Shown: positions 1-64,000 of the stretch, piece after piece
How the letters are laid out: each line of letters opens with the position of its first letter
How positions within the stretch are numbered: position 1 is the first letter of the stretch
Source: Actinacidiphila alni
GTDB taxonomy: Bacteria; Actinomycetota; Actinomycetes; Streptomycetales; Streptomycetaceae
Direction of reading: 5' to 3'
NCBI RefSeq assembly: GCF_900112845.1
Contig: NZ_FONG01000009.1
Location: 124,001-188,000, forward strand
DNA length: 64,000 nucleotides
Notes under the pieces: model-generated
Seen by the model: only the letters and a program-made list of their open reading frames with translations
Told to the model about the DNA's origin: nothing
The model's database searches: none
Position numbers and translations under genes: made by a program

Positions 1-341
1 TTCGCGTCGAGGAAGGCGTGCGGTTTGGTGATCCGGAACACGCCGGGCGGCACGTCGATCACGGTGCGGCCGGTGCCGGCCGCGGCGCGCTGCTCGGCGT
101 AGGCGTACGCGGCGGCGAAGGCGGCGCTGTCGTCGGTGTGGCCGTCACCCTTGGCGCCGAAGTCGGCGACCACGTCCACGTATCCGGGGTGGCCGGCCGC
201 CGAGGCCGGGGTGACGTCGGCGGCCGAGGAGTGCGAGGTGCTGCTGGCGTAGGCGGCGATGCCGGTGCCGGCCAGGGCCGCGGCGGCGCCTCCGTAGAGC
301 AGATGTCTGCGGCCCACGGTGTCACGGTGTTCGCCGGTCAT
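1..341 (-). CDS. Secreted pectate-lyase-superfamily (right-handed beta-helix) protein, C-terminus cut off
   Basis: Only the first 113 residues are in the window; the gene runs off the left edge. The ATG at 341 opens a frame with a twin-arginine-type leader (RRHLLYGG, then an Ala-rich hydrophobic stretch to about residue 40). The mature part begins with DFGAKGDGHTDDSAAF, the signature at the start of the Pectate_lyase_3 / GH28-related beta-helix domain. It is therefore probably an exported polysaccharide-degrading or polysaccharide-binding enzyme. Substrate and catalytic residues lie beyond the edge and cannot be judged. It is transcribed away from ctaA, sharing a 156-bp divergent intergenic region with it. 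Confidence 0.8.
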   Translation of the reverse strand, partial: MTGEHRDTVGRRHLLYGGAAAALAGTGIAAYASSTSHSSAADVTPASAAGHPGYVDVVADFGAKGDGHTDDSAAFAAAYAYAEQRAAAGTGRTVIDVPPGVFRITKPHAFLDA

Positions 342-485
342 ACGGCGCCTCCCGTCGTCGGTCCCCGTGCGTGACCCCCGATGGTAGGGCCGCGACGCCG
401 GGTTCGGGTGCTTTCGTGAAGAGCGGGCGTCGCGCGTGGACACCCTGTGGACACCCCTCGTGAAAGCGTGCACAAGCGCGCCGCC

Positions 486-498
486 TACCATGGGCGCG
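486..498 (+). promoter_or_regulatory. Candidate ctaA -10 box (TACCAT) six nt before the GTG start
   Basis: TACCAT at 486-491 fits the TANNNT -10 consensus and is separated from the GTG at 498 by six bases. Transcription would then begin at or next to the start codon, giving a leaderless mRNA. No clear -35 hexamer is visible. The geometry is what favours GTG 498 over the upstream ATG at 447. Confidence 0.4.
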
Positions 499-1490
499 TG
501 CCGAAGCTTCTCGAACTCGCGCGAAACCCCCTCGCCGCCATCGCCGACCGGTGGACGCCGTCCCCGGCCACGGTGCGCCGCGCGACCCTGTCCGCCCTGG
601 TCATGTCGGTGGTCATCGTGGTCACCGGCGGCGCGGTGCGGCTGACCGGTTCCGGTCTCGGCTGCCCCACGGCGCCGCGCTGCGTGGGCGACAGCTGGGT
701 GCCCACCTCGGCGATGGGCGTACACGGAGCGATCGAGTTCACCAACCGCATGCTGACGTACGTTCTCTGCGCCGCCGTCGGCTGGGCCATCATCGCGGTG
801 CGGTCGCAGAAACCGTACCGTCGCAGTCTGACCCGGCTCGGCTGGGCGCAGTTCTGGATGGTCGTGGCCAATGCGGTGCTCGGCGCCTTCACCGTGCTGA
901 CCGGTCTCAACCCCTACACGGTGTGCGTGCACTTCCTGCTCGCCTTCATCCTCATCACGATCGCCGTGCTGATGTGGCGGCGGACCACCGAGGGCGACGC
1001 CCCGCCGAGCCCGCTGGTCGGCAAGCCGGTGCAGCAGCTCGGCTGGCTGCTGACCCTCGCGACGGGGCTGCTGGTCGCGGTGGGCACGGTCGTCACCGGC
1101 GCCGGGCCGCACGCGGGCGACTCCAACGATGTGCACCGCATCCCGGTGGACTGGAAGTCGGTGGCGCAGCTGCACGCCGACCTCGCCTGGGTGGTGGTCG
1201 CGCTGACCGTCGCGCTGTGGTTCGTGCTGCGCGCGGTGGACGCGCCGGTCGGGCCGCGCGACCGCACCCGTGACCTGTTCCTGGTGCTGATGTCCCAGGG
1301 CGTGATCGGGTACGTGCAGTACTTCACCGATCTGCCGGAGGCCGTCGTCGGCCTGCACATGTTCGGCGCGTGCATCGTGTGGATCGCGATGCTGCGGGTG
1401 ATGCTGGCGATGCGCGAACGGCCGCTCGCCGCGCCCGCCGTGGTGCCGGGGCCGGCGCAGTCCGGTTCAGCGGTGAGCATCGGCGTCTGA
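498..1490 (+). CDS. ctaA: Heme A synthase (COX15/CtaA family)
   Basis: A membrane enzyme of about 330 aa that oxidises the C8 methyl of heme O to a formyl group, giving heme A for aa3-type cytochrome c oxidase. The protein shows the family motif VTGGAVRLTGSGLGCPTAPRC near the first membrane span, with a His-containing EFTNR helix after it. A second half has the same arrangement (VVTGAGPHAGDSNDVHRI, then QLHADLAW), and a late helix carries GLHMFGA. About eight hydrophobic segments are visible. The in-frame ATG at 447 would add 17 polar residues; GTG 498 is preferred because a TACCAT box lies six bases upstream. The partner heme O synthase ctaB is 2.6 kb away on the other strand. Confidence 0.93.
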   Translation: MPKLLELARNPLAAIADRWTPSPATVRRATLSALVMSVVIVVTGGAVRLTGSGLGCPTAPRCVGDSWVPTSAMGVHGAIEFTNRMLTYVLCAAVGWAIIAVRSQKPYRRSLTRLGWAQFWMVVANAVLGAFTVLTGLNPYTVCVHFLLAFILITIAVLMWRRTTEGDAPPSPLVGKPVQQLGWLLTLATGLLVAVGTVVTGAGPHAGDSNDVHRIPVDWKSVAQLHADLAWVVVALTVALWFVLRAVDAPVGPRDRTRDLFLVLMSQGVIGYVQYFTDLPEAVVGLHMFGACIVWIAMLRVMLAMRERPLAAPAVVPGPAQSGSAVSIGV

Positions 1491-1521
1491 GCCGCGCCGC
1501 CGCCCCTTTGTCGGAAGCGGT

Positions 1522-2619
1522 CTAGGGCCTGGTCTCCCTCGTCGGCTCCAGTCGGAAGACCCGGCGGGCGTTGTCCTCGCCGACCAGTGCGGCGACCCTG
1601 CGGCCGTCGGCGGCCGACCACTCGCCGCCGTCGACCCGCTCCCCGATCAGCCGGCCGAGCGCGGCACGAAAGCTCCGCACCCCCGTGACGTACAGCTCGG
1701 GCAGCGCGGCGGCGCCCGAGGCGTGCAGCACCTTCGCGAAGGGGGCGCGGGCCAGCGCGGCGGCCGGATCGGCGCCGAGCGCGACATGCACCTGCGGGAG
1801 TACGGCCGCCAGGTCGGCCGCCGCGCTCTCCTGCCCGGGCCCCGGCAGCAGCACCACATCGGTGCCGAGACCCGTGGTGGCCCGCAGGAACCCCTCGGCG
1901 GCGCCCGGCCCGGGACCGGCGGGGCGGTGCCGGAGCGTCAGCGGCAGTCCGGTGGCGACCGCGTTCCACAGCAGGTGGCGCAGGAGTACGGGGTCGGCGG
2001 GGCGCTCACCGACCCGCCGCAGCGCGAGCCAGTCGGCGGCGGCGTACCGCACCTGCCCGGCGTCCGGCGGACCGGTGCCGAGCGCCTGGTCGGCGCCCTC
2101 GGGGAAGGGGCCGGCGTCGGCGCAGGAGAAGCCGACGGCGCCCTGCGCCGCGCCGTGCACGGCCTCGGCGAGATTGGCCAGGAAACCGTCGACGGTGCCG
2201 GAGGTGTCGGCGACCTGCTGGGCCAGCGGTTCGAGGCGGACGATCTCGTATGCCGCCGCGTCGCCCGCCGCGCCCAGTTCCTTGGGCCCGGTGAGGTCGC
2301 CGGGCTCGCCGGTGTCGACGAGATAGGCGCTGATGCCGGTGGAGCGCAGCAGCAGCCGGGCCGCCTCGTACGCGCCCAGCTCGCGCCGGCGGGCCAGATA
2401 GCGGGCCGGGGAGCAGTGCGGTTCCAGGCCGAGCAGCGGCGGGCACCAGCGGCGCACCGCGAAGCCGGTCGCGCTGTCGAACAGGGTGCTGTGCGGCGCG
2501 GCGGTGCCCGGCAGTTGCGCCTCGAACGCGCCGAGGCCGAGGTCGGCGGCGAGCACGCCGTGGCAGGACGCGTCCACCAGGTGCGGCGGGGCAGCGCCCG
2601 CGCCCAGGTCGCCGGTCAT
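1522..2619 (-). CDS. Amidohydrolase-family protein (FluG N-terminus-like TIM barrel)
   Basis: A 365-aa soluble protein with the layout of the amidohydrolase-2 / FluG-N-type metal-dependent hydrolases. The N-terminal strand reads VDASCHGVLAADL where relatives usually have a DxHxH-type metal site, so one ligand looks replaced. A late strand, KVLHASG, and a C-terminal GEDNARRVF helix match the end of the barrel. Proteins of this group act on amide or carboxylate bonds, but the substrate cannot be inferred here. It converges with ctaA across 31 bp. The ATG at 2619 is the first in-frame start. Confidence 0.72.
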   Translation of the reverse strand: MTGDLGAGAAPPHLVDASCHGVLAADLGLGAFEAQLPGTAAPHSTLFDSATGFAVRRWCPPLLGLEPHCSPARYLARRRELGAYEAARLLLRSTGISAYLVDTGEPGDLTGPKELGAAGDAAAYEIVRLEPLAQQVADTSGTVDGFLANLAEAVHGAAQGAVGFSCADAGPFPEGADQALGTGPPDAGQVRYAAADWLALRRVGERPADPVLLRHLLWNAVATGLPLTLRHRPAGPGPGAAEGFLRATTGLGTDVVLLPGPGQESAAADLAAVLPQVHVALGADPAAALARAPFAKVLHASGAAALPELYVTGVRSFRAALGRLIGERVDGGEWSAADGRRVAALVGEDNARRVFRLEPTRETRP

Positions 2620-2691
2620 CCGCCCCGCCCTTCGCCGTCCTGCGCCGTGTCCGGTCTCCCGGTCCTCCCGGTCTAACGGACGAGGGCGCCG

Positions 2692-3030
2692 TCAGGTGTT
2701 GGCGGGGCCGCCGATCTGGATCCCGGCCATCCGGGCCCACTCGTACGGGCCGGTGCGGACCTTGGCCGCGAAGTCGCCGTCGAAGTCCTCGTGGACGGTC
2801 ACCCCGGCCTTGGCGACGGCGGCTTCCGCGGCGGCAAGGCTCGGGGCCACGACGTCGCCCCAGGCGCCGTCCGGGGCGACCAGCACGATACGGGCGCCGC
2901 GCCGGCCGATGTAGGCGACATTCGCCTCGGCCGGGCCGCCGTGCTTCCTGCCGAAGGCGTCGATCCGGCGTGCCAGCCGCGCGATCGTCCGCGCCTCGCG
3001 CGGGGTCTGTTCGGGAGTGCTCTCAGCCAT
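2692..3030 (-). CDS. Small conserved hypothetical protein (112 aa)
   Basis: I do not recognise a functional family. The protein is soluble, without a signal peptide or membrane segment. It starts with a charged helix rich in Arg and Ala, followed by a strand-like block (ARIVLVAPDGAWGDVVAPS) and a C-terminal EWARMAGIQIGGPANT. Codon usage matches the neighbours, and it sits in line with ctaB upstream and the amidohydrolase downstream. A hairpin at 3065-3091 separates it from ctaB, so it may have its own promoter in the 66-bp gap. Confidence 0.65.
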   Translation of the reverse strand: MAESTPEQTPREARTIARLARRIDAFGRKHGGPAEANVAYIGRRGARIVLVAPDGAWGDVVAPSLAAAEAAVAKAGVTVHEDFDGDFAAKVRTGPYEWARMAGIQIGGPANT

Positions 3031-3064
3031 GCGACCGATGCTACTGCCCGGTAACCGCCGGGCG

Positions 3065-3091
3065 CACCCCCGGGGACCAAGCCCGGGGGTG
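3065..3091 (-). terminator. Hairpin downstream of ctaB
   Basis: Ten-base perfect arms (CACCCCCGGG and its complement) flank a 7-nt loop just after the ctaB stop codon. There is no T-tract, as is common for streptomycete terminators. Confidence 0.6.
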
Positions 3092-3096
3092 GCGGT

Positions 3097-4044
3097 TCAG
3101 TGCAGGAAGGGGTCGACCGCCACCGCGACGAACAGCAGGGTCGCGTAGGTGATGGACCAGTGGAAGAGGCGCATTTCCTTGAGCTTGGGGCCGGTGATGC
3201 CGGCCTTGGCACGGGCGTGCAGGCCGTGCGCCTCCTTGAGCCAGAAGCCGCCCAGGGCCGCGGCCACCAGCGGGTAGAACCAGGAGGTCTCCCCCAGCGG
3301 CCACCACAGCGCCAGCGACGTGAGCACCATCACCCAGCTGTAGAGGACGATCTGCCGGGCCACCACCTGATTGCCCGCGACCACCGGGAGCATCGGCACG
3401 CCGACCCGCTCGTAGTCGTCCTTGACCTTCATCGACAGCGGCCAGTAGTGCGGCGGCGTCCAGAAGAAGAGGACGAGGAAGAGGACGAAGGGCGCCCAGG
3501 CGAGTTCGTCGCGGACCGCGGACCAGCCGATGAAGACCTGGAGGCAGCCCGCGACGCCGCCCCACACGATGTTCTGCGCCGTACGCCGTTTGAGACCCAG
3601 CGTGTAGACGAAGACGTAATAGAGGATCGCCGTCAGCGACAGCACCGCCGACAGCGGATTGACCAGCGTCCAGAACCAGACGGTCGAGACCACCGAGAGC
3701 GTGATGCCGAAGACCAGTCCCTCGCGCGGCGACACCAGACCGGTGACCAGCGGACGCTGCTCGGTGCGGTGCATCAGCGCGTCGATGTCGCGGTCGATGT
3801 ACATGTTGAGCGCGTTCGCGCCGCCCGCGGACAGATAGCCGCCGACGACGGTGGCGACCACCAGCCACAGGTCGGGCACCCCGCCGGCCGCCAGGAACAT
3901 CACCGGGACCGTCGTGATGAGCAGCAGTTCGATGATGCGCGGCTTGGTCAGCGCCACAAAGCCCATCACACGGGCCCCGAACGGCCGGTGAGCGGAGGAG
4001 CCCGTCCCGAGGACCCCAGCGGGTCGGGATTCGACGGCCGTCAC
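3097..4044 (-). CDS. ctaB: Heme O synthase (protoheme IX farnesyltransferase)
   Basis: A polytopic UbiA-family prenyltransferase, about 315 aa, that attaches farnesyl to protoheme IX to make heme O. The first Asp-rich substrate motif is visible as [18 protein letters not shown], and the second loop as [13 protein letters not shown]. The N-terminal [15 protein letters not shown] block is typical of CyoE/CtaB. A longer frame reaches ATG 4134, but the GTG at 4044 (VTAVESRP) is preferred: the extra 30 residues are unlike the family and a GGGG-containing Shine-Dalgarno precedes it. It is divergent from tkt, and is needed with ctaA for heme A supply. Confidence 0.92.
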
Positions 4045-4358
4045 GAACACCCCAAGAGAAGAGAGGAGAAGTCCAGCAAGTCCGGTCACCTGCGACAGCG
4101 CGGGACCCGATCCGACTTGCGCGTACCACGCCACTCTAGACGCAGGGAATACTCCGTCCGCTTTTGGGGGGTGGCGTGTGTTGCCGGGGCCGGTTCACCA
4201 GGCGTTAACCGCGTTCAGGAGGCGAAGACCGGCGTACCGGGGCAGGATCGAAAAGGTGAGCGCCCACGCGGCGGTACGCTCGACAACGCCGGGCAGGCAC
4301 CATGTCACCGGCGTTTTCAGCATGTGGACAAGCATGTGGAGAGGAGCCCTGACCCAGG
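4045..4358. other. 314-bp divergent intergenic region ctaB / tkt
   Basis: No coding sequence is supported here. The region must hold promoters for both flanking genes, but I see no hexamer pair good enough to name. A GAGAGGAG Shine-Dalgarno precedes the tkt GTG. Two copies of AGCATGTGGA lie close together at about 4319-4338, just before it. Confidence 0.5.
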
Positions 4359-6446
4359 GTGAGCAAGCAGCCGACCACCACAGACCTTGAGTGGACCGAT
4401 GTGGACCAGCGGGCCGTGGACACCGCCCGCGTCCTGGCCATGGATGCCGTGCAGAAGGTCGGCAACGGCCATCCCGGCACGGCGATGAGCCTGGCCCCGG
4501 CCGCGTACCTGCTGTTCCAGAAGGTCATGCGGCACGACCCGGCGGACGCCGACTGGGTCGGCCGGGACCGCTTCGTGCTCTCCGCGGGGCATTCCAGCCT
4601 GACCCTCTACACCCAGCTCTACCTCGCCGGGTACGGTCTGGAGCTGGCCGACCTCGAAGCCTTCCGCACCTGGGGCTCCAAGACCCCGGGCCACCCGGAG
4701 TACGGCCACACCCGCGGGGTCGAGACGACGACCGGGCCGCTCGGCCAGGGCGTCGCCAACGCCGTCGGCATGGCGATGGCCTCGCGGTACGAGCGCGGCC
4801 TGTTCGACCCGGACGCCGCCCCGGGCACCTCCCCCTTCGACCACACCATCTACGCCATCGCCGGCGACGGCTGCCTCCAGGAGGGCATCTCCGCCGAGGC
4901 GTCCTCGATGGCCGGTCACCAGAAGCTGGGCAATCTGATCCTGCTCTGGGACGACAATCACATCTCCATCGAGGGCGACACCGAGACCGCGGTGTCCGAG
5001 GACACCGTCAAGCGGTACGAGGCGTACGGCTGGCACACCCAGCGCGTCGACCAGCTGCCCAACGGCGACCTGGACGTGCACGCGCTGCACGCCGCGCTGG
5101 CGGCGGCCAAGGCCGAGACGGAGCGGCCGTCGTTCATCGCGATGCGCTCGATCATCGCCTGGCCGGCCCCCAACAAGCAGAACACCGAGGCCGCGCACGG
5201 CTCGGCGCTCGGCGAGGACGAGGTCCGCGCCACCAAGGAAGTGCTGGGCTTCGACCCCGACAAGCACTTCGACGTGGCCGACGAGGTCATCGCGCACACC
5301 CGCGCCGTCGGCGAGCGGGGCCGCGAGGCCCGCGCCGCGTGGGACAAGTCCTTCGCCGCCTGGCGGACCGCCAGCCCCGAGCGGGCAGCGACCTACGACC
5401 GCGTCGAGGCGGCCGACCTGCCCGCCGGCTGGGAGCAGCACATCCCGGCGTTCGAGACCGGCAAGTCGGTGGCCACCCGCGCCGCGTCCGGCAAGATCCT
5501 GGAGGCGCTCGGCCCGGTCATCCCCGAACTGTGGGGCGGCAGCGCGGACCTGGCGGGCTCCAACAACACGACGATCGACAAGAATTCGTCGTTCCTGCCG
5601 GCCGGCAACCCGCTGCCGGGCGCCGACCCGTACGGCCGCACCGTGCACTTCGGCATCCGCGAGCACTCGATGGCCGCCGAGATGAACGGCATCACGCTGC
5701 ACGGCAACACCCGTGTCTACGGCGGCACCTTCCTGGTCTTCTCCGACTACATGCGCAACGCGGTCCGGCTGTCCGCGCTGATGCACGTGCCGGTGACGTA
5801 CGTGTGGACGCACGACTCGATCGGTCTGGGCGAGGACGGCCCGACGCACCAGCCGGTGGAGCACCTGGCGTCGCTGCGCGCGATCCCCGGGCTCAATGTG
5901 GTGCGGCCGGCGGACGCCAACGAGACCGCGATCGCCTGGCGCGAGGTGCTGGGGCGCTGGACGAAGGAGTACGGCAAGGGCGCCCCGCACGGCCTGGTGC
6001 TCACCCGGCAGGGTGTGCCCACCTACGACCGCAACGAGGACGCGGCGCGCGGCGGTTACGTGCTCCAGGAAGCCGAGGGCGGACCGGCGCAGGTCATCCT
6101 CATCGGCACCGGTTCCGAGGTGCAGCTCGCGGTCGGCGCGCGCGAGCAGCTCCAGGCGGCCGGGGTGCCGACCCGTGTGGTGTCCATGCCGTGCGTGGAG
6201 TGGTTCGACGAGCAGGACCAGGCGTACCGCGACAGCGTGCTGCCCAAGGACGTGAAGGCGCGGGTCGCGGTCGAGGCCGGGATCGGCCTGACCTGGCACC
6301 GCTTCGTGGGTGACGCCGGACGCATCGTCAGCCTGGAGCACTTCGGTGCCTCGGCCGACGGCAAGGTGCTCTTCAAGGAGTTCGGGTTCACCGCGGACGC
6401 GGTGGCCGCCGCGGCCCGGGAATCTCTCGACGCCGTAGATCGCTGA
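4359..6446 (+). CDS. tkt: Transketolase
   Basis: A thiamine-diphosphate enzyme of 695 aa that moves two-carbon ketol units between pentose-phosphate sugars (non-oxidative branch). The cofactor motif reads [10 protein letters not shown]...DDNHIS (GDG to N spacing) in the N-terminal half. The N-terminal [18 protein letters not shown] and the [14 protein letters not shown] motif are family signatures. The pyrimidine domain has [19 protein letters not shown], and a normal C-terminal domain follows. The GTG start at 4359 is preceded by GAGAGGAG. It heads the tkt-tal-zwf-opcA-pgl run, 34 bp before tal. Confidence 0.96.
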
Positions 6447-6480
6447 CGCAGGCACACGACAAGTAGGAGATGCAATTCTC

Positions 6481-7599
6481 ATGACAGACGCACTCAAGCG
6501 CCTCTCCGACGAAGGCGTCGCGATCTGGCTGGACGACCTCTCGCGCAAGCGGATCACGTCCGGGAACCTGGCCGAACTCATCGACCAGCAGCATGTGGTG
6601 GGTGTCACCACCAACCCGTCGATCTTCCAGAAGGCGATCTCGCAGGGCGACGGCTACGACCAGCAGCTCGCGGACCTCGCGGCCCGCAAACTCACCGTCG
6701 ACGAGGCGATCCGGATGATCACCACCGCCGACGTACGGGACGCGGCCGACATCCTGCGCCCGGTCTTCGACGCGACCGACGGACAGGACGGCCGGGTCTC
6801 CATCGAGGTCGACCCGCGGCTCGCCAACAACACCAGGGCCACCGTCGCCGAGGCCAAGCAGCTGGCCTGGCTGGTGGACCGGCCGAACACGCTGATCAAG
6901 ATCCCGGCCACGCCCGCCGGGCTGCCCGCGATCACCGAGGTCATCGGCAAGGGCATCAGCGTCAATGTGACGCTGATCTTCTCGCTGGAGCGCTACCGCG
7001 GTGTGATGGACGCCTACCTCTCCGGCCTGGAGAAGGCCAAGGCCGCCGGCCTCGACCTGTCGCAGATCCACTCGGTGGCGTCCTTCTTCGTGTCCCGGGT
7101 GGACACCGAGATCGACAAGCGGCTGGAGAAGCTGGGCTCCGACGAGGCCAAGGCGCTCAAGGGCAAGGCGGCCGTCGCCAACGCGCGGCTGGCCTACCAG
7201 GCGTACGAAGAGGTCTTCGGCTCCGAGCGCTGGCTGGCGCTGGAGAAGGCCGGGGCCAACAAGCAGCGTCCGCTGTGGGCGTCGACCGGCGTCAAGGACC
7301 CGGCCTACCCCGACACGCTGTACGTCACCGAGCTGGTCGCGCCGAACACGGTCAACACCATGCCGGAGGCCACCCTCGACGCCACCGCCGACCACGGCGA
7401 GGTGACCGGCGACACCGTGCACGGCACGTACGAGCAGGCCAAGGCGGAGCTGGACGCCATCGCGGCGCTCGGCATCTCGTACGACGACGTGGTGCAGCAA
7501 CTGGAGGACGAGGGCGTGGAGAAGTTCGCCGCGGCCTGGAACGAGCTGCTGGACTCCACCAAGGCGGAACTCGAGCGGCTCGCCCCCTCGGAGGTCTGA
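6481..7599 (+). CDS. tal: Transaldolase
   Basis: Transfers dihydroxyacetone units between sedoheptulose-7-P and glyceraldehyde-3-P via a Schiff base. The catalytic lysine lies in [16 protein letters not shown]. The early motif [13 protein letters not shown] and the [16 protein letters not shown] block place it in the actinobacterial 370-residue transaldolase group (372 aa). A strong Shine-Dalgarno (TAGGAGATG) precedes the ATG. Its stop codon is one base before the zwf start, implying cotranscription and probable translational coupling. Confidence 0.96.
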
Positions 7600-7600
7600 G

Positions 7601-9139
7601 TTGTCGACGCAGACATCGCCGGAAGGCAACCCGCTCCGGGACCCACTGGACCGGCGGCTGCCGCGCATCGCGGGGCCGTCAGGTCTGGTCATCTTCGGTG
7701 TGACGGGCGACCTGTCCCGCAAGAAGCTGATGCCGGCCGTGTACGACCTGGCCAACCGCGGCCTGCTGCCGCCGGGCTTCGCCCTGGTCGGCTTCGCCCG
7801 CAGGCAGTGGGAGAACGAGGACTTCGCGCAGGAGGTCCACGACGCGGTCAAGGAGCACGCCCGCACCCCTTTCCGTGAGGAGGTGTGGCAGCAGCTCGCC
7901 GAGGGCTGCCGCTTCGTGCAGGGCGACTTCGACGACGACACCGCCTTCGAGACGCTGAAGGCGACCATCGAGGAGCTGGACAAGGCGCGCGGTACGGGCG
8001 GCAACTTCGCCTTCTACCTGTCGGTGCCGCCGAAGTTCTTCCCCAATGTGGTGCAGCAGCTCAAGAAGCACGGGCTGTCCGAGGGCACCGGGGACTCCTG
8101 GCGGCGCGCGGTCATCGAGAAGCCGTTCGGCCACGACCTGGCCAGCGCGCAGCAGCTCAACCAGATCGTGCACGAGGTCTTCCCGCCCAACGAGGTCTTC
8201 AGGATCGACCACTACCTGGGCAAGGAGACCGTCCAGAACATCCTGGCGCTGCGCTTCGCGAACACGATGTACGAGCCGATCTGGAACCGGTCGTACGTCG
8301 ACCACGTGCAGATCACCATGGCCGAGGACATCGGCATCGGCGGCCGCGCCGGGTACTACGACGGCATCGGCGCCGCGCGCGACGTGATCCAGAACCACCT
8401 GCTGCAACTGCTGGCGCTGACCGCGATGGAGGAGCCCGGCTCCTTCCACCCCAAGGCGCTCACCGCGGAGAAGCTGAAGGTGCTCAGCGCCGTCGTGCTC
8501 CCCGACGACCTCGGCAAGAACACCGTGCGCGGCCAGTACGCGCACGCCTGGCAGGGCGGCGAGGAGGTGCTCGGGTACCTGGAGGAGGACGGCATCGACC
8601 CCAAGTCCAAGACCGACACCTACGCGGCCGTCAAGCTGGAGATCAACAACCGGCGCTGGGCGGGTGTGCCGTTCTACCTGCGCACCGGCAAGCGGCTGGG
8701 CCGCCGGGTCACCGAGATCGCGGTGGTCTTCAAGCGGGCGCCGTACCTGCCGTTCGAGTCCGGGGCGACCGAGGAGCTGGGGCAGAACGCCCTGGTCATC
8801 CGGGTGCAGCCGGACGAGGGCGTGACGGTGCGGTTCGGTTCCAAGGTGCCCGGCACCTCGACCGAGGTCAGGGACGTGACGATGGACTTCGCGTACGGCG
8901 AGTCCTTCACCGAGTCCAGCCCCGAGGCGTACGAGCGGCTCATCCTGGATGTGCTGCTCGGCGACGCCAACCTCTTCCCGCGTCACCAGGAGGTCGAGAT
9001 CTCCTGGACCATCCTCGACCCGATCGAGGAGTACTGGGACAAGCACGGCAAGCCCGCCCAGTACGCGTCCGGGACCTGGGGACCGGCCGAGGCGGACGAG
9101 ATGCTCGCACGAGACGGCAGGAGCTGGCGCCGGCCATGA
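7601..9139 (+). CDS. zwf: Glucose-6-phosphate 1-dehydrogenase
   Basis: First enzyme of the oxidative pentose-phosphate pathway (glucose-6-P to 6-phosphogluconolactone, making NADPH). The 512-aa protein has the nucleotide-binding GVTGDLSRKKLMP motif and the active-site RIDHYLGKE signature. The start is a rare TTG one base after the tal stop. It is accepted because the following residues lead straight into the conserved LPRIAGPSGLVIFG and because the tal stop is so close. The stop codon overlaps the ATG of opcA (ATGA). Confidence 0.96.
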   Translation: MSTQTSPEGNPLRDPLDRRLPRIAGPSGLVIFGVTGDLSRKKLMPAVYDLANRGLLPPGFALVGFARRQWENEDFAQEVHDAVKEHARTPFREEVWQQLAEGCRFVQGDFDDDTAFETLKATIEELDKARGTGGNFAFYLSVPPKFFPNVVQQLKKHGLSEGTGDSWRRAVIEKPFGHDLASAQQLNQIVHEVFPPNEVFRIDHYLGKETVQNILALRFANTMYEPIWNRSYVDHVQITMAEDIGIGGRAGYYDGIGAARDVIQNHLLQLLALTAMEEPGSFHPKALTAEKLKVLSAVVLPDDLGKNTVRGQYAHAWQGGEEVLGYLEEDGIDPKSKTDTYAAVKLEINNRRWAGVPFYLRTGKRLGRRVTEIAVVFKRAPYLPFESGATEELGQNALVIRVQPDEGVTVRFGSKVPGTSTEVRDVTMDFAYGESFTESSPEAYERLILDVLLGDANLFPRHQEVEISWTILDPIEEYWDKHGKPAQYASGTWGPAEADEMLARDGRSWRRP

Positions 9140-10176
9140 AGATCGATCTCACGGACACCACGTCATCCAAGATCAACGCCGGGCTGATCCAGGCCCGGCG
9201 GGCGATCGGCACCCCCGCGGTCGGGATGGTGCTGACCCTGGTCATCGTCACCGACGAGGGCAGCGCGTACGACTCGCTCAAGGCCGCCACCGAGGCGTCC
9301 AAGGAGCACCCGTCGCGGATCCTGGTCGTCGTCAAGCGGCCCGGCCGCTCCCCGCGGGACCGGGCGATGGCCCGGCTCGACGCGGAGGTGCTGGTCGGCT
9401 CCGAGGCGGGCACCGGCGAGACGGTGATGCTGCGGCTGCACGGCGAACTGGCCAACCACGCCGAGTCGGTGGTGCTGCCGCTGCTGCTGCCGGACGCCCC
9501 CGTGGTGGTCTGGTGGCCGGACGACGCCCCGCCCAACGCGGCGGAGGACCCGCTGGGCCGGCTCGCCCAGCGCCGGATCACCGACTCCTCGGCGGCCGAG
9601 GACCCGGTGGCGGCGCTCGGCCACCGCGCCGAGAGCTACTCCCCCGGTGACACCGACCTGGCCTGGACCCGGATCACGCCGTGGCGCTCGATGCTCGCCG
9701 CGGCCCTGGACCAGAAGCACTCGAAGATCACCGAGGCGGTCGTCGACGGCGAGGCGTACAACCCGAGCACCGAGCTGCTCGCGCTGTGGCTGGCCGACCG
9801 GCTGGGCGTTCCGGTGGAGCGCCGGGTCTCCGACGGGCCCGGGATCACCGCGACCCGGCTGTCCACCGCGGACGGCGACATCTGCCTGGACCGGGCGGAC
9901 GGGCGGCTCGCCGAGCTGGCGATGCCCGGCCAGCCGGACCGGCACGTGGCGCTCAAGCGGCGGGAGACCTCGGAGCTGATCGCCGAGGAACTGCGCAGGC
10001 TGGACCCGGACGACATTTACCGTTCCACGGTGCAGTTCGGCGTCAAGCACCTGATCAGCAACCCCGGCGGGGCGGAGACGGTCAAGCCCGACGGCACCGT
10101 CAAGCCCGCGGACAAGGCGCCGGCGACGCCCGCGAAGAAGGCCGCGGCGGCCAAGAAGGCGGCGAACGCGAAGTGA
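9136..10176 (+). CDS. opcA: OpcA, glucose-6-phosphate dehydrogenase assembly protein
   Basis: OpcA promotes assembly or activity of Zwf in cyanobacteria and actinobacteria. The 346-aa protein begins MKIDLTDTTSSKI and contains LPLLLPDAPVVVWWPDD and DLAWTRITPWRS, both typical of the family. The last 35 residues are a low-complexity Lys/Ala/Pro tail (AKKAAAAKKAANAK end), probably disordered. ATGA overlap with zwf and GTGA overlap with pgl show tight translational coupling. Confidence 0.94.
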   Translation: MKIDLTDTTSSKINAGLIQARRAIGTPAVGMVLTLVIVTDEGSAYDSLKAATEASKEHPSRILVVVKRPGRSPRDRAMARLDAEVLVGSEAGTGETVMLRLHGELANHAESVVLPLLLPDAPVVVWWPDDAPPNAAEDPLGRLAQRRITDSSAAEDPVAALGHRAESYSPGDTDLAWTRITPWRSMLAAALDQKHSKITEAVVDGEAYNPSTELLALWLADRLGVPVERRVSDGPGITATRLSTADGDICLDRADGRLAELAMPGQPDRHVALKRRETSELIAEELRRLDPDDIYRSTVQFGVKHLISNPGGAETVKPDGTVKPADKAPATPAKKAAAAKKAANAK

Positions 10177-10952
10177 GCACGCCGCAGGTGGTCGTGCACC
10201 GCGACAAGGAGCTGATGGCGCAGGCCGCGGCGGCCCGGCTGATCACCAAGGTGGTCGACGCCCAGGCCGCGCGCGGCAGCGCCTCGGTGGTGCTGACCGG
10301 CGGGCGCAACGGCAACGCGCTGCTCGCCGCCCTGGCCGCGTCCCCGGCGCGGGACGCGGTCGACTGGGCGCACCTGGACCTGTGGTGGGGCGACGAGCGT
10401 TTCCTGCCGGAGGGCGACGCGGAGCGCAATGTCACCCAGGCGCGCGCGGAGCTGCTGGACGCGGTGCCGGTCGATCCGAAGCGGGTGCACGCCATGGCCG
10501 CCTCGGACGGGCCGTACGCGGACGCCGGCGCGGCGGCCGACGCCTACGCGGCGGAGCTGGCCGCGGCGGCGGGGCCCGAGGACCGGGCCCGGGTGCCGGC
10601 CTTCGACGTGCTGATGCTGGGGGTGGGGCCCGACACGCATGTGGCGTCGCTCTTCCCCGAGCATCCCGGGGTGCGGGAGACGGAGCGGACGGTGATCGGG
10701 GTGCACGGCGCGCCGAAGCCGCCGCCGACCCGGATCTCGCTGACGCTGCCGGCGATCCGGGCGGCGCGCGAGGTGTGGCTGCTCGCGGCGGGCGAGGACA
10801 AGGCTTCTGCGGTCGCCCTGGCGCTGTCGGCCCCGGGCGAGGTCCAGGCGCCCGCCTCGGGCGCCCACGGGCGGGCCCGCACGCTGTGGCTGCTGGACCG
10901 GGCCGCGGCGGCCAAGCTGCCGCCGCAGCTCTATCCTCCGGCCTCGTCGTAG
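10173..10952 (+). CDS. pgl: 6-phosphogluconolactonase
   Basis: Hydrolyses 6-phosphogluconolactone to 6-phosphogluconate, the step after Zwf. The 259-aa protein has the DevB/SOL-type motifs LTGGRNGNALL, LDLWWGDERFLP with NVTQARAELL after it, and MLGVGPDTHVASLFPEHP, where the common family form is GxDGHxASLFP. The GTG start at 10173 overlaps the opcA stop by four bases. It is the last gene of the run, ending at a strong hairpin shared with the opposing pgi. Confidence 0.94.
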   Translation: MSTPQVVVHRDKELMAQAAAARLITKVVDAQAARGSASVVLTGGRNGNALLAALAASPARDAVDWAHLDLWWGDERFLPEGDAERNVTQARAELLDAVPVDPKRVHAMAASDGPYADAGAAADAYAAELAAAAGPEDRARVPAFDVLMLGVGPDTHVASLFPEHPGVRETERTVIGVHGAPKPPPTRISLTLPAIRAAREVWLLAAGEDKASAVALALSAPGEVQAPASGAHGRARTLWLLDRAAAAKLPPQLYPPASS

Positions 10953-10962
10953 GCCGCGAAGC

Positions 10963-11011
10963 GACGGGAAGGGGCCGGAAGGACGTGACGTCCTTCCGGC
11001 CCCTTCCCGTC
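10963..11011. terminator. Bidirectional terminator between pgl and pgi
   Basis: Perfect 24-base arms (10963-10986 and 10988-11011) form a very stable hairpin between two convergent genes. The arms are only one base apart, so the tip of the stem must open to form the loop. It should terminate both transcripts. Confidence 0.85.
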
Positions 11012-11022
11012 GTCCGGGTGCC

Positions 11023-12681
11023 TCAGCGGCCGCGCAGCTCGCGGTACTTGGCGACCAGGGCCGTGGTGGAGGTGTCCAGGCCCGGTACGGCGCTGCCCTC
11101 GGCGAGCGCGGGCTCGATCCGCTTGGCGAGGACCTTGCCCAGCTCGACGCCCCACTGGTCGAAGGAGTCGATGTTCCAGACCGCGCCCTGGACGAACACC
11201 TTGTGCTCGTAGAGGGCGATGAGCTGGCCGAGCACGGACGGGCTCAGCTCGTTCGCGAGGATGGTGGTCGTCGGGTGGTTGCCGCGGAACGTCTTGTGCG
11301 GGACCAGTTCCTCGGCGACCCCTTCGGCGCGGACCTCGTCCGGGGTCTTGCCGAAGGCCAGCGCCTGCGTCTGGGCGAAGAAGTTGGCCATCAGCAGGTC
11401 GTGCTGGGCAGCCAGCGGCCCGAGTTCGTCGACCGGCCGCGCGAAGCCGATGAAGTCCGCGGGGATCAGCTTGGTGCCCTGGTGCAGCAACTGGTAGTAC
11501 GCGTGCTGCCCGTTGGTGCCCGGGGTGCCCCAGACGACCGGTCCTGTCTGCCAACCGACCGGGTTGCCCTGGCGGTCCACGGACTTGCCGTTGGACTCCA
11601 TGTCGAGCTGCTGGAGGTAGGCGGTGAACTTGCTCAGGTAGTGGCTGTACGGCAGCACGGCGTGCGACTGCGCGTCGTGGAAGCCGCCGTACCAGACGCC
11701 GAGCAGGCCGAGCAGCAGCGGGACGTTCTCCTCCGGCGGGGCGGTCCTGAAGTGCTCGTCGACCAGGTGGAATCCGGCGAGCATCTCGCGGAACCGGTCC
11801 GGGCCGATGGCCAGCATCAGGGACAGGCCGATGGCCGAGTCGTAGGAGTAGCGGCCGCCGACCCAGTCCCAGAACTCGAACATGTTCTGGGTGTCGATGC
11901 CGAAGTCGGCGACCTTCTCGGCGTTGGTGGACAGCGCCACGAAGTGCTTGGCGACCGCCGACTCGTCCGCGCGCAGCTCGGTGAGCAGCCAATTGCGGGC
12001 GGAGGTCGCGTTGGTGATGGTCTCGATGGTGGTGAAGGTCTTGGAGGCGATGATGAACAGCGTCTCGGCGGCGTCCAGGTCGCGGACCGCCTCGTGCAGG
12101 TCGGCGCCGTCCACGTTGGACACGAAGCGGACCGTCAGATCGCGGTCGGTCCAGGCGCGCAGCACCTCGTAGGCCATCGCGGGGCCGAGGTCGGAGCCGC
12201 CGATGCCGATGTTGACGATGTTCTTGATCCGCTTGCCGGTGTGGCCGGTCCACTCGCCGGAGCGGATGCGGTCGGCGAACACCTGCATCTTGTTGAGCAC
12301 GGCGTGCACGGCCGGTACGACGTCCTGGCCGTCCAGCTCGATCACCGCGGAGCGCGGGGCGCGCAGCGCGGTGTGCAGCACAGCCCGGTCCTCGGTGACA
12401 TTGATCCGCTCGCCGCGGAACATCGCGTCGCGCAGCTCGAACACGCCCGTCGCCGCGGCCAGTTCGCGCAGCAGCCGCAGCGTCTCGTCCGTCACCAGAT
12501 GCTTGGAGTAGTCCAGGTGGAGGTCCCCCACCTGGAGGGTGTAGCGGCCGCCCCGCCCGGGGTCCGCCGCGAACAGATCCCGCAGGTGCGCGTCTGCCAG
12601 CTCCTCGCGGTGCTTGGCGAGCGCGTGCCATTCAGGACGCTGGTCGAGAGCCTTCGGGCCCTGCGTGTTCGTCTCGGACAT
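11023..12681 (-). CDS. pgi: Glucose-6-phosphate isomerase
   Basis: Interconverts glucose-6-P and fructose-6-P, linking glycolysis and the pentose-phosphate run that faces it. The 552-aa protein has the two SIS-fold lobes with the family signatures: [45 protein letters not shown], and the C-terminal [14 protein letters not shown] with the catalytic Lys. The frame continues upstream to 12717, but ATG 12681 (MSETNTQGP) has GAGGAGAAG before it and matches the family N-terminus. Confidence 0.95.
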
Positions 12682-12718
12682 CAGTCCACTTCTCCTCGTC
12701 CTCGCTGCACGCCCCACG

Positions 12719-13966
12719 CTAATTGATGACGCGCCGGAACGAGACGAGGGCGGGTATCAGCGCACCCGACGCGCAGGTGAACAATGCGGCGGCGACCAGC
12801 GCCGGGGCGTTCAGCCCCCAGGCGGAGGCGGCGGCCCCGCCGAGCAGCGCGCCCAGTGGGGCACCGGCCACCGACAGGGTGCGGTTGGCGGCGCTGACCC
12901 GGCCCAGCAGGGCCATGGGGGTGCGTTCCTGGAGCAGTGTCACCTCGCTCACGTTCCATACCATGCCGAGGGCGCCGAATACGGCCATCACGGTGATCGC
13001 GGCGGGCAGCGACCGCACGCTGCCGAGGACGGCCAGGCAGCCGGTCTGCACCAGCAGTCCCGCGGCGAGCGCCCGGGCGGTGCCCAGCCACCGGCCGAGC
13101 CGTCCGGCGACGGCGCCGCCGAGCACGCTGCCGATGCCGTAGGCGGTGATGACGGCGGCGAAGCCGCCGTGCCCGGCGTGCAGCCAGCCGGTCACCTGGA
13201 GGACGAGGGTGGCCACCAGGGCGCCGACGCCGATGTTGGCGGTGGTGTTGGCCGCGCACAGCGACCGCAGCACGCGGTCCCGCCACAGCGTCCGCAGGCC
13301 CTCGGCCATGTCGCGGCGCAGGGTGCGGCCCGCCGGTCGCGGCGGGCGCTCCCGTACGGGTATCGGCAGCGAGGCGACCAGGGCCGCGGCGACGGCGAAG
13401 CTGGCGGCGTCCACCGCGAAGGGGGCGCCGGCGGACAGCGCGAGCAGCGCCGCCACCAGGGGCGCGGCGATGAAGGCGCTCGCGATGGTCTGGCCGGTCA
13501 TCAGGCGGGAGTTGGCCCGGCCGAGGACGGTGGTGGGCACGACGGCGGGCAGCAGGGCGGTGGCCGCGTTGTCGAAGAGGGTCTGGAGCGTGGTGAGCGC
13601 GAAGGCGAGGACGAGCAGCAGCGTGATGCTCGCGTGCCCGAGCGCCACGGTGAGCGCGAACGCGCCGGTGAGCAGGGCGCGTACGGCGTCCACCGAGCGC
13701 ATCGCGCGGCGCTGGTCGACCCGGTCGGCGACGGCGCCGCCGAGCAGCCCGAAGACGGTCCACGGCAGATAGCCCGCGGCGGTGACCAGGGAGATCAGCA
13801 GCGGATTCGTGGTCAGGGAGGTGGCGAGCAGCGGCAGTGCGGCGCCGCGCAGGCCGTCGCCGAAGCGGGAGACGACCGCGGCGCTCCACAGCCGTCCGAA
13901 GCCGCCGCGCCAGGGCAGCGCGGCGGTTTCGGCGAGCGCGGACGGCTCGGTCGCGTCGACGGACAT
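12719..13966 (-). CDS. MFS transporter (drug-efflux type), candidate DNA-damage-inducible
   Basis: A 415-aa polytopic protein of the major facilitator superfamily, MFS_3/enterobactin-exporter-like. About 12 hydrophobic segments are visible, with the loop motif [18 protein letters not shown] between spans 2 and 3 and a repeat of it in the second half ([13 protein letters not shown]). The substrate is unknown; relatives export drugs or siderophores. ATG 13966 has AGGGGGAGCC before it. A GTG at 14014 in the same frame lies eight bases after a perfect RecA-NDp-type promoter and could be a leaderless start adding 16 residues. It lies just upstream of pgi in the same direction (37-bp gap). Confidence 0.85.
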
Positions 13967-14022
13967 GGCTCCCCCTGGCCGGTTCTCCCGGTGTCCGATC
14001 ACCGTGGTGATCACTTCCGAGG

Positions 14023-14045
14023 ACCGTAACGGCCGCCACTGACAA
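14023..14045 (-). promoter_or_regulatory. Perfect RecA-NDp (PafBC-type) promoter before the MFS gene
   Basis: On the minus strand TTGTCAGTG (14045-14037) is followed by exactly eight bases and TACGGT (14028-14023). This matches every specified position of the actinobacterial RecA-independent DNA-damage promoter TTGTCRGTG-N8-TANNNT. The predicted start of transcription falls at about 14015, next to an in-frame GTG. Function is inferred from the motif alone. Confidence 0.72.
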
Positions 14046-14081
14046 TCGCGTTGACCAGGGGGAATGCCGGTCGGGGCCGGG

Positions 14082-14846
14082 TCAGAAGCCGCCGCGGTGC
14101 AGCCGGCCGGCGTAGCGCTCCTCCAGGACCGCGTTGCGCTCGAAGCCGCCGGGCAGATTCGCCGAGATGTAGACCGGCGCCTCCTTGCCCTCGGCGGTGA
14201 GCAGGCCGACGGCCTCGGCGACGACCATCTGCACCAGCAGCGCGGAGGTGATCGTCGAGACGCCGCACAGCGCGCCGCCGTCGGGCAGCGGGAGCAGGGC
14301 GTCGCCGGCCGGGGCGCAGTTGTCGAGCACCGCGTCGGCGATGTCGGCCAGGCGCTTGCCGCTGGGGTGCAGGGCCGGCACGGCGCGGGTGTGGGTCAGC
14401 GAGGTGAGCGCGACCAGCTTGTGCCCGGCCTCCTTGACCTGGAGGGCCATGTCCACCACGGAGTTGTTCACCCCGGAGTTGGACACGATCACGAACAGGT
14501 CCTGCGGCTGCGGTCCCGCGAGGTCGTACAGCCGCCGTGCCAGGCCCGGTGAGCGCTCCAGCAGCGGGTCGTCCAGGACGGACCGGTCCTCGCCGCCGCG
14601 CAGCACCAGGTCGGCGAGGCCGATCCGGTTGGTCGGGATGAGGCCGCCGGCCCGGCCGACGATCTCCAGGACGGTCGCCTGCGAGTGCCCGGTCCCGAAG
14701 CCGTGGATCACGCCGTTCGCGGCCACGCTGTCGGCGAACAGCCGGCCCGCCGCGCCGACGGAGTCCTTGTTGGCCGCGATGGCCCGCTCGACGGCGGCGC
14801 GCCCCTCGTCGGCGAACCGTGCGGCGCTGAGCTGTGCTTCGGCCAT
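14082..14846 (-). CDS. SIS-domain phosphosugar-binding protein (UPF0309-like)
   Basis: A 254-aa protein with a SIS sugar-phosphate isomerase fold: HGFGTGHSQATVLEIVGRAGGL (phosphate loop) and DLFVIVSNSGVNNSVVDMALQVKEAG (second SIS half), followed by VALTSLTHTRAV. Members bind or isomerise phosphorylated amino sugars. The neighbours, a BadF-type kinase and an RpiR regulator, suggest N-acetylhexosamine or muropeptide-sugar recycling. ATG 14846 is chosen over an upstream in-frame ATG at 14924 because AAGGGGGGC precedes it and the extra 26 residues are proline-rich filler. A 15-base box shared with the kinase/regulator region lies 71 bases upstream. Confidence 0.85.
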   Translation of the reverse strand: MAEAQLSAARFADEGRAAVERAIAANKDSVGAAGRLFADSVAANGVIHGFGTGHSQATVLEIVGRAGGLIPTNRIGLADLVLRGGEDRSVLDDPLLERSPGLARRLYDLAGPQPQDLFVIVSNSGVNNSVVDMALQVKEAGHKLVALTSLTHTRAVPALHPSGKRLADIADAVLDNCAPAGDALLPLPDGGALCGVSTITSALLVQMVVAEAVGLLTAEGKEAPVYISANLPGGFERNAVLEERYAGRLHRGGF

Positions 14847-14916
14847 GGCCGGAGCCCCCCTTGGTGGGATGGTGGGTTCGGTGGAAGGGTCCGGCGTGAC
14901 CCAGCGTCGATCTGGC

Positions 14917-14931
14917 TCGATCAACCATCAT
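14917..14931 (-). promoter_or_regulatory. Candidate RpiR operator upstream of the SIS gene
   Basis: On the minus strand ATGATGGTTGATCGA matches ATGGTGGTTGATAGA at 16056-16070 in 13 of 15 positions. Both copies sit in promoter regions of the same amino-sugar gene group. This is inferred to be a shared regulator site, most simply for the adjacent MurR/RpiR protein. Confidence 0.4.
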
Positions 14932-15003
14932 CACGCCGTTCCGATGAAACAATGAACCAACGCTCGCGCTGCCGTCAAGAGCCCCCGGGCCCGGCCGGGC
15001 GCC

Positions 15004-16047
15004 TCACAGCATCAGCCGCGCCAGCGCCGCGGCGCCAGGGCCGCCGTCCGCCACCGGGAAGACCCGCAGGCCGAGCCCGTCGAGCCGGCCGACGACCCGG
15101 CCGAGCAGCGGGCCGCCCGGCCCGAGCAGCCCGCCGGTGAGGACGAGGGGCTCGCCCGGCCGCGGCGCCAGGGCGCGGACCGTGCCCGCCAGCAGGTCGG
15201 CCGCCCCGTCGAGCAGTCCCAGGGCGACCGCGTCGCCCTCCTCCGCCGCCGCGACGGCCTCCCGGCTGAGCCGGGCGAGCCGGGTCGGCGGATGGGCGTA
15301 GGCGCTGGTCACCATGGCCTCGCTGAGCCGGGCGCGGGCCTCGCCGTCCGCCGCCCTGTCGTACGGGTCCGGCCGCCCGTACGGACCGCTCCCCCCGTAC
15401 AGGCCCGGCGGCAGGAAGTGCGCGGCGACACGGTCGACCAGGGTGGTCCAGGGGCCGCGGCCGTCGAGCGCTTCGAGGGCCGCGCGCACCGCGCGGTTGC
15501 CGAGCCAGAAGCCGCTGCCCTCGTCGCCGAGCAGCCAGCCGTGGCCGTCCACCACGGCCGAGCGGCGCCTGCCGGTCAGCCGGGTGGCGATGGCCCCGGT
15601 GCCGGCGATCAGCACCAGACCGTCGGCGGGCGCGCCCGGCGCCGAGGCGAGCGCGACCTCGGTGTCGCCGCCGACGCCGACCGCGGCGGCCGTGATCCCG
15701 GCAGCGGCGAGCGCGTCCTCCAGGCAGGACAGCGCCAGCCCGTGGCCGCGCTCGGGGCCGAGCCCGACCGCGGCGCCCGCGAAGCCGCCGAAGACCGCGG
15801 CGACGCGCCCGCGCAGCGGTTCGGGCACCGCCTCGGTGACGGCCTCCGTCAGATGCCGGGTGAGGTCGGTGCGGCCGACGCTCAGCGCGTTGCCGGGACC
15901 GCCGGTGCCGCGGCCGAGCACCACGACCTCGGCCGCGTCATCCCGGCCGGTGGGGTCCTCGGGCGCCGCCTCCGCCAGAGTCGCGCGGCTGCGCGTGCCG
16001 CCCGCGTCGATGCCGATCACGAGCGGTCGGCTGTAGATTTCACTCAT
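15004..16047 (-). CDS. N-acetylglucosamine kinase-like protein (BadF/BadG/BcrA/BcrD ATPase family)
   Basis: A 347-aa sugar kinase of the ASKHA fold. The phosphate-1 motif is IGIDAGGTRSRATL near the N-terminus; the adenosine/phosphate-2 region is LIAGTGAIA followed by GWLLGDEGSGFWLGNRAVRA, the hallmark of GlcNAc/GlcN kinases of this family. It probably phosphorylates an N-acetylated amino sugar that the neighbouring SIS protein then handles. ATG 16047 is used; an ATG two codons earlier (16053) is possible. It is divergent from the RpiR regulator, with 78 bp between the start codons. Confidence 0.82.
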   Translation of the reverse strand: MSEIYSRPLVIGIDAGGTRSRATLAEAAPEDPTGRDDAAEVVVLGRGTGGPGNALSVGRTDLTRHLTEAVTEAVPEPLRGRVAAVFGGFAGAAVGLGPERGHGLALSCLEDALAAAGITAAAVGVGGDTEVALASAPGAPADGLVLIAGTGAIATRLTGRRRSAVVDGHGWLLGDEGSGFWLGNRAVRAALEALDGRGPWTTLVDRVAAHFLPPGLYGGSGPYGRPDPYDRAADGEARARLSEAMVTSAYAHPPTRLARLSREAVAAAEEGDAVALGLLDGAADLLAGTVRALAPRPGEPLVLTGGLLGPGGPLLGRVVGRLDGLGLRVFPVADGGPGAAALARLML

Positions 16048-16055
16048 CGCCACGA

Positions 16056-16070
16056 ATGGTGGTTGATAGA
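16056..16070 (+). promoter_or_regulatory. Candidate RpiR operator in the kinase/regulator divergent region
   Basis: ATGGTGGTTGATAGA lies nine bases upstream of the kinase start codon and 55 bases before the regulator start. It matches the box upstream of the SIS gene at 13 of 15 positions. Placement in a divergent promoter is typical of local autoregulators. Confidence 0.4.
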
Positions 16071-16125
16071 TTCACCCGGAAGCAAGCCCTGCCGAACGCC
16101 AACCGTCCAGCCGAGACGAGTCACC

Positions 16126-16992
16126 ATGATCACCGCGTTGATCCGCACCGAACTGCCCCGGATGTCCGGTTCCCTGCGCAAGGTCGGCGAGCTGGTGCTG
16201 GCCGACCCGGTCGCGGCGACGCACGGCTCCGCGGCCGAGCTGGGCCGGCGCACCGGCACCTCACAGGCCACCGTCACCCGCTTCTGCCGGGCGCTCGGGC
16301 TGGATTCGTACCAGCACCTGCTGATCGAGCTGGCGCAGGAGCAGGGCCGCGCCGGGGCGGAGCCGCCGGCCGCGGCGCTGGGGCCGCAGATCGGGCCCGA
16401 GGACGATCTGGACCAGGTCATCGGGGTCGTGGCGGAGGCGGACCTGCGGGCGCTGCGGCAGACCGCGGACCGGCTGGACCGCGAGGCGCTGGAACGGGCC
16501 GCGCAGGCGCTCGCCAGGGCCCGCAGGATCGATGTGTACGGCGTCGGCGGCTCGGGCATCGTGGCCCGGGAGGCGGAGGCCCGGCTGTTCGGCATCGGCT
16601 GCGCGGCGCACGCCAGGACCGAGGTGCACGCGGCGGAGACCTCCGCGGCCCTGCTGACGCCCTCCGACGCGGTGCTGGCCGTCTCGCACTCGGGCGCCAC
16701 CCGCGAGGTGCTGGAGCCGCTGCGGCTGGCCGCGGAGCGCGGCGCCGCCACCGTGGCCGTCACCGGCGACCCGCGCTCGCCCATCGCGCAGGCCGCCGAC
16801 GTACGCCTCACCTCGTCCTCGGGCGAGACCAGCTTCCGGCACGGCAATTTCGGCACCCGCCACTCGGTGCTGCTGATCGTGGACTGTCTGTACGCGCGCG
16901 TCGCGCAACTCACCTACGAACGGGCGACGGCCTCCATCGCGTTGACGGCGCACATCGCGGACGCCCACACGGCCCGCCCACGCCGCCGCTGA
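16126..16992 (+). CDS. MurR/RpiR-family transcriptional regulator
   Basis: A 288-aa regulator with an N-terminal RpiR-type HTH (about residues 1-75: LGRRTGTSQATVTRFCRALGLDSYQHLLIEL) and a C-terminal SIS sugar-phosphate sensor (IDVYGVGGSGIVAREAEARL, then AVLAVSHSGATREVLEPL). Such proteins respond to phosphorylated amino sugars. It probably controls the divergent kinase and the SIS gene through the 15-base box seen at both. The ATG at 16126 is the first start leading into the HTH; no strong Shine-Dalgarno is evident. It converges with the RbpA-family gene at a perfect hairpin. Confidence 0.9.
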   Translation: MITALIRTELPRMSGSLRKVGELVLADPVAATHGSAAELGRRTGTSQATVTRFCRALGLDSYQHLLIELAQEQGRAGAEPPAAALGPQIGPEDDLDQVIGVVAEADLRALRQTADRLDREALERAAQALARARRIDVYGVGGSGIVAREAEARLFGIGCAAHARTEVHAAETSAALLTPSDAVLAVSHSGATREVLEPLRLAAERGAATVAVTGDPRSPIAQAADVRLTSSSGETSFRHGNFGTRHSVLLIVDCLYARVAQLTYERATASIALTAHIADAHTARPRRR

Positions 16993-17023
16993 GGCGGACG
17001 GCGGTCCGCCGCGCCACGCGAAA

Positions 17024-17077
17024 GCCCTCGGCTGCCGGGCGGGCTCAGTTGCCTGAGCCCGCCCGGCAGCCGAGGGC
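17024..17077. terminator. Bidirectional terminator after the rpiR-type gene and the RbpA-family gene
   Basis: Perfect 24-base arms (17024-17047 and 17054-17077) with a six-base loop lie between two convergent genes. It is the second hairpin of exactly this size in the window. Confidence 0.85.
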
Positions 17078-17109
17078 CGTACCCGGTCGCGCCTGGTCCG
17101 GATCGTCTG

Positions 17110-17445
17110 CTAGATCTCGCCGCGGAGCTTGGCCAGCGCCTCCGCGAGGATCGCCTCGCCGTCGGCGGCACTGCGCCGCTCCCGCACATAGGCGAGGTGC
17201 GTCTTGTAGGGCTCGGTACGCGGCGGCGCCGGCGGATTCTCCTCGTCCTGCCCCGCCGGGAAACCGCAGCGCGGGCAGTCCCAGGTCTCCGGGATCTGCG
17301 CGTCGCTGGCGAAACTCGGCTGGGTCTCGTGCCCGTTCGAGCACCAGAAGGAGATGCGGAGACGGGGCGCGGACTCGCCGCGCTCGGCCTCTCCCATCGG
17401 CCCCGCTCCGACCCGACTTCCACGGATCGCGTTGCCACTTGCCAC
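17110..17445 (-). CDS. rbpA: RNA polymerase-binding protein, RbpA family (secG-linked paralogue)
   Basis: A 111-aa member of the actinobacterial RbpA family, whose members bind the principal sigma factor and RNA polymerase and stabilise open complexes. Visible: N-terminal NAIRGSRVG (the RbpA 'RGSR' tail), a zinc-type centre with Cys35, His39, Cys57 and Cys60, and a basic C-terminal helix (HLAYVRERRS) corresponding to the sigma-interacting segment. The core differs clearly from the RbpA sequences I remember best (HWDMLMERR motif), so this may be a second, specialised copy. It is transcribed alone downstream of secG. The symbol is assigned at family level. Confidence 0.8.
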   Translation of the reverse strand: MASGNAIRGSRVGAGPMGEAERGESAPRLRISFWCSNGHETQPSFASDAQIPETWDCPRCGFPAGQDEENPPAPPRTEPYKTHLAYVRERRSAADGEAILAEALAKLRGEI

Positions 17446-17647
17446 GGTCGTAACTCCCTGCGTGATGGTGCTGCGAGGTCGCCAGTTTACGGAGACCTTA
17501 CGTGCCGTCCAGTGGCAGGCGCTCGACCTGTCCCCCGAGGACGTTCCCCCATAGTAAGCCGGGGTGGCGACGAGGCGTCAGTTCTCCCTGGATGCGCGGG
17601 AGTCGAACACCGGACCAGGAACGCGCACGGACGGGCACGGCCGCGGG

Positions 17648-17884
17648 CTAGTTCTTGTACTTCATCACCAGACCAAGCGTGACAATGCAGGCGAACCACA
17701 GCAGACCGACCACAACGGTGATCCGGTCGAGGTTGCGCTCGGCCACCGAGGAGCCGCCGACGGAGGACTGCATGCCACCGCCGAACATGTCCGACAGGCC
17801 GCCGCCCTTCCCCTTGTGCATCAGCACGAGCAGCAGAAGCAGCAGGCTGAAAATGATGAGGGCGATGGAGAACCCGATGACCAC
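17648..17884 (-). CDS. secG: Preprotein translocase subunit SecG
   Basis: A 78-aa membrane protein with two transmembrane helices joined by a Gly-rich cytoplasmic loop (HKGKGGGLSDMFGGGMQSS), the classic SecG pattern. Part of the SecYEG export channel. Size, motif and position next to the tpiA-pgk-gap genes fit streptomycete SecG. It has a short leader after tpiA, with a possible imperfect hairpin between them. Confidence 0.95.
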   Translation of the reverse strand: MVIGFSIALIIFSLLLLLLVLMHKGKGGGLSDMFGGGMQSSVGGSSVAERNLDRITVVVGLLWFACIVTLGLVMKYKN

Positions 17885-17978
17885 GGCTGGACCAACTCTC
17901 TCGACTACATGACAACGGCGCGGGGCCGGACGGCGCGGTCACGCCGGTCCGGCCCCGACAGGGTACTTCGTGAAGGGC

Positions 17979-18028
17979 CCCGCGGCCCACTGCCCGGCCG
18001 CTCAGCCCTGTGCCGGGCGGCCCCGCGG
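17979..18028 (-). terminator. Possible imperfect hairpin after tpiA
   Basis: Two nested pairs (CCGCGG at 17980-17985 with 18023-18028; GCCCGGC at 17992-17998 with 18012-18018), separated by an internal loop, could fold just downstream of tpiA. Weak evidence. Confidence 0.35.
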
Positions 18029-18042
18029 CTCCCGGCCCCGGC

Positions 18043-18828
18043 TCACTGGTCGCGGAAGCGCACGATCCTGACGAATTCCTCCGCGTCCAGCGCGGCGCCG
18101 CCCACCAGGGCGCCGTCCACGTCCGGCTGCGCCATGATCGCGGCGACGTTCCCGGACTTCACCGAGCCGCCGTACTGGATCCGCACCGCGTCGGCCAGCT
18201 CCTGGTCGTACAGCTCGGCCAGCCGGCCGCGGATCGCCCCGCAGACCTCCTGGGCGTCCTCGGGCGTGGCCACCTCGCCGGTGCCGATCGCCCAGACCGG
18301 CTCGTAGGCGATCACGATGGTGGCGGCCTGCTCGGCGGTGATGTCCTTGAGGGCGCCGTCGAGCTGCGCGAGGGTGTACGGGACCTGCTCGCCGGCCTTG
18401 CGGATGTCCAGGCCCTCGCCGACGCACAGGATCGGGGTGAGGCCGTGCCGGTAGGCGGCCTTGACCTTGGCGTTGACGACCGCCTCGTCCTCGCCGTGGT
18501 ACTGACGGCGCTCGGAGTGGCCGATCGCCACGTAGGCGCACTTCAGCTTGGACAGCATCGAGCCGGAGATCTCGCCGGTGTAGGCGCCGGAGTCCTGCGC
18601 GGACAGGTCCTGGGCGCCGTACTTGATCTTCAGCTTGTCGCCGTCGACCAGCGTCTGCACGGACCGCAGGTCGGTGTACGGCACCAGGACGGCGACCTCG
18701 ACCGCGTCGTAGTCCTTGTCGGTGAGCGCGAAGGCGAGCTTCTGGACGTGCGCGATGGCCTCGAGGTGGTTGAGGTTCATCTTCCAGTTGCCCGCCATCA
18801 GCGGGGTGCGGGTGCTCTGCTCGGTCAT
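18043..18828 (-). CDS. tpiA: Triosephosphate isomerase
   Basis: Interconverts dihydroxyacetone-P and glyceraldehyde-3-P. In the 261-aa TIM barrel the catalytic residues are all visible: Lys in GNWKMN, His in AIGHSERR, Glu in [11 protein letters not shown], and the phosphate loop YGGSVKSGN. The frame stays open far upstream into pgk, but ATG 18828 gives the family N-terminus and starts four bases after the pgk stop, consistent with translational coupling in the pgk-tpiA unit. Confidence 0.96.
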
Positions 18829-18832
18829 CGGA

Positions 18833-20047
18833 TCAGCCCTCCAGGGCCGCAAGGCCGGGGAGGGTCTTGCCCTCCAGGTATTCGAGGCTCGCGCCGCCGC
18901 CGGTGGAAATGTGGCCGAAAGCGTTCTCGTCGAAGCCCAGGATGCGGACGGCCGCGGCCGAGTCGCCGCCGCCGACCACGCTGAAGGCGTCGGAGTCGAG
19001 CAGCGCCTGCGCGACGGCGCGGGTGCCGTCGGCGAAGTCCGGGTGCTCGAAGACACCCATCGGGCCGTTCCAGAAGATGGTCGCGGTGTCGGCGAGCTTG
19101 GCCGCGAACAGCTTGCGGGACTCCGGGCCGATGTCCAGGCCGATCAGGTCGGCGGGGATCGCGTCCACGGCCGCGTTGACCGGCGAGGACGGCGCCTTCG
19201 TCTTGAGGTCGGGGAACTCGGTGGCGCCGACGACGTCGACCGGCAGCACGAATTCCACGCCCTTGGCCTTGGCGCGCTCCAGGTAGTCGAGCACCACCGG
19301 GATCTGGTCCTCCTGGAGCAGGCTCTTGCCGACCTCGTGGCCCTGGGCCTTGAGGAAGGTGAAGACCATGCCGCCGCCGACCAGGATGCGGTCGGCCTTG
19401 TCCAGCAGGTGGTCGATCACGCCGAGCTTGTCGGAGACCTTGGATCCGCCGAGCACCACCGCGTAGGGGCGCGAGACGTCCTCGGTGAGCTTCTTCAGGA
19501 CGCCGACCTCGGTGGCGATCAGGCCGCCGGCGGCGTGCGGGAGGCGGGCCGGCAGGTCGTACACCGAGGCGTGCTTGCGGTGCACGGCGCCGAAGCCGTC
19601 GCCGACGTAGGTGTCGGCCAGTTCGGCGAGGCGGTCCGCGAAAGCGCCGCGCTCGGCGTCGTCCTTGGCCGTCTCGCCGGCGTTGAAGCGCAGGTTCTCC
19701 AGCAGCGCGACCTGCCCGTCGGCCAGGCCCGCCACGGTGGCGGTGGCGCTGTCGCCGACGGTGTCGGTCGCGAAGGTGACGTCCTTGCCGAGCAGCTCAC
19801 CGAGCCGCTTGGCCACCGGGGCGAGCGAGAACTGCGGGTCGGGCTCGCCCTTGGGGCGGCCGAGGTGCGAGGCCACGATCACCTTGGCGCCGGCCTCGGC
19901 GAGCTTGCTGACGGTGGGGACGGCGGCCCGGATCCGGCCGTCGTCGGTGATGGTGTCCCCGGAGAGCGGGACATTGAGGTCGGCGCGGACGAACACCCGC
20001 TTGCCGGCGATCCGCCCCTCGCTGATCAGGTCGTCGATCGTCTTCAT
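18833..20047 (-). CDS. pgk: Phosphoglycerate kinase
   Basis: Makes ATP and 3-phosphoglycerate from 1,3-bisphosphoglycerate. The 404-aa two-domain protein has [14 protein letters not shown] and [12 protein letters not shown] at the N-terminal substrate site, [13 protein letters not shown] at the hinge, and [10 protein letters not shown] plus [11 protein letters not shown] at the nucleotide site. ATG 20047 is preceded by GTAGGAGACC. It lies downstream of gap with a strong hairpin between, and four bases before tpiA. Confidence 0.96.
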
Positions 20048-20125
20048 CTGTACGGTCTCCTACGGGTACTGCGGCGGGTACTGAGAGCCACGGAAGGGCG
20101 CCGGAGGCGCCGGAGAGCGCGGGCA

Positions 20126-20177
20126 AGGGACAGGGTCCGGACCGGCGCGTCGTCGCGCCCGTCCGGACCCTGTCCCT
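20126..20177 (-). terminator. Strong hairpin between gap and pgk
   Basis: A 17-base perfect outer stem (20126-20142 with 20161-20177) continues, after one mismatch, into six more pairs closed by a four-base loop. It lies after the gap stop and before pgk in the same direction. It could end most gap transcripts or act as a partial terminator that sets the ratio of gap to pgk-tpiA mRNA. Confidence 0.75.
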
Positions 20178-20208
20178 CACATCGCTGTGTGCGTCGGCCG
20201 CTGGGCCG

Positions 20209-21288
<1,080 letters not shown>

Positions 21289-21401
21289 CTACCCGGCCCG
21301 GGCCCGGGAGGTGACATCGGGCCGCGCGCCCGGCCGACCGGCCGCGCCCCGCCGGGGACGCGTCCGCTCCGTCCGCCCGGCGGGTGCCCGCGGTGCGCCC
21401 C

Positions 21402-22379
21402 TCAGCCGACCATTTCGTCGGTGAGATTGGCGTCGGTGCCGGGAAGGCCCAGGTCGGAGGCGCGCTTGTCGGCCATCGCCAGCAGCCGGCGGATCCGGCC
21501 GGCCACCGCGTCCTTGGTCAGCGGCGGCTCGGCGAGCGAGCCCAGCTCCTCCAGTGACGCCTGCTTGTGGTCCATCCGAAGCTGCCCGGCCGCCGCCAGA
21601 TGTTCGGGTACGTCGTCGCCGAGGATCTCCAGCGCGCGCTGCACGCGGGCGCCGGCCGCCACCGCGGCCCGGGCGGACCTGCGCAGATTGGCGTCGTCGA
21701 AGTTGGCGAGCCGGTTGGCGGTGGCCCGCACCTCGCGCCGCATCCGGCGCTCCTCCCAGGCCAGCACCGAGTCGTGGGCGCCGAGCCGGGTCAGCAGCGC
21801 GCCGATCGCGTCGCCGTCGCGTACGACGACCCGGTCCACATTGCGGACCTCGCGGGCCTTGGCGGGGATCTGCAGCCGGCGGGCCGCGCCGACCAGGGCG
21901 AGCGCGGCCTCGGGTCCCGGGCAGGTGACCTCCAGCGAGGAGGAGCGGCCGGGCTCGGTGAGCGAGCCGTGGGCGAGGAAGGCGCCGCGCCAGGCCGCCT
22001 CGGCGTCGCAGGTGGCGCCGGAGACGACCTGCGGGGGCAGGCCGCGGATCGGCCGGCCGCGGCCGTCCACCAGACCGGTCTGCCGGGCGAGCTGGTCGCC
22101 GCCCGCGACGACCCGGACCACGTACCGGCTGCCGCGGCGCAGCCCGCCGGGGGCCATCACCACCAGGTCGGAGGCGTGCCCGAAGATCTCCAGGATGTCC
22201 TTGCGCAGCCGGCGCGCCGCGATCCCGGTGTCCAGCTCCGCCTCGATCACGATCCGGCCGCTCACCAGGTGCAGCCCGCCCGCGAACCGCAGGATCGACG
22301 AGACCTCCGCCTTCCGGCAGCAGGTCCGGGTGACGGGAAGCCGGGAGATCTCGTCCTTCACCGCTGCCGTCATCGCCAT
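21402..22379 (-). CDS. whiA: DNA-binding sporulation regulator WhiA
   Basis: WhiA works with WhiB to switch on aerial-hypha septation and sporulation genes in Streptomyces; related proteins exist in Firmicutes. The 325-aa protein has the LAGLIDADG-like N-terminal domain ([25 protein letters not shown] and [24 protein letters not shown]) and a C-terminal HTH ([28 protein letters not shown]). The start overlaps the yvcK end by ten bases. It is the last gene of the uvrC-rapZ-yvcK-whiA operon. An ATG two codons in is an alternative start. Confidence 0.95.
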
Positions 22380-23374
22380 GGGCCGATCCTTCCACGCATA
22401 CGAAAAATCCTGTCATACGCGGCGGCCAACAGCTCCGGGTCGTGCCGCGGCCCGTCGGGGGCGGCGACCGGAGCCAGCTCGACCGTGCCGCCCAAACGCT
22501 GCGCGGCCTCGGAGAGGCTGTCGCGGTCGGGTACGGCGGCCTCGTCGGCGAGAACCACGTCGATGGTGAGTTTAGGGGCGTGTCGGGCCAAAACCTCCAA
22601 GTGACGCTGCGGAGAAAATCCTTCCGTCTCTCCCGGCTGCGGCGCGAGGTTCAGCGTGAGGACCCGTCGGGCCCTGGTGCTCATGACCGCCTCGGCCAGC
22701 TCCGGCACCAGCAGGTGCGGGATCACCGAGGAGAACCAGGAGCCGGGTCCGAGCACCACCCAGTCGGCGTCGAGCACGGCCTGCACGGCCTCCGGCACGG
22801 CGGGCGGATCGACCGGTACGACCTGGACTTCCTGCACTTCACCGGGGGTGAGGGCGACGGTGGCCTGGCCGCGTACGGTGCTGATCTCGTCGGGCAGCGC
22901 CGGGTCGTGGCCGCGGACGATCGCGTGCAGGTCGAGCGGCACCGCGGACATCGGCAGCACCCTGCCGTGGGCGCCCAGCAGCCGCCCGACCCACTCCAGT
23001 GCGGCGACCTCGTCGTTCAGCTGTTCCCACAGCGCGACGATGAGCAGATTGCCGACCGCGTGGCCGTGCAGATCACCCTCGCTGGTGAAGCGGTGCTGGA
23101 CCACTCGGGCCCATGTCCGCCCCCATTCGTCGTCCCCGCACAGCGCGGCGAGCGCCTTGCGCAGGTCGCCGGGCGGCAGGACGCCCATCTCCTGCCGCAG
23201 CCGTCCGCTGGAGCCGCCGTCGTCCGCGACGGTGACCACCGCGGTCAGGTCGCCGGTGATCCGGCGCAGTGCGGCGAGCGAGGCGGCCAGGCCGTGCCCG
23301 CCGCCGAGGGCGACCACCTTGGGCGGCACCCCGGCGCGGCGGTCCGGACTCCGGCGCCGCCGCCGACCCGTCAT
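22370..23374 (-). CDS. yvcK: YvcK/CofD-like protein (UDP-GlcNAc-binding gluconeogenesis factor family)
   Basis: A 334-aa member of the CofD-like family. In Bacillus and mycobacteria it affects cell-wall precursor supply and binds UDP-sugars. The binding loop [18 protein letters not shown] and [32 protein letters not shown] are strong signatures, as is [19 protein letters not shown]. The N-terminus is a very basic stretch ([12 protein letters not shown]). A GTG two codons upstream (23380) overlaps the rapZ stop by four bases and may be the true coupled start. Placement between rapZ and whiA is the usual actinobacterial and Firmicute order. Confidence 0.92.
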
Positions 23375-23376
23375 GA

Positions 23377-24303
23377 TCACTCGCGCCCCATGTCCCTGTG
23401 CACCGTCACGGTCTCCACCCCATCCGCGGCCAGCCGCGCCGCCAGCCGTTCCGACATCGCCACGCTGCGGTGCTTGCCGCCCGTGCAGCCGACCGCGATC
23501 GTCACGTACCGCTTGCCCTCCCGGCGGTAACCGGCGGCGATGATGTGCAGCAGCTCGGCGTACCGGTCGAGGAACTCCTTGGCGCCGGGCTGGTTGAACA
23601 CATACTGCGCCACCTCGTCGTTGAGCCCGGTGAAGGGGCGCAGTTCCGGCACCCAGTGCGGGTTGGGCAGGAAGCGGCAGTCCACCACCAGGTCGGCGTC
23701 GACGGGCAGGCCGTACTTGAAGCCGAACGACATGACGGTGGCCCGGAGTTCCGGCTCCTCCTCGCCGGCGAACTGCGCGTCCAGCTTGGCGCGCAGTTCG
23801 TGCACGTTGAGGCTGGAGGTGTCGATCACCAGGTCGGCGTCGCCGCGCAGTTCGCGCAGCAGGTCGCGCTCGGCCGCGATGCCGTCGACGATCCGGCCTG
23901 AACCCTGCAGCGGGTGCGGGCGGCGCACCGACTCGAAGCGGCGCACCAGCGCCTCGTCGGACGCCTCCAGGTAGATGATCCGGCGCTTGACGCTGCGGGT
24001 GGCGAGGTCCGCGAGGGACTCGCGCAGATTGTCGAAGAACTGCCGGCCGCGGACGTCCACGACCACCGCGATCCGGGCGACATTGCCCTGCGAGCGGGCG
24101 CCGAGGTCCACCATCGTGGGGATCAGCGCGGGCGGCAGATTGTCGACCACGAACCAGCCGAGGTCCTCAAGACACTTGGCCGCGGTGCTGCGGCCCGCTC
24201 CGGACATGCCGGAGATGATCACCAGTTCGGGGATGGCCTCGACGGCCTCCCCCGCTCCGCCGGAAGTCACGTGCTTTCCGTCCTGTTCGTCCTGCTCGCT
24301 CAT
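23377..24303 (-). CDS. rapZ: RNase adapter / nucleotide-binding protein RapZ (YvcJ family)
   Basis: A P-loop protein of 308 aa. In Escherichia coli RapZ delivers the sRNA GlmZ to RNase E and senses glucosamine-6-P; the streptomycete role is unknown. The P-loop reads [10 protein letters not shown], with Arg where the usual Walker lysine stands. Other markers are [13 protein letters not shown], the [27 protein letters not shown] block split around the Asp, and the C-terminal [13 protein letters not shown]. Its ATG overlaps the uvrC stop (ATGA). Confidence 0.93.
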
Positions 24304-26387
24304 GTGCTCTGCCCCCGATGGTCGGACGGCTCCGCCCCGGGCGGGACGCCGTCGTCAGCTTCGATGATCTCTCCGGTCGCGGTGTTCACCGCGGGTGCGG
24401 CCGGAGCCGCGGCTGCCAGGGTCGCGGCGACCGTCTCCGCCGTACGGCGGCCGATCCCCGGGACCTCGCAGATCTCCTCGATCGTCGCCGAGCGCAGCCG
24501 CTTCAGCGAGCCGAAGTGTTTCAGCAGGGCCTGCCTGCGGGTCTCGCCGAGCCCCGGTACGGAGTCCAGCGCGCCCGCCTTCATCGACTTGGAGCGCTTG
24601 CTGCGCTGGTAGGAGATCGCGAACCGGTGCGCCTCATCGCGGACCCGCTGGAGCAGGTACAGGCCCTCGCTGGACCGCGGCAGGATCACCGGGTCGTCGT
24701 CGCCGGGCAGCCACACCTCTTCGAGGCGCTTGGCGAGGCCGCACACGGCGACGTCGTCTATGCCCAGCTCCGCGAGCGCCTTCTGGGCCGCGGCGACCTG
24801 CGGCTGGCCGCCGTCGACCACGACGAGCTGCGGCGGGTAGGCGAATTTGCGCGGCCGTCCGGTGTCGGGGTCGATCGGGCCCGACACCTGCTCCTCGTGG
24901 TCCGCGGTGACCTCGCCGGACTCCAGCGATCGGCCTGCCTCGCCGTCCCATTCGCCGGTCTTCTGCTTCTCCAGCAGATAGCGGCGGAAGCGGCGGGAGA
25001 TCACCTCGTGCATCGACCGGACGTCGTCCTGCCCGGCAAAGGATTTGATCTGGAAGCGGCGGTATTCGCTCTTGCGGGCCAGGCCGTCCTCGAAGACCAC
25101 CATGGACGCGACCACGTCGTCGCCCTGGAGGTGGCTGATGTCGTAGCACTCGATCCGCAGCGGCGCGGTGTCCAGGTCGAGGGCGGCGGCGATCTCCTCC
25201 AGGGCGCGGGAGCGGGTGGTGAGGTCGGAGGCGCGCTTGGTCTTGTGCAGCGCGAGCGCCTGCTGGGCGTTGCGCTGCACGGTGGCCATCAGGTCCTTCT
25301 TGTCGCCGCGCTGCGGGACGCGCAGGCTGACGTGAGAGCCGCGGCGGTCGCTGAGCCACTGCGCGACCGGTTCCGCGGGGGTGGGCAGCGCGGGCACCAG
25401 CACTTCCTTGGGCACACCGCCGCTGCCGCCGGAGTGCTCGGCGTCACCGCTCTCGTCGCCGTACAGCTGCTGGAGCGCGTGCTCGACCAGGCCCGCGGTG
25501 TCGACCGCCTCGACCTTGTCGGTGACCCAGCCGCGCTGGCCGCGGACCCGGCCGCCGCGGACGTGGAAGATCTGCACGGCCGCTTCCAGCTCGTCCTCGG
25601 CGACCGCGATCAGGTCGGCGTCGGTGGCGTCGGCGAGCACCACCGCGTTCTTCTCCATCGCGCGGCGCAGCGCCTCCAGGTCGTCCCGCAGCCGGGCGGC
25701 CTGTTCGTACTCCATCGCGCTCGCCGCGTCCTTCATCCGCTGCTCCAGGCGGCGCAGATAGGTGCCGGCGTGACCGGCCATGAAGTCGCAGAATTCCTCG
25801 GCCAGTTCGCGGTGCTCGTCGGCGCTGATCCGGCCGACGCAGGGCGCGGAGCACTTGCCGATGTAGCCGAGCAGGCAGGGGCGGCCGATCTGCGCGGAGC
25901 GCTTGAACACCCCGGCGGAGCAGGTGCGGACGGGGAAGACCCGCAGCAGCAGGTCGACGGTCTCGCGGATCGCCCACGCGTGCGCGTACGGGCCGAAGTA
26001 GCGCACGCCCTTGCGCTTGGGACCGCGCATCACCTGGACCCGCGGGAATTCCTCGTTCATCGTCACGGCGAGCGACGGATAGCTCTTGTCGTCGCGGTAC
26101 TTGACGTTGAACCGCGGGTCGAACTCCTTGATCCAGGAGTATTCGAGCTGCAGCGCCTCCACCTCGGTGGAGACCACCGTCCACTCGACGGAGGCGGCGG
26201 TGGTCACCATCGTGGCGGTCCGCTGGTGCAGGTTGGTGATGTCCTGGAAGTACGAGGACAGGCGCTGGCGCAGGCTTTTCGCCTTGCCGACGTAGATCAC
26301 CCGACGGTGTTCGTCCCGGAATTTGTAGACCCCGGGAGAGTCGGGGATCTGGCCCGGCTTCGGTCGATAGCTGCTGGGGTCCGCCAT
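24300..26387 (-). CDS. uvrC: Excinuclease ABC subunit C
   Basis: Makes the 3' and 5' incisions in nucleotide excision repair after UvrAB marks damage. The 695-aa protein has an N-terminal GIY-YIG nuclease ([10 protein letters not shown]...[14 protein letters not shown]), a UVR motif near residues 205-240, and an RNase-H-like 5' nuclease ([11 protein letters not shown], then [10 protein letters not shown]). Two C-terminal helix-hairpin-helices follow ([18 protein letters not shown] and [12 protein letters not shown]). The open frame extends to 26489, but ATG 26387 gives the family start. A TAGGGT box lies seven bases before it, suggesting a leaderless, damage-responsive promoter. Confidence 0.95.
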
Positions 26388-26394
26388 GTCTCCC

Positions 26395-26417
26395 ACCCTA
26401 CTGGCGGGATGCGACAT
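26395..26417 (-). promoter_or_regulatory. Degenerate RecA-NDp-type promoter before uvrC
   Basis: On the minus strand TGTCG sits inside a nine-base element (26417-26409), followed by exactly eight bases and TAGGGT (26400-26395), which is seven bases before the ATG. The core TGTCR, the spacing and the -10 fit TTGTCRGTG-N8-TANNNT; the last three bases of the upstream half do not. Confidence 0.45.
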
Positions 26418-26588
26418 TCCCGCCTGCGGCGCGGACCGGCCGGCGGGCGCGCGGGGACGGGACCACGCGGTCGACGGCTGGGCGGGCAACGGGCGCGCGG
26501 ACGACGGGACGGGCGGGCGAGAAGTGGGGCGGGCGACGGGATGGGCGGGCGACGGGCGGGGTGGGGTGCCGCCCGTCGCCCGCCGGTC

Positions 26589-27491
26589 TCACCGCGCGGC
26601 GGGCACCCGGGCGGTACGCCGGCGCCGCGCCGTCCAGGCGCCCGCCGCCGCGAGGCCCAGCGCCGCCGCGCCCGCGCCCGCCGCGACGGCCGCGGGGTCC
26701 GTGCCGCCGTCCCGCGCCGCCCGCGGACGGAAGCCGCCGCCGGAGCCGTCGCGGTCGTACACGGAGCCCGGCAGCTTGTCCGCGTAGCGGCCGTGCACCT
26801 GCCGCTGGTACGCGGCCACGGTGGCGCCGTGCGCCCCCACCGCCTGCCGCGCCTCGTCGTTCAGCGGCAGGACGCGCCCGGCGCGCAGTGCGTACCAGGC
26901 GTTGATCTGCGGTTCGCGGAAGACGCTGCCGCCGCCGTCGGCCGCCGCGCGGGCCGCGTAGCCGCTCTCGTCGGCGCCCGAGGCGATGTTGACGACCTTC
27001 CAACTGCCGCCGCTGCGCACCGTCCAGACCGAGGCGGTCCTGCCGTCCGCGGCGACGGCCTCGGTGGCCCAGAAGTCGGGCAGCGCGACGGGCGCGGCCG
27101 GATCACCGGAGACGAAGGCCGGGTTGAGGGTGTTCACCTCGACGGTCGGGCCGGTGACATGGGCGCGGTCGGCGGGGCCGGCCGCGGCGGGACGCGCGGC
27201 CGGGCCGACGGCGTCGGGCCGCGCGGCGGGGGCCTTGCCGCCCGACGCCGATGTGCCCGCCGTGCCCGCCGAGTGGGCCGCCTCCGACGCGAAGAACCGT
27301 CCGGCGAGGTCGAGCGCCGCCGGGGAGGAGGCGGCGCCCCGGGCGGTGCTGCCACTGGGGTCGGAGGCGGAGGTACGGGGGTCGGAGACACGGGGTGCGG
27401 CGGGGCCGCTGTCGGCGTGGGCGGCACCGGCCGCGCCGAGCAGGGTGACCGTCAGCGCCGCGGTCGCTGCCGCGGTGAGATACCTGTGCAC
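26589..27491 (-). CDS. Secreted, C-terminally membrane-anchored protein paired with a papain-like protease
   Basis: No family recognised. The 300-aa protein has an N-terminal signal peptide (cleavage near AHA-DSG, about residue 26) and a long disordered Ala/Gly/Pro/Ser region to about residue 110. A compact domain of about 130 residues follows, with KVVNIASGADESGYAARA and PQINAWYALRAGRVLPLNDEARQAV. At the end is a single Ala/Gly-rich transmembrane segment followed by TARRRRTAR, so most of it would face outside. It starts four bases after the stop of the cysteine protease gene, so the two are cotranscribed. It could be an anchor, substrate or regulator of that protease. Confidence 0.68.
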   Translation of the reverse strand: MHRYLTAAATAALTVTLLGAAGAAHADSGPAAPRVSDPRTSASDPSGSTARGAASSPAALDLAGRFFASEAAHSAGTAGTSASGGKAPAARPDAVGPAARPAAAGPADRAHVTGPTVEVNTLNPAFVSGDPAAPVALPDFWATEAVAADGRTASVWTVRSGGSWKVVNIASGADESGYAARAAADGGGSVFREPQINAWYALRAGRVLPLNDEARQAVGAHGATVAAYQRQVHGRYADKLPGSVYDRDGSGGGFRPRAARDGGTDPAAVAAGAGAAALGLAAAGAWTARRRRTARVPAAR

Positions 27492-27495
27492 GGCG

Positions 27496-28095
27496 TCACG
27501 CCCCGATCCGGTAGAGCGAGTGGGTCCAGGAGAAGCTGCCGTTGCTGACGTAGTAGCTGTAGTCGGCCCAGTTGTAGCGGTAGTCCGACGGCCACGGGTC
27601 GCCCCAGTACACCCAGTTGTTCGCAGTGTCGTAGCCGTAGATGACCTCCATGTGGCCGCCGCCGGACGACCACTGGATGCGGGTCTCGACCGGCCGGCCC
27701 GCGTTGATCTCGCTCTGCAGCGTGCCGTAGCCCAGGTAGCCGGTCACATAGCTGCCGGGCGTGATGCCGATGGCGCGGAAGGCGGTCTGCACATTGGCGA
27801 GCGTGGCCTGCGAGTTGGGGCAGGAGGAGCCGGTCGACCGGTTGAACGCCAGGTCGCAGAACTGGTTCTGGGTGTAGCCGTAGCCGTACCAGCTCGCGAT
27901 GGTGTTGCCGCTGCCGGCCCAGCACCAATTGCTCTGCTGCTGTTGCTGCATGGTGATGTCGAGGATGTTCTGGGTGGCGTTGGCGGTGCCCGAGCCGAGG
28001 GCGAGGGCCCACAGGAGGGTGACGCCGAGCGCGGTGACCCTGCGGCGCAGGGACCTGCGGGCGGTACGGGGTACCGCCGCGGATGCTGGGGGCAT
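27496..28095 (-). CDS. Secreted papain-like cysteine protease (C70/C39-like)
   Basis: A 199-aa exported protein. A basic N-terminus (RRSLRRR) and hydrophobic core end at about residue 40 (TANA). The mature domain begins almost immediately with the catalytic block QQQQQSNWCWAGS (Cys58), followed by GGGHMEVIYGYD (His148) and WVYWGDPWP (Asp166): the Cys-His-Asp order and QxxxxxCWA context of AvrRpt2/C39-like papain-fold peptidases. Four further cysteines or hydroxyl-rich loops fit an extracellular enzyme. ATG 28095 is chosen because it starts the signal peptide; the frame remains open to 28476. The downstream partner gene begins four bases later. Confidence 0.82.
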   Translation of the reverse strand: MPPASAAVPRTARRSLRRRVTALGVTLLWALALGSGTANATQNILDITMQQQQQSNWCWAGSGNTIASWYGYGYTQNQFCDLAFNRSTGSSCPNSQATLANVQTAFRAIGITPGSYVTGYLGYGTLQSEINAGRPVETRIQWSSGGGHMEVIYGYDTANNWVYWGDPWPSDYRYNWADYSYYVSNGSFSWTHSLYRIGA

Positions 28096-28438
28096 GGTGT
28101 ACCTCACGAGGGTGGGGGTGGAGGGACGCCCCGAGCATCCCGGGGTTGTCCTGTACGGGTCAACGGGCTTCAATACAGGGGCGAACGCGGTGTGAACGCC
28201 GCGCTCCCGGATGTGAACAGCCGCCGAGGACGAGCAGCTCACCCGCGGCGCGCGGCCCCCGCCCGGCCCCGGCCGCGGTGAACATTCACCCCCGTGCCCC
28301 GGCACGTCCGGCAGGACGCGATCCACCAGGACGCGTCCCGCGAGCAGACGTCCGACAACCCGCGTCCGACGATCCGTATCCGACAATCCGCATCCGACAG
28401 CACGCATCCAGCGGCACGCATCCGGCAGGAGCGAGGAC
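28096..28438. other. 343-bp intergenic region with a tandem-repeat array in its right half
   Basis: No gene is supported. The left 210 bases should hold the protease promoter and show nothing I can name. The right part, 28307-28434, is an array of imperfect 14/15-base repeats (listed separately) that runs into the Shine-Dalgarno of the frameshifted gene at 28439. Confidence 0.6.
28307..28434. repeat. Tandem array of about nine 14/15-bp units
   Basis: Units begin with TCC and read approximately TCCGACAATCCGCA. Six 14-base units run from 28351 to 28434 without interruption. Three more diverged units of 15, 14 and 15 bases precede them from 28307. The two best-conserved neighbours (28365-28392) share 12 of 14 bases. 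The last unit merges into the Shine-Dalgarno (AGGAGCGAGG) of the next gene, so copy-number change could move promoter and start codon relative to each other. Confidence 0.75.
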
Positions 28439-29360
28439 ATGGCACCGAGGACCGACCTCGCGGAGGCGCTGCGCACCGGCCCGTTCGACGCGGCGCTGCG
28501 GGCGGCGCTGGCCGCCCGGGGCCTGGCCCCTGCACCGGGTGCGGCACCGGCTCGCGCAGCGCGGCGTCCAGGTCGGGGTGACCAGCCTCAGCTACTGGCA
28601 GCGCGGGCTGCGCCGCCCCGAGCGGCCCGAATCACTGCGCGCGGTGGCCGCGTTGGAGGAGATCCTGGAGCTGCCCGCGCACTCGCTGCGGCGGCTGCTG
28701 CCACCCCGGCCCTCCCCCGCCGCCAGGGACCGCCCGCAGTCCCGGCCGTACCGTTCGCTGCTGGAGCAGGCGCCCGCGCTCACCGGCATCCTCGACGAGC
28801 TGGGGTCGCCGGCCGACGGCGGGCTGCACACCGTGCTGCACGTCGAGCGGGTCCGCATCGGGGCCGGCCGCGAGCTGCTGGCCCGCGATTCGCAGCAGAT
28901 GGTGCGCGCGCACCGGGACGGTGTGGACCGCTATCTGGCCATCCACCACGGCGATCCCGGCTGCGCGGTGGACGGCGTGACGCTCCGGGCGTACGGCGGC
29001 TGCCGGGTCGGCCGGGTGCGGCGGCACGCGGCGGCCGGGGTGGTCGTCGCCGAGCTGCTCTTCGACGCGCGGCTGCGCAGCGGCGAGACCGCGCTGCTCG
29101 ACTACGGCTTCACCGACGGCTCGGGACCGCCGAGCACCGAATACGTGCGCGGCTTCGTGTTCGGCGGCGGCCAGTACGTGCTCGGGGTGTCCTTCGACCC
29201 GGCCGCGCTGCCGGTGCGCTGCGAACGCTTCGAGCAGGCCACGCACAGCACGGCCCGCCGCGCTGTCGGCGAGGCGCCGCTCGGGCCCGGCGGGGCCGCG
29301 CACTTCTTCCAGGAGGCGGTGCGGCCCGGCCTGCTGGGCCTGGCCTGGGAATGGGCGTGA
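28439..29360 (+). pseudogene. XRE-like/hypothetical regulator gene with an apparent +1 frameshift
   Basis: The ATG at 28439, preceded by AGGAGCGAGGAC, opens a frame reading MAPRTDLAEALRTGPFDAALRAALAARGL. After a CCCC run at 28527-28530 the sensible reading moves to the next frame: LHRVRHRLAQRGVQVGVTSLSYW, then RPERPESLRAVAALEEILELP, a HTH-like N-terminus, and on without interruption to a stop at 29360. Deleting one C restores a single protein of about 306 aa with a C-terminal sensor-like domain. I know the N-terminal pattern only as a conserved streptomycete hypothetical/XRE-like family. It is either a genuine frameshift (pseudogene, phase variation, programmed shift) or a sequencing error in a C run. 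Confidence 0.7.
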
Positions 29361-29387
29361 GAAGGGCTTTCCGCGTGTCCCGTCCGG

Positions 29388-29810
29388 TCAGGCGGCGGGG
29401 CCCGCGGTGAGCTTGCCGCCGGAGACGGTCACGGTGACGGCGGGCAGCGGCTTGGTCGCCGGGCCCTGGACGACGGCGCCGGTGTCGGCGTCGAACTGGC
29501 TGCCGTGGCACGGGCAGGAGATCGTGGTGCCGTCCACCGAGTCGACGACGCAGCCCGCGTGCGTGCACACCGCGCTGAACGCCTTGAAGGTGCCCTGCTT
29601 CGGCTGTGCCACCACGACCTTGTCGTCGCGGTAGAGCTTGGCGCCGCCGACCGGCACCTCACTGGCCGCGCCCAGCTCCACCGGCTTCGTCGGCCCGTCG
29701 GACGAACCGCCGCCGGAGCCGCCGCACGCGGTGAGGCCGAGCCCGGCGGCTCCGGCCAGGGCGGCGCCGCGCAGCACGGTACGGCGGCAGGCGGGCAGTT
29801 CGGTGGTCAT
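29388..29810 (-). CDS. Rieske [2Fe-2S] lipoprotein
   Basis: A 140-aa exported electron-transfer protein. The N-terminus has a twin-arginine motif ([11 protein letters not shown]) and a lipobox ending LTAC, so the protein is probably folded with its cluster in the cytoplasm, sent through Tat and lipid-anchored. The cluster ligands are intact: CTHAGC and CPCHGSQF (two Cys, two His). It is not part of a bc1 operon here and stands alone, so its redox partner is unknown. It converges with the frameshifted gene across 27 bp. Confidence 0.9.
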
Positions 29811-29957
29811 GGGCGCTCCAGGTCGGGGAAGTGGGGAGGATCTCGCGACCCGAACCCTACGTCCCCGACCTGTCCGTTCCTTCTGTGCCGCGCGGGGGCC
29901 CGTACGCGCGCGCCGCGGCGGTCGGCCCCCCGGCGTACGGCGCTGCGGCGTACCGCC

Positions 29958-32900
29958 CTACGCCTTGCCCGCCGTCCGCTTGCGCGGCGCCGCCGTCTTC
30001 TTGGCCGCGGTCTTCTTGGCCGCCGTCTTCTTGGCGGCCGTGGCCGGGGCAGCCTTCTTCGCCGCGGTCGCCCGCTTCTTGGGCGCGGGCGAGGCGGACG
30101 CCGCCGCCGCGTCGCTGACCCGCTCGGCGCCCAGCACATCGCGCAGGAACTTGCCGGTGTGGCTGGCCGGAACGCCCGCGATCTGCTCCGGGGTGCCCTC
30201 GGCGACGACCTGACCGCCGCCGTTGCCGCCCTCGGGGCCCATGTCGACCACCCAGTCGGCGGTCTTGATGACATCGAGATTGTGCTCGATGACGATCACG
30301 GTGTTGCCCTTGTCGACCAGCCCCTGGAGCACCTTGATCAGCTTGCTGATGTCCTCGAAGTGCAGACCGGTGGTCGGCTCGTCCAGCACGTAGACGGTGC
30401 GGCCGGTGGAGCGCTTCTGCAGCTCCGAGGCGAGCTTCACGCGCTGCGCCTCGCCGCCGGACAGCGTCGGCGCGGACTGGCCGAGCCGGACGTATCCGAG
30501 GCCGACCTCGTGCAGGGTGCGCAGGTGCCGGGCGATGGCGGGCACCGCCTCGAAGAAGTCCAGCGCCTCCTCGATGGGCATCTCCAGCACCTCGGCGATG
30601 GACTTGCCCTTGTAGTGCACCTCCAGCGTCTCGCGGTTGTAGCGCGCGCCGTGGCAGACCTCGCACGGCACGTAGACGTCCGGCAGGAAGTTCATCTCGA
30701 TCTTGATCGTGCCGTCGCCCGAGCAGTTCTCGCAGCGGCCGCCCTTGACGTTGAAGGAGAAGCGGCCGGGCAGATAGCCGCGGACCTTCGCCTCCATCGT
30801 CTCCGCGAAGAGCCGCCGCACATGGTCGAAGACACCGGTGTACGTGGCCGGGTTGGAGCGCGGGGTGCGGCCGATCGGCGACTGGTCGACGTGCACGACC
30901 TTGTCCACCAGGTCGTCGCCGTCCACCCGGGTGTGCCGGCCGGGGACGCTGCGCGCCCCGTTCAGCTCGCGGGCCAGGTGGGTGTAGAGGATGTCGTTGA
31001 CCAGCGTGGACTTGCCGGATCCGGAGACGCCGGTGACGGCGGTGAGCACGCCCAGCGGGAAGGACACGTCGATGTCCTGGAGATTGTGCTCGCGGGCGCC
31101 GTGCACGGTCAGCCGCCGCTTGCGGTCGATCGGGCGGCGCGCGTCCGGGGTGACGATGACGCGGCGGCCGGACAGATACTGCCCGGTCAGCGACTCGTCG
31201 TTGACCAGCAGCTCCTTCAGCGATCCCGAGTGCACGACCTTGCCGCCGTGCTCACCGGCGCCGGGGCCGATGTCCACCACCCAGTCCGCGGTCTTGATGG
31301 TGTCCTCGTCGTGCTCGACGACGATCAGGGTGTTGCCCAGGTCGCGCAGCCGCACCAGCGTCTCGATCAGCCGGTGGTTGTCGCGCTGGTGCAGACCGAT
31401 CGACGGCTCGTCCAGCACGTACAGCACGCCGACCAGTCCTGAGCCGATCTGGGTGGCGAGCCGGATGCGCTGGGCCTCACCGCCGGACAGGGTGCCCGCT
31501 GCGCGGTTGAGCGAGAGGTAGTCCAGGCCGACGTCGACCAGGAACTTCAGCCGTTCGTTGACCTCCTTCAGGACCCGCTCGGCGATCTTCTTGTCGCGCG
31601 CGTCCAGCTTCATCGCGCCGAGGAATTCGGCGCAGTCGCTGATCGACATCGCGGAGACGTCGGCGATGGAGCGGTCCTGGACGGTGACGGCCAGCACGAT
31701 CGGCTTGAGCCTGCTGCCGTGGCAGGTGGGGCAAGGCACTTCGCGCATGTAGCCCTCGAAGCGCTCCCGGCTGGAGTCGGACTCGGAGTCCTGGTGGCGC
31801 CGCTTGACGAACGGGATGGCGCCCTCGAAATGCGCGTTGTACGCGCGCTCGCGCCCGTACCTGTTCTTGTACGCGACGCGGACCTCGGCCTTGTGGCCGT
31901 AGAGCAGGGCCTTCTTGGCGCGGGCGGGCAGGCCCGCCCAGGGGATGTCGGTGCGGAAGCCCAGCTCGCCCGCCAGGCCCTCGACCAGCCGCTCGAAGTA
32001 GCCCTTGGACATGCCGCCGGTCCAGGGCGCGATGGCGCCCTCGGCCAGGGACTTGTCCTCGTCGGGGACGATCAGCTCCGGGTCGACCTCCATGCGGGAG
32101 CCGATGCCGGTGCAGTCGGGGCAGGCGCCGAAGGGCGAGTTGAAGGAGAAGGAGCGCGGCTCCAGCTCCTCGAAGGACAGGTCGTCGTACGGGCAGTACA
32201 GGTGCTCGGAGAACATCCGCTCGCGCTGCGGGTCGTCCTCCGGGAGGTCCACGAAGTCCAGGATGACCATGCCGCCGGACAGGCCGAGCGCGGTCTCGAC
32301 GGAGTCCGTGAGCCGGCGCTTGGCGCTGTCCTTCACCGTGAGGCGGTCGACGACGACCTCGACGGTGTGCTTCTCCTGCTTCTTCAGCTTGGGCGGGTCG
32401 GTGAGCTGGATCGTGGCGCCGTCCACCCGGGCCCGGCTGTAGCCCTTGGTCTGGAGGTCGGCGAAGAGGTCGACGAATTCGCCCTTGCGCTCGCGGACCA
32501 GCGGGGACAGCACCTGGAAGCGGCTGCCCTCCTCCAGTTCCAGCACCCGGTCCACGATGGCCTGCGGCGACTGCCGGGAGATCGGCCGGCCGCACTCGGG
32601 GCAGTGCGGCTTGCCGATCCGGGCGAAGAGCAGCCGGAGGTAGTCGTAGACCTCGGTGATGGTGCCCACCGTCGAGCGCGGGTTGCGCGAGGTGGACTTC
32701 TGGTCGATGGAGACGGCGGGAGACAGGCCCTCGATGAAGTCGACGTCGGGCTTGTCCATCTGGCCGAGGAACTGGCGCGCGTACGAGGACAGCGATTCGA
32801 CGTACCGGCGCTGGCCCTCGGCGAAGATCGTGTCGAAGGCGAGGGAGGACTTGCCCGATCCGGACAGCCCGGTGAACACGATGAGGGAGTCGCGGGGCAG

Positions 32901-32963
32901 GTCGAGCGACACGTTCTTGAGATTGTGCTCGCGAGCGCCACGGACGGTGAGTCGATCGGCCAC
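29958..32963 (-). CDS. uvrA: Excinuclease ABC subunit A
   Basis: Damage-recognition ATPase of nucleotide excision repair, with two ABC modules. Module 1: Walker [15 protein letters not shown]. Module 2: [13 protein letters not shown]. Each has an LSGGEAQR signature ([14 protein letters not shown] and [14 protein letters not shown]), with zinc-binding CPDC and CENC segments. The last 45 residues are a Lys/Ala tail (repeats of AAKKT), not part of the family core. GTG 32963 is chosen: AAAGGTG lies nine bases upstream, while the GTG at 32975 would overlap that site. 1001 aa. Confidence 0.95.
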
Positions 32964-33082
32964 GCCAGTGCGCACCTTTCATAGAAACGGGGGGAGGGTC
33001 GGCACCCCCCGGTCAGCCTAAACGGGGTGCCCTCGGCTTTTCTTCCAGTTCTCTTCGTTCTGCGGAGTTGCGACGCACCGAC

Positions 33083-33102
33083 CATATAGCACGCACATTC
33101 GA
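33083..33102 (-). promoter_or_regulatory. Weak LexA-like box and -10 upstream of uvrA
   Basis: On the minus strand TCGAATGTGCGTGCTA (33102-33087) matches 9 of the 12 specified bases of the actinobacterial SOS box TCGAAC-N4-GTTCGA. It abuts TATATG (33088-33083), a plausible -10. No RecA-NDp element was found before uvrA. Confidence 0.3.
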
Positions 33103-33178
33103 TTTACGGGCATCCTCCCACCACATCACCCGATCGTGTGCTGTGCGCGAGCACGGGGTGACGCGCTAGCGTCGGTAC

Positions 33179-33907
33179 GTGACCGTCCAACGACCGGATC
33201 CCGCCCGCGATGCGGTCGCCGTACGGGAAGCCACCGAGCACTTCCTGGCCGCGGCGACCGAGCTGCCCGCCGACGCCCTCGCCGGGCCGTCCCTGCTGCC
33301 CGGCTGGAGCCGCGGCCACCTGTTGGCGCATGTCGCGCGCAACGCCGACGCGCTGGTGAATCTGCTGACCTGGGCGCGTACCGGCGTCGAGACGCCGATG
33401 TACGCCGACGCGGCGACGCGCGACCGGGACATCGAGCAGGGCGCGGGACGCCCGCTCGACGTCCAGCTCGACGATCTGCGGGCCTCCGCCGCGCGGCTGG
33501 AGGAGGCCGCCGCGCAGGTGCCGCCGGCCGGCTGGGCGGCGCAGGTCACGATGCGCTCGGGCAAGGTGATCGCCGCCGCCGAGGTGCCCTGGCGGCGGCT
33601 GGTCGAGCTGCGGCTGCACCTGGTGGACCTCGGCGCCGGCTACGGCACCGCGGATCTGCCCGCCGGCTTCGCCGCCCGCGAGCTGGCCGTGCTCGCCGAC
33701 GGCCTGACCGGGCACGAGGGCGTCGCCGCCGTCCGGATCCTGGACACCGAGGCCGGCACCGACTGGACGATCGGCGCCGCCGCCGAGCCCGACCTGACCG
33801 TCAGCGGCGCCACCCGCCCGCTGCTGGCCTGGCTCTCCGGCCGCGCCCCGTACGACGGCCTGACCGTCACGCCGGACGGCCCGCTGCCCGTGCTCCCGCC
33901 ACTCTGA
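33179..33907 (+). CDS. Maleylpyruvate isomerase-family (DinB-fold) mycothiol-dependent enzyme
   Basis: A 242-aa protein of the DinB-like MDMPI family. The N-terminal half forms the four-helix metal-binding bundle: LPGWSRGHLLAHVARNADALVNLL carries one His, and PWRRLVELRLHLVDL carries a Glu and a second His. A C-terminal SCP2-like domain ends in ATRPLLAWLSGR. Family members use mycothiol, the actinobacterial thiol, in isomerase or transferase reactions; the substrate here is unknown. GTG 33179 follows a TAGCGT box by six bases, so a leaderless mRNA is likely. It is divergent from uvrA. Confidence 0.85.
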   Translation: MTVQRPDPARDAVAVREATEHFLAAATELPADALAGPSLLPGWSRGHLLAHVARNADALVNLLTWARTGVETPMYADAATRDRDIEQGAGRPLDVQLDDLRASAARLEEAAAQVPPAGWAAQVTMRSGKVIAAAEVPWRRLVELRLHLVDLGAGYGTADLPAGFAARELAVLADGLTGHEGVAAVRILDTEAGTDWTIGAAAEPDLTVSGATRPLLAWLSGRAPYDGLTVTPDGPLPVLPPL

Positions 33908-33917
33908 CCCCCGGCCG

Positions 33918-34781
33918 TCACCGGTGGCTGCGGTGCGCCGTCGCAGGGCCGACGACCCGCAGCAGGTCGAGCGCCTCGGCGCTCGCCGTGCCCGGCGGCG
34001 GGGTGAAGATCCGCAGCCGCTGGTCCTCGGCCGGGCTGAGCAGCATCTCGTAGTCGAAGACGACCAGGCCGACCTCGGGGTGCCGCACCCGCATCCGGCT
34101 GCGCCGCCGTACGGCCGCCTCGTGCCGGTCCCACAGCGCGGCGAATTCGTCGCTGGCCGCGCGCAGCCGGGCCACCAGCGCCTCGGCCTCCGCGTCGCCG
34201 GACCCGCGCCGCGCCACCGCTGTGCGCAGGTCGGCGACCGCGAGCCGGCCCTGCTCCTCGTGCTCCTCCTCCGGGAACGCCTCGCGGACGAAGGGGTCGG
34301 TGAACCAGCGCCACACGATGTTGCGGTCCGGCTCCTCGACCGTGCACACACAGCCGAAGACGGCCTCGGACATCGCGTTCTGCGCGAGCAGGTCGCCCAG
34401 GTCGCCGACGATCTGCGCGGGGGTGCCGGTCAGCTGGTCGAGCAGGTGCAGCAGTCCGGGGCGTACGTGGCTGCCGGCCCTGCGGCCCTCGGGCGGGCGG
34501 TGGCCGGCCAGCACGTACAGATGGTCGCGCTCGTCCTCGGTCAGCCGCAGGGCGCGGGCCAGCGCGCCGAGCAGCTGGGTGGACGGCTGCGGGCTGCGCG
34601 CCTGTTCCAGGCGCATCAGGTAGTCGGCGGACATCCCGGCGAGCAGCGCCAGTTCCTCGCGGCGCAGGCCCGGCGTACGGCGCCGGGGTCCGGCCGCGAG
34701 GCCGACGTCGCCGGGGCGCAGCCGCTCGCGCGAGCGGCGCAGGAAGTCGGCGAGTTCCCGTCGGTTCAGTTCGGTCCGCAT
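33918..34781 (-). CDS. XRE-family regulator with MmyB-like ligand-binding domain
   Basis: A 287-aa regulator. Residues about 5-75 form the HTH (TPGLRREELALLAGMSADYLMRLEQAR). The remainder is the MmyB/PAS-like domain that binds a small hydrophobic ligand (LLAQNAMSEAVFG..., WRWFTDPFVRE..., SEALDLL-type end). ATG 34781 is picked since GGAGGATGAGG precedes it; a longer ATG at 34799 would bury that site. It is divergent from an alpha/beta hydrolase with two palindromes between, the usual arrangement for this regulator type. Confidence 0.9.
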   Translation of the reverse strand: MRTELNRRELADFLRRSRERLRPGDVGLAAGPRRRTPGLRREELALLAGMSADYLMRLEQARSPQPSTQLLGALARALRLTEDERDHLYVLAGHRPPEGRRAGSHVRPGLLHLLDQLTGTPAQIVGDLGDLLAQNAMSEAVFGCVCTVEEPDRNIVWRWFTDPFVREAFPEEEHEEQGRLAVADLRTAVARRGSGDAEAEALVARLRAASDEFAALWDRHEAAVRRRSRMRVRHPEVGLVVFDYEMLLSPAEDQRLRIFTPPPGTASAEALDLLRVVGPATAHRSHR

Positions 34782-34829
34782 GACCTCATCCTCCGTCATC
34801 GGCGGCGGTGCGCGGGGCCCGCGCGACGG

Positions 34830-34846
34830 TAGGACCGCCGGTCCTA
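34830..34846. promoter_or_regulatory. Palindrome TAGGACC-N3-GGTCCTA, candidate regulator operator
   Basis: A perfect seven-base inverted repeat with a three-base spacer lies in the divergent region between the XRE regulator and the hydrolase, 49 bases from the regulator start. It is a likely dimer site for the regulator. Confidence 0.55.
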
Positions 34847-34867
34847 GGGAGTGCGGTCCGCTCCTCA

Positions 34868-34887
34868 ATGCGGCCGCGCCGCCGCAT
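34868..34887. promoter_or_regulatory. Second palindrome ATGCGGC-N6-GCCGCAT
   Basis: A perfect seven-base inverted repeat with a six-base spacer lies 22 bases right of the first palindrome and 60 bases before the hydrolase start. It may be a second operator or part of the hydrolase promoter. Confidence 0.4.
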
Positions 34888-34947
34888 CGTTGACGTCGCG
34901 GCCGGCTCCCCGGCCGCGTTCCCGACGACCTCGGAAAGAGGACCGCC

Positions 34948-35742
34948 ATGCCCATCGTGACCGTCGACGGCGCCCGCATCCCGTACCGCGTGGAGGGCTC
35001 GGGCCCGGTGCTCGTGCTGGTGCACGGCACCGGCGCGGGCTCCGTGACCTGGGAGTCCGCGCTCGGCTACTTCACCGACCGGTACACCGTCGTGCTGCCG
35101 GACCTGTCCGGCAGCGAGGCCGCCGAGGACGACGGCGGCCCGCTGACCGCCGGCCTGCTCGCCGCCCAGCTGGCCGCCGTGCTGGCGGATCTGGGGCGCG
35201 GCCCGGTGGACGTGCTCGGCTACTCGCTGGGCGCGCCCGTGGCCGTGCTGACCGCCGCCGAACACCCGGGGCTGGTGCGCCGGCTGATCGCGCTGTCCGG
35301 CTTCTGCGGCCAGCAGGACCCGTACGTGCACAACGGCCTGTCCGTGTGGCGCACGCTCGCCGACCGGCCGGACGCCTTCGCCCGCTGGGCCATGGTGACC
35401 GCCTTCAGCCGCCCCTACCTCAACTCCCTGACCCCGCAGGCCGTGGAGGCGCTGGCGACCGCGATGCGGCCGACCCCGAATCTGCTGCGGCAGATCGACC
35501 TCGACATCACGCTCGACATCCGTGCCGCGCTCCCCCGCGTCCAGGCACCGGCCCTGGTGATCGGCTGCGCGCTCGACGCGCTGGTGCCGGTCGCGAACGC
35601 GCGCGAGCTGGCGGCGGGCATCGCGGGCAGCCGCTACGCCGAACTCGACAGCGGCCATGTGGCGCGCGTCGAGCGGCCCGCCGAGCTGGCCGCACTGGTC
35701 GACGGCTTCCTCGCGGAGACGCCCGTCGGTGACGCCGCGTGA
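34948..35742 (+). CDS. Alpha/beta-fold hydrolase
   Basis: A 264-aa cytoplasmic hydrolase with the complete triad context: oxyanion strand VLVLVHGTGAG, nucleophile elbow GYSLGAP (Ser about residue 97), acid in GCALDALVP, and His in DSGHVARVERP. The substrate is unknown; esterase, lactonase or haloperoxidase-like roles are all possible. AAAGAGGACCGCC provides the Shine-Dalgarno. It is divergent from, and probably controlled by, the XRE regulator. Confidence 0.9.
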   Translation: MPIVTVDGARIPYRVEGSGPVLVLVHGTGAGSVTWESALGYFTDRYTVVLPDLSGSEAAEDDGGPLTAGLLAAQLAAVLADLGRGPVDVLGYSLGAPVAVLTAAEHPGLVRRLIALSGFCGQQDPYVHNGLSVWRTLADRPDAFARWAMVTAFSRPYLNSLTPQAVEALATAMRPTPNLLRQIDLDITLDIRAALPRVQAPALVIGCALDALVPVANARELAAGIAGSRYAELDSGHVARVERPAELAALVDGFLAETPVGDAA

Positions 35743-35793
35743 AGGCGGCGGTCCGGTGAGTGAGCCGGGACTGCGAGCCTCTAGGCTGGCGCC

Positions 35794-36450
35794 ATGGCGT
35801 ACAGCGGAGAAGTAACGGTGGGCGGGACGCCCGATGTGCACGAGCTGGAAGACCTCATCATCACCAAGGTCGCGGTCGGGCCGATGAACAACAACGCGTA
35901 TGTGCTGCGCTGCCGGGCGACCGACAAGCAGCTGATGATCGACGCGGCCAACGAACCGGCGACGCTGCTCGACGTCATCGGCTCCGACGGCCTGGACGCG
36001 GTCGTCACCACGCACCAGCACGGCGACCACTGGCAGGGGCTGCGCGAGGTCGTCGCGGCGACCGGGGCCCGTACGTACGCGGGCCGCGCGGACACCGTCG
36101 GCCTGCCCGTCCCCACCGATGTGCCCTTGGACGACGGCGACACCGTCACCTTCGGCCGCATCACCCTCACCGCCCGGCACCTCGTCGGCCACACCCCGGG
36201 CAGCGTCGCCCTCGTCTACGACGACCCGCACGGCCACCCCCACGTCTTCACCGGCGACTGCCTCTTCCCGGGCGGCGTCGGCAACACCCACGACGACCCG
36301 GCGGCCTTCGCCTCACTCCTGGACGGCGTCACCAAGAAGATCTTCGACGTCCTCCCCGACGAGACCTGGGTCTACCCGGGCCACGGCAACGACACCACCC
36401 TCGGCACCGAGCGCCCCCACCTCGACGAGTGGCGCGAGCGCGGCTGGTAG
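35794..36450 (+). CDS. MBL-fold metallo-hydrolase (glyoxalase II-like)
   Basis: A 218-aa metallo-beta-lactamase-fold protein. The metal motif is TTHQHGDHWQ, and further ligands lie in HLVGHTPGS, FTGDCLFPGG and YPGHGNDTT, the glyoxalase II/persulfide dioxygenase-like subgroup. It probably hydrolyses a thioester or lactone. TAGGCT lies six bases before the ATG, predicting a leaderless transcript. The common gene order uvrA, maleylpyruvate-isomerase-like, MBL hydrolase appears interrupted here by the XRE/hydrolase pair. Confidence 0.9.
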   Translation: MAYSGEVTVGGTPDVHELEDLIITKVAVGPMNNNAYVLRCRATDKQLMIDAANEPATLLDVIGSDGLDAVVTTHQHGDHWQGLREVVAATGARTYAGRADTVGLPVPTDVPLDDGDTVTFGRITLTARHLVGHTPGSVALVYDDPHGHPHVFTGDCLFPGGVGNTHDDPAAFASLLDGVTKKIFDVLPDETWVYPGHGNDTTLGTERPHLDEWRERGW

Positions 36451-36470
36451 CCGCGCGGACGCGCCGCCGC

Positions 36471-37553
36471 TCAGTCCGCCCAGCGGAACCAGCCGTTGCC
36501 CTCGTACCAGTGGCCGCCCGAGGTGAGGTGGTCGAGGAGGGTGCGCTGGAGGGTGGTGCGGCGGGGGTAGGCGGTCAGCGGGAGGGTCGCGTCGCCGAAG
36601 ACGAAGGACAGGGGGAGCCGGTCGTCCGGGTCGGGTCCTGGGCGGCCGGGGTGGAAACGGCTCTGGAAGCGGACGATGTTGGAGTCCGCGGGCAGCCGGT
36701 CGGCGAGCTGGCGGTCGAGCAGCCAGGAGTGGCAGGTGGCCACGGCGGGCGGCTCGGCCGGGAAGTGGCGGGCGAAGAAGGCGCGGGCGCGGGCGAGCGA
36801 GTCGTCGCAGGCGTCCGGGGTCAGCGGTCCGTGGAAGTCGGGGATGTGCACCGCGAGGGCGGGGTCGCCCGGTCCGTACGGCAGTCCGGCGGCGGCGACG
36901 GCCTCGCCGGTCGTGCCGCCGAGCCGGGTCCGCTCGTACTGGAGGCGGCCGAGCTGGAAGAGCACACCGCGGAAGTGCCGCAGCAGCCATGAGGAGTTGG
37001 CCAGGCCGGGGACGCCGTGCCGGCGGCGGTGCACGGCGAACTGCCGCCCCACGTCGGCCAGGGTGCGGCGGGAGACGTCCGGCGGTACGCCGAGTCCCGC
37101 GTGGTAGGCGCGGGTGTGCGGCGCGGCGGCGGCCAGCACGTAGAGCGCGAACCACGTGCCCGCGGGGCCCGTACCGTCCGGGAGTTCGGGGATCGACGGG
37201 CCCAACCGCGGTCCGCCGTCCCGTCCGCCGCCGACCACGCCCATGTCCCTGACCAGCAGCCGCACACAGCGGTCCAGCAGCGCGGTCAGCAGTTCGTCGC
37301 CCGCGAGCGCGGCCCGGCCCGCGACGACGGGATTGATCTCCTCCTGCGGCACCGCCAGGTCGAGCAGTACCTCGGCGAGCGCGCTCCCGGCGGGCAGCCG
37401 CACCTCGGCGTCCGGTACGTCCGCCGCGGCCAGCTTCCGTACCCAGTCCGCCGTCTCCGGCTCGGCCAGCAGCGCGCCCGCCGCCTTGCTCCCCGCCCGG
37501 TGCGCGGCCCGCAGGTCGATTTCCGGTGTCCCCCGTGTCCCCCGTGCGCTCAT
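36471..37553 (-). CDS. GNAT-like acyltransferase-domain protein
   Basis: A 360-aa soluble protein resembling actinobacterial proteins with an N-terminal helical and a C-terminal GNAT-like domain. Marker segments are LALAVHIPDFHGPLTPDACDDSLARARAFF, then CHSWLLDRQLADRLPADSNIVRFQ near the C-terminus. I recall these annotated as acyltransferase-domain proteins, but no reaction is established, so donor and acceptor are unknown. It follows the CtaG-like gene by 27 bases in the same direction, so it is probably cotranscribed. No clear Shine-Dalgarno precedes ATG 37553. Confidence 0.65.
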   Translation of the reverse strand: MSARGTRGTPEIDLRAAHRAGSKAAGALLAEPETADWVRKLAAADVPDAEVRLPAGSALAEVLLDLAVPQEEINPVVAGRAALAGDELLTALLDRCVRLLVRDMGVVGGGRDGGPRLGPSIPELPDGTGPAGTWFALYVLAAAAPHTRAYHAGLGVPPDVSRRTLADVGRQFAVHRRRHGVPGLANSSWLLRHFRGVLFQLGRLQYERTRLGGTTGEAVAAAGLPYGPGDPALAVHIPDFHGPLTPDACDDSLARARAFFARHFPAEPPAVATCHSWLLDRQLADRLPADSNIVRFQSRFHPGRPGPDPDDRLPLSFVFGDATLPLTAYPRRTTLQRTLLDHLTSGGHWYEGNGWFRWAD

Positions 37554-37580
37554 ACGGCCAACGTACGTCAGCGGCGCGGT

Positions 37581-38615
37581 TCAGCGCCCGCGGCGCATGC
37601 GTTCGCCGACCTCGCCCTGGTCGGTCTCCCACCAGGGGCGGGTCATCTCGGGTACGGGCGGGGCGGCCGGGGATGCCGGGGATGCCTGGGCGGCGGACGG
37701 GGCCGGGACGGCGGTCGCCGCGGCGAGTGCCTCGCGATCGAGGCGGGCGTCGAGTTCCGCGGTCTTCTCGCGCTCGGCGCGCCACCATTCGAAGAAGACC
37801 AGGATCAGGAAAGGCAGGGCGACGAGTTCGGCGAGGGTGAGCATCAGGCCGCCGCCGAGCAGTTGGTCGTGCTGGACGCTCGGGCCCCAGGTGCGGGGGT
37901 GGGCGGCGTACCAGTGCCCGGCCACCAGGGTGCCGCTGGTCATGACGACGATGCCGGGCACGGAGTCGAAGAGGCCGTCGAAGAAGACCAGCGCGGCCCG
38001 CACGGGGTGGCCGCACCAGGACGGCAGCAGGTCCTGGCGGCTGAGCATCGGCAGCACGAACAGGCAGCCGGTGAGCAGCAGTTGGAGGTGCATCAACTGG
38101 AGCACCAGGCCGTTGCCGAGGGCGGTGGAGAAATACGGCGTGAAGTAGATCGTCAGCTCGGAGGCGAGTACCAGCACCGAGCTGACCAGCGGATACATCA
38201 GCAGTCGCACCGCACGGCCGGAGAAGGCGCGGCGCAGCCGTCCGTCGGGGGCGGCGAGGGCCAGCGGGTCGCCGAGGGCGAGGCCGAGCGGCGCGAACAG
38301 GTCGAGCAGGATGTTCTGCACGGCGGCGGGCCAGAACAGCACCCGGTCGTAGACGGCCAGCGACGACATCGTGGCGACCACGAGGGTGCCCAGACCCAGG
38401 ACGTAGAAGGCGGCGGTGCGCCACAGCGGCCACCGCTCCCCCGCGCGCCGCTTGCGCCGTACGCCGAGCCCGTACGCGACGCCGAGCAGGACGACGACGG
38501 TCAGTGCCACGGCGTCGAGCCGCCAGTCGTCGAAGTACCGCGCGCCGGTCAGCTCGGGGAGCGCCGTGGGGTGCGGGGCGCCCGCCCGCTGGGTCGCCAG
38601 GCTGCTCGCCACCAT
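37581..38615 (-). CDS. Cytochrome c oxidase assembly protein, CtaG (caa3) family
   Basis: A 344-aa polytopic protein with about seven transmembrane segments and a Pro/Ala-rich cytoplasmic tail of 60 residues. Family features are the early helix with LTVVVLLGVAYGLGV, VQNILLDLFAPLGLALGDP, and the His-containing QLMHLQLLLTGCLFVLP and HDQLLGGGLML helices that suggest copper handling. Related Bacillus CtaG is needed for caa3 oxidase formation. GAAGGGCACGG precedes ATG 38615. It shares a role with ctaA and ctaB elsewhere in this window. Confidence 0.85.
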   Translation of the reverse strand: MVASSLATQRAGAPHPTALPELTGARYFDDWRLDAVALTVVVLLGVAYGLGVRRKRRAGERWPLWRTAAFYVLGLGTLVVATMSSLAVYDRVLFWPAAVQNILLDLFAPLGLALGDPLALAAPDGRLRRAFSGRAVRLLMYPLVSSVLVLASELTIYFTPYFSTALGNGLVLQLMHLQLLLTGCLFVLPMLSRQDLLPSWCGHPVRAALVFFDGLFDSVPGIVVMTSGTLVAGHWYAAHPRTWGPSVQHDQLLGGGLMLTLAELVALPFLILVFFEWWRAEREKTAELDARLDREALAAATAVPAPSAAQASPASPAAPPVPEMTRPWWETDQGEVGERMRRGR

Positions 38616-38675
38616 CCGTGCCCTTCCGTGCCACCGTCCGCTACGGGGGCCACGGTAGACCTCGGGCCGTACGGC

Positions 38676-39671
38676 TCAGCGCACAGGGGTCGCGGGGCGC
38701 TCCTCGTCGGCCGCCTCGCCCTCGGCCGCCGCCTGCCGCTTGGACGCGATCAGGCTGGTGACGGTGGTGACCGCGAGCACGACGACGATGACGCCGAGCG
38801 AGACCGGGATGGAGATCTCGGGCACGTGCACCCCGGATTCGTGCAGCGCGTGCAGCACCAGCTTCACCCCGATGAAGCCGAGGATGATCGACAGCCCGTA
38901 CGACAGGTGCACCAGCTTCTTCAGCAGGCCGCCGATCAGGAAGTACAGCTGGCGCAGGCCCATCAGGGCGAAGGCGTTGGCGGTGAAGACGATGTACGGG
39001 TCCTGGGTGAGGCCGAAGATCGCGGGGATCGAGTCGAGCGCGAAGAGCACGTCGGTGGTGCCGATGGCCAGCATCACGACGAGCATCGGCGTCATCAGCC
39101 GCTTGCCGTTCTCCCGGATGAACAGCCGGGTGCCGTGGTAGCGGTCGGTGGACGGTACGCGCTTCTCGACCGCCTTGAGCAGCCGGTTCTCCTCGAACTC
39201 CTCGTCCTCCTCGCCGGAGCGGGCGTCCTGGATGAGCTTCCAGGCGGTCCAGATCAGGAAGGCGCCGAAGAGGTAGAAGATCCAGGAGAAGTTGGCGATG
39301 ACGGCCGCGCCGGCCGCGATGAACACCGCCCGCAGCACCAGCGCTATCAACACGCCGACCAGCAGGACGCGCTGCTGGTACTGCGACGGCACCGCGAATT
39401 TGGACATGATCAGGACGAAGACGAAGAGATTGTCGACACTCAGCGACTTCTCGGTGATGTAGCCCGCGAAGAACTCGCCGCCGGGCTCACCACCTGCGAA
39501 GACCAGCAGGCCGAGCCCGAAGAGCCCGGCGAGCACGACCCAGACGACCGTCCAGATCCCCGCCTCTTTCACGGAGACGTCGTGCGGATTGCGGCCGATG
39601 ACGAAGTCCACGGCGATCAGGGCGATCAGTCCGGCGATGGTGAGCGCCCAGAGGGCGAGGGAGACGTCCAC
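38676..39671 (-). CDS. TerC-family integral membrane protein
   Basis: A 331-aa TerC/Alx-type protein with about nine membrane spans. Motifs are SLSVDNLFVFVLIMSKFAVP near the N-terminus and IGTTDVLFALDSIPAIFGLT in the middle, the acidic metal-path residues of the family (manganese or calcium export, tellurite resistance). The frame opens at 39698, but GTG 39671 has GGAGGACCT directly before it. It lies downstream of the TerD-FtsK-like gene, 224 bp away, with an AT-rich stretch (39795-39830) that may contain its promoter. Confidence 0.88.
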   Translation of the reverse strand: MDVSLALWALTIAGLIALIAVDFVIGRNPHDVSVKEAGIWTVVWVVLAGLFGLGLLVFAGGEPGGEFFAGYITEKSLSVDNLFVFVLIMSKFAVPSQYQQRVLLVGVLIALVLRAVFIAAGAAVIANFSWIFYLFGAFLIWTAWKLIQDARSGEEDEEFEENRLLKAVEKRVPSTDRYHGTRLFIRENGKRLMTPMLVVMLAIGTTDVLFALDSIPAIFGLTQDPYIVFTANAFALMGLRQLYFLIGGLLKKLVHLSYGLSIILGFIGVKLVLHALHESGVHVPEISIPVSLGVIVVVLAVTTVTSLIASKRQAAAEGEAADEERPATPVR

Positions 39672-39895
39672 AGGTCCTCCGGCGAATGGATACGGCAACT
39701 GTCAGCGTCGTCGCTGCCGGAGGAGCGCACCACTCGACGCCGTCCGTTCAGCGCCGGCCAACCGTCGGTGGACCCCTCCGCACCAAGAACAGTACACGAT
39801 TTACCCATGGAATAGTAAAGATTCGTACAAGCGTGCAGCTCAGTGGCGGTTTACCCGGAGGAAGGCCGCGCGCCCGGGGCTCGGGACGGGAGCCG
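39672..39895. other. Intergenic region with an AT-rich patch before terC
   Basis: The segment near 39795-39830 is markedly AT-richer than the rest of the window and carries TTTAC (39800-39804) and its complement GTAAA (39815-39819) as a small inverted repeat. It is a plausible site for the terC promoter or a regulator. I could not assign a riboswitch. Confidence 0.3.
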
Positions 39896-41866
39896 TCAGG
39901 CCCCGTACGCCGGCCGCGCCGCCGCGATCTGCCGCAGCACCTGGGTGAGCACCTGGCTGCCGGGCGGCACGAGCGACGGCTCGAAGGTCCAGGCGTGGCC
40001 CACCCACGGATCGGCCAGGTGGTCGCTGGGCAGCGGGGTCAGCCGCAGCAGCGAACGCCACAGCGGATCGAGGACCGGCCCGTACGCGGACGCGTCCTCC
40101 CGGTCGGCGACCAGCAGCAGATGCACCCCGGCCCGCGGCCCCTCGTCGGCGAGGTAGCGCAGCTGGTTGACCGCGCGGTCGTCGAAGCCGTACGGGAATT
40201 CGTTGACGATCAGCAGCTGCTCCGCGGTGTCGAAGCCGGGCGGCAGCGAGTCCGCGGCGCCGCCGCGCAGCGCCATCTGGAGCAGGTCGACCCGCTCTGT
40301 CAGCCGGTTCAGCACCTCGCCGACACCCGCGACGCCCGCGGCCGGCGGCGGCATGGCGAGCGCGCCGGTCGCGCCGAGCGGCGCGAGCGCCTTGCCGCCG
40401 GAGCCCGCCGGGTCCAGGGCGTGCACGGCGAAGCCGCCGACCGGATAGGAGGCGAGCAGCCGGGCGGCGATCGCCACCGCGGTCTCCATCGCCAGGCCGC
40501 GGTCCTCGGAGCTGTCGATCCACAGGCCGCGGTCAAGCGGCAGCCGGGCCAGCAGCGGAATGCGCAGCTCGGGCGCCTCCGGCAGGGTCAGCGCGCCCAG
40601 GCGTACGGCCAGCGGCGGCTGGTCCGGCACCCGGTAGGCGTGCCAGACCGGGTTCTCCCAGCCGGCGAAGGCCGCGGGCAGCGCGGGCTCGACGACCTCG
40701 GCCTCGGCGGTGAGCTGCGCCAGGTCGCGGTCGAGTACGGCGCGGGCCTGGTCGACCAGCGCGAACTGGCGGGCCTGCGCCTGGTCGCGGGCGGCCTCGG
40801 CGGCGGGGCCGCCGCGGGTCCTGGGGTCGGCGAGCAGCCGGTCCAGCTCCTGCTCGAAACGGGACTCGGCGAAGTCGACGGCGCTGCGGTAGGCGGCGAC
40901 GGTACGCGACAGATCCTCGAACATGCCCCAGACCTGATTGTGCAGCCGCTCCTCCATCGACCAGCCGGTGGCGTCGCCCGCGACCGGTGTGTGCGGGGTG
41001 CCCGGCTGACCGCTGCCCTGGGCCGCCGCGGGTTGCGGCGGCTGCGGCTGTGCGGGGGTCGCGGGGGTGTCGTACGGCGATCCGGACGGCGTGCGGCCGG
41101 GCGGCTGCGCGGGCGGCGGGGTGGACCTGCGCCGCGGATGCCGGTAGTCGACGGGGCCGGAGGAAGCGGGGGCTCCGGAAGAAGCCGAGGACGACGGCGC
41201 GGCGGGGGCACTCTGCTGAGCGGCGCCCTGCGCGGCGGTGGCGGGCGGCCGGGGCGAGGTGACCGTACGCGGCACGGGCGGCAGGTCCACGGAGCGCGAC
41301 AGCTCCCGGCCGACGGCCTCGTCGATCGTCGCGGCCACGGCGGCGGCGTCGGGCACGCCCTGGTCGAGGAACAGCGCGGGCAGGCCGCCCTGGTACCCCT
41401 GGCCGACCGCGCGCACCTTCCAGGCGCCCTGCCGCCGGTACAGCTCGATGGCCAGCAGTGCCGTCTCGGCGCCGAGTCCGGTGATGGTGAAGGCGGCGAT
41501 GGCGGCGCCCTCGGTGGTGGTGACGGCCAGGTGCGGGGCGGGGGCGGCGCCGAAGGCGGCCGGGGCGCCGGGGCGGCCTGCCGCGCCGGGCAGCGCGAGC
41601 AGCACATGCACACGGTGCACGGCCGGCGGCATCGCGCCGAGGTCCACCGCGAGCCGGTGCTCGGCGGCGGCCTGCCGCGGCACCTCGATGCCGGGGAGCT
41701 GCGGCACACCGGGGTGGGCGAGCCACTGCGTGCTGTCGCCGACGACCCGGCCCTGCTCGTCCCCGAGGCTGACCGCGGCCACCACGGGGGTGCCCGCCGA
41801 CACCCGGATCTCCATCCGGGTGCCGGGCAGCGGATGGTTCTGTCCCCGGACCAGTTCGGCCGTCAT
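39896..41866 (-). CDS. TerD-domain protein fused to a degenerate FtsK/SpoIIIE-like ATPase domain
   Basis: A 656-aa two-part protein. Residues 1-180 are a TerD-type calcium-binding-fold domain (MTAELVRGQNHPLP, AIELYRRQGAWKVRAVGQGYQGGL). A Pro/Gly/Ser linker follows to about residue 310, then a coiled segment and a C-terminal P-loop-like domain. At the Walker A position the sequence is RGLWIDSSEDRGLAMETA, with no GxxGxGK; the Walker B-like strand is LLIVNEFPYGFDD. The ATPase is thus probably inactive and used for binding. It sits between TerC and TerD, implying a membrane-stress complex. ATG 41866 replaces the upstream ATG 41890. Confidence 0.75.
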   Translation of the reverse strand: MTAELVRGQNHPLPGTRMEIRVSAGTPVVAAVSLGDEQGRVVGDSTQWLAHPGVPQLPGIEVPRQAAAEHRLAVDLGAMPPAVHRVHVLLALPGAAGRPGAPAAFGAAPAPHLAVTTTEGAAIAAFTITGLGAETALLAIELYRRQGAWKVRAVGQGYQGGLPALFLDQGVPDAAAVAATIDEAVGRELSRSVDLPPVPRTVTSPRPPATAAQGAAQQSAPAAPSSSASSGAPASSGPVDYRHPRRRSTPPPAQPPGRTPSGSPYDTPATPAQPQPPQPAAAQGSGQPGTPHTPVAGDATGWSMEERLHNQVWGMFEDLSRTVAAYRSAVDFAESRFEQELDRLLADPRTRGGPAAEAARDQAQARQFALVDQARAVLDRDLAQLTAEAEVVEPALPAAFAGWENPVWHAYRVPDQPPLAVRLGALTLPEAPELRIPLLARLPLDRGLWIDSSEDRGLAMETAVAIAARLLASYPVGGFAVHALDPAGSGGKALAPLGATGALAMPPPAAGVAGVGEVLNRLTERVDLLQMALRGGAADSLPPGFDTAEQLLIVNEFPYGFDDRAVNQLRYLADEGPRAGVHLLLVADREDASAYGPVLDPLWRSLLRLTPLPSDHLADPWVGHAWTFEPSLVPPGSQVLTQVLRQIAAARPAYGA

Positions 41867-41946
41867 GTCCGCCGCCCCCGTTCCCGTCATTCGTGTGTGA
41901 TGGTCCGTCCCGCGGGCCGGGTGTTCCCCTTCGCGGGCCGGGCTGT

Positions 41947-41986
41947 CCCGGGACCGGCCGCCCCCGTACGGCGGTCCGGTCCCGGG
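41947..41986 (-). terminator. Terminator after terD
   Basis: A 16-base arm (41947-41962) pairs with 41970-41986, with one bulged T and a seven-base loop, directly after the terD stop codon. Confidence 0.6.
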
Positions 41987-41992
41987 GGTGCC

Positions 41993-42571
41993 TCAGAGAG
42001 CGGGCAGGATGGCCGGGATCAGGTCCTGGAACGTCCGGCCGTTGGCGGGCGTGCCGATGGCCGTCATCGACCAGCCGCTCGCGCCGCGCTGCACCTTGGC
42101 CATGATCTGCGCCGTGTACTGGCCGCCGCCGGTCAGCGTGTAGCGGGCCAGCTCCTGGCCGTTGGTCTCGTCGACGAGCCGGCAGAAGGCGTTCTGCACC
42201 TCGGCGAAGGTCTGGCCGGTGAAGGAGTTCACCGTGAAGACGATCTGGTCGACGTGGACCGGCACCCGCTGGAGGTCCACGAGGATCGACTCGTCGTCGC
42301 CGCCCTGGCCCGCGCCGCCGACCAGATTGTCGCCGGTGTGCCGGACGGAGCCGTCGTCACTGGTCAGGTGCTGGAAGAACACCACGTCGACCGGCTGCTT
42401 GTCCGCGAAGAGCACCGCGGAGGCGTCGAGGTCGATCTCCCGGGTCCGGGAACCGAAGAGCCCGCGCCGGGGCGCCGCCTGCCAGCCCAGACCCATCCGG
42501 ATCGCCGTCAGCGACCCTCCGTCGGACTTGCTCAGGCTGATCTTCTGGCCCTTGGTCATGTTGACCGTCAC
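41993..42571 (-). CDS. terD: TerD-family protein
   Basis: A 192-aa TerD protein, calcium-binding and part of tellurite/stress 'ter' systems. It shows KGQKISLSKSDGG at the N-terminus, the acidic metal sites DDGSVRHTGDNLVG and GQGGDDESI, and QTFAEVQNAFCRLVD plus QRGASGWSMTAIG near the end. GTG 42571 has GAAGGGGACAGC before it; the ATG at 42652 is rejected because it would translate through a tandem repeat and the -10 region. It has its own promoter region with two 21-base repeats. Confidence 0.9.
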   Translation of the reverse strand: MTVNMTKGQKISLSKSDGGSLTAIRMGLGWQAAPRRGLFGSRTREIDLDASAVLFADKQPVDVVFFQHLTSDDGSVRHTGDNLVGGAGQGGDDESILVDLQRVPVHVDQIVFTVNSFTGQTFAEVQNAFCRLVDETNGQELARYTLTGGGQYTAQIMAKVQRGASGWSMTAIGTPANGRTFQDLIPAILPAL

Positions 42572-42584
42572 GCGCTGTCCCCTT

Positions 42585-42626
42585 CCACCCGTATGTGCGG
42601 TTGTGCCACCCGTTTGTGCGGTTGCC
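42585..42626. repeat. Two tandem 21-bp repeats in the terD leader
   Basis: The units at 42585-42605 and 42606-42626 (starting CCACCCGT) agree at 18 of 21 positions. A TAGGGT -10-like box lies just upstream on the minus strand (42636-42631), so the repeats would cover about +1 to +40 of the terD transcript. They could be two operator copies or a structured leader. Confidence 0.6.
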
Positions 42627-42734
42627 CCGCACCCTAACAAGACGCCGCGCAACGGTATCCCGGTTCGCCGCGTGACAAATTCCGGCCGGCTTCCGGCCGA
42701 CGCGTACCGGTCACTTCCCTGCGATTCCCACGCG

Positions 42735-44831
42735 TTACGCCATGCCCGCTTCCCTCATCTGACGCAACTCCTTCTTCAGTTCGCCCAGTTCGTCGCGCAG
42801 CCGGGCGGCCACCTCGAATTGCAACTCGGCCGCCGCCGCGTGCATCTGGTCGGTGAGCTGACCGATGAGGTCGGCCAACTCCTCGGCGGGCAGCGTCTTC
42901 CCGGTCCGCTTCTCGCCGGGCTTCGCCGACAGCCCCGGCACCGGCGCCTTGCCGCGCGAGCGCTGCCGTCCGGAGCCGAGCAGTTCCTCGGTGTCGGCGT
43001 CCTCGCGGGCGAAGGAGTCCAGGATCCCGGCGATCTTCTTGCGCAGCGGCTGCGGGTCCACGCCGCGTTCCTTGTTGTACGCGATCTGCTTCTCGCGGCG
43101 GCGGTTGGTCTCCTCGATGGCCTTCTCCATCGCCGGGGTGATCTTGTCCGCGTACATATGGACCTGGCCGGAGACGTTACGGGCGGCGCGGCCGATGGTC
43201 TGGATCAGCGAGGTGCCCGAGCGCAGGAAGCCCTCCTTGTCGGCGTCGAGGATGGCGACGAGCGACACCTCGGGCAGGTCCAGGCCCTCGCGCAGCAGAT
43301 TGATGCCGACCAGGACGTCGTACTCGCCGGCGCGCAGCTCGCGCAGCAGCTCGACGCGGCGCAGGGTGTCGATGTCGCTGTGCAGATAGCGCACCTGGAT
43401 GCCGAGTTCGAGCAGGTAGTCGGTGAGGTCCTCGGACATCTTCTTGGTGAGGGTGGTGACCAGGACGCGCTCGTCCTTCTCGGTGCGCAGCCGGATCTCG
43501 TGCACCAGGTCGTCGATCTGACCCTCGGTGGGCTTGACGATGACCTCGGGGTCGACCAGGCCGGTCGGGCGGATGATCTGCTCGACGACGCCCTTGGTGC
43601 GCGACATCTCGTAGTTGCCGGGGGTCGCCGACAGATAGACGCTCTGGCCGACGCGGGTGAGGAACTCCTCCCACTTCAGCGGCCGGTTGTCGAGCGCGGA
43701 CGGCAGCCGGAAGCCGTGGTCGACCAGGGTCCGCTTGCGGGACGCGTCGCCCTCGTACATCGCGCCGATCTGCGGCACGGTGACGTGCGACTCGTCGATG
43801 ACCAGCAGGAAGTCCTCGGGGAAGTAGTCGATGAGGGTGTCGGGCGCGGAGCCGGCCTCGCGGCCGTCGATGTGCCGGGAGTAGTTCTCGATGCCGGAGC
43901 AGGTGCCGATCTGCCGCATCATCTCGATGTCGTACGTGGTGCGCATCCGCAGCCGCTGGGCCTCCAGCAGCTTGCCCTGCTTCTCCATCAGCGCGAGCTG
44001 CCCCTCCAGCTCCTTCTCGATGCCGGCGATCGCGCGTTCCATCCGCTCGGGACCCGCGACGTAGTGGGTGGCGGGGAAGACGTAGATCTGCCGGTCCTCG
44101 GTGATCACCTCACCGGTGAGCGGGTGCAGGGTGTAAAGCGCCTCGATCTCGTCGCCGAACATCTCGATCCGGACGGCCAGCTCCTCGTAGACCGGGAAGA
44201 TCTCGATGGTGTCGCCGCGCACCCGGAAGGTGCCGCGGGTGAAGGCCAGGTCATTGCGCGCGTACTGGATGTCGACGAATTTCCGCAGCAATTGGTCGCG
44301 GTCGATGACGTCGCCGACATTGAGCCGCACCATGCGGTCGATGTACTCCTGCGGGGTGCCGAGGCCGTAGATGCAGGAGACGGAGGCGACCACCACGACG
44401 TCGCGCCGGGTCAGCAGCGAATTGGTGGTGGAGTGCCGCAGCCGTTCGACCTCCTCGTTGATGGAGGAGTCCTTCTCGATGTAGGTGTCCGTCTGCGGGA
44501 CGTACGCCTCGGGCTGGTAGTAGTCGTAGTACGAGACGAAGTACTCGACCGCGTTGTTCGGCAGCAGCTCGCGGAATTCGTTGGCGAGCTGGGCGGCGAG
44601 GGTTTTGTTGGGCGCCATCACCAGGGTGGGGCGCTGCAGCCGCTCGATCATCCACGCGGTGGTGGCGGACTTGCCGGTGCCGGTCGCGCCGAGCAGCACG
44701 ACGTCCTGCTCGCCGCCGCGGATCCGCTTCTCGAGCTCGTCGATGGCAGCGGGCTGGTCGCCGCTGGGCTGGTAGGGGCTGACGACCTCGAAGGGCGCCA
44801 CACTGCGTTCGATGTCTGATACGGGCCGCAT
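42735..44831 (-). CDS. uvrB: Excinuclease ABC subunit B
   Basis: The damage-verifying helicase of nucleotide excision repair. The 698-aa protein has [13 protein letters not shown], Walker [16 protein letters not shown], the beta-hairpin [20 protein letters not shown] in motif II, and a C-terminal UVR motif that contacts UvrC ([23 protein letters not shown]). The open frame runs to 44942, but ATG 44831 matches the family and lies six bases after a perfect RecA-NDp -10, so the mRNA is predicted leaderless and damage-inducible. Confidence 0.96.
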
Positions 44832-44837
44832 GTCACC

Positions 44838-44860
44838 ACCGTACGACCCCCCACTGACAA
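44838..44860 (-). promoter_or_regulatory. Perfect RecA-NDp (PafBC-type) promoter of uvrB
   Basis: On the minus strand TTGTCAGTG (44860-44852), eight bases, then TACGGT (44843-44838), then six bases to the uvrB ATG. It matches every specified position of TTGTCRGTG-N8-TANNNT. The geometry places +1 at about the A of the start codon. Confidence 0.78.
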
Positions 44861-44878
44861 TCGGCCGGGCCCGGACGC

Positions 44879-44958
44879 GGCGGCGGGCGTGGAGCGAGCC
44901 ATGGGCGGGCGGCGGGCAGGCGGCGGGCGTGGAGCGAGCCATGGGTGGGCCGCGGGCT
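44879..44958. repeat. Two tandem 40-bp repeats between uvrB and the AbiEi-like gene
   Basis: GGCGGGCGTGGAGCGAGCC followed by ATGGG(C/T)GGGC occurs twice with a 40-base period. The first 32 bases differ at one position. The copies lie downstream of the AbiEi-like gene and upstream of the uvrB promoter. Confidence 0.65.
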
Positions 44959-44996
44959 GGCGGCGGGTGGTGGTCCGACCGGCGCGGCGGTGGCGG

Positions 44997-45995
44997 TCAG
45001 CCCGCGCCGGGGAAGACCGCGATCCGGTCGACGGGCCCGTACGGGCCGCTGTCCAGGGCCTCCCGCAGCGTGCCCGCGACCTGTCCAGGGCGGGTGGTCA
45101 GCGCCTCCGGCGGCACGGTGAGCACCCGCAGGCCGAGCCGGGCGAGCCGTTCGTGTCCTTCGCGGGCGGCGGGCACGGCCGCGGCCATGGCGAGCACGAC
45201 GCCCTCGCGCGGCCAGTACGCGTCGGGTGCGCCCAGATAGCCGCCGTCCAGCCGCAGCACCGGGCGCCACAGCGGCGGCCGTACGCGGCTGCCGCGGACC
45301 AGCGCGCGCAGTGGTTCCGGGACCGGGCCGCGGGCCTGGGCGCGCAGGTCGCGCAGTGTTTCCGGCACGCCCGCCTTGGCGGCCAGCGACTCGGCGGCCA
45401 GTTCCTCGGCCAGCGTCTCCAGCCGGACGCGGCGCTCGGTGACGGCCTCGGTGAGGACGGCGCGCAGCCACAGCGGGTCGCAGGAGGCGCGGACGGCGTC
45501 CACGATGGCGCGGGTGAGCGGCGCGACGGGCAGCCCTTCCGCGTAGTGGGCGCCGCCGATCGCGGCGGCGTGGTGCACCCGGACCCAGGTGTGGGTCCGC
45601 ACGGTGCGGTCGCGCGGCACGAGCACATCGACGATCCGGCCGCCTGCGACCGGTTCGAAGGGCGCGCGGCCCACCCCGTGCAGGGCGAGGGCGGCGGCGC
45701 CGGTCAGCACGGCGCCGCCGTCGGCCGGGTCGGCGGCGGCCGCGGGGTCCGCGGCGCCGGCCGAGGGGTGGCCGGCGTAGGCGAGGGCGGCGCGGCAGCG
45801 CTGGTCGGCGGTGAGCGGCCCGGGGCCCAGCACGACGACCTTGGGCAGCACCCGCTGCCACCGGCCGCCGGGCGCGCACAGATTGCGGACGGCGCTCGCG
45901 GGCACGCCGACCGCGGCGAGCTGCCCCGTGGTGGCCACCCGGTGCTGGGCGCGGGCGAGTTCTGCGAGCGCGTCGGCGTAGTCGGTTCGCGTCAT
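44997..45995 (-). CDS. AbiEi-antitoxin-like protein with a degenerate nuclease-like C-terminus
   Basis: A 332-aa protein. The N-terminal 60 residues form a winged-helix pattern (HRVATTGQLAAVGVPASAVRNL) like the AbiEi/AbiGI N-domain. A middle domain follows (LTGAAALALHG; PVAPLTRAIVDAV). The C-terminus resembles the DUF559/Vsr-like fold in layout (RLARLGLRVLTVPPEAL), but the acidic catalytic residues expected there are missing. No AbiEii nucleotidyltransferase toxin is adjacent, so this is an orphan family member rather than a toxin-antitoxin pair. ATG 45995 is used; the frame is open to 46079. Confidence 0.6.
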   Translation of the reverse strand: MTRTDYADALAELARAQHRVATTGQLAAVGVPASAVRNLCAPGGRWQRVLPKVVVLGPGPLTADQRCRAALAYAGHPSAGAADPAAAADPADGGAVLTGAAALALHGVGRAPFEPVAGGRIVDVLVPRDRTVRTHTWVRVHHAAAIGGAHYAEGLPVAPLTRAIVDAVRASCDPLWLRAVLTEAVTERRVRLETLAEELAAESLAAKAGVPETLRDLRAQARGPVPEPLRALVRGSRVRPPLWRPVLRLDGGYLGAPDAYWPREGVVLAMAAAVPAAREGHERLARLGLRVLTVPPEALTTRPGQVAGTLREALDSGPYGPVDRIAVFPGAG

Positions 45996-46135
45996 GGCGG
46001 CCACTTTTCCCCGGGTGACCGTCTCGTCACCTGTTGTGACGGAGTCGGTACGGGACCCCGACCCGGCCAGGACAGTCATACGATCGGCCCGGCCCGCCCC
46101 GGTGCCGCCGTCGCGCCGACGGCCGCGCGGCCCCG

Positions 46136-46158
46136 TTGTCGTACCCCCGTCCTACGCT
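46136..46158 (+). promoter_or_regulatory. RecA-NDp-like promoter of ogt
   Basis: TTGTCGTAC (46136-46144), eight bases, TACGCT (46153-46158), then seven bases to GTG 46166. The first six bases of the upstream half, the spacing and the -10 fit TTGTCRGTG-N8-TANNNT; the last three bases differ. The same TTGTCGTAC nonamer occurs before polA. Confidence 0.5.
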
Positions 46159-46165
46159 GGACCGC

Positions 46166-46696
46166 GTGACGAACAACACCGCCTGGACGGTCATGGAGAC
46201 CCCGATCGGGCCGCTGCTGGTGGCGGCGACCGACGAGGGTCTGGTCAATGTGGGCTTCCGGGCCGACGAGGCCGCGACACGGCGCGCGGTGGCGTCGATG
46301 GGGCGGCGACTGGGCACCGATCCTGTGGAGGACGCGGCCCGGCTGGTGCCGGTCACCGACCAGTTGGAGGCGTATTTCGCCGGTGAGCGCAAGGAGTTCG
46401 ACCTGCCGCTCGACTGGTCGCTGATCACCGGCTTCAACCGCCGGGTGCTGCGCGAGCTGGCGACCGGGGTGCCGTACGGCGCGGTCGTCGGCTATCAGGG
46501 CCTGGCCGACCGGGTGGGCGAGCCGGGCGCGGCACGGGCGGTCGGGGTCGCGATGGCCTCCAACCCGATACCCGTCGTGGTGCCGTGCCACCGGGTGGTG
46601 GAGAGCGACGGCGGCATAGGCGGCTTCGGCGGCGGCCTGGAGATCAAGCGGATTCTGCTGGCCCTGGAAGGTGTGCTGCCCGCGCCGCTGTTCTGA
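46166..46696 (+). CDS. ogt: Methylated-DNA-protein-cysteine methyltransferase
   Basis: Directly reverses O6-alkylguanine by transferring the alkyl group to its own cysteine. The 176-aa protein has the active-site PCHRVV (preceded by NPIPVV), the helix-turn-helix LITGFNRRVLRELATGVPYGAVVGYQGLA with its Tyr/Arg finger, and the closing GFGGGLEIKRILLALEG. GTG 46166 is preferred over TTG 46136, because the latter lies inside the promoter motif. The predicted transcript is leaderless. Confidence 0.93.
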   Translation: MTNNTAWTVMETPIGPLLVAATDEGLVNVGFRADEAATRRAVASMGRRLGTDPVEDAARLVPVTDQLEAYFAGERKEFDLPLDWSLITGFNRRVLRELATGVPYGAVVGYQGLADRVGEPGAARAVGVAMASNPIPVVVPCHRVVESDGGIGGFGGGLEIKRILLALEGVLPAPLF

Positions 46697-46866
46697 CCCG
46701 GCCCCGAGCACCACCGGCCTCGGCGCCCGCGCCCGCGGCTGCGCTCAGGCCGTGTCATCGCCTGCCACCGGCGGCTGCCCCTGACGGCACGTCACCCCCC
46801 GCCCGCGCCGCGGCACTTCCGTACGCCCCGCTCGCCGTGCGCAGCACCCCTTTCTTGTCGGATCCA

Positions 46867-46895
46867 TTGACAGGGACGCCTCACCTCCCCAGGAT
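46867..46895 (+). promoter_or_regulatory. Sigma-70-type promoter candidate of the fucosidase gene
   Basis: TTGACA (46867-46872), 17 bases, then CAGGAT (46890-46895). The -35 is a perfect consensus. Transcription would begin at about 46902, giving a leader of about 85 bases. Confidence 0.55.
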
Positions 46896-46986
46896 CAGTC
46901 ATCGGATGTATTCCTTCGCGGACCATCGCGGAGCTTCGCTGAGCATCTCCGGATGAGCCGCTCCACACAGGATGCAGGGAGGGCGC

Positions 46987-49344
46987 ATGTCCCCGACGCA
47001 GGGGTTCCCCCGTCGCCAGGTGCTCGTGTTGGCGGCCGGCGCCGCCGTGGCGAGCAGTGCCATCGTCACCGGAAGCGCGGCAGCCGATACTGCCGACACC
47101 AGCACGTCAGCGCACCGTTCCGATACGTGGGGCAGCGTTCCCGGCGCCGTTCCCGTCCCCCTCGACGCCTGGTTCGACAACGACGGCATCGACACCGCCG
47201 CCGCCCGGGGCGGGAATTTCGACGGTTCCGGCTACTCCTTCCCCGGCGAGGAACTTCCCGCCGGACCGACAGTCATCGGAGGGGTGGACTTCCTCTTCCC
47301 CTCCTCCGCTGCCGGGGCGAAGAACAACATCGTGGCGAACGGCCAGCGTCTCGACCTGCCGCCGGGCCGCTATCTGTCCGCCTCCTTCCTCGTCTCGTGC
47401 AGTTACGGCGCCGCCTCCGGCACCGCGACCGTGCACTACGCCGACGGCAGCACCTCCAGCGCGCCGCTCGGCGGCTCCGACTGGTATTCCGGCGGCGGCG
47501 AACTCACCGCGTCCTTCCGCTACTCGCCGACCGGCACCGACGCCCACCCGGTCGCGATCGGCATCAGCGACCTGTGGACGGACCCGGCCCGCGACGCCGT
47601 CGCCGTCACGCTGCCCGTCACCGGCCCGGCCACCGAAGGCACCTCCGCGCTGCACGTCTTCGCCCTGTCGCTGCAACCGGCCGCCGCCGGGCGGGCGTTG
47701 CTGCTGCGCTCGGCGGCCTCCACCAATTCCCTGACCGGGCCGCGCGGCACGCAGAGCATCGAGGCGACCGTGCTCAACGCGGGCACCGCGTGGATCACCC
47801 CGGCCGACGCCGTATCGGTCGACGTGTCCGTGCCCGGCGCCCGTACCCTCGCGCCGGCCGCGATCCCGGTGCTCGGCCCGGGCGAGCAGGCCCGGCTGCG
47901 GATCGGCATCCGCAACACCGCGGGCACCGCGGCGGGCACGGCCGCCACCGGCACCGTCCGGGTCGCGGGCCGCGGCGGCACCGCCTCGGCCCGCAGCACC
48001 CCGCTGGTCCTCGGCACCCCCGACTACCGGCCCACCGACGCCTCGCTGAGCACCCATCAGGCGCCGTACTGGTTCAGCGACGCCAAATTCGGCATCTTCA
48101 TCCACTGGGGCGTCTACTCGGTGCCCGCCTGGTCACCGGTCGGCGGGTCGTACGCCGAGTGGTACTGGAATTCGATGCAGGGCACCGACGACCCGGTGCA
48201 CGCCTACCACGCGCGGACCTACGGCGAGGACTTCGCGTACGACGACTTCATCCCGCTGTTCACCGCGAGCCGCTTCGACCCGCGTTCCTGGGTGGAGCTG
48301 TTCCAGGAAGCCGGCGCCGAGTACTACGTGCTGACCTCCAAGCACCACGAGGGCTTCGCGCTGTGGGACACCAAGGTCTCCGACCGCAACGCGGTACGGA
48401 TGGGCCCGCACCGCGACCTGGTCGGCGACCTCTTCGCGGCCTCCCGCCGCTGGACCCCGCAACTGCGCAACGGGCTGTACTTCTCGATGCCGGAGTGGTT
48501 CAACCCCGACAGCCCGTGGATGGGGCACGCGCCCCGCAATCCGTACACGCTGGAGCCCGTGCCGTACACCGGCTACACCGCGGGCAAGGACTTCGTGAAG
48601 GACTACCAGGCGCCGCAGATGCGGGAGTTGATCCACGGCTACGACCCGGACGTCATCTGGTGCGACATCGGCGGGGCCAACGACTGCGAGCACGTGCTCG
48701 CCGACTACTTCAACAACGCCAAGAACCGCGGCCGTCCGAAGGACGTCACGGTCAACGACCGCTCGGGGATCGCGCCGCACGACTTCACCACCCCGGAATA
48801 CACCACCTACAACTCCACGGTGGTGGCCAAGTGGGAGGCCAGTCGCGGCCTCGACCCGCACAGCTACGGCTACAACAGCGCGACCCCCGACGACCGTTAC
48901 ATGACGGCCGAGGAGGTGGTGCGGAGCCTGGTCGACATCGTCAGCAAGAACGGCAATTTCCTGCTCGACATCGGCCCCAAGGCCGACGGTACGATCCCGG
49001 CGATCATGCAGCAGCGGCTGCGCGAGACCGGGGCCTGGCTGAAGGTCAACGGCGAGTCGGTGTACGGCACCACCTACTGGGCGCCGATGGCGCAACTCGG
49101 TGACCTGCGGTTCAGCGTCAGGCAGGGCAGGGCGTTCTACATCTCCTCGCTCGCCGAGCCCGGCAGCACGCTCACCGTCCAGGCACCGGTGCCGGTCCGC
49201 AAGGGCGACCGGGTGACGATGCTCGGTCACGACCGGCCACTGGACTGGGACTTCGACGGCGGCACGCTGACCGTACGGGTGCCGGCGGCGGCGCGGGCGA
49301 AGGGCCGCTACGCCTGGGTGTTCAAGATCGACTGGACGCGGTGA
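46987..49344 (+). CDS. Secreted alpha-L-fucosidase, GH29
   Basis: A modular exported enzyme of 785 aa. A Tat-like signal (FPRRQVLVLAAGAAVA, to about residue 37) is followed by a beta-rich accessory domain (about 50-230), an NEW3-like Ig domain (about 235-330: SIEATVLNAGTAW) and the GH29 catalytic barrel (about 350-680: FSDAKFGIFIHWG, YYVLTSKHHEGFALW). The nucleophile candidate is Asp560 in VIWCDIGGAND; the barrel ends NGNFLLDIGPKADG. A small C-terminal beta domain closes it. It releases terminal fucose from glycans outside the cell. GGAGGGCGC precedes ATG 46987; an ATG five codons earlier is less likely. Confidence 0.92.
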   Translation: MSPTQGFPRRQVLVLAAGAAVASSAIVTGSAAADTADTSTSAHRSDTWGSVPGAVPVPLDAWFDNDGIDTAAARGGNFDGSGYSFPGEELPAGPTVIGGVDFLFPSSAAGAKNNIVANGQRLDLPPGRYLSASFLVSCSYGAASGTATVHYADGSTSSAPLGGSDWYSGGGELTASFRYSPTGTDAHPVAIGISDLWTDPARDAVAVTLPVTGPATEGTSALHVFALSLQPAAAGRALLLRSAASTNSLTGPRGTQSIEATVLNAGTAWITPADAVSVDVSVPGARTLAPAAIPVLGPGEQARLRIGIRNTAGTAAGTAATGTVRVAGRGGTASARSTPLVLGTPDYRPTDASLSTHQAPYWFSDAKFGIFIHWGVYSVPAWSPVGGSYAEWYWNSMQGTDDPVHAYHARTYGEDFAYDDFIPLFTASRFDPRSWVELFQEAGAEYYVLTSKHHEGFALWDTKVSDRNAVRMGPHRDLVGDLFAASRRWTPQLRNGLYFSMPEWFNPDSPWMGHAPRNPYTLEPVPYTGYTAGKDFVKDYQAPQMRELIHGYDPDVIWCDIGGANDCEHVLADYFNNAKNRGRPKDVTVNDRSGIAPHDFTTPEYTTYNSTVVAKWEASRGLDPHSYGYNSATPDDRYMTAEEVVRSLVDIVSKNGNFLLDIGPKADGTIPAIMQQRLRETGAWLKVNGESVYGTTYWAPMAQLGDLRFSVRQGRAFYISSLAEPGSTLTVQAPVPVRKGDRVTMLGHDRPLDWDFDGGTLTVRVPAAARAKGRYAWVFKIDWTR

Positions 49345-49380
49345 GCCGGGACTCACCGCGTGGCCGGCCGCCGATGGGGC

Positions 49381-50307
49381 TCACTCCTCGGACGAGCGCG
49401 GGTCCGGGATCTGCAGCGGCCCGGTCTGCTTCCGGTCGAGGGCGGGCGGTTCCTCGGGGGCGGCCTCCACCGCCGACTGGGTTTCCGGGGCGGCGAGTTC
49501 GTCGGTGGCCGGGGTCTTCGACCCGTCCGCCTTCGCCTCCTGCGCCGGCGGGTCGCCCCGCGCGGCGGCCCGGTCGAAGAAGCGCAGCATCTCCACGGGG
49601 AAGGGCATGACGAGGGTCGAGTTCTTCTCCGCCGCGACCTCCACCACGGTCTGGAGCAGCCGCAGTTGAAGGGCCGACGGATTGGCGTCCATGGTCCTGG
49701 CCGCCTCCGACAGCTTCTGCGACGCCTGGAGTTCGCCGTCCGCGGTGATGATCCGGGCCCGGCGTTCCCTGTCGGCCTCGGCCTGCCGGGCCATCGACCG
49801 CTTCATGGACTCCGGCAGCGCCACGTCCTTGATCTCGACCCGGTCGATGTGCACGCCCCAGCCGGTGGCGGGCGTGGACAGCATCAACTCAAGGCCCTCG
49901 TGCAGGCGTTCACGCCCGGACAGCAGGTCGTCCAGTTCACTCTTGCCGATGATGGAGCGCAGCGACGTCTGGGCGACCTGGAGCATGGCGAATTCGTAGT
50001 TCTGCACATCGACGGTGGCCCGGATCGGGTCGACGACGCGGAAGTAGAGCACGGCGTCGACCCGTACCGACACATTGTCCCGCGTGATGCCGTCCTGGGA
50101 CGGCACCGGCAGCGTGACGACCTGCATATTGACCTTGGTCATCCGGTCGACGAAGGGCACCAGCATGCGCGGTCCCGGCTCCTTCGGCAGCGAACTGACC
50201 CGGCCGAAGCGGTAGATCACCCCGCGTTCGTACTGCTTGACCACGCGGAAGCTGCTGAACAGGCCGAGGACGGCGGCGATCGCGAGGATGACCCACAGCG
50301 CTGCCAT
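49381..50307 (-). CDS. SPFH/stomatin-like (slipin) membrane protein
   Basis: A 308-aa protein with one N-terminal membrane anchor (LWVILAIAAVLGLF), a complete SPFH/band-7 domain (FRVVKQYERGVIYRFGR to RIITADGELQASQKLSEAA), and a disordered Pro/Glu/Ala tail of about 55 residues. Slipins form large membrane microdomain scaffolds, often with an NfeD protease-like partner; none is next to it here. It lies four bases or so after the TPR gene in the same direction, so cotranscription is likely. Confidence 0.9.
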   Translation of the reverse strand: MAALWVILAIAAVLGLFSSFRVVKQYERGVIYRFGRVSSLPKEPGPRMLVPFVDRMTKVNMQVVTLPVPSQDGITRDNVSVRVDAVLYFRVVDPIRATVDVQNYEFAMLQVAQTSLRSIIGKSELDDLLSGRERLHEGLELMLSTPATGWGVHIDRVEIKDVALPESMKRSMARQAEADRERRARIITADGELQASQKLSEAARTMDANPSALQLRLLQTVVEVAAEKNSTLVMPFPVEMLRFFDRAAARGDPPAQEAKADGSKTPATDELAAPETQSAVEAAPEEPPALDRKQTGPLQIPDPRSSEE

Positions 50308-50312
50308 GGCTG

Positions 50313-50768
50313 TCAGCCGGCGTCGTCGGAGAAGCCGAAGGTGCCGGGGGTGCCCGGGCCGGTGCCGCCGGACGCGTCGGGCGAGTCGCCGAAGCGGGCC
50401 GCGGCCAGGTAGTCGGGGCGCGGGTCAAGGGCGGCGGCCAGCCGGAAGTGCCGCTGGGCCTCCTCCGCGCGGTTGGCGCGCTGGAGGGTGCGGGCCAGCG
50501 CGAAGTGCGCGAAGGCGTTGTCGGGCTCGCGCTCCAGCACTATCTGGAATTCGAGCTCCGCGGGCCGCAGTTGGGCCGCGGCGAAGAAGGCGCGGGCGCG
50601 CAGCAGCCGGGCCGCGGTGTTCTCCGGATGGGCGGAGATCACCGGGTCGAGGAGCTGGACGGCGCCGCGCGGGTCGCGCGCCTCCAGCAGCTGCTCCGCG
50701 GCGCGGAAGTCGATGACGTGCGTCTCTGGGGTCCGCTCGTGCAAGGCCGCCTCCCTGAATTCGGGCAC
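50313..50768 (-). CDS. Tetratricopeptide-repeat protein
   Basis: A 151-aa protein with about three TPR units (AEQLLEARDPRGAVQLLDPVISAHPEN; AARLLRARAFFAAAQLRPAELEFQIVL; AFAHFALARTLQRANRAEEAQRHFRLA), and so probably a protein-interaction scaffold. The C-terminal 30 residues are Gly/Thr-rich. The GTG at 50768 (VPEFREAAL) is preferred to the upstream start at 50822 because the added residues are variable and unlike the fold. It is located directly upstream of the SPFH gene. Confidence 0.82.
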   Translation of the reverse strand: MPEFREAALHERTPETHVIDFRAAEQLLEARDPRGAVQLLDPVISAHPENTAARLLRARAFFAAAQLRPAELEFQIVLEREPDNAFAHFALARTLQRANRAEEAQRHFRLAAALDPRPDYLAAARFGDSPDASGGTGPGTPGTFGFSDDAG

Positions 50769-50851
50769 GGGTGACGACTGATCGTCTGGTCTGACATACC
50801 CAACGTCGCCGACGGCAACCACATTCCCCGGGCGGGCGCGGCCCCCGGCCG

Positions 50852-51550
50852 TCAGACCTGCGGCGACGCGTCCCCGGCCGGCCCGGCCGCTCTGTCGTCG
50901 GCCTGCGTCGCGTCGGCCTTCGTGTCGTCGGCCTTCGTGTGGTCGGCCTTCTTGTCGTCGGCGAGCGCGCGCAGCCGCTGCCAGGCCGCGCGGACCTGCG
51001 GTTCCAGCTTCTCGATCGGGCCGTCGTTGTCGATCACGATGTCGGCGACGGCCAGGCGCTGCTCGCGGGTGGCCTGGGCGGCCATCCGGGCCCTGGCCTC
51101 GTCCTCGCTCATGCCGCGCTGCCGGACCAGCCGGTCGACCCGGGTGTCCGTGCCGGCGTCCACGACGATCACCAGGTCGTAGAAGGGTGCCAGCTCGTTC
51201 TCGGTGAGCAGGGGTACGTCGTTGACGACGATGTCGTCGGGGCCCGCCGTGGCGCGCAACTCCGCGGAGCGGTGGCCGACGAGCGGGTGCACGATCGCGT
51301 TCAGCGCCTTGCGGCGCTCCTCGTCGGCGAAGACGATCGCGCCCAGCTTGGGGCGGTCCAGGGTCCCGTCCGCCGCGAGCACGTCCGCGCCGAATTCGGC
51401 CACCACCGCGGCCAGCCCTTCGGTGCCCGGCTCGACCACCTCGCGTGCGATCCGGTCGGAGTCGATCAGGATCGCCCCGTACTCCACCAACAGCCCGGCG
51501 ACCGCGCTCTTCCCGGCCCCGATCCCCCCGGTCAGCCCCACATTCAGCAT
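50852..51550 (-). CDS. coaE: Dephospho-CoA kinase
   Basis: Final step of coenzyme A synthesis (3'-phosphorylation of dephospho-CoA). The P-loop is [18 protein letters not shown] at the N-terminus, with the CoA-domain markers [27 protein letters not shown] and [12 protein letters not shown]. The family core is about 200 residues; this protein (232 aa) has an extra hydrophilic tail of about 35 residues with KADxTKAD-like repeats. TAAGGT sits six bases before the ATG, predicting a leaderless mRNA. Confidence 0.95.
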
Positions 51551-51623
51551 GCCCCCACCTTACGTGCCGGGCTCGCGCGGCTGCCGGTCACGCCTGCACC
51601 GACAGCTGAGCGCGCTCGTACGT

Positions 51624-51656
51624 CCGTATCCGCGTCCGCACGGGACGCGGATACGG
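51624..51656 (-). terminator. Terminator after the PAC2-family gene
   Basis: A perfect 14-base stem (51624-51637 with 51643-51656) with a five-base loop, just downstream of the PAC2 gene and upstream of coaE. Confidence 0.7.
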
Positions 51657-51698
51657 CGTGACCAGGCCGCGACGGCCGGGCGTGCGCGCCGCAGGCGG

Positions 51699-52628
51699 TC
51701 AGTCGTCCTCGCGGTCGGCGAGGAAGCGTTCGAACTCGGCGGCCAGGTCGTCGGCGGAGGGCAGGTCGACGGGTTCGGCGATCAGGCTCTCGCGGGACTG
51801 GGAGCCGGCCACCGCGTCGTACTGGTTCTCCAGACCGCGGACGACCGAGACGAGTTCGCCGTCGCCCTCGGCGACCTGGCGGTCGATCTCGACGCGGACG
51901 GTGTGGGCCTCATTGCGCAGCGCGTGCGCGACCTCCGGGAGGACCAGGCCGGTGGCGGCGGTGATCGTCTCCAGTACGGCGAGGGCCGCGTCCGGGTACG
52001 GGGAACGCGCCAGGTAGTGCGGCACGTGGGCGGCGACGCCCAGCACGTCACGGCCGGCCTCGGCGAGCCGCAGCTCGATCAGGGAGGCGGCGCTGCCCGG
52101 CACCTGGGCCTCGTCGAACCAGGCGCGGTGGCCGGGCATCAGGTCCACCCGGTTGCCGTGCGGGGTGAGGCCGACCGGGCGGGTGTGCGGCACGCCCATC
52201 GGGATGCCGTGGAAGTTGATGGCCAGGCGCACCCCGAGCCGCTCGATGACCTGGAGCACCGCGGTGGCGAACCGCTCCCACTCCACGTCCGGCTCGGAGC
52301 CGGTGAGCAGCAGGAAGGGGGTGCCGGTGGTGTCCCGCAGCAGATAGAGGTCGATCTCCGGCGCCTCGTAGGACGTCCAGTGATCGCGTTCGAAGGTCAT
52401 CAGGGGGCGGCGGGCGCGGTAGTCCACCAGTCGGTCGGCGTCGAAGCGCGCGATGAGCTGGTTGTCCAGCCGGTCCAGCAACTGCGCGCTGATCTGCTCG
52501 CCGGTCTCACCGGCGTCCATGTACCCCTCGAAGTGGTACAGCAGGACGGGCCCTGCGTCTCCGACCGCTGCGTCGACGGCCTCGGCCCCGCCCGGCACGT
52601 ACTCGTACAGCCCTTGCGGATCCAGCAC
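51699..52628 (-). CDS. PAC2-family protein
   Basis: A 309-aa soluble protein of the PAC2 fold, related to eukaryotic and archaeal proteasome-assembly chaperones and common in actinobacteria; its bacterial role is not established. Motifs: [23 protein letters not shown] at the N-terminus, [24 protein letters not shown] in the middle, and [23 protein letters not shown] 52628 ([10 protein letters not shown]) is chosen since GAGGAGGACG lies upstream and the upstream extension to 52682 is Arg-rich and unlike the family. Confidence 0.85.
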
Positions 52629-52707
52629 GATGATCGTCCTCCTCGCTCTCTCCCCCCTCAACGAACGAGATCCCCCCGCCATTCCCCCACCCGCCGGGGT
52701 AAGGGGG

Positions 52708-52729
52708 GTCCGGGGGCTTGCCCCCGGAC
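52708..52729. repeat. Short GC palindrome (possible dispersed element)
   Basis: GTCCGGGGGC, two bases, and its exact complement. It lies in the rpsA-PAC2 gap just right of the PAC2 start. Such C/G-run palindromes recur in streptomycete intergenic regions; it may also form a hairpin in rpsA read-through RNA. Confidence 0.45.
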
Positions 52730-52742
52730 GTACTCCTACGGA

Positions 52743-52787
52743 AAAGGGCCTGGCCCGCGCCCCGGAGGGGTGCGGGCCAGGCCCTTT
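52743..52787 (-). terminator. rpsA terminator
   Basis: A perfect 16-base stem (52743-52758 with 52772-52787), continuing into a G-T and four GC pairs around a GGA loop. On the minus strand it ends in a short T run, unusually close to a textbook intrinsic terminator for this genome. Confidence 0.85.
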
Positions 52788-52811
52788 GTGGCTATGCCAG
52801 CGGCCGGCGAA

Positions 52812-54317
52812 TCAGCTCTGACCGCCCGCGAGCTTCTCGCGCAGAGCGGCGAGGGCCTCGTCGGAGGCGAGGGCGCCGGAGGTGTCGTCCGACTCCGAGG
52901 AGTAGGAGCCACCGCTGACACCCGCACCGCCGGACGCGGCGGGCGCGGCGTTGCCGGCCTCGGCAGCGGCCTGCTCGTCGGCCTCGCGGGACTTGATGAC
53001 CTGCGCCTGGTGCTGCTCGAAGCGGGTCTGGGCCGTGGCGTACTGGCCCTCCCACTCCTCGCGCTGCTTCTCGTAGCCCTCGAGCCAGTCGTTGGTCTCG
53101 GGGTCGAAGCCCTCGGGGTAGATGTAGTTGCCCTGGTCGTCGTACGACGCGGCCATGCCGTAGAGCGTCGGGTCGAACTCGACCGAGGCCGGGTCGGCGC
53201 CGAAGGACTCGTTGGCCTGCTTGAGCGACAGCGAGATGCGGCGACGCTCGAGGTCGATGTCGATGACCTTGACGAAGATCTCGTCGTTGACCTGGACGAC
53301 CTGCTCCGGGATCTCCACGTGGCGCTCGGCCAGCTCGGAGATGTGCACCAGACCCTCGATGCCCTCGTCCACGCGGACGAACGCACCGAACGGAACGAGC
53401 TTGGTGACCTTGCCGGGCACGACCTGCCCGATCTGGTGGGTCCGGGCGAACTGCTGCCACGGGTCTTCCTGGGTCGCCTTCAGCGACAGGGAGACGCGCT
53501 CGCGGTCCATGTCCACGTCGAGGACCTCGACGGTGACTTCCTGACCGACCTCGACGACCTCGGACGGGTGGTCGATGTGCTTCCAGGACAGCTCGGAGAC
53601 GTGCACGAGGCCGTCGACACCGCCGAGGTCCACGAACGCACCGAAGTTGACGATCGAGGAGACGACGCCGGAGCGCACCTGGCCCTTCTGCAGGGTGGTG
53701 AGGAAGGTCTGGCGGACCTCGCTCTGGGTCTGCTCCAGCCAGGCGCGGCGGGACAGGACCACATTGTTGCGGTTCTTGTCCAGCTCGATGATCTTGGCTT
53801 CGAGCTCCTTGCCCACGTAGGGCTGGAGGTCGCGGACGCGGCGCATCTCGACGAGCGAGGCCGGCAGGAAGCCACGGAGGCCGATGTCGAGGATGAGACC
53901 ACCCTTGACGACCTCGATGACCGTACCGGTGACGATGCCGTCCTCTTCCTTGATCTTCTCGATGGTGCCCCAGGCACGCTCGTACTGAGCGCGCTTCTTC
54001 GAGAGGATCAGGCGGCCTTCCTTGTCCTCCTTCTGGAGAACCAGGGCCTCGATCTCATCGCCGACGGCGACGACCTCGTTGGGGTCGACGTCGTGCTTGA
54101 TGGAGAGTTCGCGGGAGGGGATGACACCTTCGGTCTTGTAACCGATGTCGAGCAGGACCTCGTCCCGGTCGACCTTCACGATGACGCCGTCGACGATGTC
54201 GCCGTCGTTGAAGTACTTGATCGTCTCGTCGATCGCGGCGAGGAAGGCTTCCTCGTTGCCGATGTCGTTGACCGCCACCTGCGGGGTGGTGCGAGGGGCC
54301 TCGGTGCTGCTCGTCAT
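52812..54317 (-). CDS. rpsA: 30S ribosomal protein S1
   Basis: A 501-aa S1 protein that brings mRNA to the 30S subunit. Four S1/OB RNA-binding domains are visible in order, each with the G-x-V-x-x-I pattern: DIVDGVIVKVDRDEVLLDIGYKTEG, GIVTGTVIEVVKGGLILDIGLRGFLP, GQVRSGVVSSIVNFGAFVDLGGVDG and GQVVPGKVTKLVPFGAFVRVDEGIEG. They are followed by a low-complexity Glu/Gln/Ala/Ser tail of about 120 residues. A strong promoter lies 160 bases upstream, so there is a long leader where autoregulation could act. Confidence 0.97.
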   Translation of the reverse strand: MTSSTEAPRTTPQVAVNDIGNEEAFLAAIDETIKYFNDGDIVDGVIVKVDRDEVLLDIGYKTEGVIPSRELSIKHDVDPNEVVAVGDEIEALVLQKEDKEGRLILSKKRAQYERAWGTIEKIKEEDGIVTGTVIEVVKGGLILDIGLRGFLPASLVEMRRVRDLQPYVGKELEAKIIELDKNRNNVVLSRRAWLEQTQSEVRQTFLTTLQKGQVRSGVVSSIVNFGAFVDLGGVDGLVHVSELSWKHIDHPSEVVEVGQEVTVEVLDVDMDRERVSLSLKATQEDPWQQFARTHQIGQVVPGKVTKLVPFGAFVRVDEGIEGLVHISELAERHVEIPEQVVQVNDEIFVKVIDIDLERRRISLSLKQANESFGADPASVEFDPTLYGMAASYDDQGNYIYPEGFDPETNDWLEGYEKQREEWEGQYATAQTRFEQHQAQVIKSREADEQAAAEAGNAAPAASGGAGVSGGSYSSESDDTSGALASDEALAALREKLAGGQS

Positions 54318-54480
54318 TAGGGAAAGGACTCCGGTACGGACAGTAAGTCGTAGGTACTGCTACGCCGTGAACCCTTTTCGCTCCTGCCGAATTCCGGACA
54401 GCCCGAGGCCGAGAGGTATGCAACAGATTCCGAGCGCAGCCTGCTCTGTCTGAGGCGCGCAGGCTCGCAGCGCAACTTGT
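54318..54480 (-). promoter_or_regulatory. rpsA 5' leader of about 157 nt
   Basis: This is the stretch between the predicted rpsA transcription start (about 54474) and its ATG. It contains short inverted repeats (CGTAG-N6-CTACG near 54349-54364; AGCCTG...CAGGCT near 54440-54470) that could form stems. S1 is known to control its own translation in other bacteria, but no conserved element could be recognised here. Confidence 0.4.
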
Positions 54481-54509
54481 AGCATACGGGGGCAGCCGGG
54501 CACGGTCAA
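54481..54509 (-). promoter_or_regulatory. Principal-sigma-type promoter of rpsA
   Basis: On the minus strand TTGACC (54509-54504), exactly 17 bases, then TATGCT (54486-54481). This is the best match to the vegetative promoter consensus seen in the window. Confidence 0.75.
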
Positions 54510-54599
54510 CGCACGAAGAGCCCACCGGGCGCGTAACGGACCGAACCGGCACAAGTCACCCAGTGCCAGGTCTTCTCAGAGAGTACGACGACTGCCGCG

Positions 54600-55502
54600 A
54601 TGATCCAAGGACCCTTTTCCCAAGACGATGCCAAAGAACCCCGAGTCCTGGGAGACCCCCGAGCGCTCGCCGGGGCCGCGCAGACGGATGCGGAAGCGGA
54701 GGCGACCCGGCGCAGGGCGGGCGCCGCGGAGAGCAGCAGGGCCAATCGCCGCTGGTGGGACCGGAACGCGGACGACTACCAGCTGGAGCACGGCGACTTC
54801 CTGGGTGACGCCCGTTTCGTCTGGGGGCCCGAGGGCCTGGACGAGGTGGAGGCCGGGCTGCTCGGCCCGGTGGCGGGTCTGAAGGACAAGGACGTGCTGG
54901 AGATCGGCGCGGGCGCCGCGCAGTGCTCGCGCTGGCTGGCCGCCCAGGGCGCCCGGCCGGTCGCGCTCGACCTGTCCTTCCGGCAGCTCCAGCACGCGCG
55001 CCGGATCGACCAGGACGGGGAGACGGGCGCCGGTCTCGTCCCGCTCGTCCAGGCCGACGCGGGCGCGCTGCCTTTCGCCGACGCCTCCTTCGACCTGGCC
55101 TGCTCGGCGTACGGCGCGCTCCCCTTCATCGCGGACACCGCGCGGGTGCAGCGCGAGGTGCGGCGGGTGCTGCGGCCCGGCGGGCGCTGGGTCTTCTCGG
55201 TCACGCACCCGGTGCGCTGGGCGTTCCCCGACGAGCCGGGGCCCGAGGGCCTGACCGCCGTCGCCTCCTACTTCGACCGCACCCCGTACGTGGAGCAGGA
55301 CGACCGCGGCCTGGCCGTCTACGTCGAGCACCACCGCACGCTGGGCGACCGGGTCCGTGAGATCGCCGCGGCCGGCCTGCGGCTCGTCGATCTGGTGGAG
55401 CCCGAGTGGCCGCGCTGGAACGACCAGGACTGGGGCGGCTGGTCCCCGCTGCGCGGCCGTCTGCTGCCGGGCACCGCGATCTTCGTCTGCGCGGCGGAGT
55501 GA
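54600..55502 (+). CDS. Class I SAM-dependent methyltransferase
   Basis: A 300-aa methyltransferase. The SAM site is KDVLEIGAGAAQCSRWLAAQGARPVALDLS (motif I and acidic end of strand 2), then QADAGALPFADASFDLACSAYGALPF (motifs II/III) and RVLRPGGRWVFSVTHP. This is the Methyltransf_11 type with the UbiE/small-molecule layout; the substrate is unknown. The N-terminal 45 residues are polar and variable. Its stop codon overlaps the hrpB GTG by four bases, suggesting coupled translation. ATG 54600 is the first start; later ones are possible. Confidence 0.88.
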   Translation: MIQGPFSQDDAKEPRVLGDPRALAGAAQTDAEAEATRRRAGAAESSRANRRWWDRNADDYQLEHGDFLGDARFVWGPEGLDEVEAGLLGPVAGLKDKDVLEIGAGAAQCSRWLAAQGARPVALDLSFRQLQHARRIDQDGETGAGLVPLVQADAGALPFADASFDLACSAYGALPFIADTARVQREVRRVLRPGGRWVFSVTHPVRWAFPDEPGPEGLTAVASYFDRTPYVEQDDRGLAVYVEHHRTLGDRVREIAAAGLRLVDLVEPEWPRWNDQDWGGWSPLRGRLLPGTAIFVCAAE

Positions 55503-58375
55503 CCGCGGGCGGCGATTCCGCGACCGGCACGGGCAACGGCAACGGCACCAGTCCCGGCCCCGGCCCCGTCATCGGCGACAACCCCGGCATCGGTATCGAT
55601 ATCGGCATCGGCGGCGCGGTCCGGCCCGAGGGGCGTGCGCTGCCGGTCGCCGCGGCCGTGCCCGGCCTGCTGGCGGCGCTGCGCTCGCGGGGCTGCGCCG
55701 TACTGGCCGCGCCGCCCGGCACCGGCAAGACGACGCTGGTGCCGCTGCTGCTCGCCGACGCCCTGGGCGGCCGGGTGCTGGTGGCCGAACCGCGCCGGAT
55801 GGCCGCGCGGGCCGCGGCCCGGCGGATGGCCTGGCTGCTCGGCGAGCGGGTCGGCGGGACGGTCGGCTTCACCGTACGCGGCGAGCGCCGGGTCTCCGCC
55901 CGTACGGCGGTCGAGGTGGTCACCACCGGTGTGCTGCTGCAACGGCTCCAGCGCGACCAGGAGCTGCCCGGGGTGAGCACGGTGATCCTCGACGAGTGCC
56001 ACGAACGGCATCTGGACGCGGACACCTCGATGGCGTTCCTGCTGGACGTACGGACCCTGCTGCGGCCAGAGCTGCGGCTGGTGGCGGCGTCCGCGACCAC
56101 CGACACCGGGGCCTGGGCGGCGCTGCTGGGCGGGGCCGACGGTCCGCCCGCGCCGGTGGTCGAGACCAGCGGGGTGCTGCACCCGGTGGCCGTGGAGTGG
56201 GCGCCGCCGCCAGGCCCGGTCCGGTCGCCGCACACCGGCCGCGGGGTGGACCGGGCGCTGCTCGACCATGTGGCGGCGGTGGTACGGCGGGCGCTGCGGG
56301 AACGCGACGGGGACGTGCTGTGCTTCCTGCCCGGCGTCGGGGAGATCGCCCGGGTCGCCGGGCAGCTCGGGGACATCGGAGACATCGGAGACATCGAGGT
56401 GCTGCAACTGCACGGCCGGGCGCCCGCCGCCGTACAGGACGCGGCGCTGACGCCGGGCTGGCGGCGGCGGGTGCTGCTGGCGACGTCGGTGGCCGAGTCC
56501 AGCCTGACCGTGCCGGGAGTGCGGGTCGTGGTGGACAGCGGTCTGGCCCGCGAGCCGCGCATGGACCACGCGCGCGGGCTCGGCGCGCTCGTCACCGTAC
56601 GGGTGTCACGGGCGGCGGCCGACCAGCGCGCGGGGCGCGCCGGGCGCGAGGGCCCGGGCACCGTCTACCGCTGCTGGCCGCAGGCCGAGGACGCCCGCAG
56701 GCCGCGCCGGCCCTCCCCCGAGATCACGCTCGCCGACCTCACCGCCTTCGCGTTGCAGGCCGCGTGCTGGGGCGACCCGGACGCCTCCGACCTGGCGCTG
56801 CTCGACCCGCCACCGCCCGGCGCCCTCGCGGCGGCCCGCGACACCCTGCGCGGCCTCGGCGCGGTCGACGCGGCGGGCCGCGCCCTGGACCGGGGCCGCC
56901 GGCTGGCCAGGATCGGCCTGCACCCGCGCCTGGCCCGCGCCCTCCTCGACGCCGCGCCCGTCCTCGGACCGCGCCGCGCCGCCGAGGTCACCGCCCTGCT
57001 CAGCGAGGAACTCCCCCACTCCTACGGCCCCGACCTCACCGCCGCCTGGCGCACCGCCCGGCACGCCGCCGACCCGTACGCCGCCCGCTGGCGCGCCGAG
57101 GCGGAGCGGCTGCGCGCCACGGTGACGGAAGAGGCTGCCACCGGCGACGTGGACGCCCGGAGCGGGCCGGTGGTGCCGACCACGACGGCGCCGGACGCGC
57201 GGTCCCGGACGACGGCTGAACCGCCTGCGGCCGGCAGCCGGACGGCGACGGACGCGCCGGCCGGCACCGATCGGGCCGCGGCCGACCGTGGCACAGCGCC
57301 AGGCGCGCGGCCCGGCACCGAACCGCCTGGGGCCGAAGACGAAAAGATCCGCACCGCCGCGCGGCGCGTCGCCGAGGTCCCGGCCGCAAGCGGCCGCGGC
57401 GCGCTCTCCGACGATGCCGCCGCGGGGCTCGTGGTCGCGCTGGCGTTTCCCGAGCGGGTGGCGCGGCGGCGCGGGGGCGATCTGTACGCGATGGCGTCCG
57501 GGACCGGCGCGGAGGTGACCGGCGGGGTCGGCGGGGCCGAGTGGATCGTGGTGGCCGTCGCGGACCGGGCCGCCGGGCGGGCCGAGGCCCGGGTGCGGCT
57601 GGCGGCGGTGATCGACGAGGACATCGCACGGACGGCCGCGGCCGGCCTGCTGGAGACGTACGAGGAGGTGCGCTGGCGGGACGGGGACGTGGTGGCGCGC
57701 CGGGTGGAGCGGCTGGGCGCCCTGGAGTTGTCGGCGGTGCCGTTGCGCTCGCCCGACCCCGAGGCGGTGCGGGCCGCGCTGCTGGACGGGCTGCGCCGCG
57801 AGGGCACCGGGCTGCTGCACTGGTCGCGGGAGGCCCGGGAGGTACGGGACCGGATGGCGTTCGTGCACCGGCGGCTCGGCGGCGACTGGCCGGACGTCTC
57901 GGAGGAGGCGCTGCTGGAGCGGGCCGAGGAGTGGCTGGGGCCCGAGCTGGCGCGGGCCCGGCGGCGGGCCGACCTGGAGCGCGTGTCCGCGGGCGCCGCG
58001 CTGCCCCGGCTGCTGCCGTGGGCGACGGGCGCGGCGGGCCGCTTCGGCGAACTGGCCCCGGAGCGCATCCAGGTGCCCAGCGGCTCCCGGATCCGCGTCG
58101 ACTACAGCGGCGAGCAACCCGTACTGGCCGTGAAGCTCCAGGAGTTGTTCGGGCTGTCGGCGACGCCCGAGATCGCCGGGACGCCCGTCCTGGTGCATCT
58201 GCTGTCGCCGGCGGGGCGCCCGGCCGCGGTGACCGCGGACCTGGCGTCGTTCTGGCGCGACGGCTACCGCGCGGTCCGCGCCGAGTTGCGCGGGCGCTAC
58301 CCGCGGCACCCGTGGCCCGAGGACCCGGCGACCGCCGTACCGACCAGGCGCACCAACAACAGCCGCCGCGCGTAA
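55499..58375 (+). CDS. hrpB: ATP-dependent helicase HrpB (DEAH-type)
   Basis: A 958-aa superfamily-2 helicase of unknown cellular target. Walker A is LAAPPGTGKTTLVP; motif II is DECHERH; SATTDT follows; motif VI is QRAGRAGREGPGTVYRCW. The HrpB C-terminal domain includes GVRVEW-like PVAVEW and the late VPSGSRIRVDYSGEQPVLAVKLQELFG. The protein is longer than typical HrpB. There is a Gly/Asn/Ile-rich N-terminal extension of about 40 residues and an Ala/Pro/Thr/Arg insert of about 90 residues near 540-630. The GTG start overlaps the methyltransferase stop. Confidence 0.92.
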   Translation: MTAGGDSATGTGNGNGTSPGPGPVIGDNPGIGIDIGIGGAVRPEGRALPVAAAVPGLLAALRSRGCAVLAAPPGTGKTTLVPLLLADALGGRVLVAEPRRMAARAAARRMAWLLGERVGGTVGFTVRGERRVSARTAVEVVTTGVLLQRLQRDQELPGVSTVILDECHERHLDADTSMAFLLDVRTLLRPELRLVAASATTDTGAWAALLGGADGPPAPVVETSGVLHPVAVEWAPPPGPVRSPHTGRGVDRALLDHVAAVVRRALRERDGDVLCFLPGVGEIARVAGQLGDIGDIGDIEVLQLHGRAPAAVQDAALTPGWRRRVLLATSVAESSLTVPGVRVVVDSGLAREPRMDHARGLGALVTVRVSRAAADQRAGRAGREGPGTVYRCWPQAEDARRPRRPSPEITLADLTAFALQAACWGDPDASDLALLDPPPPGALAAARDTLRGLGAVDAAGRALDRGRRLARIGLHPRLARALLDAAPVLGPRRAAEVTALLSEELPHSYGPDLTAAWRTARHAADPYAARWRAEAERLRATVTEEAATGDVDARSGPVVPTTTAPDARSRTTAEPPAAGSRTATDAPAGTDRAAADRGTAPGARPGTEPPGAEDEKIRTAARRVAEVPAASGRGALSDDAAAGLVVALAFPERVARRRGGDLYAMASGTGAEVTGGVGGAEWIVVAVADRAAGRAEARVRLAAVIDEDIARTAAAGLLETYEEVRWRDGDVVARRVERLGALELSAVPLRSPDPEAVRAALLDGLRREGTGLLHWSREAREVRDRMAFVHRRLGGDWPDVSEEALLERAEEWLGPELARARRRADLERVSAGAALPRLLPWATGAAGRFGELAPERIQVPSGSRIRVDYSGEQPVLAVKLQELFGLSATPEIAGTPVLVHLLSPAGRPAAVTADLASFWRDGYRAVRAELRGRYPRHPWPEDPATAVPTRRTNNSRRA
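56372..56398 (+). repeat. Three in-frame 9-bp repeats inside hrpB
   Basis: GACATCGGA is repeated at 56372, 56381 and (last base changed) 56390, coding for GDIGDIGDI. It marks a small tandem expansion in a loop after helicase motif IV. Confidence 0.7.
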
Positions 58376-58414
58376 GGCCGTTCGCGGCGCGTACGACGGC
58401 TACGGAGCCGTGGC

Positions 58415-58499
58415 GACCGCCGCGGGTGCGGACGCGGGGACGCCCGGTCCCGCCAAGTCGACCCCCTCCGCCGGTGACCGCCGCGGGTGCGGACGCGGG
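58415..58499. repeat. 24-bp direct repeat at the hrpB / transglycosylase junction
   Basis: GACCGCCGCGGGTGCGGACG continuing CGGG is found exactly at 58415-58438 and 58476-58499, 61 bases apart. The second copy abuts the stop codon of the lytic transglycosylase gene. Each copy neighbours a similar short C-terminal coding end, suggesting a local duplication. Confidence 0.65.
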
Positions 58500-59813
58500 C
58501 TACGGCGCCGCGGTGACCGCCTCGCCGGTGGCCGCGCTGCCGGTCGGCTCGGCGCTCGGGGTGCTGCCGTCGCCGGAGGCCGACGGGGAGTCCGAGGGCG
58601 TCGGGGTGTCCGTGGCGCACGGGTCGGGCGTGCCGGTGGGGCTGTCGGTGGGCGTCGGGGTGTCCGTCGCCGTCGGGCTGGGGCTCGCGCTGTCGGACGG
58701 CGTCGGCGTGGGGCTGTCCGTCGGGCAGCCGGGTGTCGTGGGCGGGTCCGTGGGGTCGGTCGGCGTGCCGGTGGTCGGCGGTGTCGTGGGGGTGCCGGTG
58801 GTCGGCGGATTCTTGCTCGGGCTCGTCGACGGCTCGCCTGCGGTCGGCGGGACGACGGAACCGCCGACATGGGTCGGGCTCGGCGAACCGGACGGGGACG
58901 GCGACGGCTGACCGCCCGGGGTGGTGGGCGCGGACGGACTGGTCGACGGCTTCGGGGTGTTGGCGTACGGCGGGGTGCCGCCGGCCGGCGTACCGGACCG
59001 GTCGGGCACGGTCACCGCGTCACCGCTGCGGAAGTGCTCGTACCAGGCCCTCACCAGATCGAGGTACGCCTGCGAGTGGTTGTAGCCGAGGATCGCCCGG
59101 TCCATGTCGGCGGGCACGGCCAGATCGCGGCCGTCGGCGCACAGGTAGTGGGCGGCGGCCAGCGCGGCGTCGTACACATTGTTGGGGTTGCGCACCCCGT
59201 CGCCGTTGCCGTCGGCGCCCCAGTTCTGCCACGTCGAGGGGATGAACTGCATCGGGCCCACGGCCCGGTCGTGCGTCGCGTCGCCGTCGTACGCGCCGCC
59301 GTCGGTGTCGCCGATGTTCGCGAAGCCGTTGCCGTCGAGCACCGGGCCGAGGATCGGGGTGTACGTCGTGCCGTTGGCGTCCACCGCGCCGCCGCGGGCC
59401 TGGCCGGACTCCACCTGGCCGATGGCGGCGAGCAGTTGCCACGGCAGGTGGCAGCCGGGGTTGCTCGCGGCGACGCTGGCCTCGGCCCGCTTGTACGCGT
59501 CCAGCACGGTCGCGGGCAGGCTCGGGCCGCCGGGGCCGATCGGGGTGACACCGACCGGGGCGCCGGGGGTGGGCGATGCGACGGGTCCTGTCGGGGTGTT
59601 CAGCGGCGGCATGTCGGTGATGTACGGCGAGCCGCCGTCGATCTGCGGGCCGGACGGCGGGGTCGCGGAGTTCGCGGCGTGCTGGGGGGCGGCGTGCGCC
59701 ACCGGGAGGAGTCCCGGGGCCTGCGAGGCGCCGAGCGCCGCCATCGCCGCGGCGGCCACCGCCGTACCCGCCGCTCCTCTGCGTAGCCTCCGGCCGTACC
59801 GCCGCGCTGACAT
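58500..59813 (-). CDS. Secreted lytic murein transglycosylase (SLT/MltB-like) with Pro/Thr/Ser tail
   Basis: A 437-aa exported muralytic enzyme. A basic N-terminus with hydrophobic core ends around residue 40 (AHA). The catalytic domain spans about 90-280: PWQLLAAIGQVESGQARGGAVDANG (general acid Glu in QVESG), HDRAVGPMQFIPSTWQNWGAD and NNVYDAALAAAHYLCADG. The last 140 residues are almost entirely Pro/Thr/Ser/Asp/Gly, probably a flexible cell-wall-spanning tail. It cuts peptidoglycan to anhydro-muropeptides. ATG 59813 has GGGGAGGTCCG nine bases upstream; the open frame reaches 59996 without family similarity. Confidence 0.9.
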   Translation of the reverse strand: MSARRYGRRLRRGAAGTAVAAAAMAALGASQAPGLLPVAHAAPQHAANSATPPSGPQIDGGSPYITDMPPLNTPTGPVASPTPGAPVGVTPIGPGGPSLPATVLDAYKRAEASVAASNPGCHLPWQLLAAIGQVESGQARGGAVDANGTTYTPILGPVLDGNGFANIGDTDGGAYDGDATHDRAVGPMQFIPSTWQNWGADGNGDGVRNPNNVYDAALAAAHYLCADGRDLAVPADMDRAILGYNHSQAYLDLVRAWYEHFRSGDAVTVPDRSGTPAGGTPPYANTPKPSTSPSAPTTPGGQPSPSPSGSPSPTHVGGSVVPPTAGEPSTSPSKNPPTTGTPTTPPTTGTPTDPTDPPTTPGCPTDSPTPTPSDSASPSPTATDTPTPTDSPTGTPDPCATDTPTPSDSPSASGDGSTPSAEPTGSAATGEAVTAAP

Positions 59814-60014
59814 ATCGCGGACCTCCCCAGGTGCGAGACCGGCGCGGACCCCGCGCCGCAACTCGACCGACCCTACGGCAACTTCAGCCCCCGGACCACA
59901 GTCCGTCAGGGACGCGATCCACCATAAATACCGGCAATACGGCAACGCCGGCGCCCCCTCGGCGGACCTTTCACCAAGGGGTCGCGACTCGTTCACACAG
60001 CCCGTTCACAGACT

Positions 60015-60044
60015 CGCGCGGGCCCGCAGGGCGCCGCCCGCGCG
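60015..60044 (-). terminator. Possible polA terminator
   Basis: Nine-base perfect GC arms (60015-60023 with 60036-60044) and a twelve-base loop, just after the polA stop codon. No T tract. Confidence 0.4.
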
Positions 60045-60057
60045 ACCGCGGACCGGC

Positions 60058-62778
60058 TCAGTGCGCCGCCGACTCCCAGTCGGCGCCGTCACCCACCGAC
60101 ACATCCAGCGCCGCCCGCAGCGGATACGCGCCGGCCATCTCGCGGCGCACCAGCTCCTCGACCTTCGCCCGCTCGCCCGGTGCGACCTCCAGCACGATTT
60201 CGTCGTGCACCTGGAGCAGCATCCGCGACGCCAGCTTCTCGTCCGTGAGCGCCTGGTCGACCTTGAGCATCGCGATCTTCACGATGTCGGCGGCCGAGCC
60301 CTGGATCGGCGCGTTGAGCGCCATCCGCTCGGCCATCTCACGGCGCTGCCGATTGTCGCTGTTGAGATCCGGCAGATAGCGGCGGCGGCCCAGCAGCGTC
60401 TCGGTGTAACCGGTGACCCTGGCCTCCTCCACCACCCGGTGGAGATAGTCCCGCACCCCGCCGAACCGCTCGAAGTACGTCTCCATCAGCCCACGCGCCT
60501 CGACCGCCTCGATGTTCAGCTGCTGCGACAGACCGAACGCGGACAGCCCGTACGCCAGGCCGTACGACATCGCCTTGATCTTGCGGCGCATCTCCGCGTC
60601 CACCGCGTCCCGCTCCACACCGAACACCTGCGAGCCGACCGTGGTGTGCAGGTCCTCGCCGGAGGCGAAGGCCGCGATCAGCCCCTCGTCCTGCGACAGG
60701 TGCGCCATCACCCGCAGTTCGATCTGGCTGTAGTCGGCCGTCAGCAGCGACTCGTACCCCTCGCCGACGACGAAACCGCGGCGGATCGCCCGGCCCTCGT
60801 CGGTGCGGACCGGCACATTCTGCAGATTGGGGTCGGTGGACGACAGCCGGCCGGTGGCCGCCACCGTCTGGCTGAAGGTGGTGTGGATCCGCCCGTCCGG
60901 GGCGATCGTCTTGACCAGGCCCTCGACGGTGACCCGCAGCTTGGCCTGCTCGCGGTGGCGCAGCATGATCACCGGCAGCTCGTGCTCGGTCTGCGCGGCC
61001 AGCCACGCCAGCGCGTCGGCGTCCGTGGTGTACCCCGTCTTCGTCTTCTTCGTCTTCGGCAGGCCCAGCTCGCCGAAGAGCACCTCCTGGAGCTGCTTGG
61101 GCGAACCGAGGTTGAACTCGTGGCCCACCGAGGCGTGCGCCTCGGTCACCGCGTGCTGCACGGCCGCCGCGAACTGCTGCTCCAGGCCCTCCAGATGGGG
61201 CCGGTCGGCGGCGATCCCGGCCCGTTCCATCCGCGCCAGCAGCGCGGAGGTGGGAAGTTCGACGTCGCGCAGCAGATCGGCGGCGCCGACCTCGGTCAGC
61301 CGCTCGCCGAACACCTCGGCCAGATCCAGCACCGTACGGGCCTGCACCATCAGCGCGTCGGCCGCCGCGGCGCCCTCGTCCTCGCCCTCCTCGCCGAACG
61401 CCAGCTGCCCGCCGGCCGCGTCGGCCGGCGCCAGCTCACGGCCCAGATACTCCACCGACAGCACGTCCAGCGCGAAGGAGCGGCGGCCCGGCTTGATCAG
61501 ATACGCGGCCAGCGCCGTGCACATCGTCACCCCGGCGACCGACCAGCCGTGCTCGGCGAAGACCCGCTCCACATTCTTCGCGTTGTGCAGGATCTTCGGC
61601 CGCGCCGGGTCGCCGATCCACGCCGCGAACGCCCGCTCGTCCGCCTCGTCCAGCTCCGCCGGGTCGAACCAGGCCGCGACCTCCGCCGACGCCAGCGCCA
61701 CCTGCGTCACGCTCCCGGCGCCCAGCGCCCAGGTGTCCACGCTCGCCAGGCCCAGCGGCGCCCCGCCGTGCTGCTCCAGCCACGCAGGCAGGTCGCCCGC
61801 GGCGAGCATCGTGCCCTCCACCGCGACACCCTCGGCGATCTGCGCCTCCTCCTGCTCCGCGCCCGGGTCGGCGGCGAACAGCCGCTCCCGGAAGTTGGAA
61901 TTGCGGAATTCCAGCACGTCCAGCACACCGAGCAGCGCGTCCCTGTCGTACGGCTCCCGGGCCAGGCCCTCGGGGCCGGACGGCAGCGCCACGTCCCGCA
62001 CCATCTCCGTCAGCCGCCGGTTGAGCTTGACCGCCTCCAGGTGGGCCCGCAGATTCTCGCCCGCCTTGCCCTTCACCTCGTCCACCCGCTCGACGAGGTC
62101 CGCGAACGAACCGAACTGCGTGATCCACTTCGCCGCGGTCTTCTCACCGACGCCCGGGATGCCCGGCAGGTTGTCCGACGGGTCGCCGCGCAGCGCCGCG
62201 AAGTCCGGATACTGCTGCGGCGTCAGCCCGTACTTCTCCTCGACCTTCGCCGGGGTGTAGCGCGTCAGCTCCGACACGCCCTTCGTCGGATACAGCACCG
62301 TCACGTTCTCCGTGACCAGCTGGAACGAGTCCCGGTCGCCGGTCACGATCAGCACCTCGTACCCCAGCGCCTCGGCCTGCGTCGCCAGCGTGGCGATCAC
62401 GTCGTCCGCCTCGAAGCCCTCCACCGCGAACCGGCTGACGCCCATCGCGTCCAGCAGCTCACCGATCAGCTCCACCTGACTGCGGAACTCGTCCGGCGTC
62501 TTGCTCCGGTTCGCTTTGTACTCGGGGAACTCGTCGAACCGCCACGTCTTGCGCGACACGTCGAACGCCACCGCCAGATGCGTCGGCCGCTCGTCACGCA
62601 GCGTGTTCGCCAGCATGGACGTGAACCCGTAGACGGCGTTCGTCGGCTGGCCCGTGGCGGTGTTGAAGTTCTCCACGGGCAGCGCGTAGAACGCCCGGTA
62701 CGCCAGCGAATGCCCGTCCAGCAGCAGCAGCCGGGGGCGGTCGGTCGTCGTCTTCGATGCGGATGCGTTGTCTGCCAC
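60058..62778 (-). CDS. polA: DNA polymerase I
   Basis: Repair and Okazaki-fragment polymerase, 906 aa. The N-terminal 5' nuclease domain is complete (LLLLDGHSLAYRAFYALP; VEGFEADDVIATLA; IVTGDRDSFQLV). The middle proofreading domain is degenerate: at Exo I only SVDTWAL remains, without the Asp-x-Glu pair, so 3'-5' exonuclease is probably absent. Polymerase motifs are intact: A, TADYSQIELRVMAHLS; B, RRKIKAMSYGLAYG; C, LLQVHDEIVLE. GTG 62778 has GGGAGGATCGGGGC upstream; the open frame to 62871 lacks similarity. Confidence 0.96.
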   Translation of the reverse strand: MADNASASKTTTDRPRLLLLDGHSLAYRAFYALPVENFNTATGQPTNAVYGFTSMLANTLRDERPTHLAVAFDVSRKTWRFDEFPEYKANRSKTPDEFRSQVELIGELLDAMGVSRFAVEGFEADDVIATLATQAEALGYEVLIVTGDRDSFQLVTENVTVLYPTKGVSELTRYTPAKVEEKYGLTPQQYPDFAALRGDPSDNLPGIPGVGEKTAAKWITQFGSFADLVERVDEVKGKAGENLRAHLEAVKLNRRLTEMVRDVALPSGPEGLAREPYDRDALLGVLDVLEFRNSNFRERLFAADPGAEQEEAQIAEGVAVEGTMLAAGDLPAWLEQHGGAPLGLASVDTWALGAGSVTQVALASAEVAAWFDPAELDEADERAFAAWIGDPARPKILHNAKNVERVFAEHGWSVAGVTMCTALAAYLIKPGRRSFALDVLSVEYLGRELAPADAAGGQLAFGEEGEDEGAAAADALMVQARTVLDLAEVFGERLTEVGAADLLRDVELPTSALLARMERAGIAADRPHLEGLEQQFAAAVQHAVTEAHASVGHEFNLGSPKQLQEVLFGELGLPKTKKTKTGYTTDADALAWLAAQTEHELPVIMLRHREQAKLRVTVEGLVKTIAPDGRIHTTFSQTVAATGRLSSTDPNLQNVPVRTDEGRAIRRGFVVGEGYESLLTADYSQIELRVMAHLSQDEGLIAAFASGEDLHTTVGSQVFGVERDAVDAEMRRKIKAMSYGLAYGLSAFGLSQQLNIEAVEARGLMETYFERFGGVRDYLHRVVEEARVTGYTETLLGRRRYLPDLNSDNRQRREMAERMALNAPIQGSAADIVKIAMLKVDQALTDEKLASRMLLQVHDEIVLEVAPGERAKVEELVRREMAGAYPLRAALDVSVGDGADWESAAH

Positions 62779-62784
62779 GCCCCG

Positions 62785-62807
62785 ATCCTCCCACGCGGGT
62801 ACGACAA
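62785..62807 (-). promoter_or_regulatory. Weak RecA-NDp-like element before polA
   Basis: TTGTCGTAC on the minus strand (62807-62799), eight bases, then GAGGAT (62790-62785). The nonamer is identical to that of ogt, but the -10 lacks the leading T and coincides with the Shine-Dalgarno. Confidence 0.25.
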
Positions 62808-62913
62808 CGCCCCGCCTCCGGCGCGGTACCGGCAACTCTGAACGCCCACCCGTCTGTAGCCATCGAGCCAAAAGGCGCGCCGGTGTCGAAAGAGACGATG
62901 AGCAGGGAGCGAT

Positions 62914-62943
62914 GGGGGCACCCCCGGACGGAGTCTGGGGGAG
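62914..62943. repeat. GC-rich palindromic intergenic element
   Basis: GGGGGCACCCCCGGACGGAG, then TCTGGGGGAG, contains two overlapping dyads (GGGGG-CA-CCCCC and CCCCCGGA...TCTGGGGG). Similar G/C-run elements are scattered between genes in streptomycetes as I recall. It lies between polA and the oxidoreductase gene. A 70-codon open frame crossing it is not considered real. Confidence 0.45.
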
Positions 62944-63014
62944 AGCGACCGTCGAAGAGGAACGTCGACACCGGGTCTAAGCGCCCGGAGGCGAGAGGGC
63001 GGAATAATAGGGGT

Positions 63015-64000
63015 ATGGCGAAGAAGTCTCCGGCACACGACCCCGTCCAGGACGCCCCGCACGTCACGCCGCCCAAGCACAGTGCCGCGGGACTGCCCGC
63101 GATCGGGCACACCGTCAAAGTGGCCGGGCAGCAGATGGGGGTGCGGCGGGCGACGCTCACCCTGCTCAAGGTCAACCAGAAGGACGGCTTCGACTGCCCC
63201 GGCTGCGCTTGGCCCGAGGGCGACAAACGGCATGTCGCCGAATTCTGCGAGAACGGTGCCAAGGCCGTCGCCGAGGAGGCGACCCTGCGCCGGGTCACAC
63301 CGGACTTCTTCGCCGCCCACCCCGTCTCCGACCTCGCGCGCCGCAGCGGCTACTGGCTGGGCCAGCAGGGCAGGATCACCCAGCCGATGTACCTGGCCGA
63401 AGGCGCCGACCACTACGAGGCCGTCCCGTGGGAACGGGCCTTCTCCATCGTCGCCGACGAACTGACCGCGCTGGACAGCCCCGACGAGGCCGTCTTCTAC
63501 ACCTCAGGACGCACCAGCAACGAAGCCGCCTTCCTCTACCAGCTCTTCGCCCGCGAACTCGGCACCAACAATCTGCCCGACTGCTCCAACATGTGCCACG
63601 AGTCCTCCGGCTCCGCCCTCACCGAGACCCTCGGCGTCGGCAAGGGCAGCGTGCTGCTCGACGACCTCTACAAAACCGACCTGATCATCGTCGCGGGCCA
63701 GAACCCCGGCACCAACCACCCGCGGATGCTCTCCGCCCTGGAGAAGGCCAAGCAGGCCGGCGCGAAGATCGTCACCGTCAACCCGCTGCCCGAAGCCGGC
63801 CTCGAACGCTTCCGCAATCCGCAGACCGCCGCGGGCCTGGCCGGCACCGGCACCGTGCTCAACGACCTGTTCCTCCAGATCAGGCTCGGCGGCGACCAGG
63901 CACTCTTCCGTGCACTCGGCCGCCTCATGCTCGAAACCGGCGACCGCGCCCTGGACCGCGACTTCATCGCGGAACACACCCACGGCTTCGCCGAGTACGA
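63015..64000 (+). CDS. FdhF/YdeP-family molybdopterin oxidoreductase, C-terminus cut off
   Basis: The first 328 residues of a formate-dehydrogenase-like alpha subunit (YdeP type) are present; the gene continues past the right edge. Visible: GFDCPGCAWPEGD, where two cysteines remain of the usual four-cysteine [4Fe-4S] motif, then EFCENGAKAVAEEAT, VFYTSGRTSNEAAFLYQLFARELGTNNLPDCSNMCHESSG (typical of the family) and LIIVAGQNPGTNHPRMLSALEKAKQAGAKIVTVNP. It probably carries a molybdo-bis-MGD cofactor; the physiological substrate is unknown, and some relatives act in acid resistance. ATG 63015 has a TAATAGGGGT stretch just upstream. Confidence 0.9.
   Translation, partial: MAKKSPAHDPVQDAPHVTPPKHSAAGLPAIGHTVKVAGQQMGVRRATLTLLKVNQKDGFDCPGCAWPEGDKRHVAEFCENGAKAVAEEATLRRVTPDFFAAHPVSDLARRSGYWLGQQGRITQPMYLAEGADHYEAVPWERAFSIVADELTALDSPDEAVFYTSGRTSNEAAFLYQLFARELGTNNLPDCSNMCHESSGSALTETLGVGKGSVLLDDLYKTDLIIVAGQNPGTNHPRMLSALEKAKQAGAKIVTVNPLPEAGLERFRNPQTAAGLAGTGTVLNDLFLQIRLGGDQALFRALGRLMLETGDRALDRDFIAEHTHGFAEY

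Follow-up and report, generated by a model that had tools for sequence, protein, structure and literature searches.

The 64,000-nucleotide stretch of DNA analysed here (the window) carries, ahead of a gene for an MFS exporter, what is almost certainly a genuine promoter of the RecA-NDp/PafBC type: it is conserved and appears to belong to the exporter gene. An exact-pattern search of the window reads TTGTCAGTGGCGGCCGTTACGGT on the minus strand (14045..14023), that is, TTGTCAGTG-N8-TACGGT, with the ATG of the exporter gene 56 nt downstream. The -26 element agrees exactly with TTGTCRGTG, and the 8-nt spacer and -10 element with the TAnnnT form of the published consensus (tTGTCRgtg - 8 nt - TAnnnT, quoted in PMC5656591). 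The perfect damage-type motif claimed for 14023-14045 in the first-pass annotation is thus present, as is the copy said to be shared with uvrB: a perfect match lies at 44860..44838, 6 nt ahead of the uvrB ATG. No SOS box (GAACnnnnGTTC, at most one mismatch allowed) occurs between 3930 and 14954, the region around the site, and SOS (LexA) co-regulation of the pump was rejected on this ground. That the element is the real promoter of the pump gene is argued by its conservation among orthologues, its absence where the pump is absent, a variant in a second family, and the presence of genes for PafB and PafC. Details of the features are given in Table 1.

Table 1. Coordinates of the promoter, the exporter gene and associated features in the window.
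Feature	Positions	Strand	Evidence
-26 element TTGTCAGTG, PafBC/RecA-NDp recognition half	14037..14045	-	exact match; kept in 80/80 orthologous loci
-10 element TACGGT, 8 nt from the -26 element	14023..14028	-	exact match
Untranslated leader, ~50 nt, including the rejected GTG candidate 14014	13967..14022	-	in-frame stops in 37/79 orthologues
Shine-Dalgarno-like AGGGGGAG ahead of ATG 13966	13969..13976	-	Shine-Dalgarno-led in-frame start in 75/80 orthologues
MFS exporter gene, 415 aa, DHA3-like	12719..13966	-	Pfam MFS_1, best NCBIfam match TIGR00900, MFS-fold model
Putative pgi promoter block TCGTTCCGGCGCGTCATCAATTAGCGTGGGG, overlapping the MFS gene 3′ end and stop codon	12711..12744	-	conserved ahead of pgi
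Second perfect promoter copy, ahead of uvrB	44838..44860	-	uvrB ATG 44831, 6 nt past the -10 element

Conservation of the promoter with the pump

Conservation was examined in 80 fetched Streptomycetaceae loci coding for an orthologous MFS protein, all but two of them titled Streptomyces. The motif is kept shortly upstream of the pump in every one: 75 have the strict form, 79 match when the first base is left free, and the last (L028, which reads TTGTCAGTC) needs one further mismatch. The first-pass annotation had named lack of conservation at orthologous loci as grounds for refutation, and its claim withstood this check. Within the fetched 549 kb the strict motif is found at pump-upstream sites only, with no match on the other strand. 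When the 80 loci were reduced to 24 with flanks less than 50% identical, motif columns (some of them fixed by the search pattern itself) carried 1.3-2.0 bits as against mostly 0.1-0.6 bits (~0.3) in the flanking columns. In a separate whole-genome sample, all 34 further orthologues from the family have the motif.

The pump is accessory, since only ~54 of 298 family genomes carry the gene at an identity of at least 58%. In same-genus genomes without it the motif is missing from the locus (20/20). One close relative (L167, with a pgi gene 96% identical) retains an apparent remnant of the MFS 3′ end, which suggests that pump gene and promoter were deleted together.

A second actinobacterial family, f21, possibly the Micromonosporaceae, supplies 13 orthologues of 54-60% identity, all with a TTGTC/CTGTC-type variant of the motif directly at the start of the gene. 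Most read TTGTCGGACC-N7-TA..GT, two have an exact TTGTCGGTG and one has CTGTCGGAG; the ATG usually follows 6-10 nt downstream. The variant fits the damage promoter of that lineage, because in one f21 genome the TTGTCGGACC form stands ahead of a RadA-like gene (radA) and TTGTCGGTG ahead of recA. In a phylogenetic tree the motif-bearing pumps from the two families group as a single clade (100/99), the only member of which scored as having no motif (L227) is the CTGTCGGAG form; the paralogues examined are without motif.

Start codon, activator and target gene

The first-pass annotation placed a damage-type promoter ahead of an efflux-type MFS gene and had the protein translated, leaderless, from a GTG at 14014. 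The first part is strongly supported; the second fails on the orthologues. The GTG is in frame and lies 8 nt past the -10 element, many genes of the regulon start 6-10 nt past it, and f21 orthologues, for which the sequences make leaderless translation likely, mostly have an ATG at that distance. However, an open in-frame start is available between +5 and +11 in only six of the 80 Streptomycetaceae orthologues, against 75 in which a purine-rich Shine-Dalgarno sequence leads a start further down; in-frame stops separate motif and gene in 37 of 79, and the nearest orthologues examined (L016-L018) lack the GTG. We therefore prefer ATG 13966, the equivalent start in the window with AGGGGGAG upstream, and regard the GTG as an unlikely start.

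The company that the motif keeps in the home genome bears on which activator reads it. Base composition (72.3% GC) predicts ~1.4e-5 occurrences of the exact 15-base pattern in the window and 0.002 in the genome; a shuffle test on the window is uninformative on exact matches because it tolerated 3 mismatches. Pattern searches of the 8.27-Mb home genome found 15 sites for TTGTCAGTG-N8-TANNNT (~0.04 expected) and 37 for the relaxed NTGTCRGTG-N8-TANNNT (~1 expected), the reversed-pattern control returning none in either case. Most sites of the relaxed form lie shortly upstream of open reading frames, often with a start codon 6-10 nt past the -10 element. The genes behind motif sites, identified through family searches or from their sequence, include recA, uvrB, ung, dnaX and those for a UvrD-type helicase, a DinG-like helicase, a family-A polymerase (polA-like), an AlkZ-like glycosylase, a PD-(D/E)XK nuclease, an exonuclease-BRCT protein, a HelY-type helicase and a SWIM protein: by these assignments, the repair set expected of a mycobacterial PafBC response. 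The motif is likewise found ahead of two ABC transporter genes, one for a complete exporter (L159:1554-3200, G000:C44) that starts 8 nt past the -10 element, the other for an ABC ATPase (L110:1501-2436, G000:C16) that starts at +44. Among same-genus genomes, 16 of 24 retain the motif at the orthologue of the former and 15 of 25 at that of the latter, weaker conservation than that of the MFS gene.

Two further sites are of separate interest. Between the SWIM-domain gene and a divergent gene (L007 / L113, G000:C19:289206) two opposed TTGTCAGTG elements lie close together, possibly as a two-way damage promoter. Elsewhere, an ECF-type sigma factor with a SnoaL domain (L115:1530-2558, G000:C22) has a leaderless-type start 7 nt past a strict motif, which suggests a sigma cascade downstream of the damage response.

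The home genome also contains pafB and pafC, a pair of neighbouring WYL-family genes (L187:8332-9270 and 7360-8316) beside pafA. Genes for PafB, PafC, PafA, TatC and a HelY-type helicase are clustered there, the WYL genes recognised by model and the others named from their sequence. In this neighbourhood a relaxed damage-type motif lies ahead of the HelY-type helicase gene (L187 ~4245, G000:C9:12245), and the Pup-proteasome/PafBC locus includes another MFS gene (L187:12450-13706, minus strand), directly upstream of pafA. Mycobacterial PafBC is switched on by single-stranded DNA and equips the housekeeping polymerase to use promoters that have a -26 element (PMC11804915). We consider it highly probable that PafBC regulates the pump promoter. 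Because the switch of the repair genes is kept at all 80 loci and in the second family, the pump is very probably made upon DNA damage; both damage induction and PafBC dependence are what we infer for it.

It has been reported, as cited in PMC5656591, that ClgR binds the same P1 motif in mycobacteria, and PafBC control in Streptomyces is putative. The motif might thus be read by another activator such as ClgR, or transcription might be constitutive rather than part of a damage response. We hold this to be quite improbable: the same motif stands ahead of recA and many repair genes in the home genome, which has both PafB and PafC genes, and a RecA-NDp promoter is reported in S. coelicolor at the UV-inducible SCO6735 (PMC5087735). 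A 2022 study of S. venezuelae reported that, in a motif search, the PafBC motif of M. smegmatis did not seem to be conserved, and regarded a RecA/LexA-independent response as still to be demonstrated (PMC9380542). The sites described here argue that the family does have promoters of the RecA-NDp/PafBC class.

The promoter could also serve the next gene. pgi (glucose-6-phosphate isomerase) begins 37 nt past the MFS stop and is read the same way, there is no terminator-like site between the two genes, and their order is kept in 79 of the 80 loci; an MFS-pgi operon might then redirect carbon during damage with the pump as passenger. This reading is very improbable, and pgi was rejected as the true target on the evidence of the pump-less relatives and of f21. 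All 20 same-genus genomes that lack the MFS gene have pgi without the damage motif but with its own conserved upstream block, and MFS-bearing genomes retain this block at the MFS stop. Neither pgi nor any other window neighbour was found near the f21 pumps, which nonetheless have the promoter, and L059 has the pump without pgi. In the window (12744..12711, minus strand) the final MFS residues and the stop codon are encoded within the pgi upstream block, and the MFS stop codon of most relatives (TGA or TAG) also falls inside it.

That the motif is a chance likeness, or a short intergenic stretch conserved neutrally, has next to no probability: although the fetched loci are related by descent, and so are not 80 independent trials, this reading is contradicted by a near-invariant motif amid flanks less than 50% identical, by an expectation of ~0.001 chance hits in 80 loci, and by recurrence across families.

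The pump and its proposed role

The efflux-type MFS protein announced by the first-pass annotation is borne out at the level of the superfamily: Pfam MFS_1 scores 87.7 bits against a gathering cut-off of 33.4. The best NCBIfam match, and closest subfamily, is TIGR00900 ('H+ antiporter'), at 178.5 bits against a cut-off of 319.6; on its sequence the pump is DHA3-like only. Searching solved structures by sequence brought up nothing relevant. The structure model, a confident one (pLDDT 85), matches the folds of NorA, SotB, MdfA and VMAT and also those of sugar-phosphate transporters, so that transport direction and substrate are read from the sequence family alone. From that family the protein would work as an exporter; a mutagen or antibiotic is a plausible substrate, and export of a genotoxin is a tentative assignment, somewhat short of an even chance.

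The mechanism that we propose, and as a whole consider probable, is that of a PafBC-type promoter driving a DHA3-like pump as its own transcription unit. Upon damage, single-stranded DNA would accumulate and the WYL heterodimer PafBC would act, helping the housekeeping RNA polymerase to recognise TTGTCAGTG (-26) and TACGGT (-10). Transcription would start near 14016, giving an mRNA leader of ~50 nt and a unit comprising the exporter gene (13966..12719), translated from ATG 13966 through AGGGGGAG. The pump would probably export the DNA-damaging compound itself or a toxic damage product, working alongside the repair enzymes of the same regulon.

A wider and still more tentative idea is that the actinobacterial PafBC-type response has an export arm, made up of the MFS pump clade (two families, always behind a damage promoter) and the two ABC transporters, which would clear genotoxins or damage products during repair. 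In producers of DNA-damaging antibiotics, a pump wired to the DNA-repair switch would link damage sensing directly to toxin export. The conserved promoter set also makes the RecA/LexA-independent damage response in Streptomyces, left unsettled by the 2022 S. venezuelae study, directly testable.

Relation to known systems

With the DHA3-type MFS exporters (TIGR00900; Mef(A), Tap, Tet(V), EntS) the pump shares its best family matches, the MFS_1 domain and an 11-letter protein motif, but for every one of these NCBIfam models its score falls short of the curated cut-off. To the drug/proton antiporters NorA, SotB and MdfA it is similar in the overall fold of the model (TM-score 0.73-0.79), but at ~15% identity and in a fold common to transporters of other substrates.

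Among promoters, those of RecA-NDp type known in Streptomyces (recA of S. rimosus, the macrodomain protein SCO6735 of S. coelicolor, and the 67 S. coelicolor genes with related motifs reported by the computational SIGffRid study, PMC2375139) have the same motif in the same lineage. They differ in that the main texts make no mention of the pump, which the supplementary tables may list; in the main texts of the literature on damage-induced MFS efflux and PafBC, supplementary gene tables aside, we likewise found nothing on it. The RecA-NDp/PafBC promoters of Mycobacterium resemble the present one in both elements, in their spacing, in being found at recA, uvrB and further repair genes, and in the presence of pafB and pafC; the difference is that the target here is an exporter, with induction and PafBC binding predicted for this lineage. 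The pump is a further member of this known kind of RecA-NDp/PafBC regulon.
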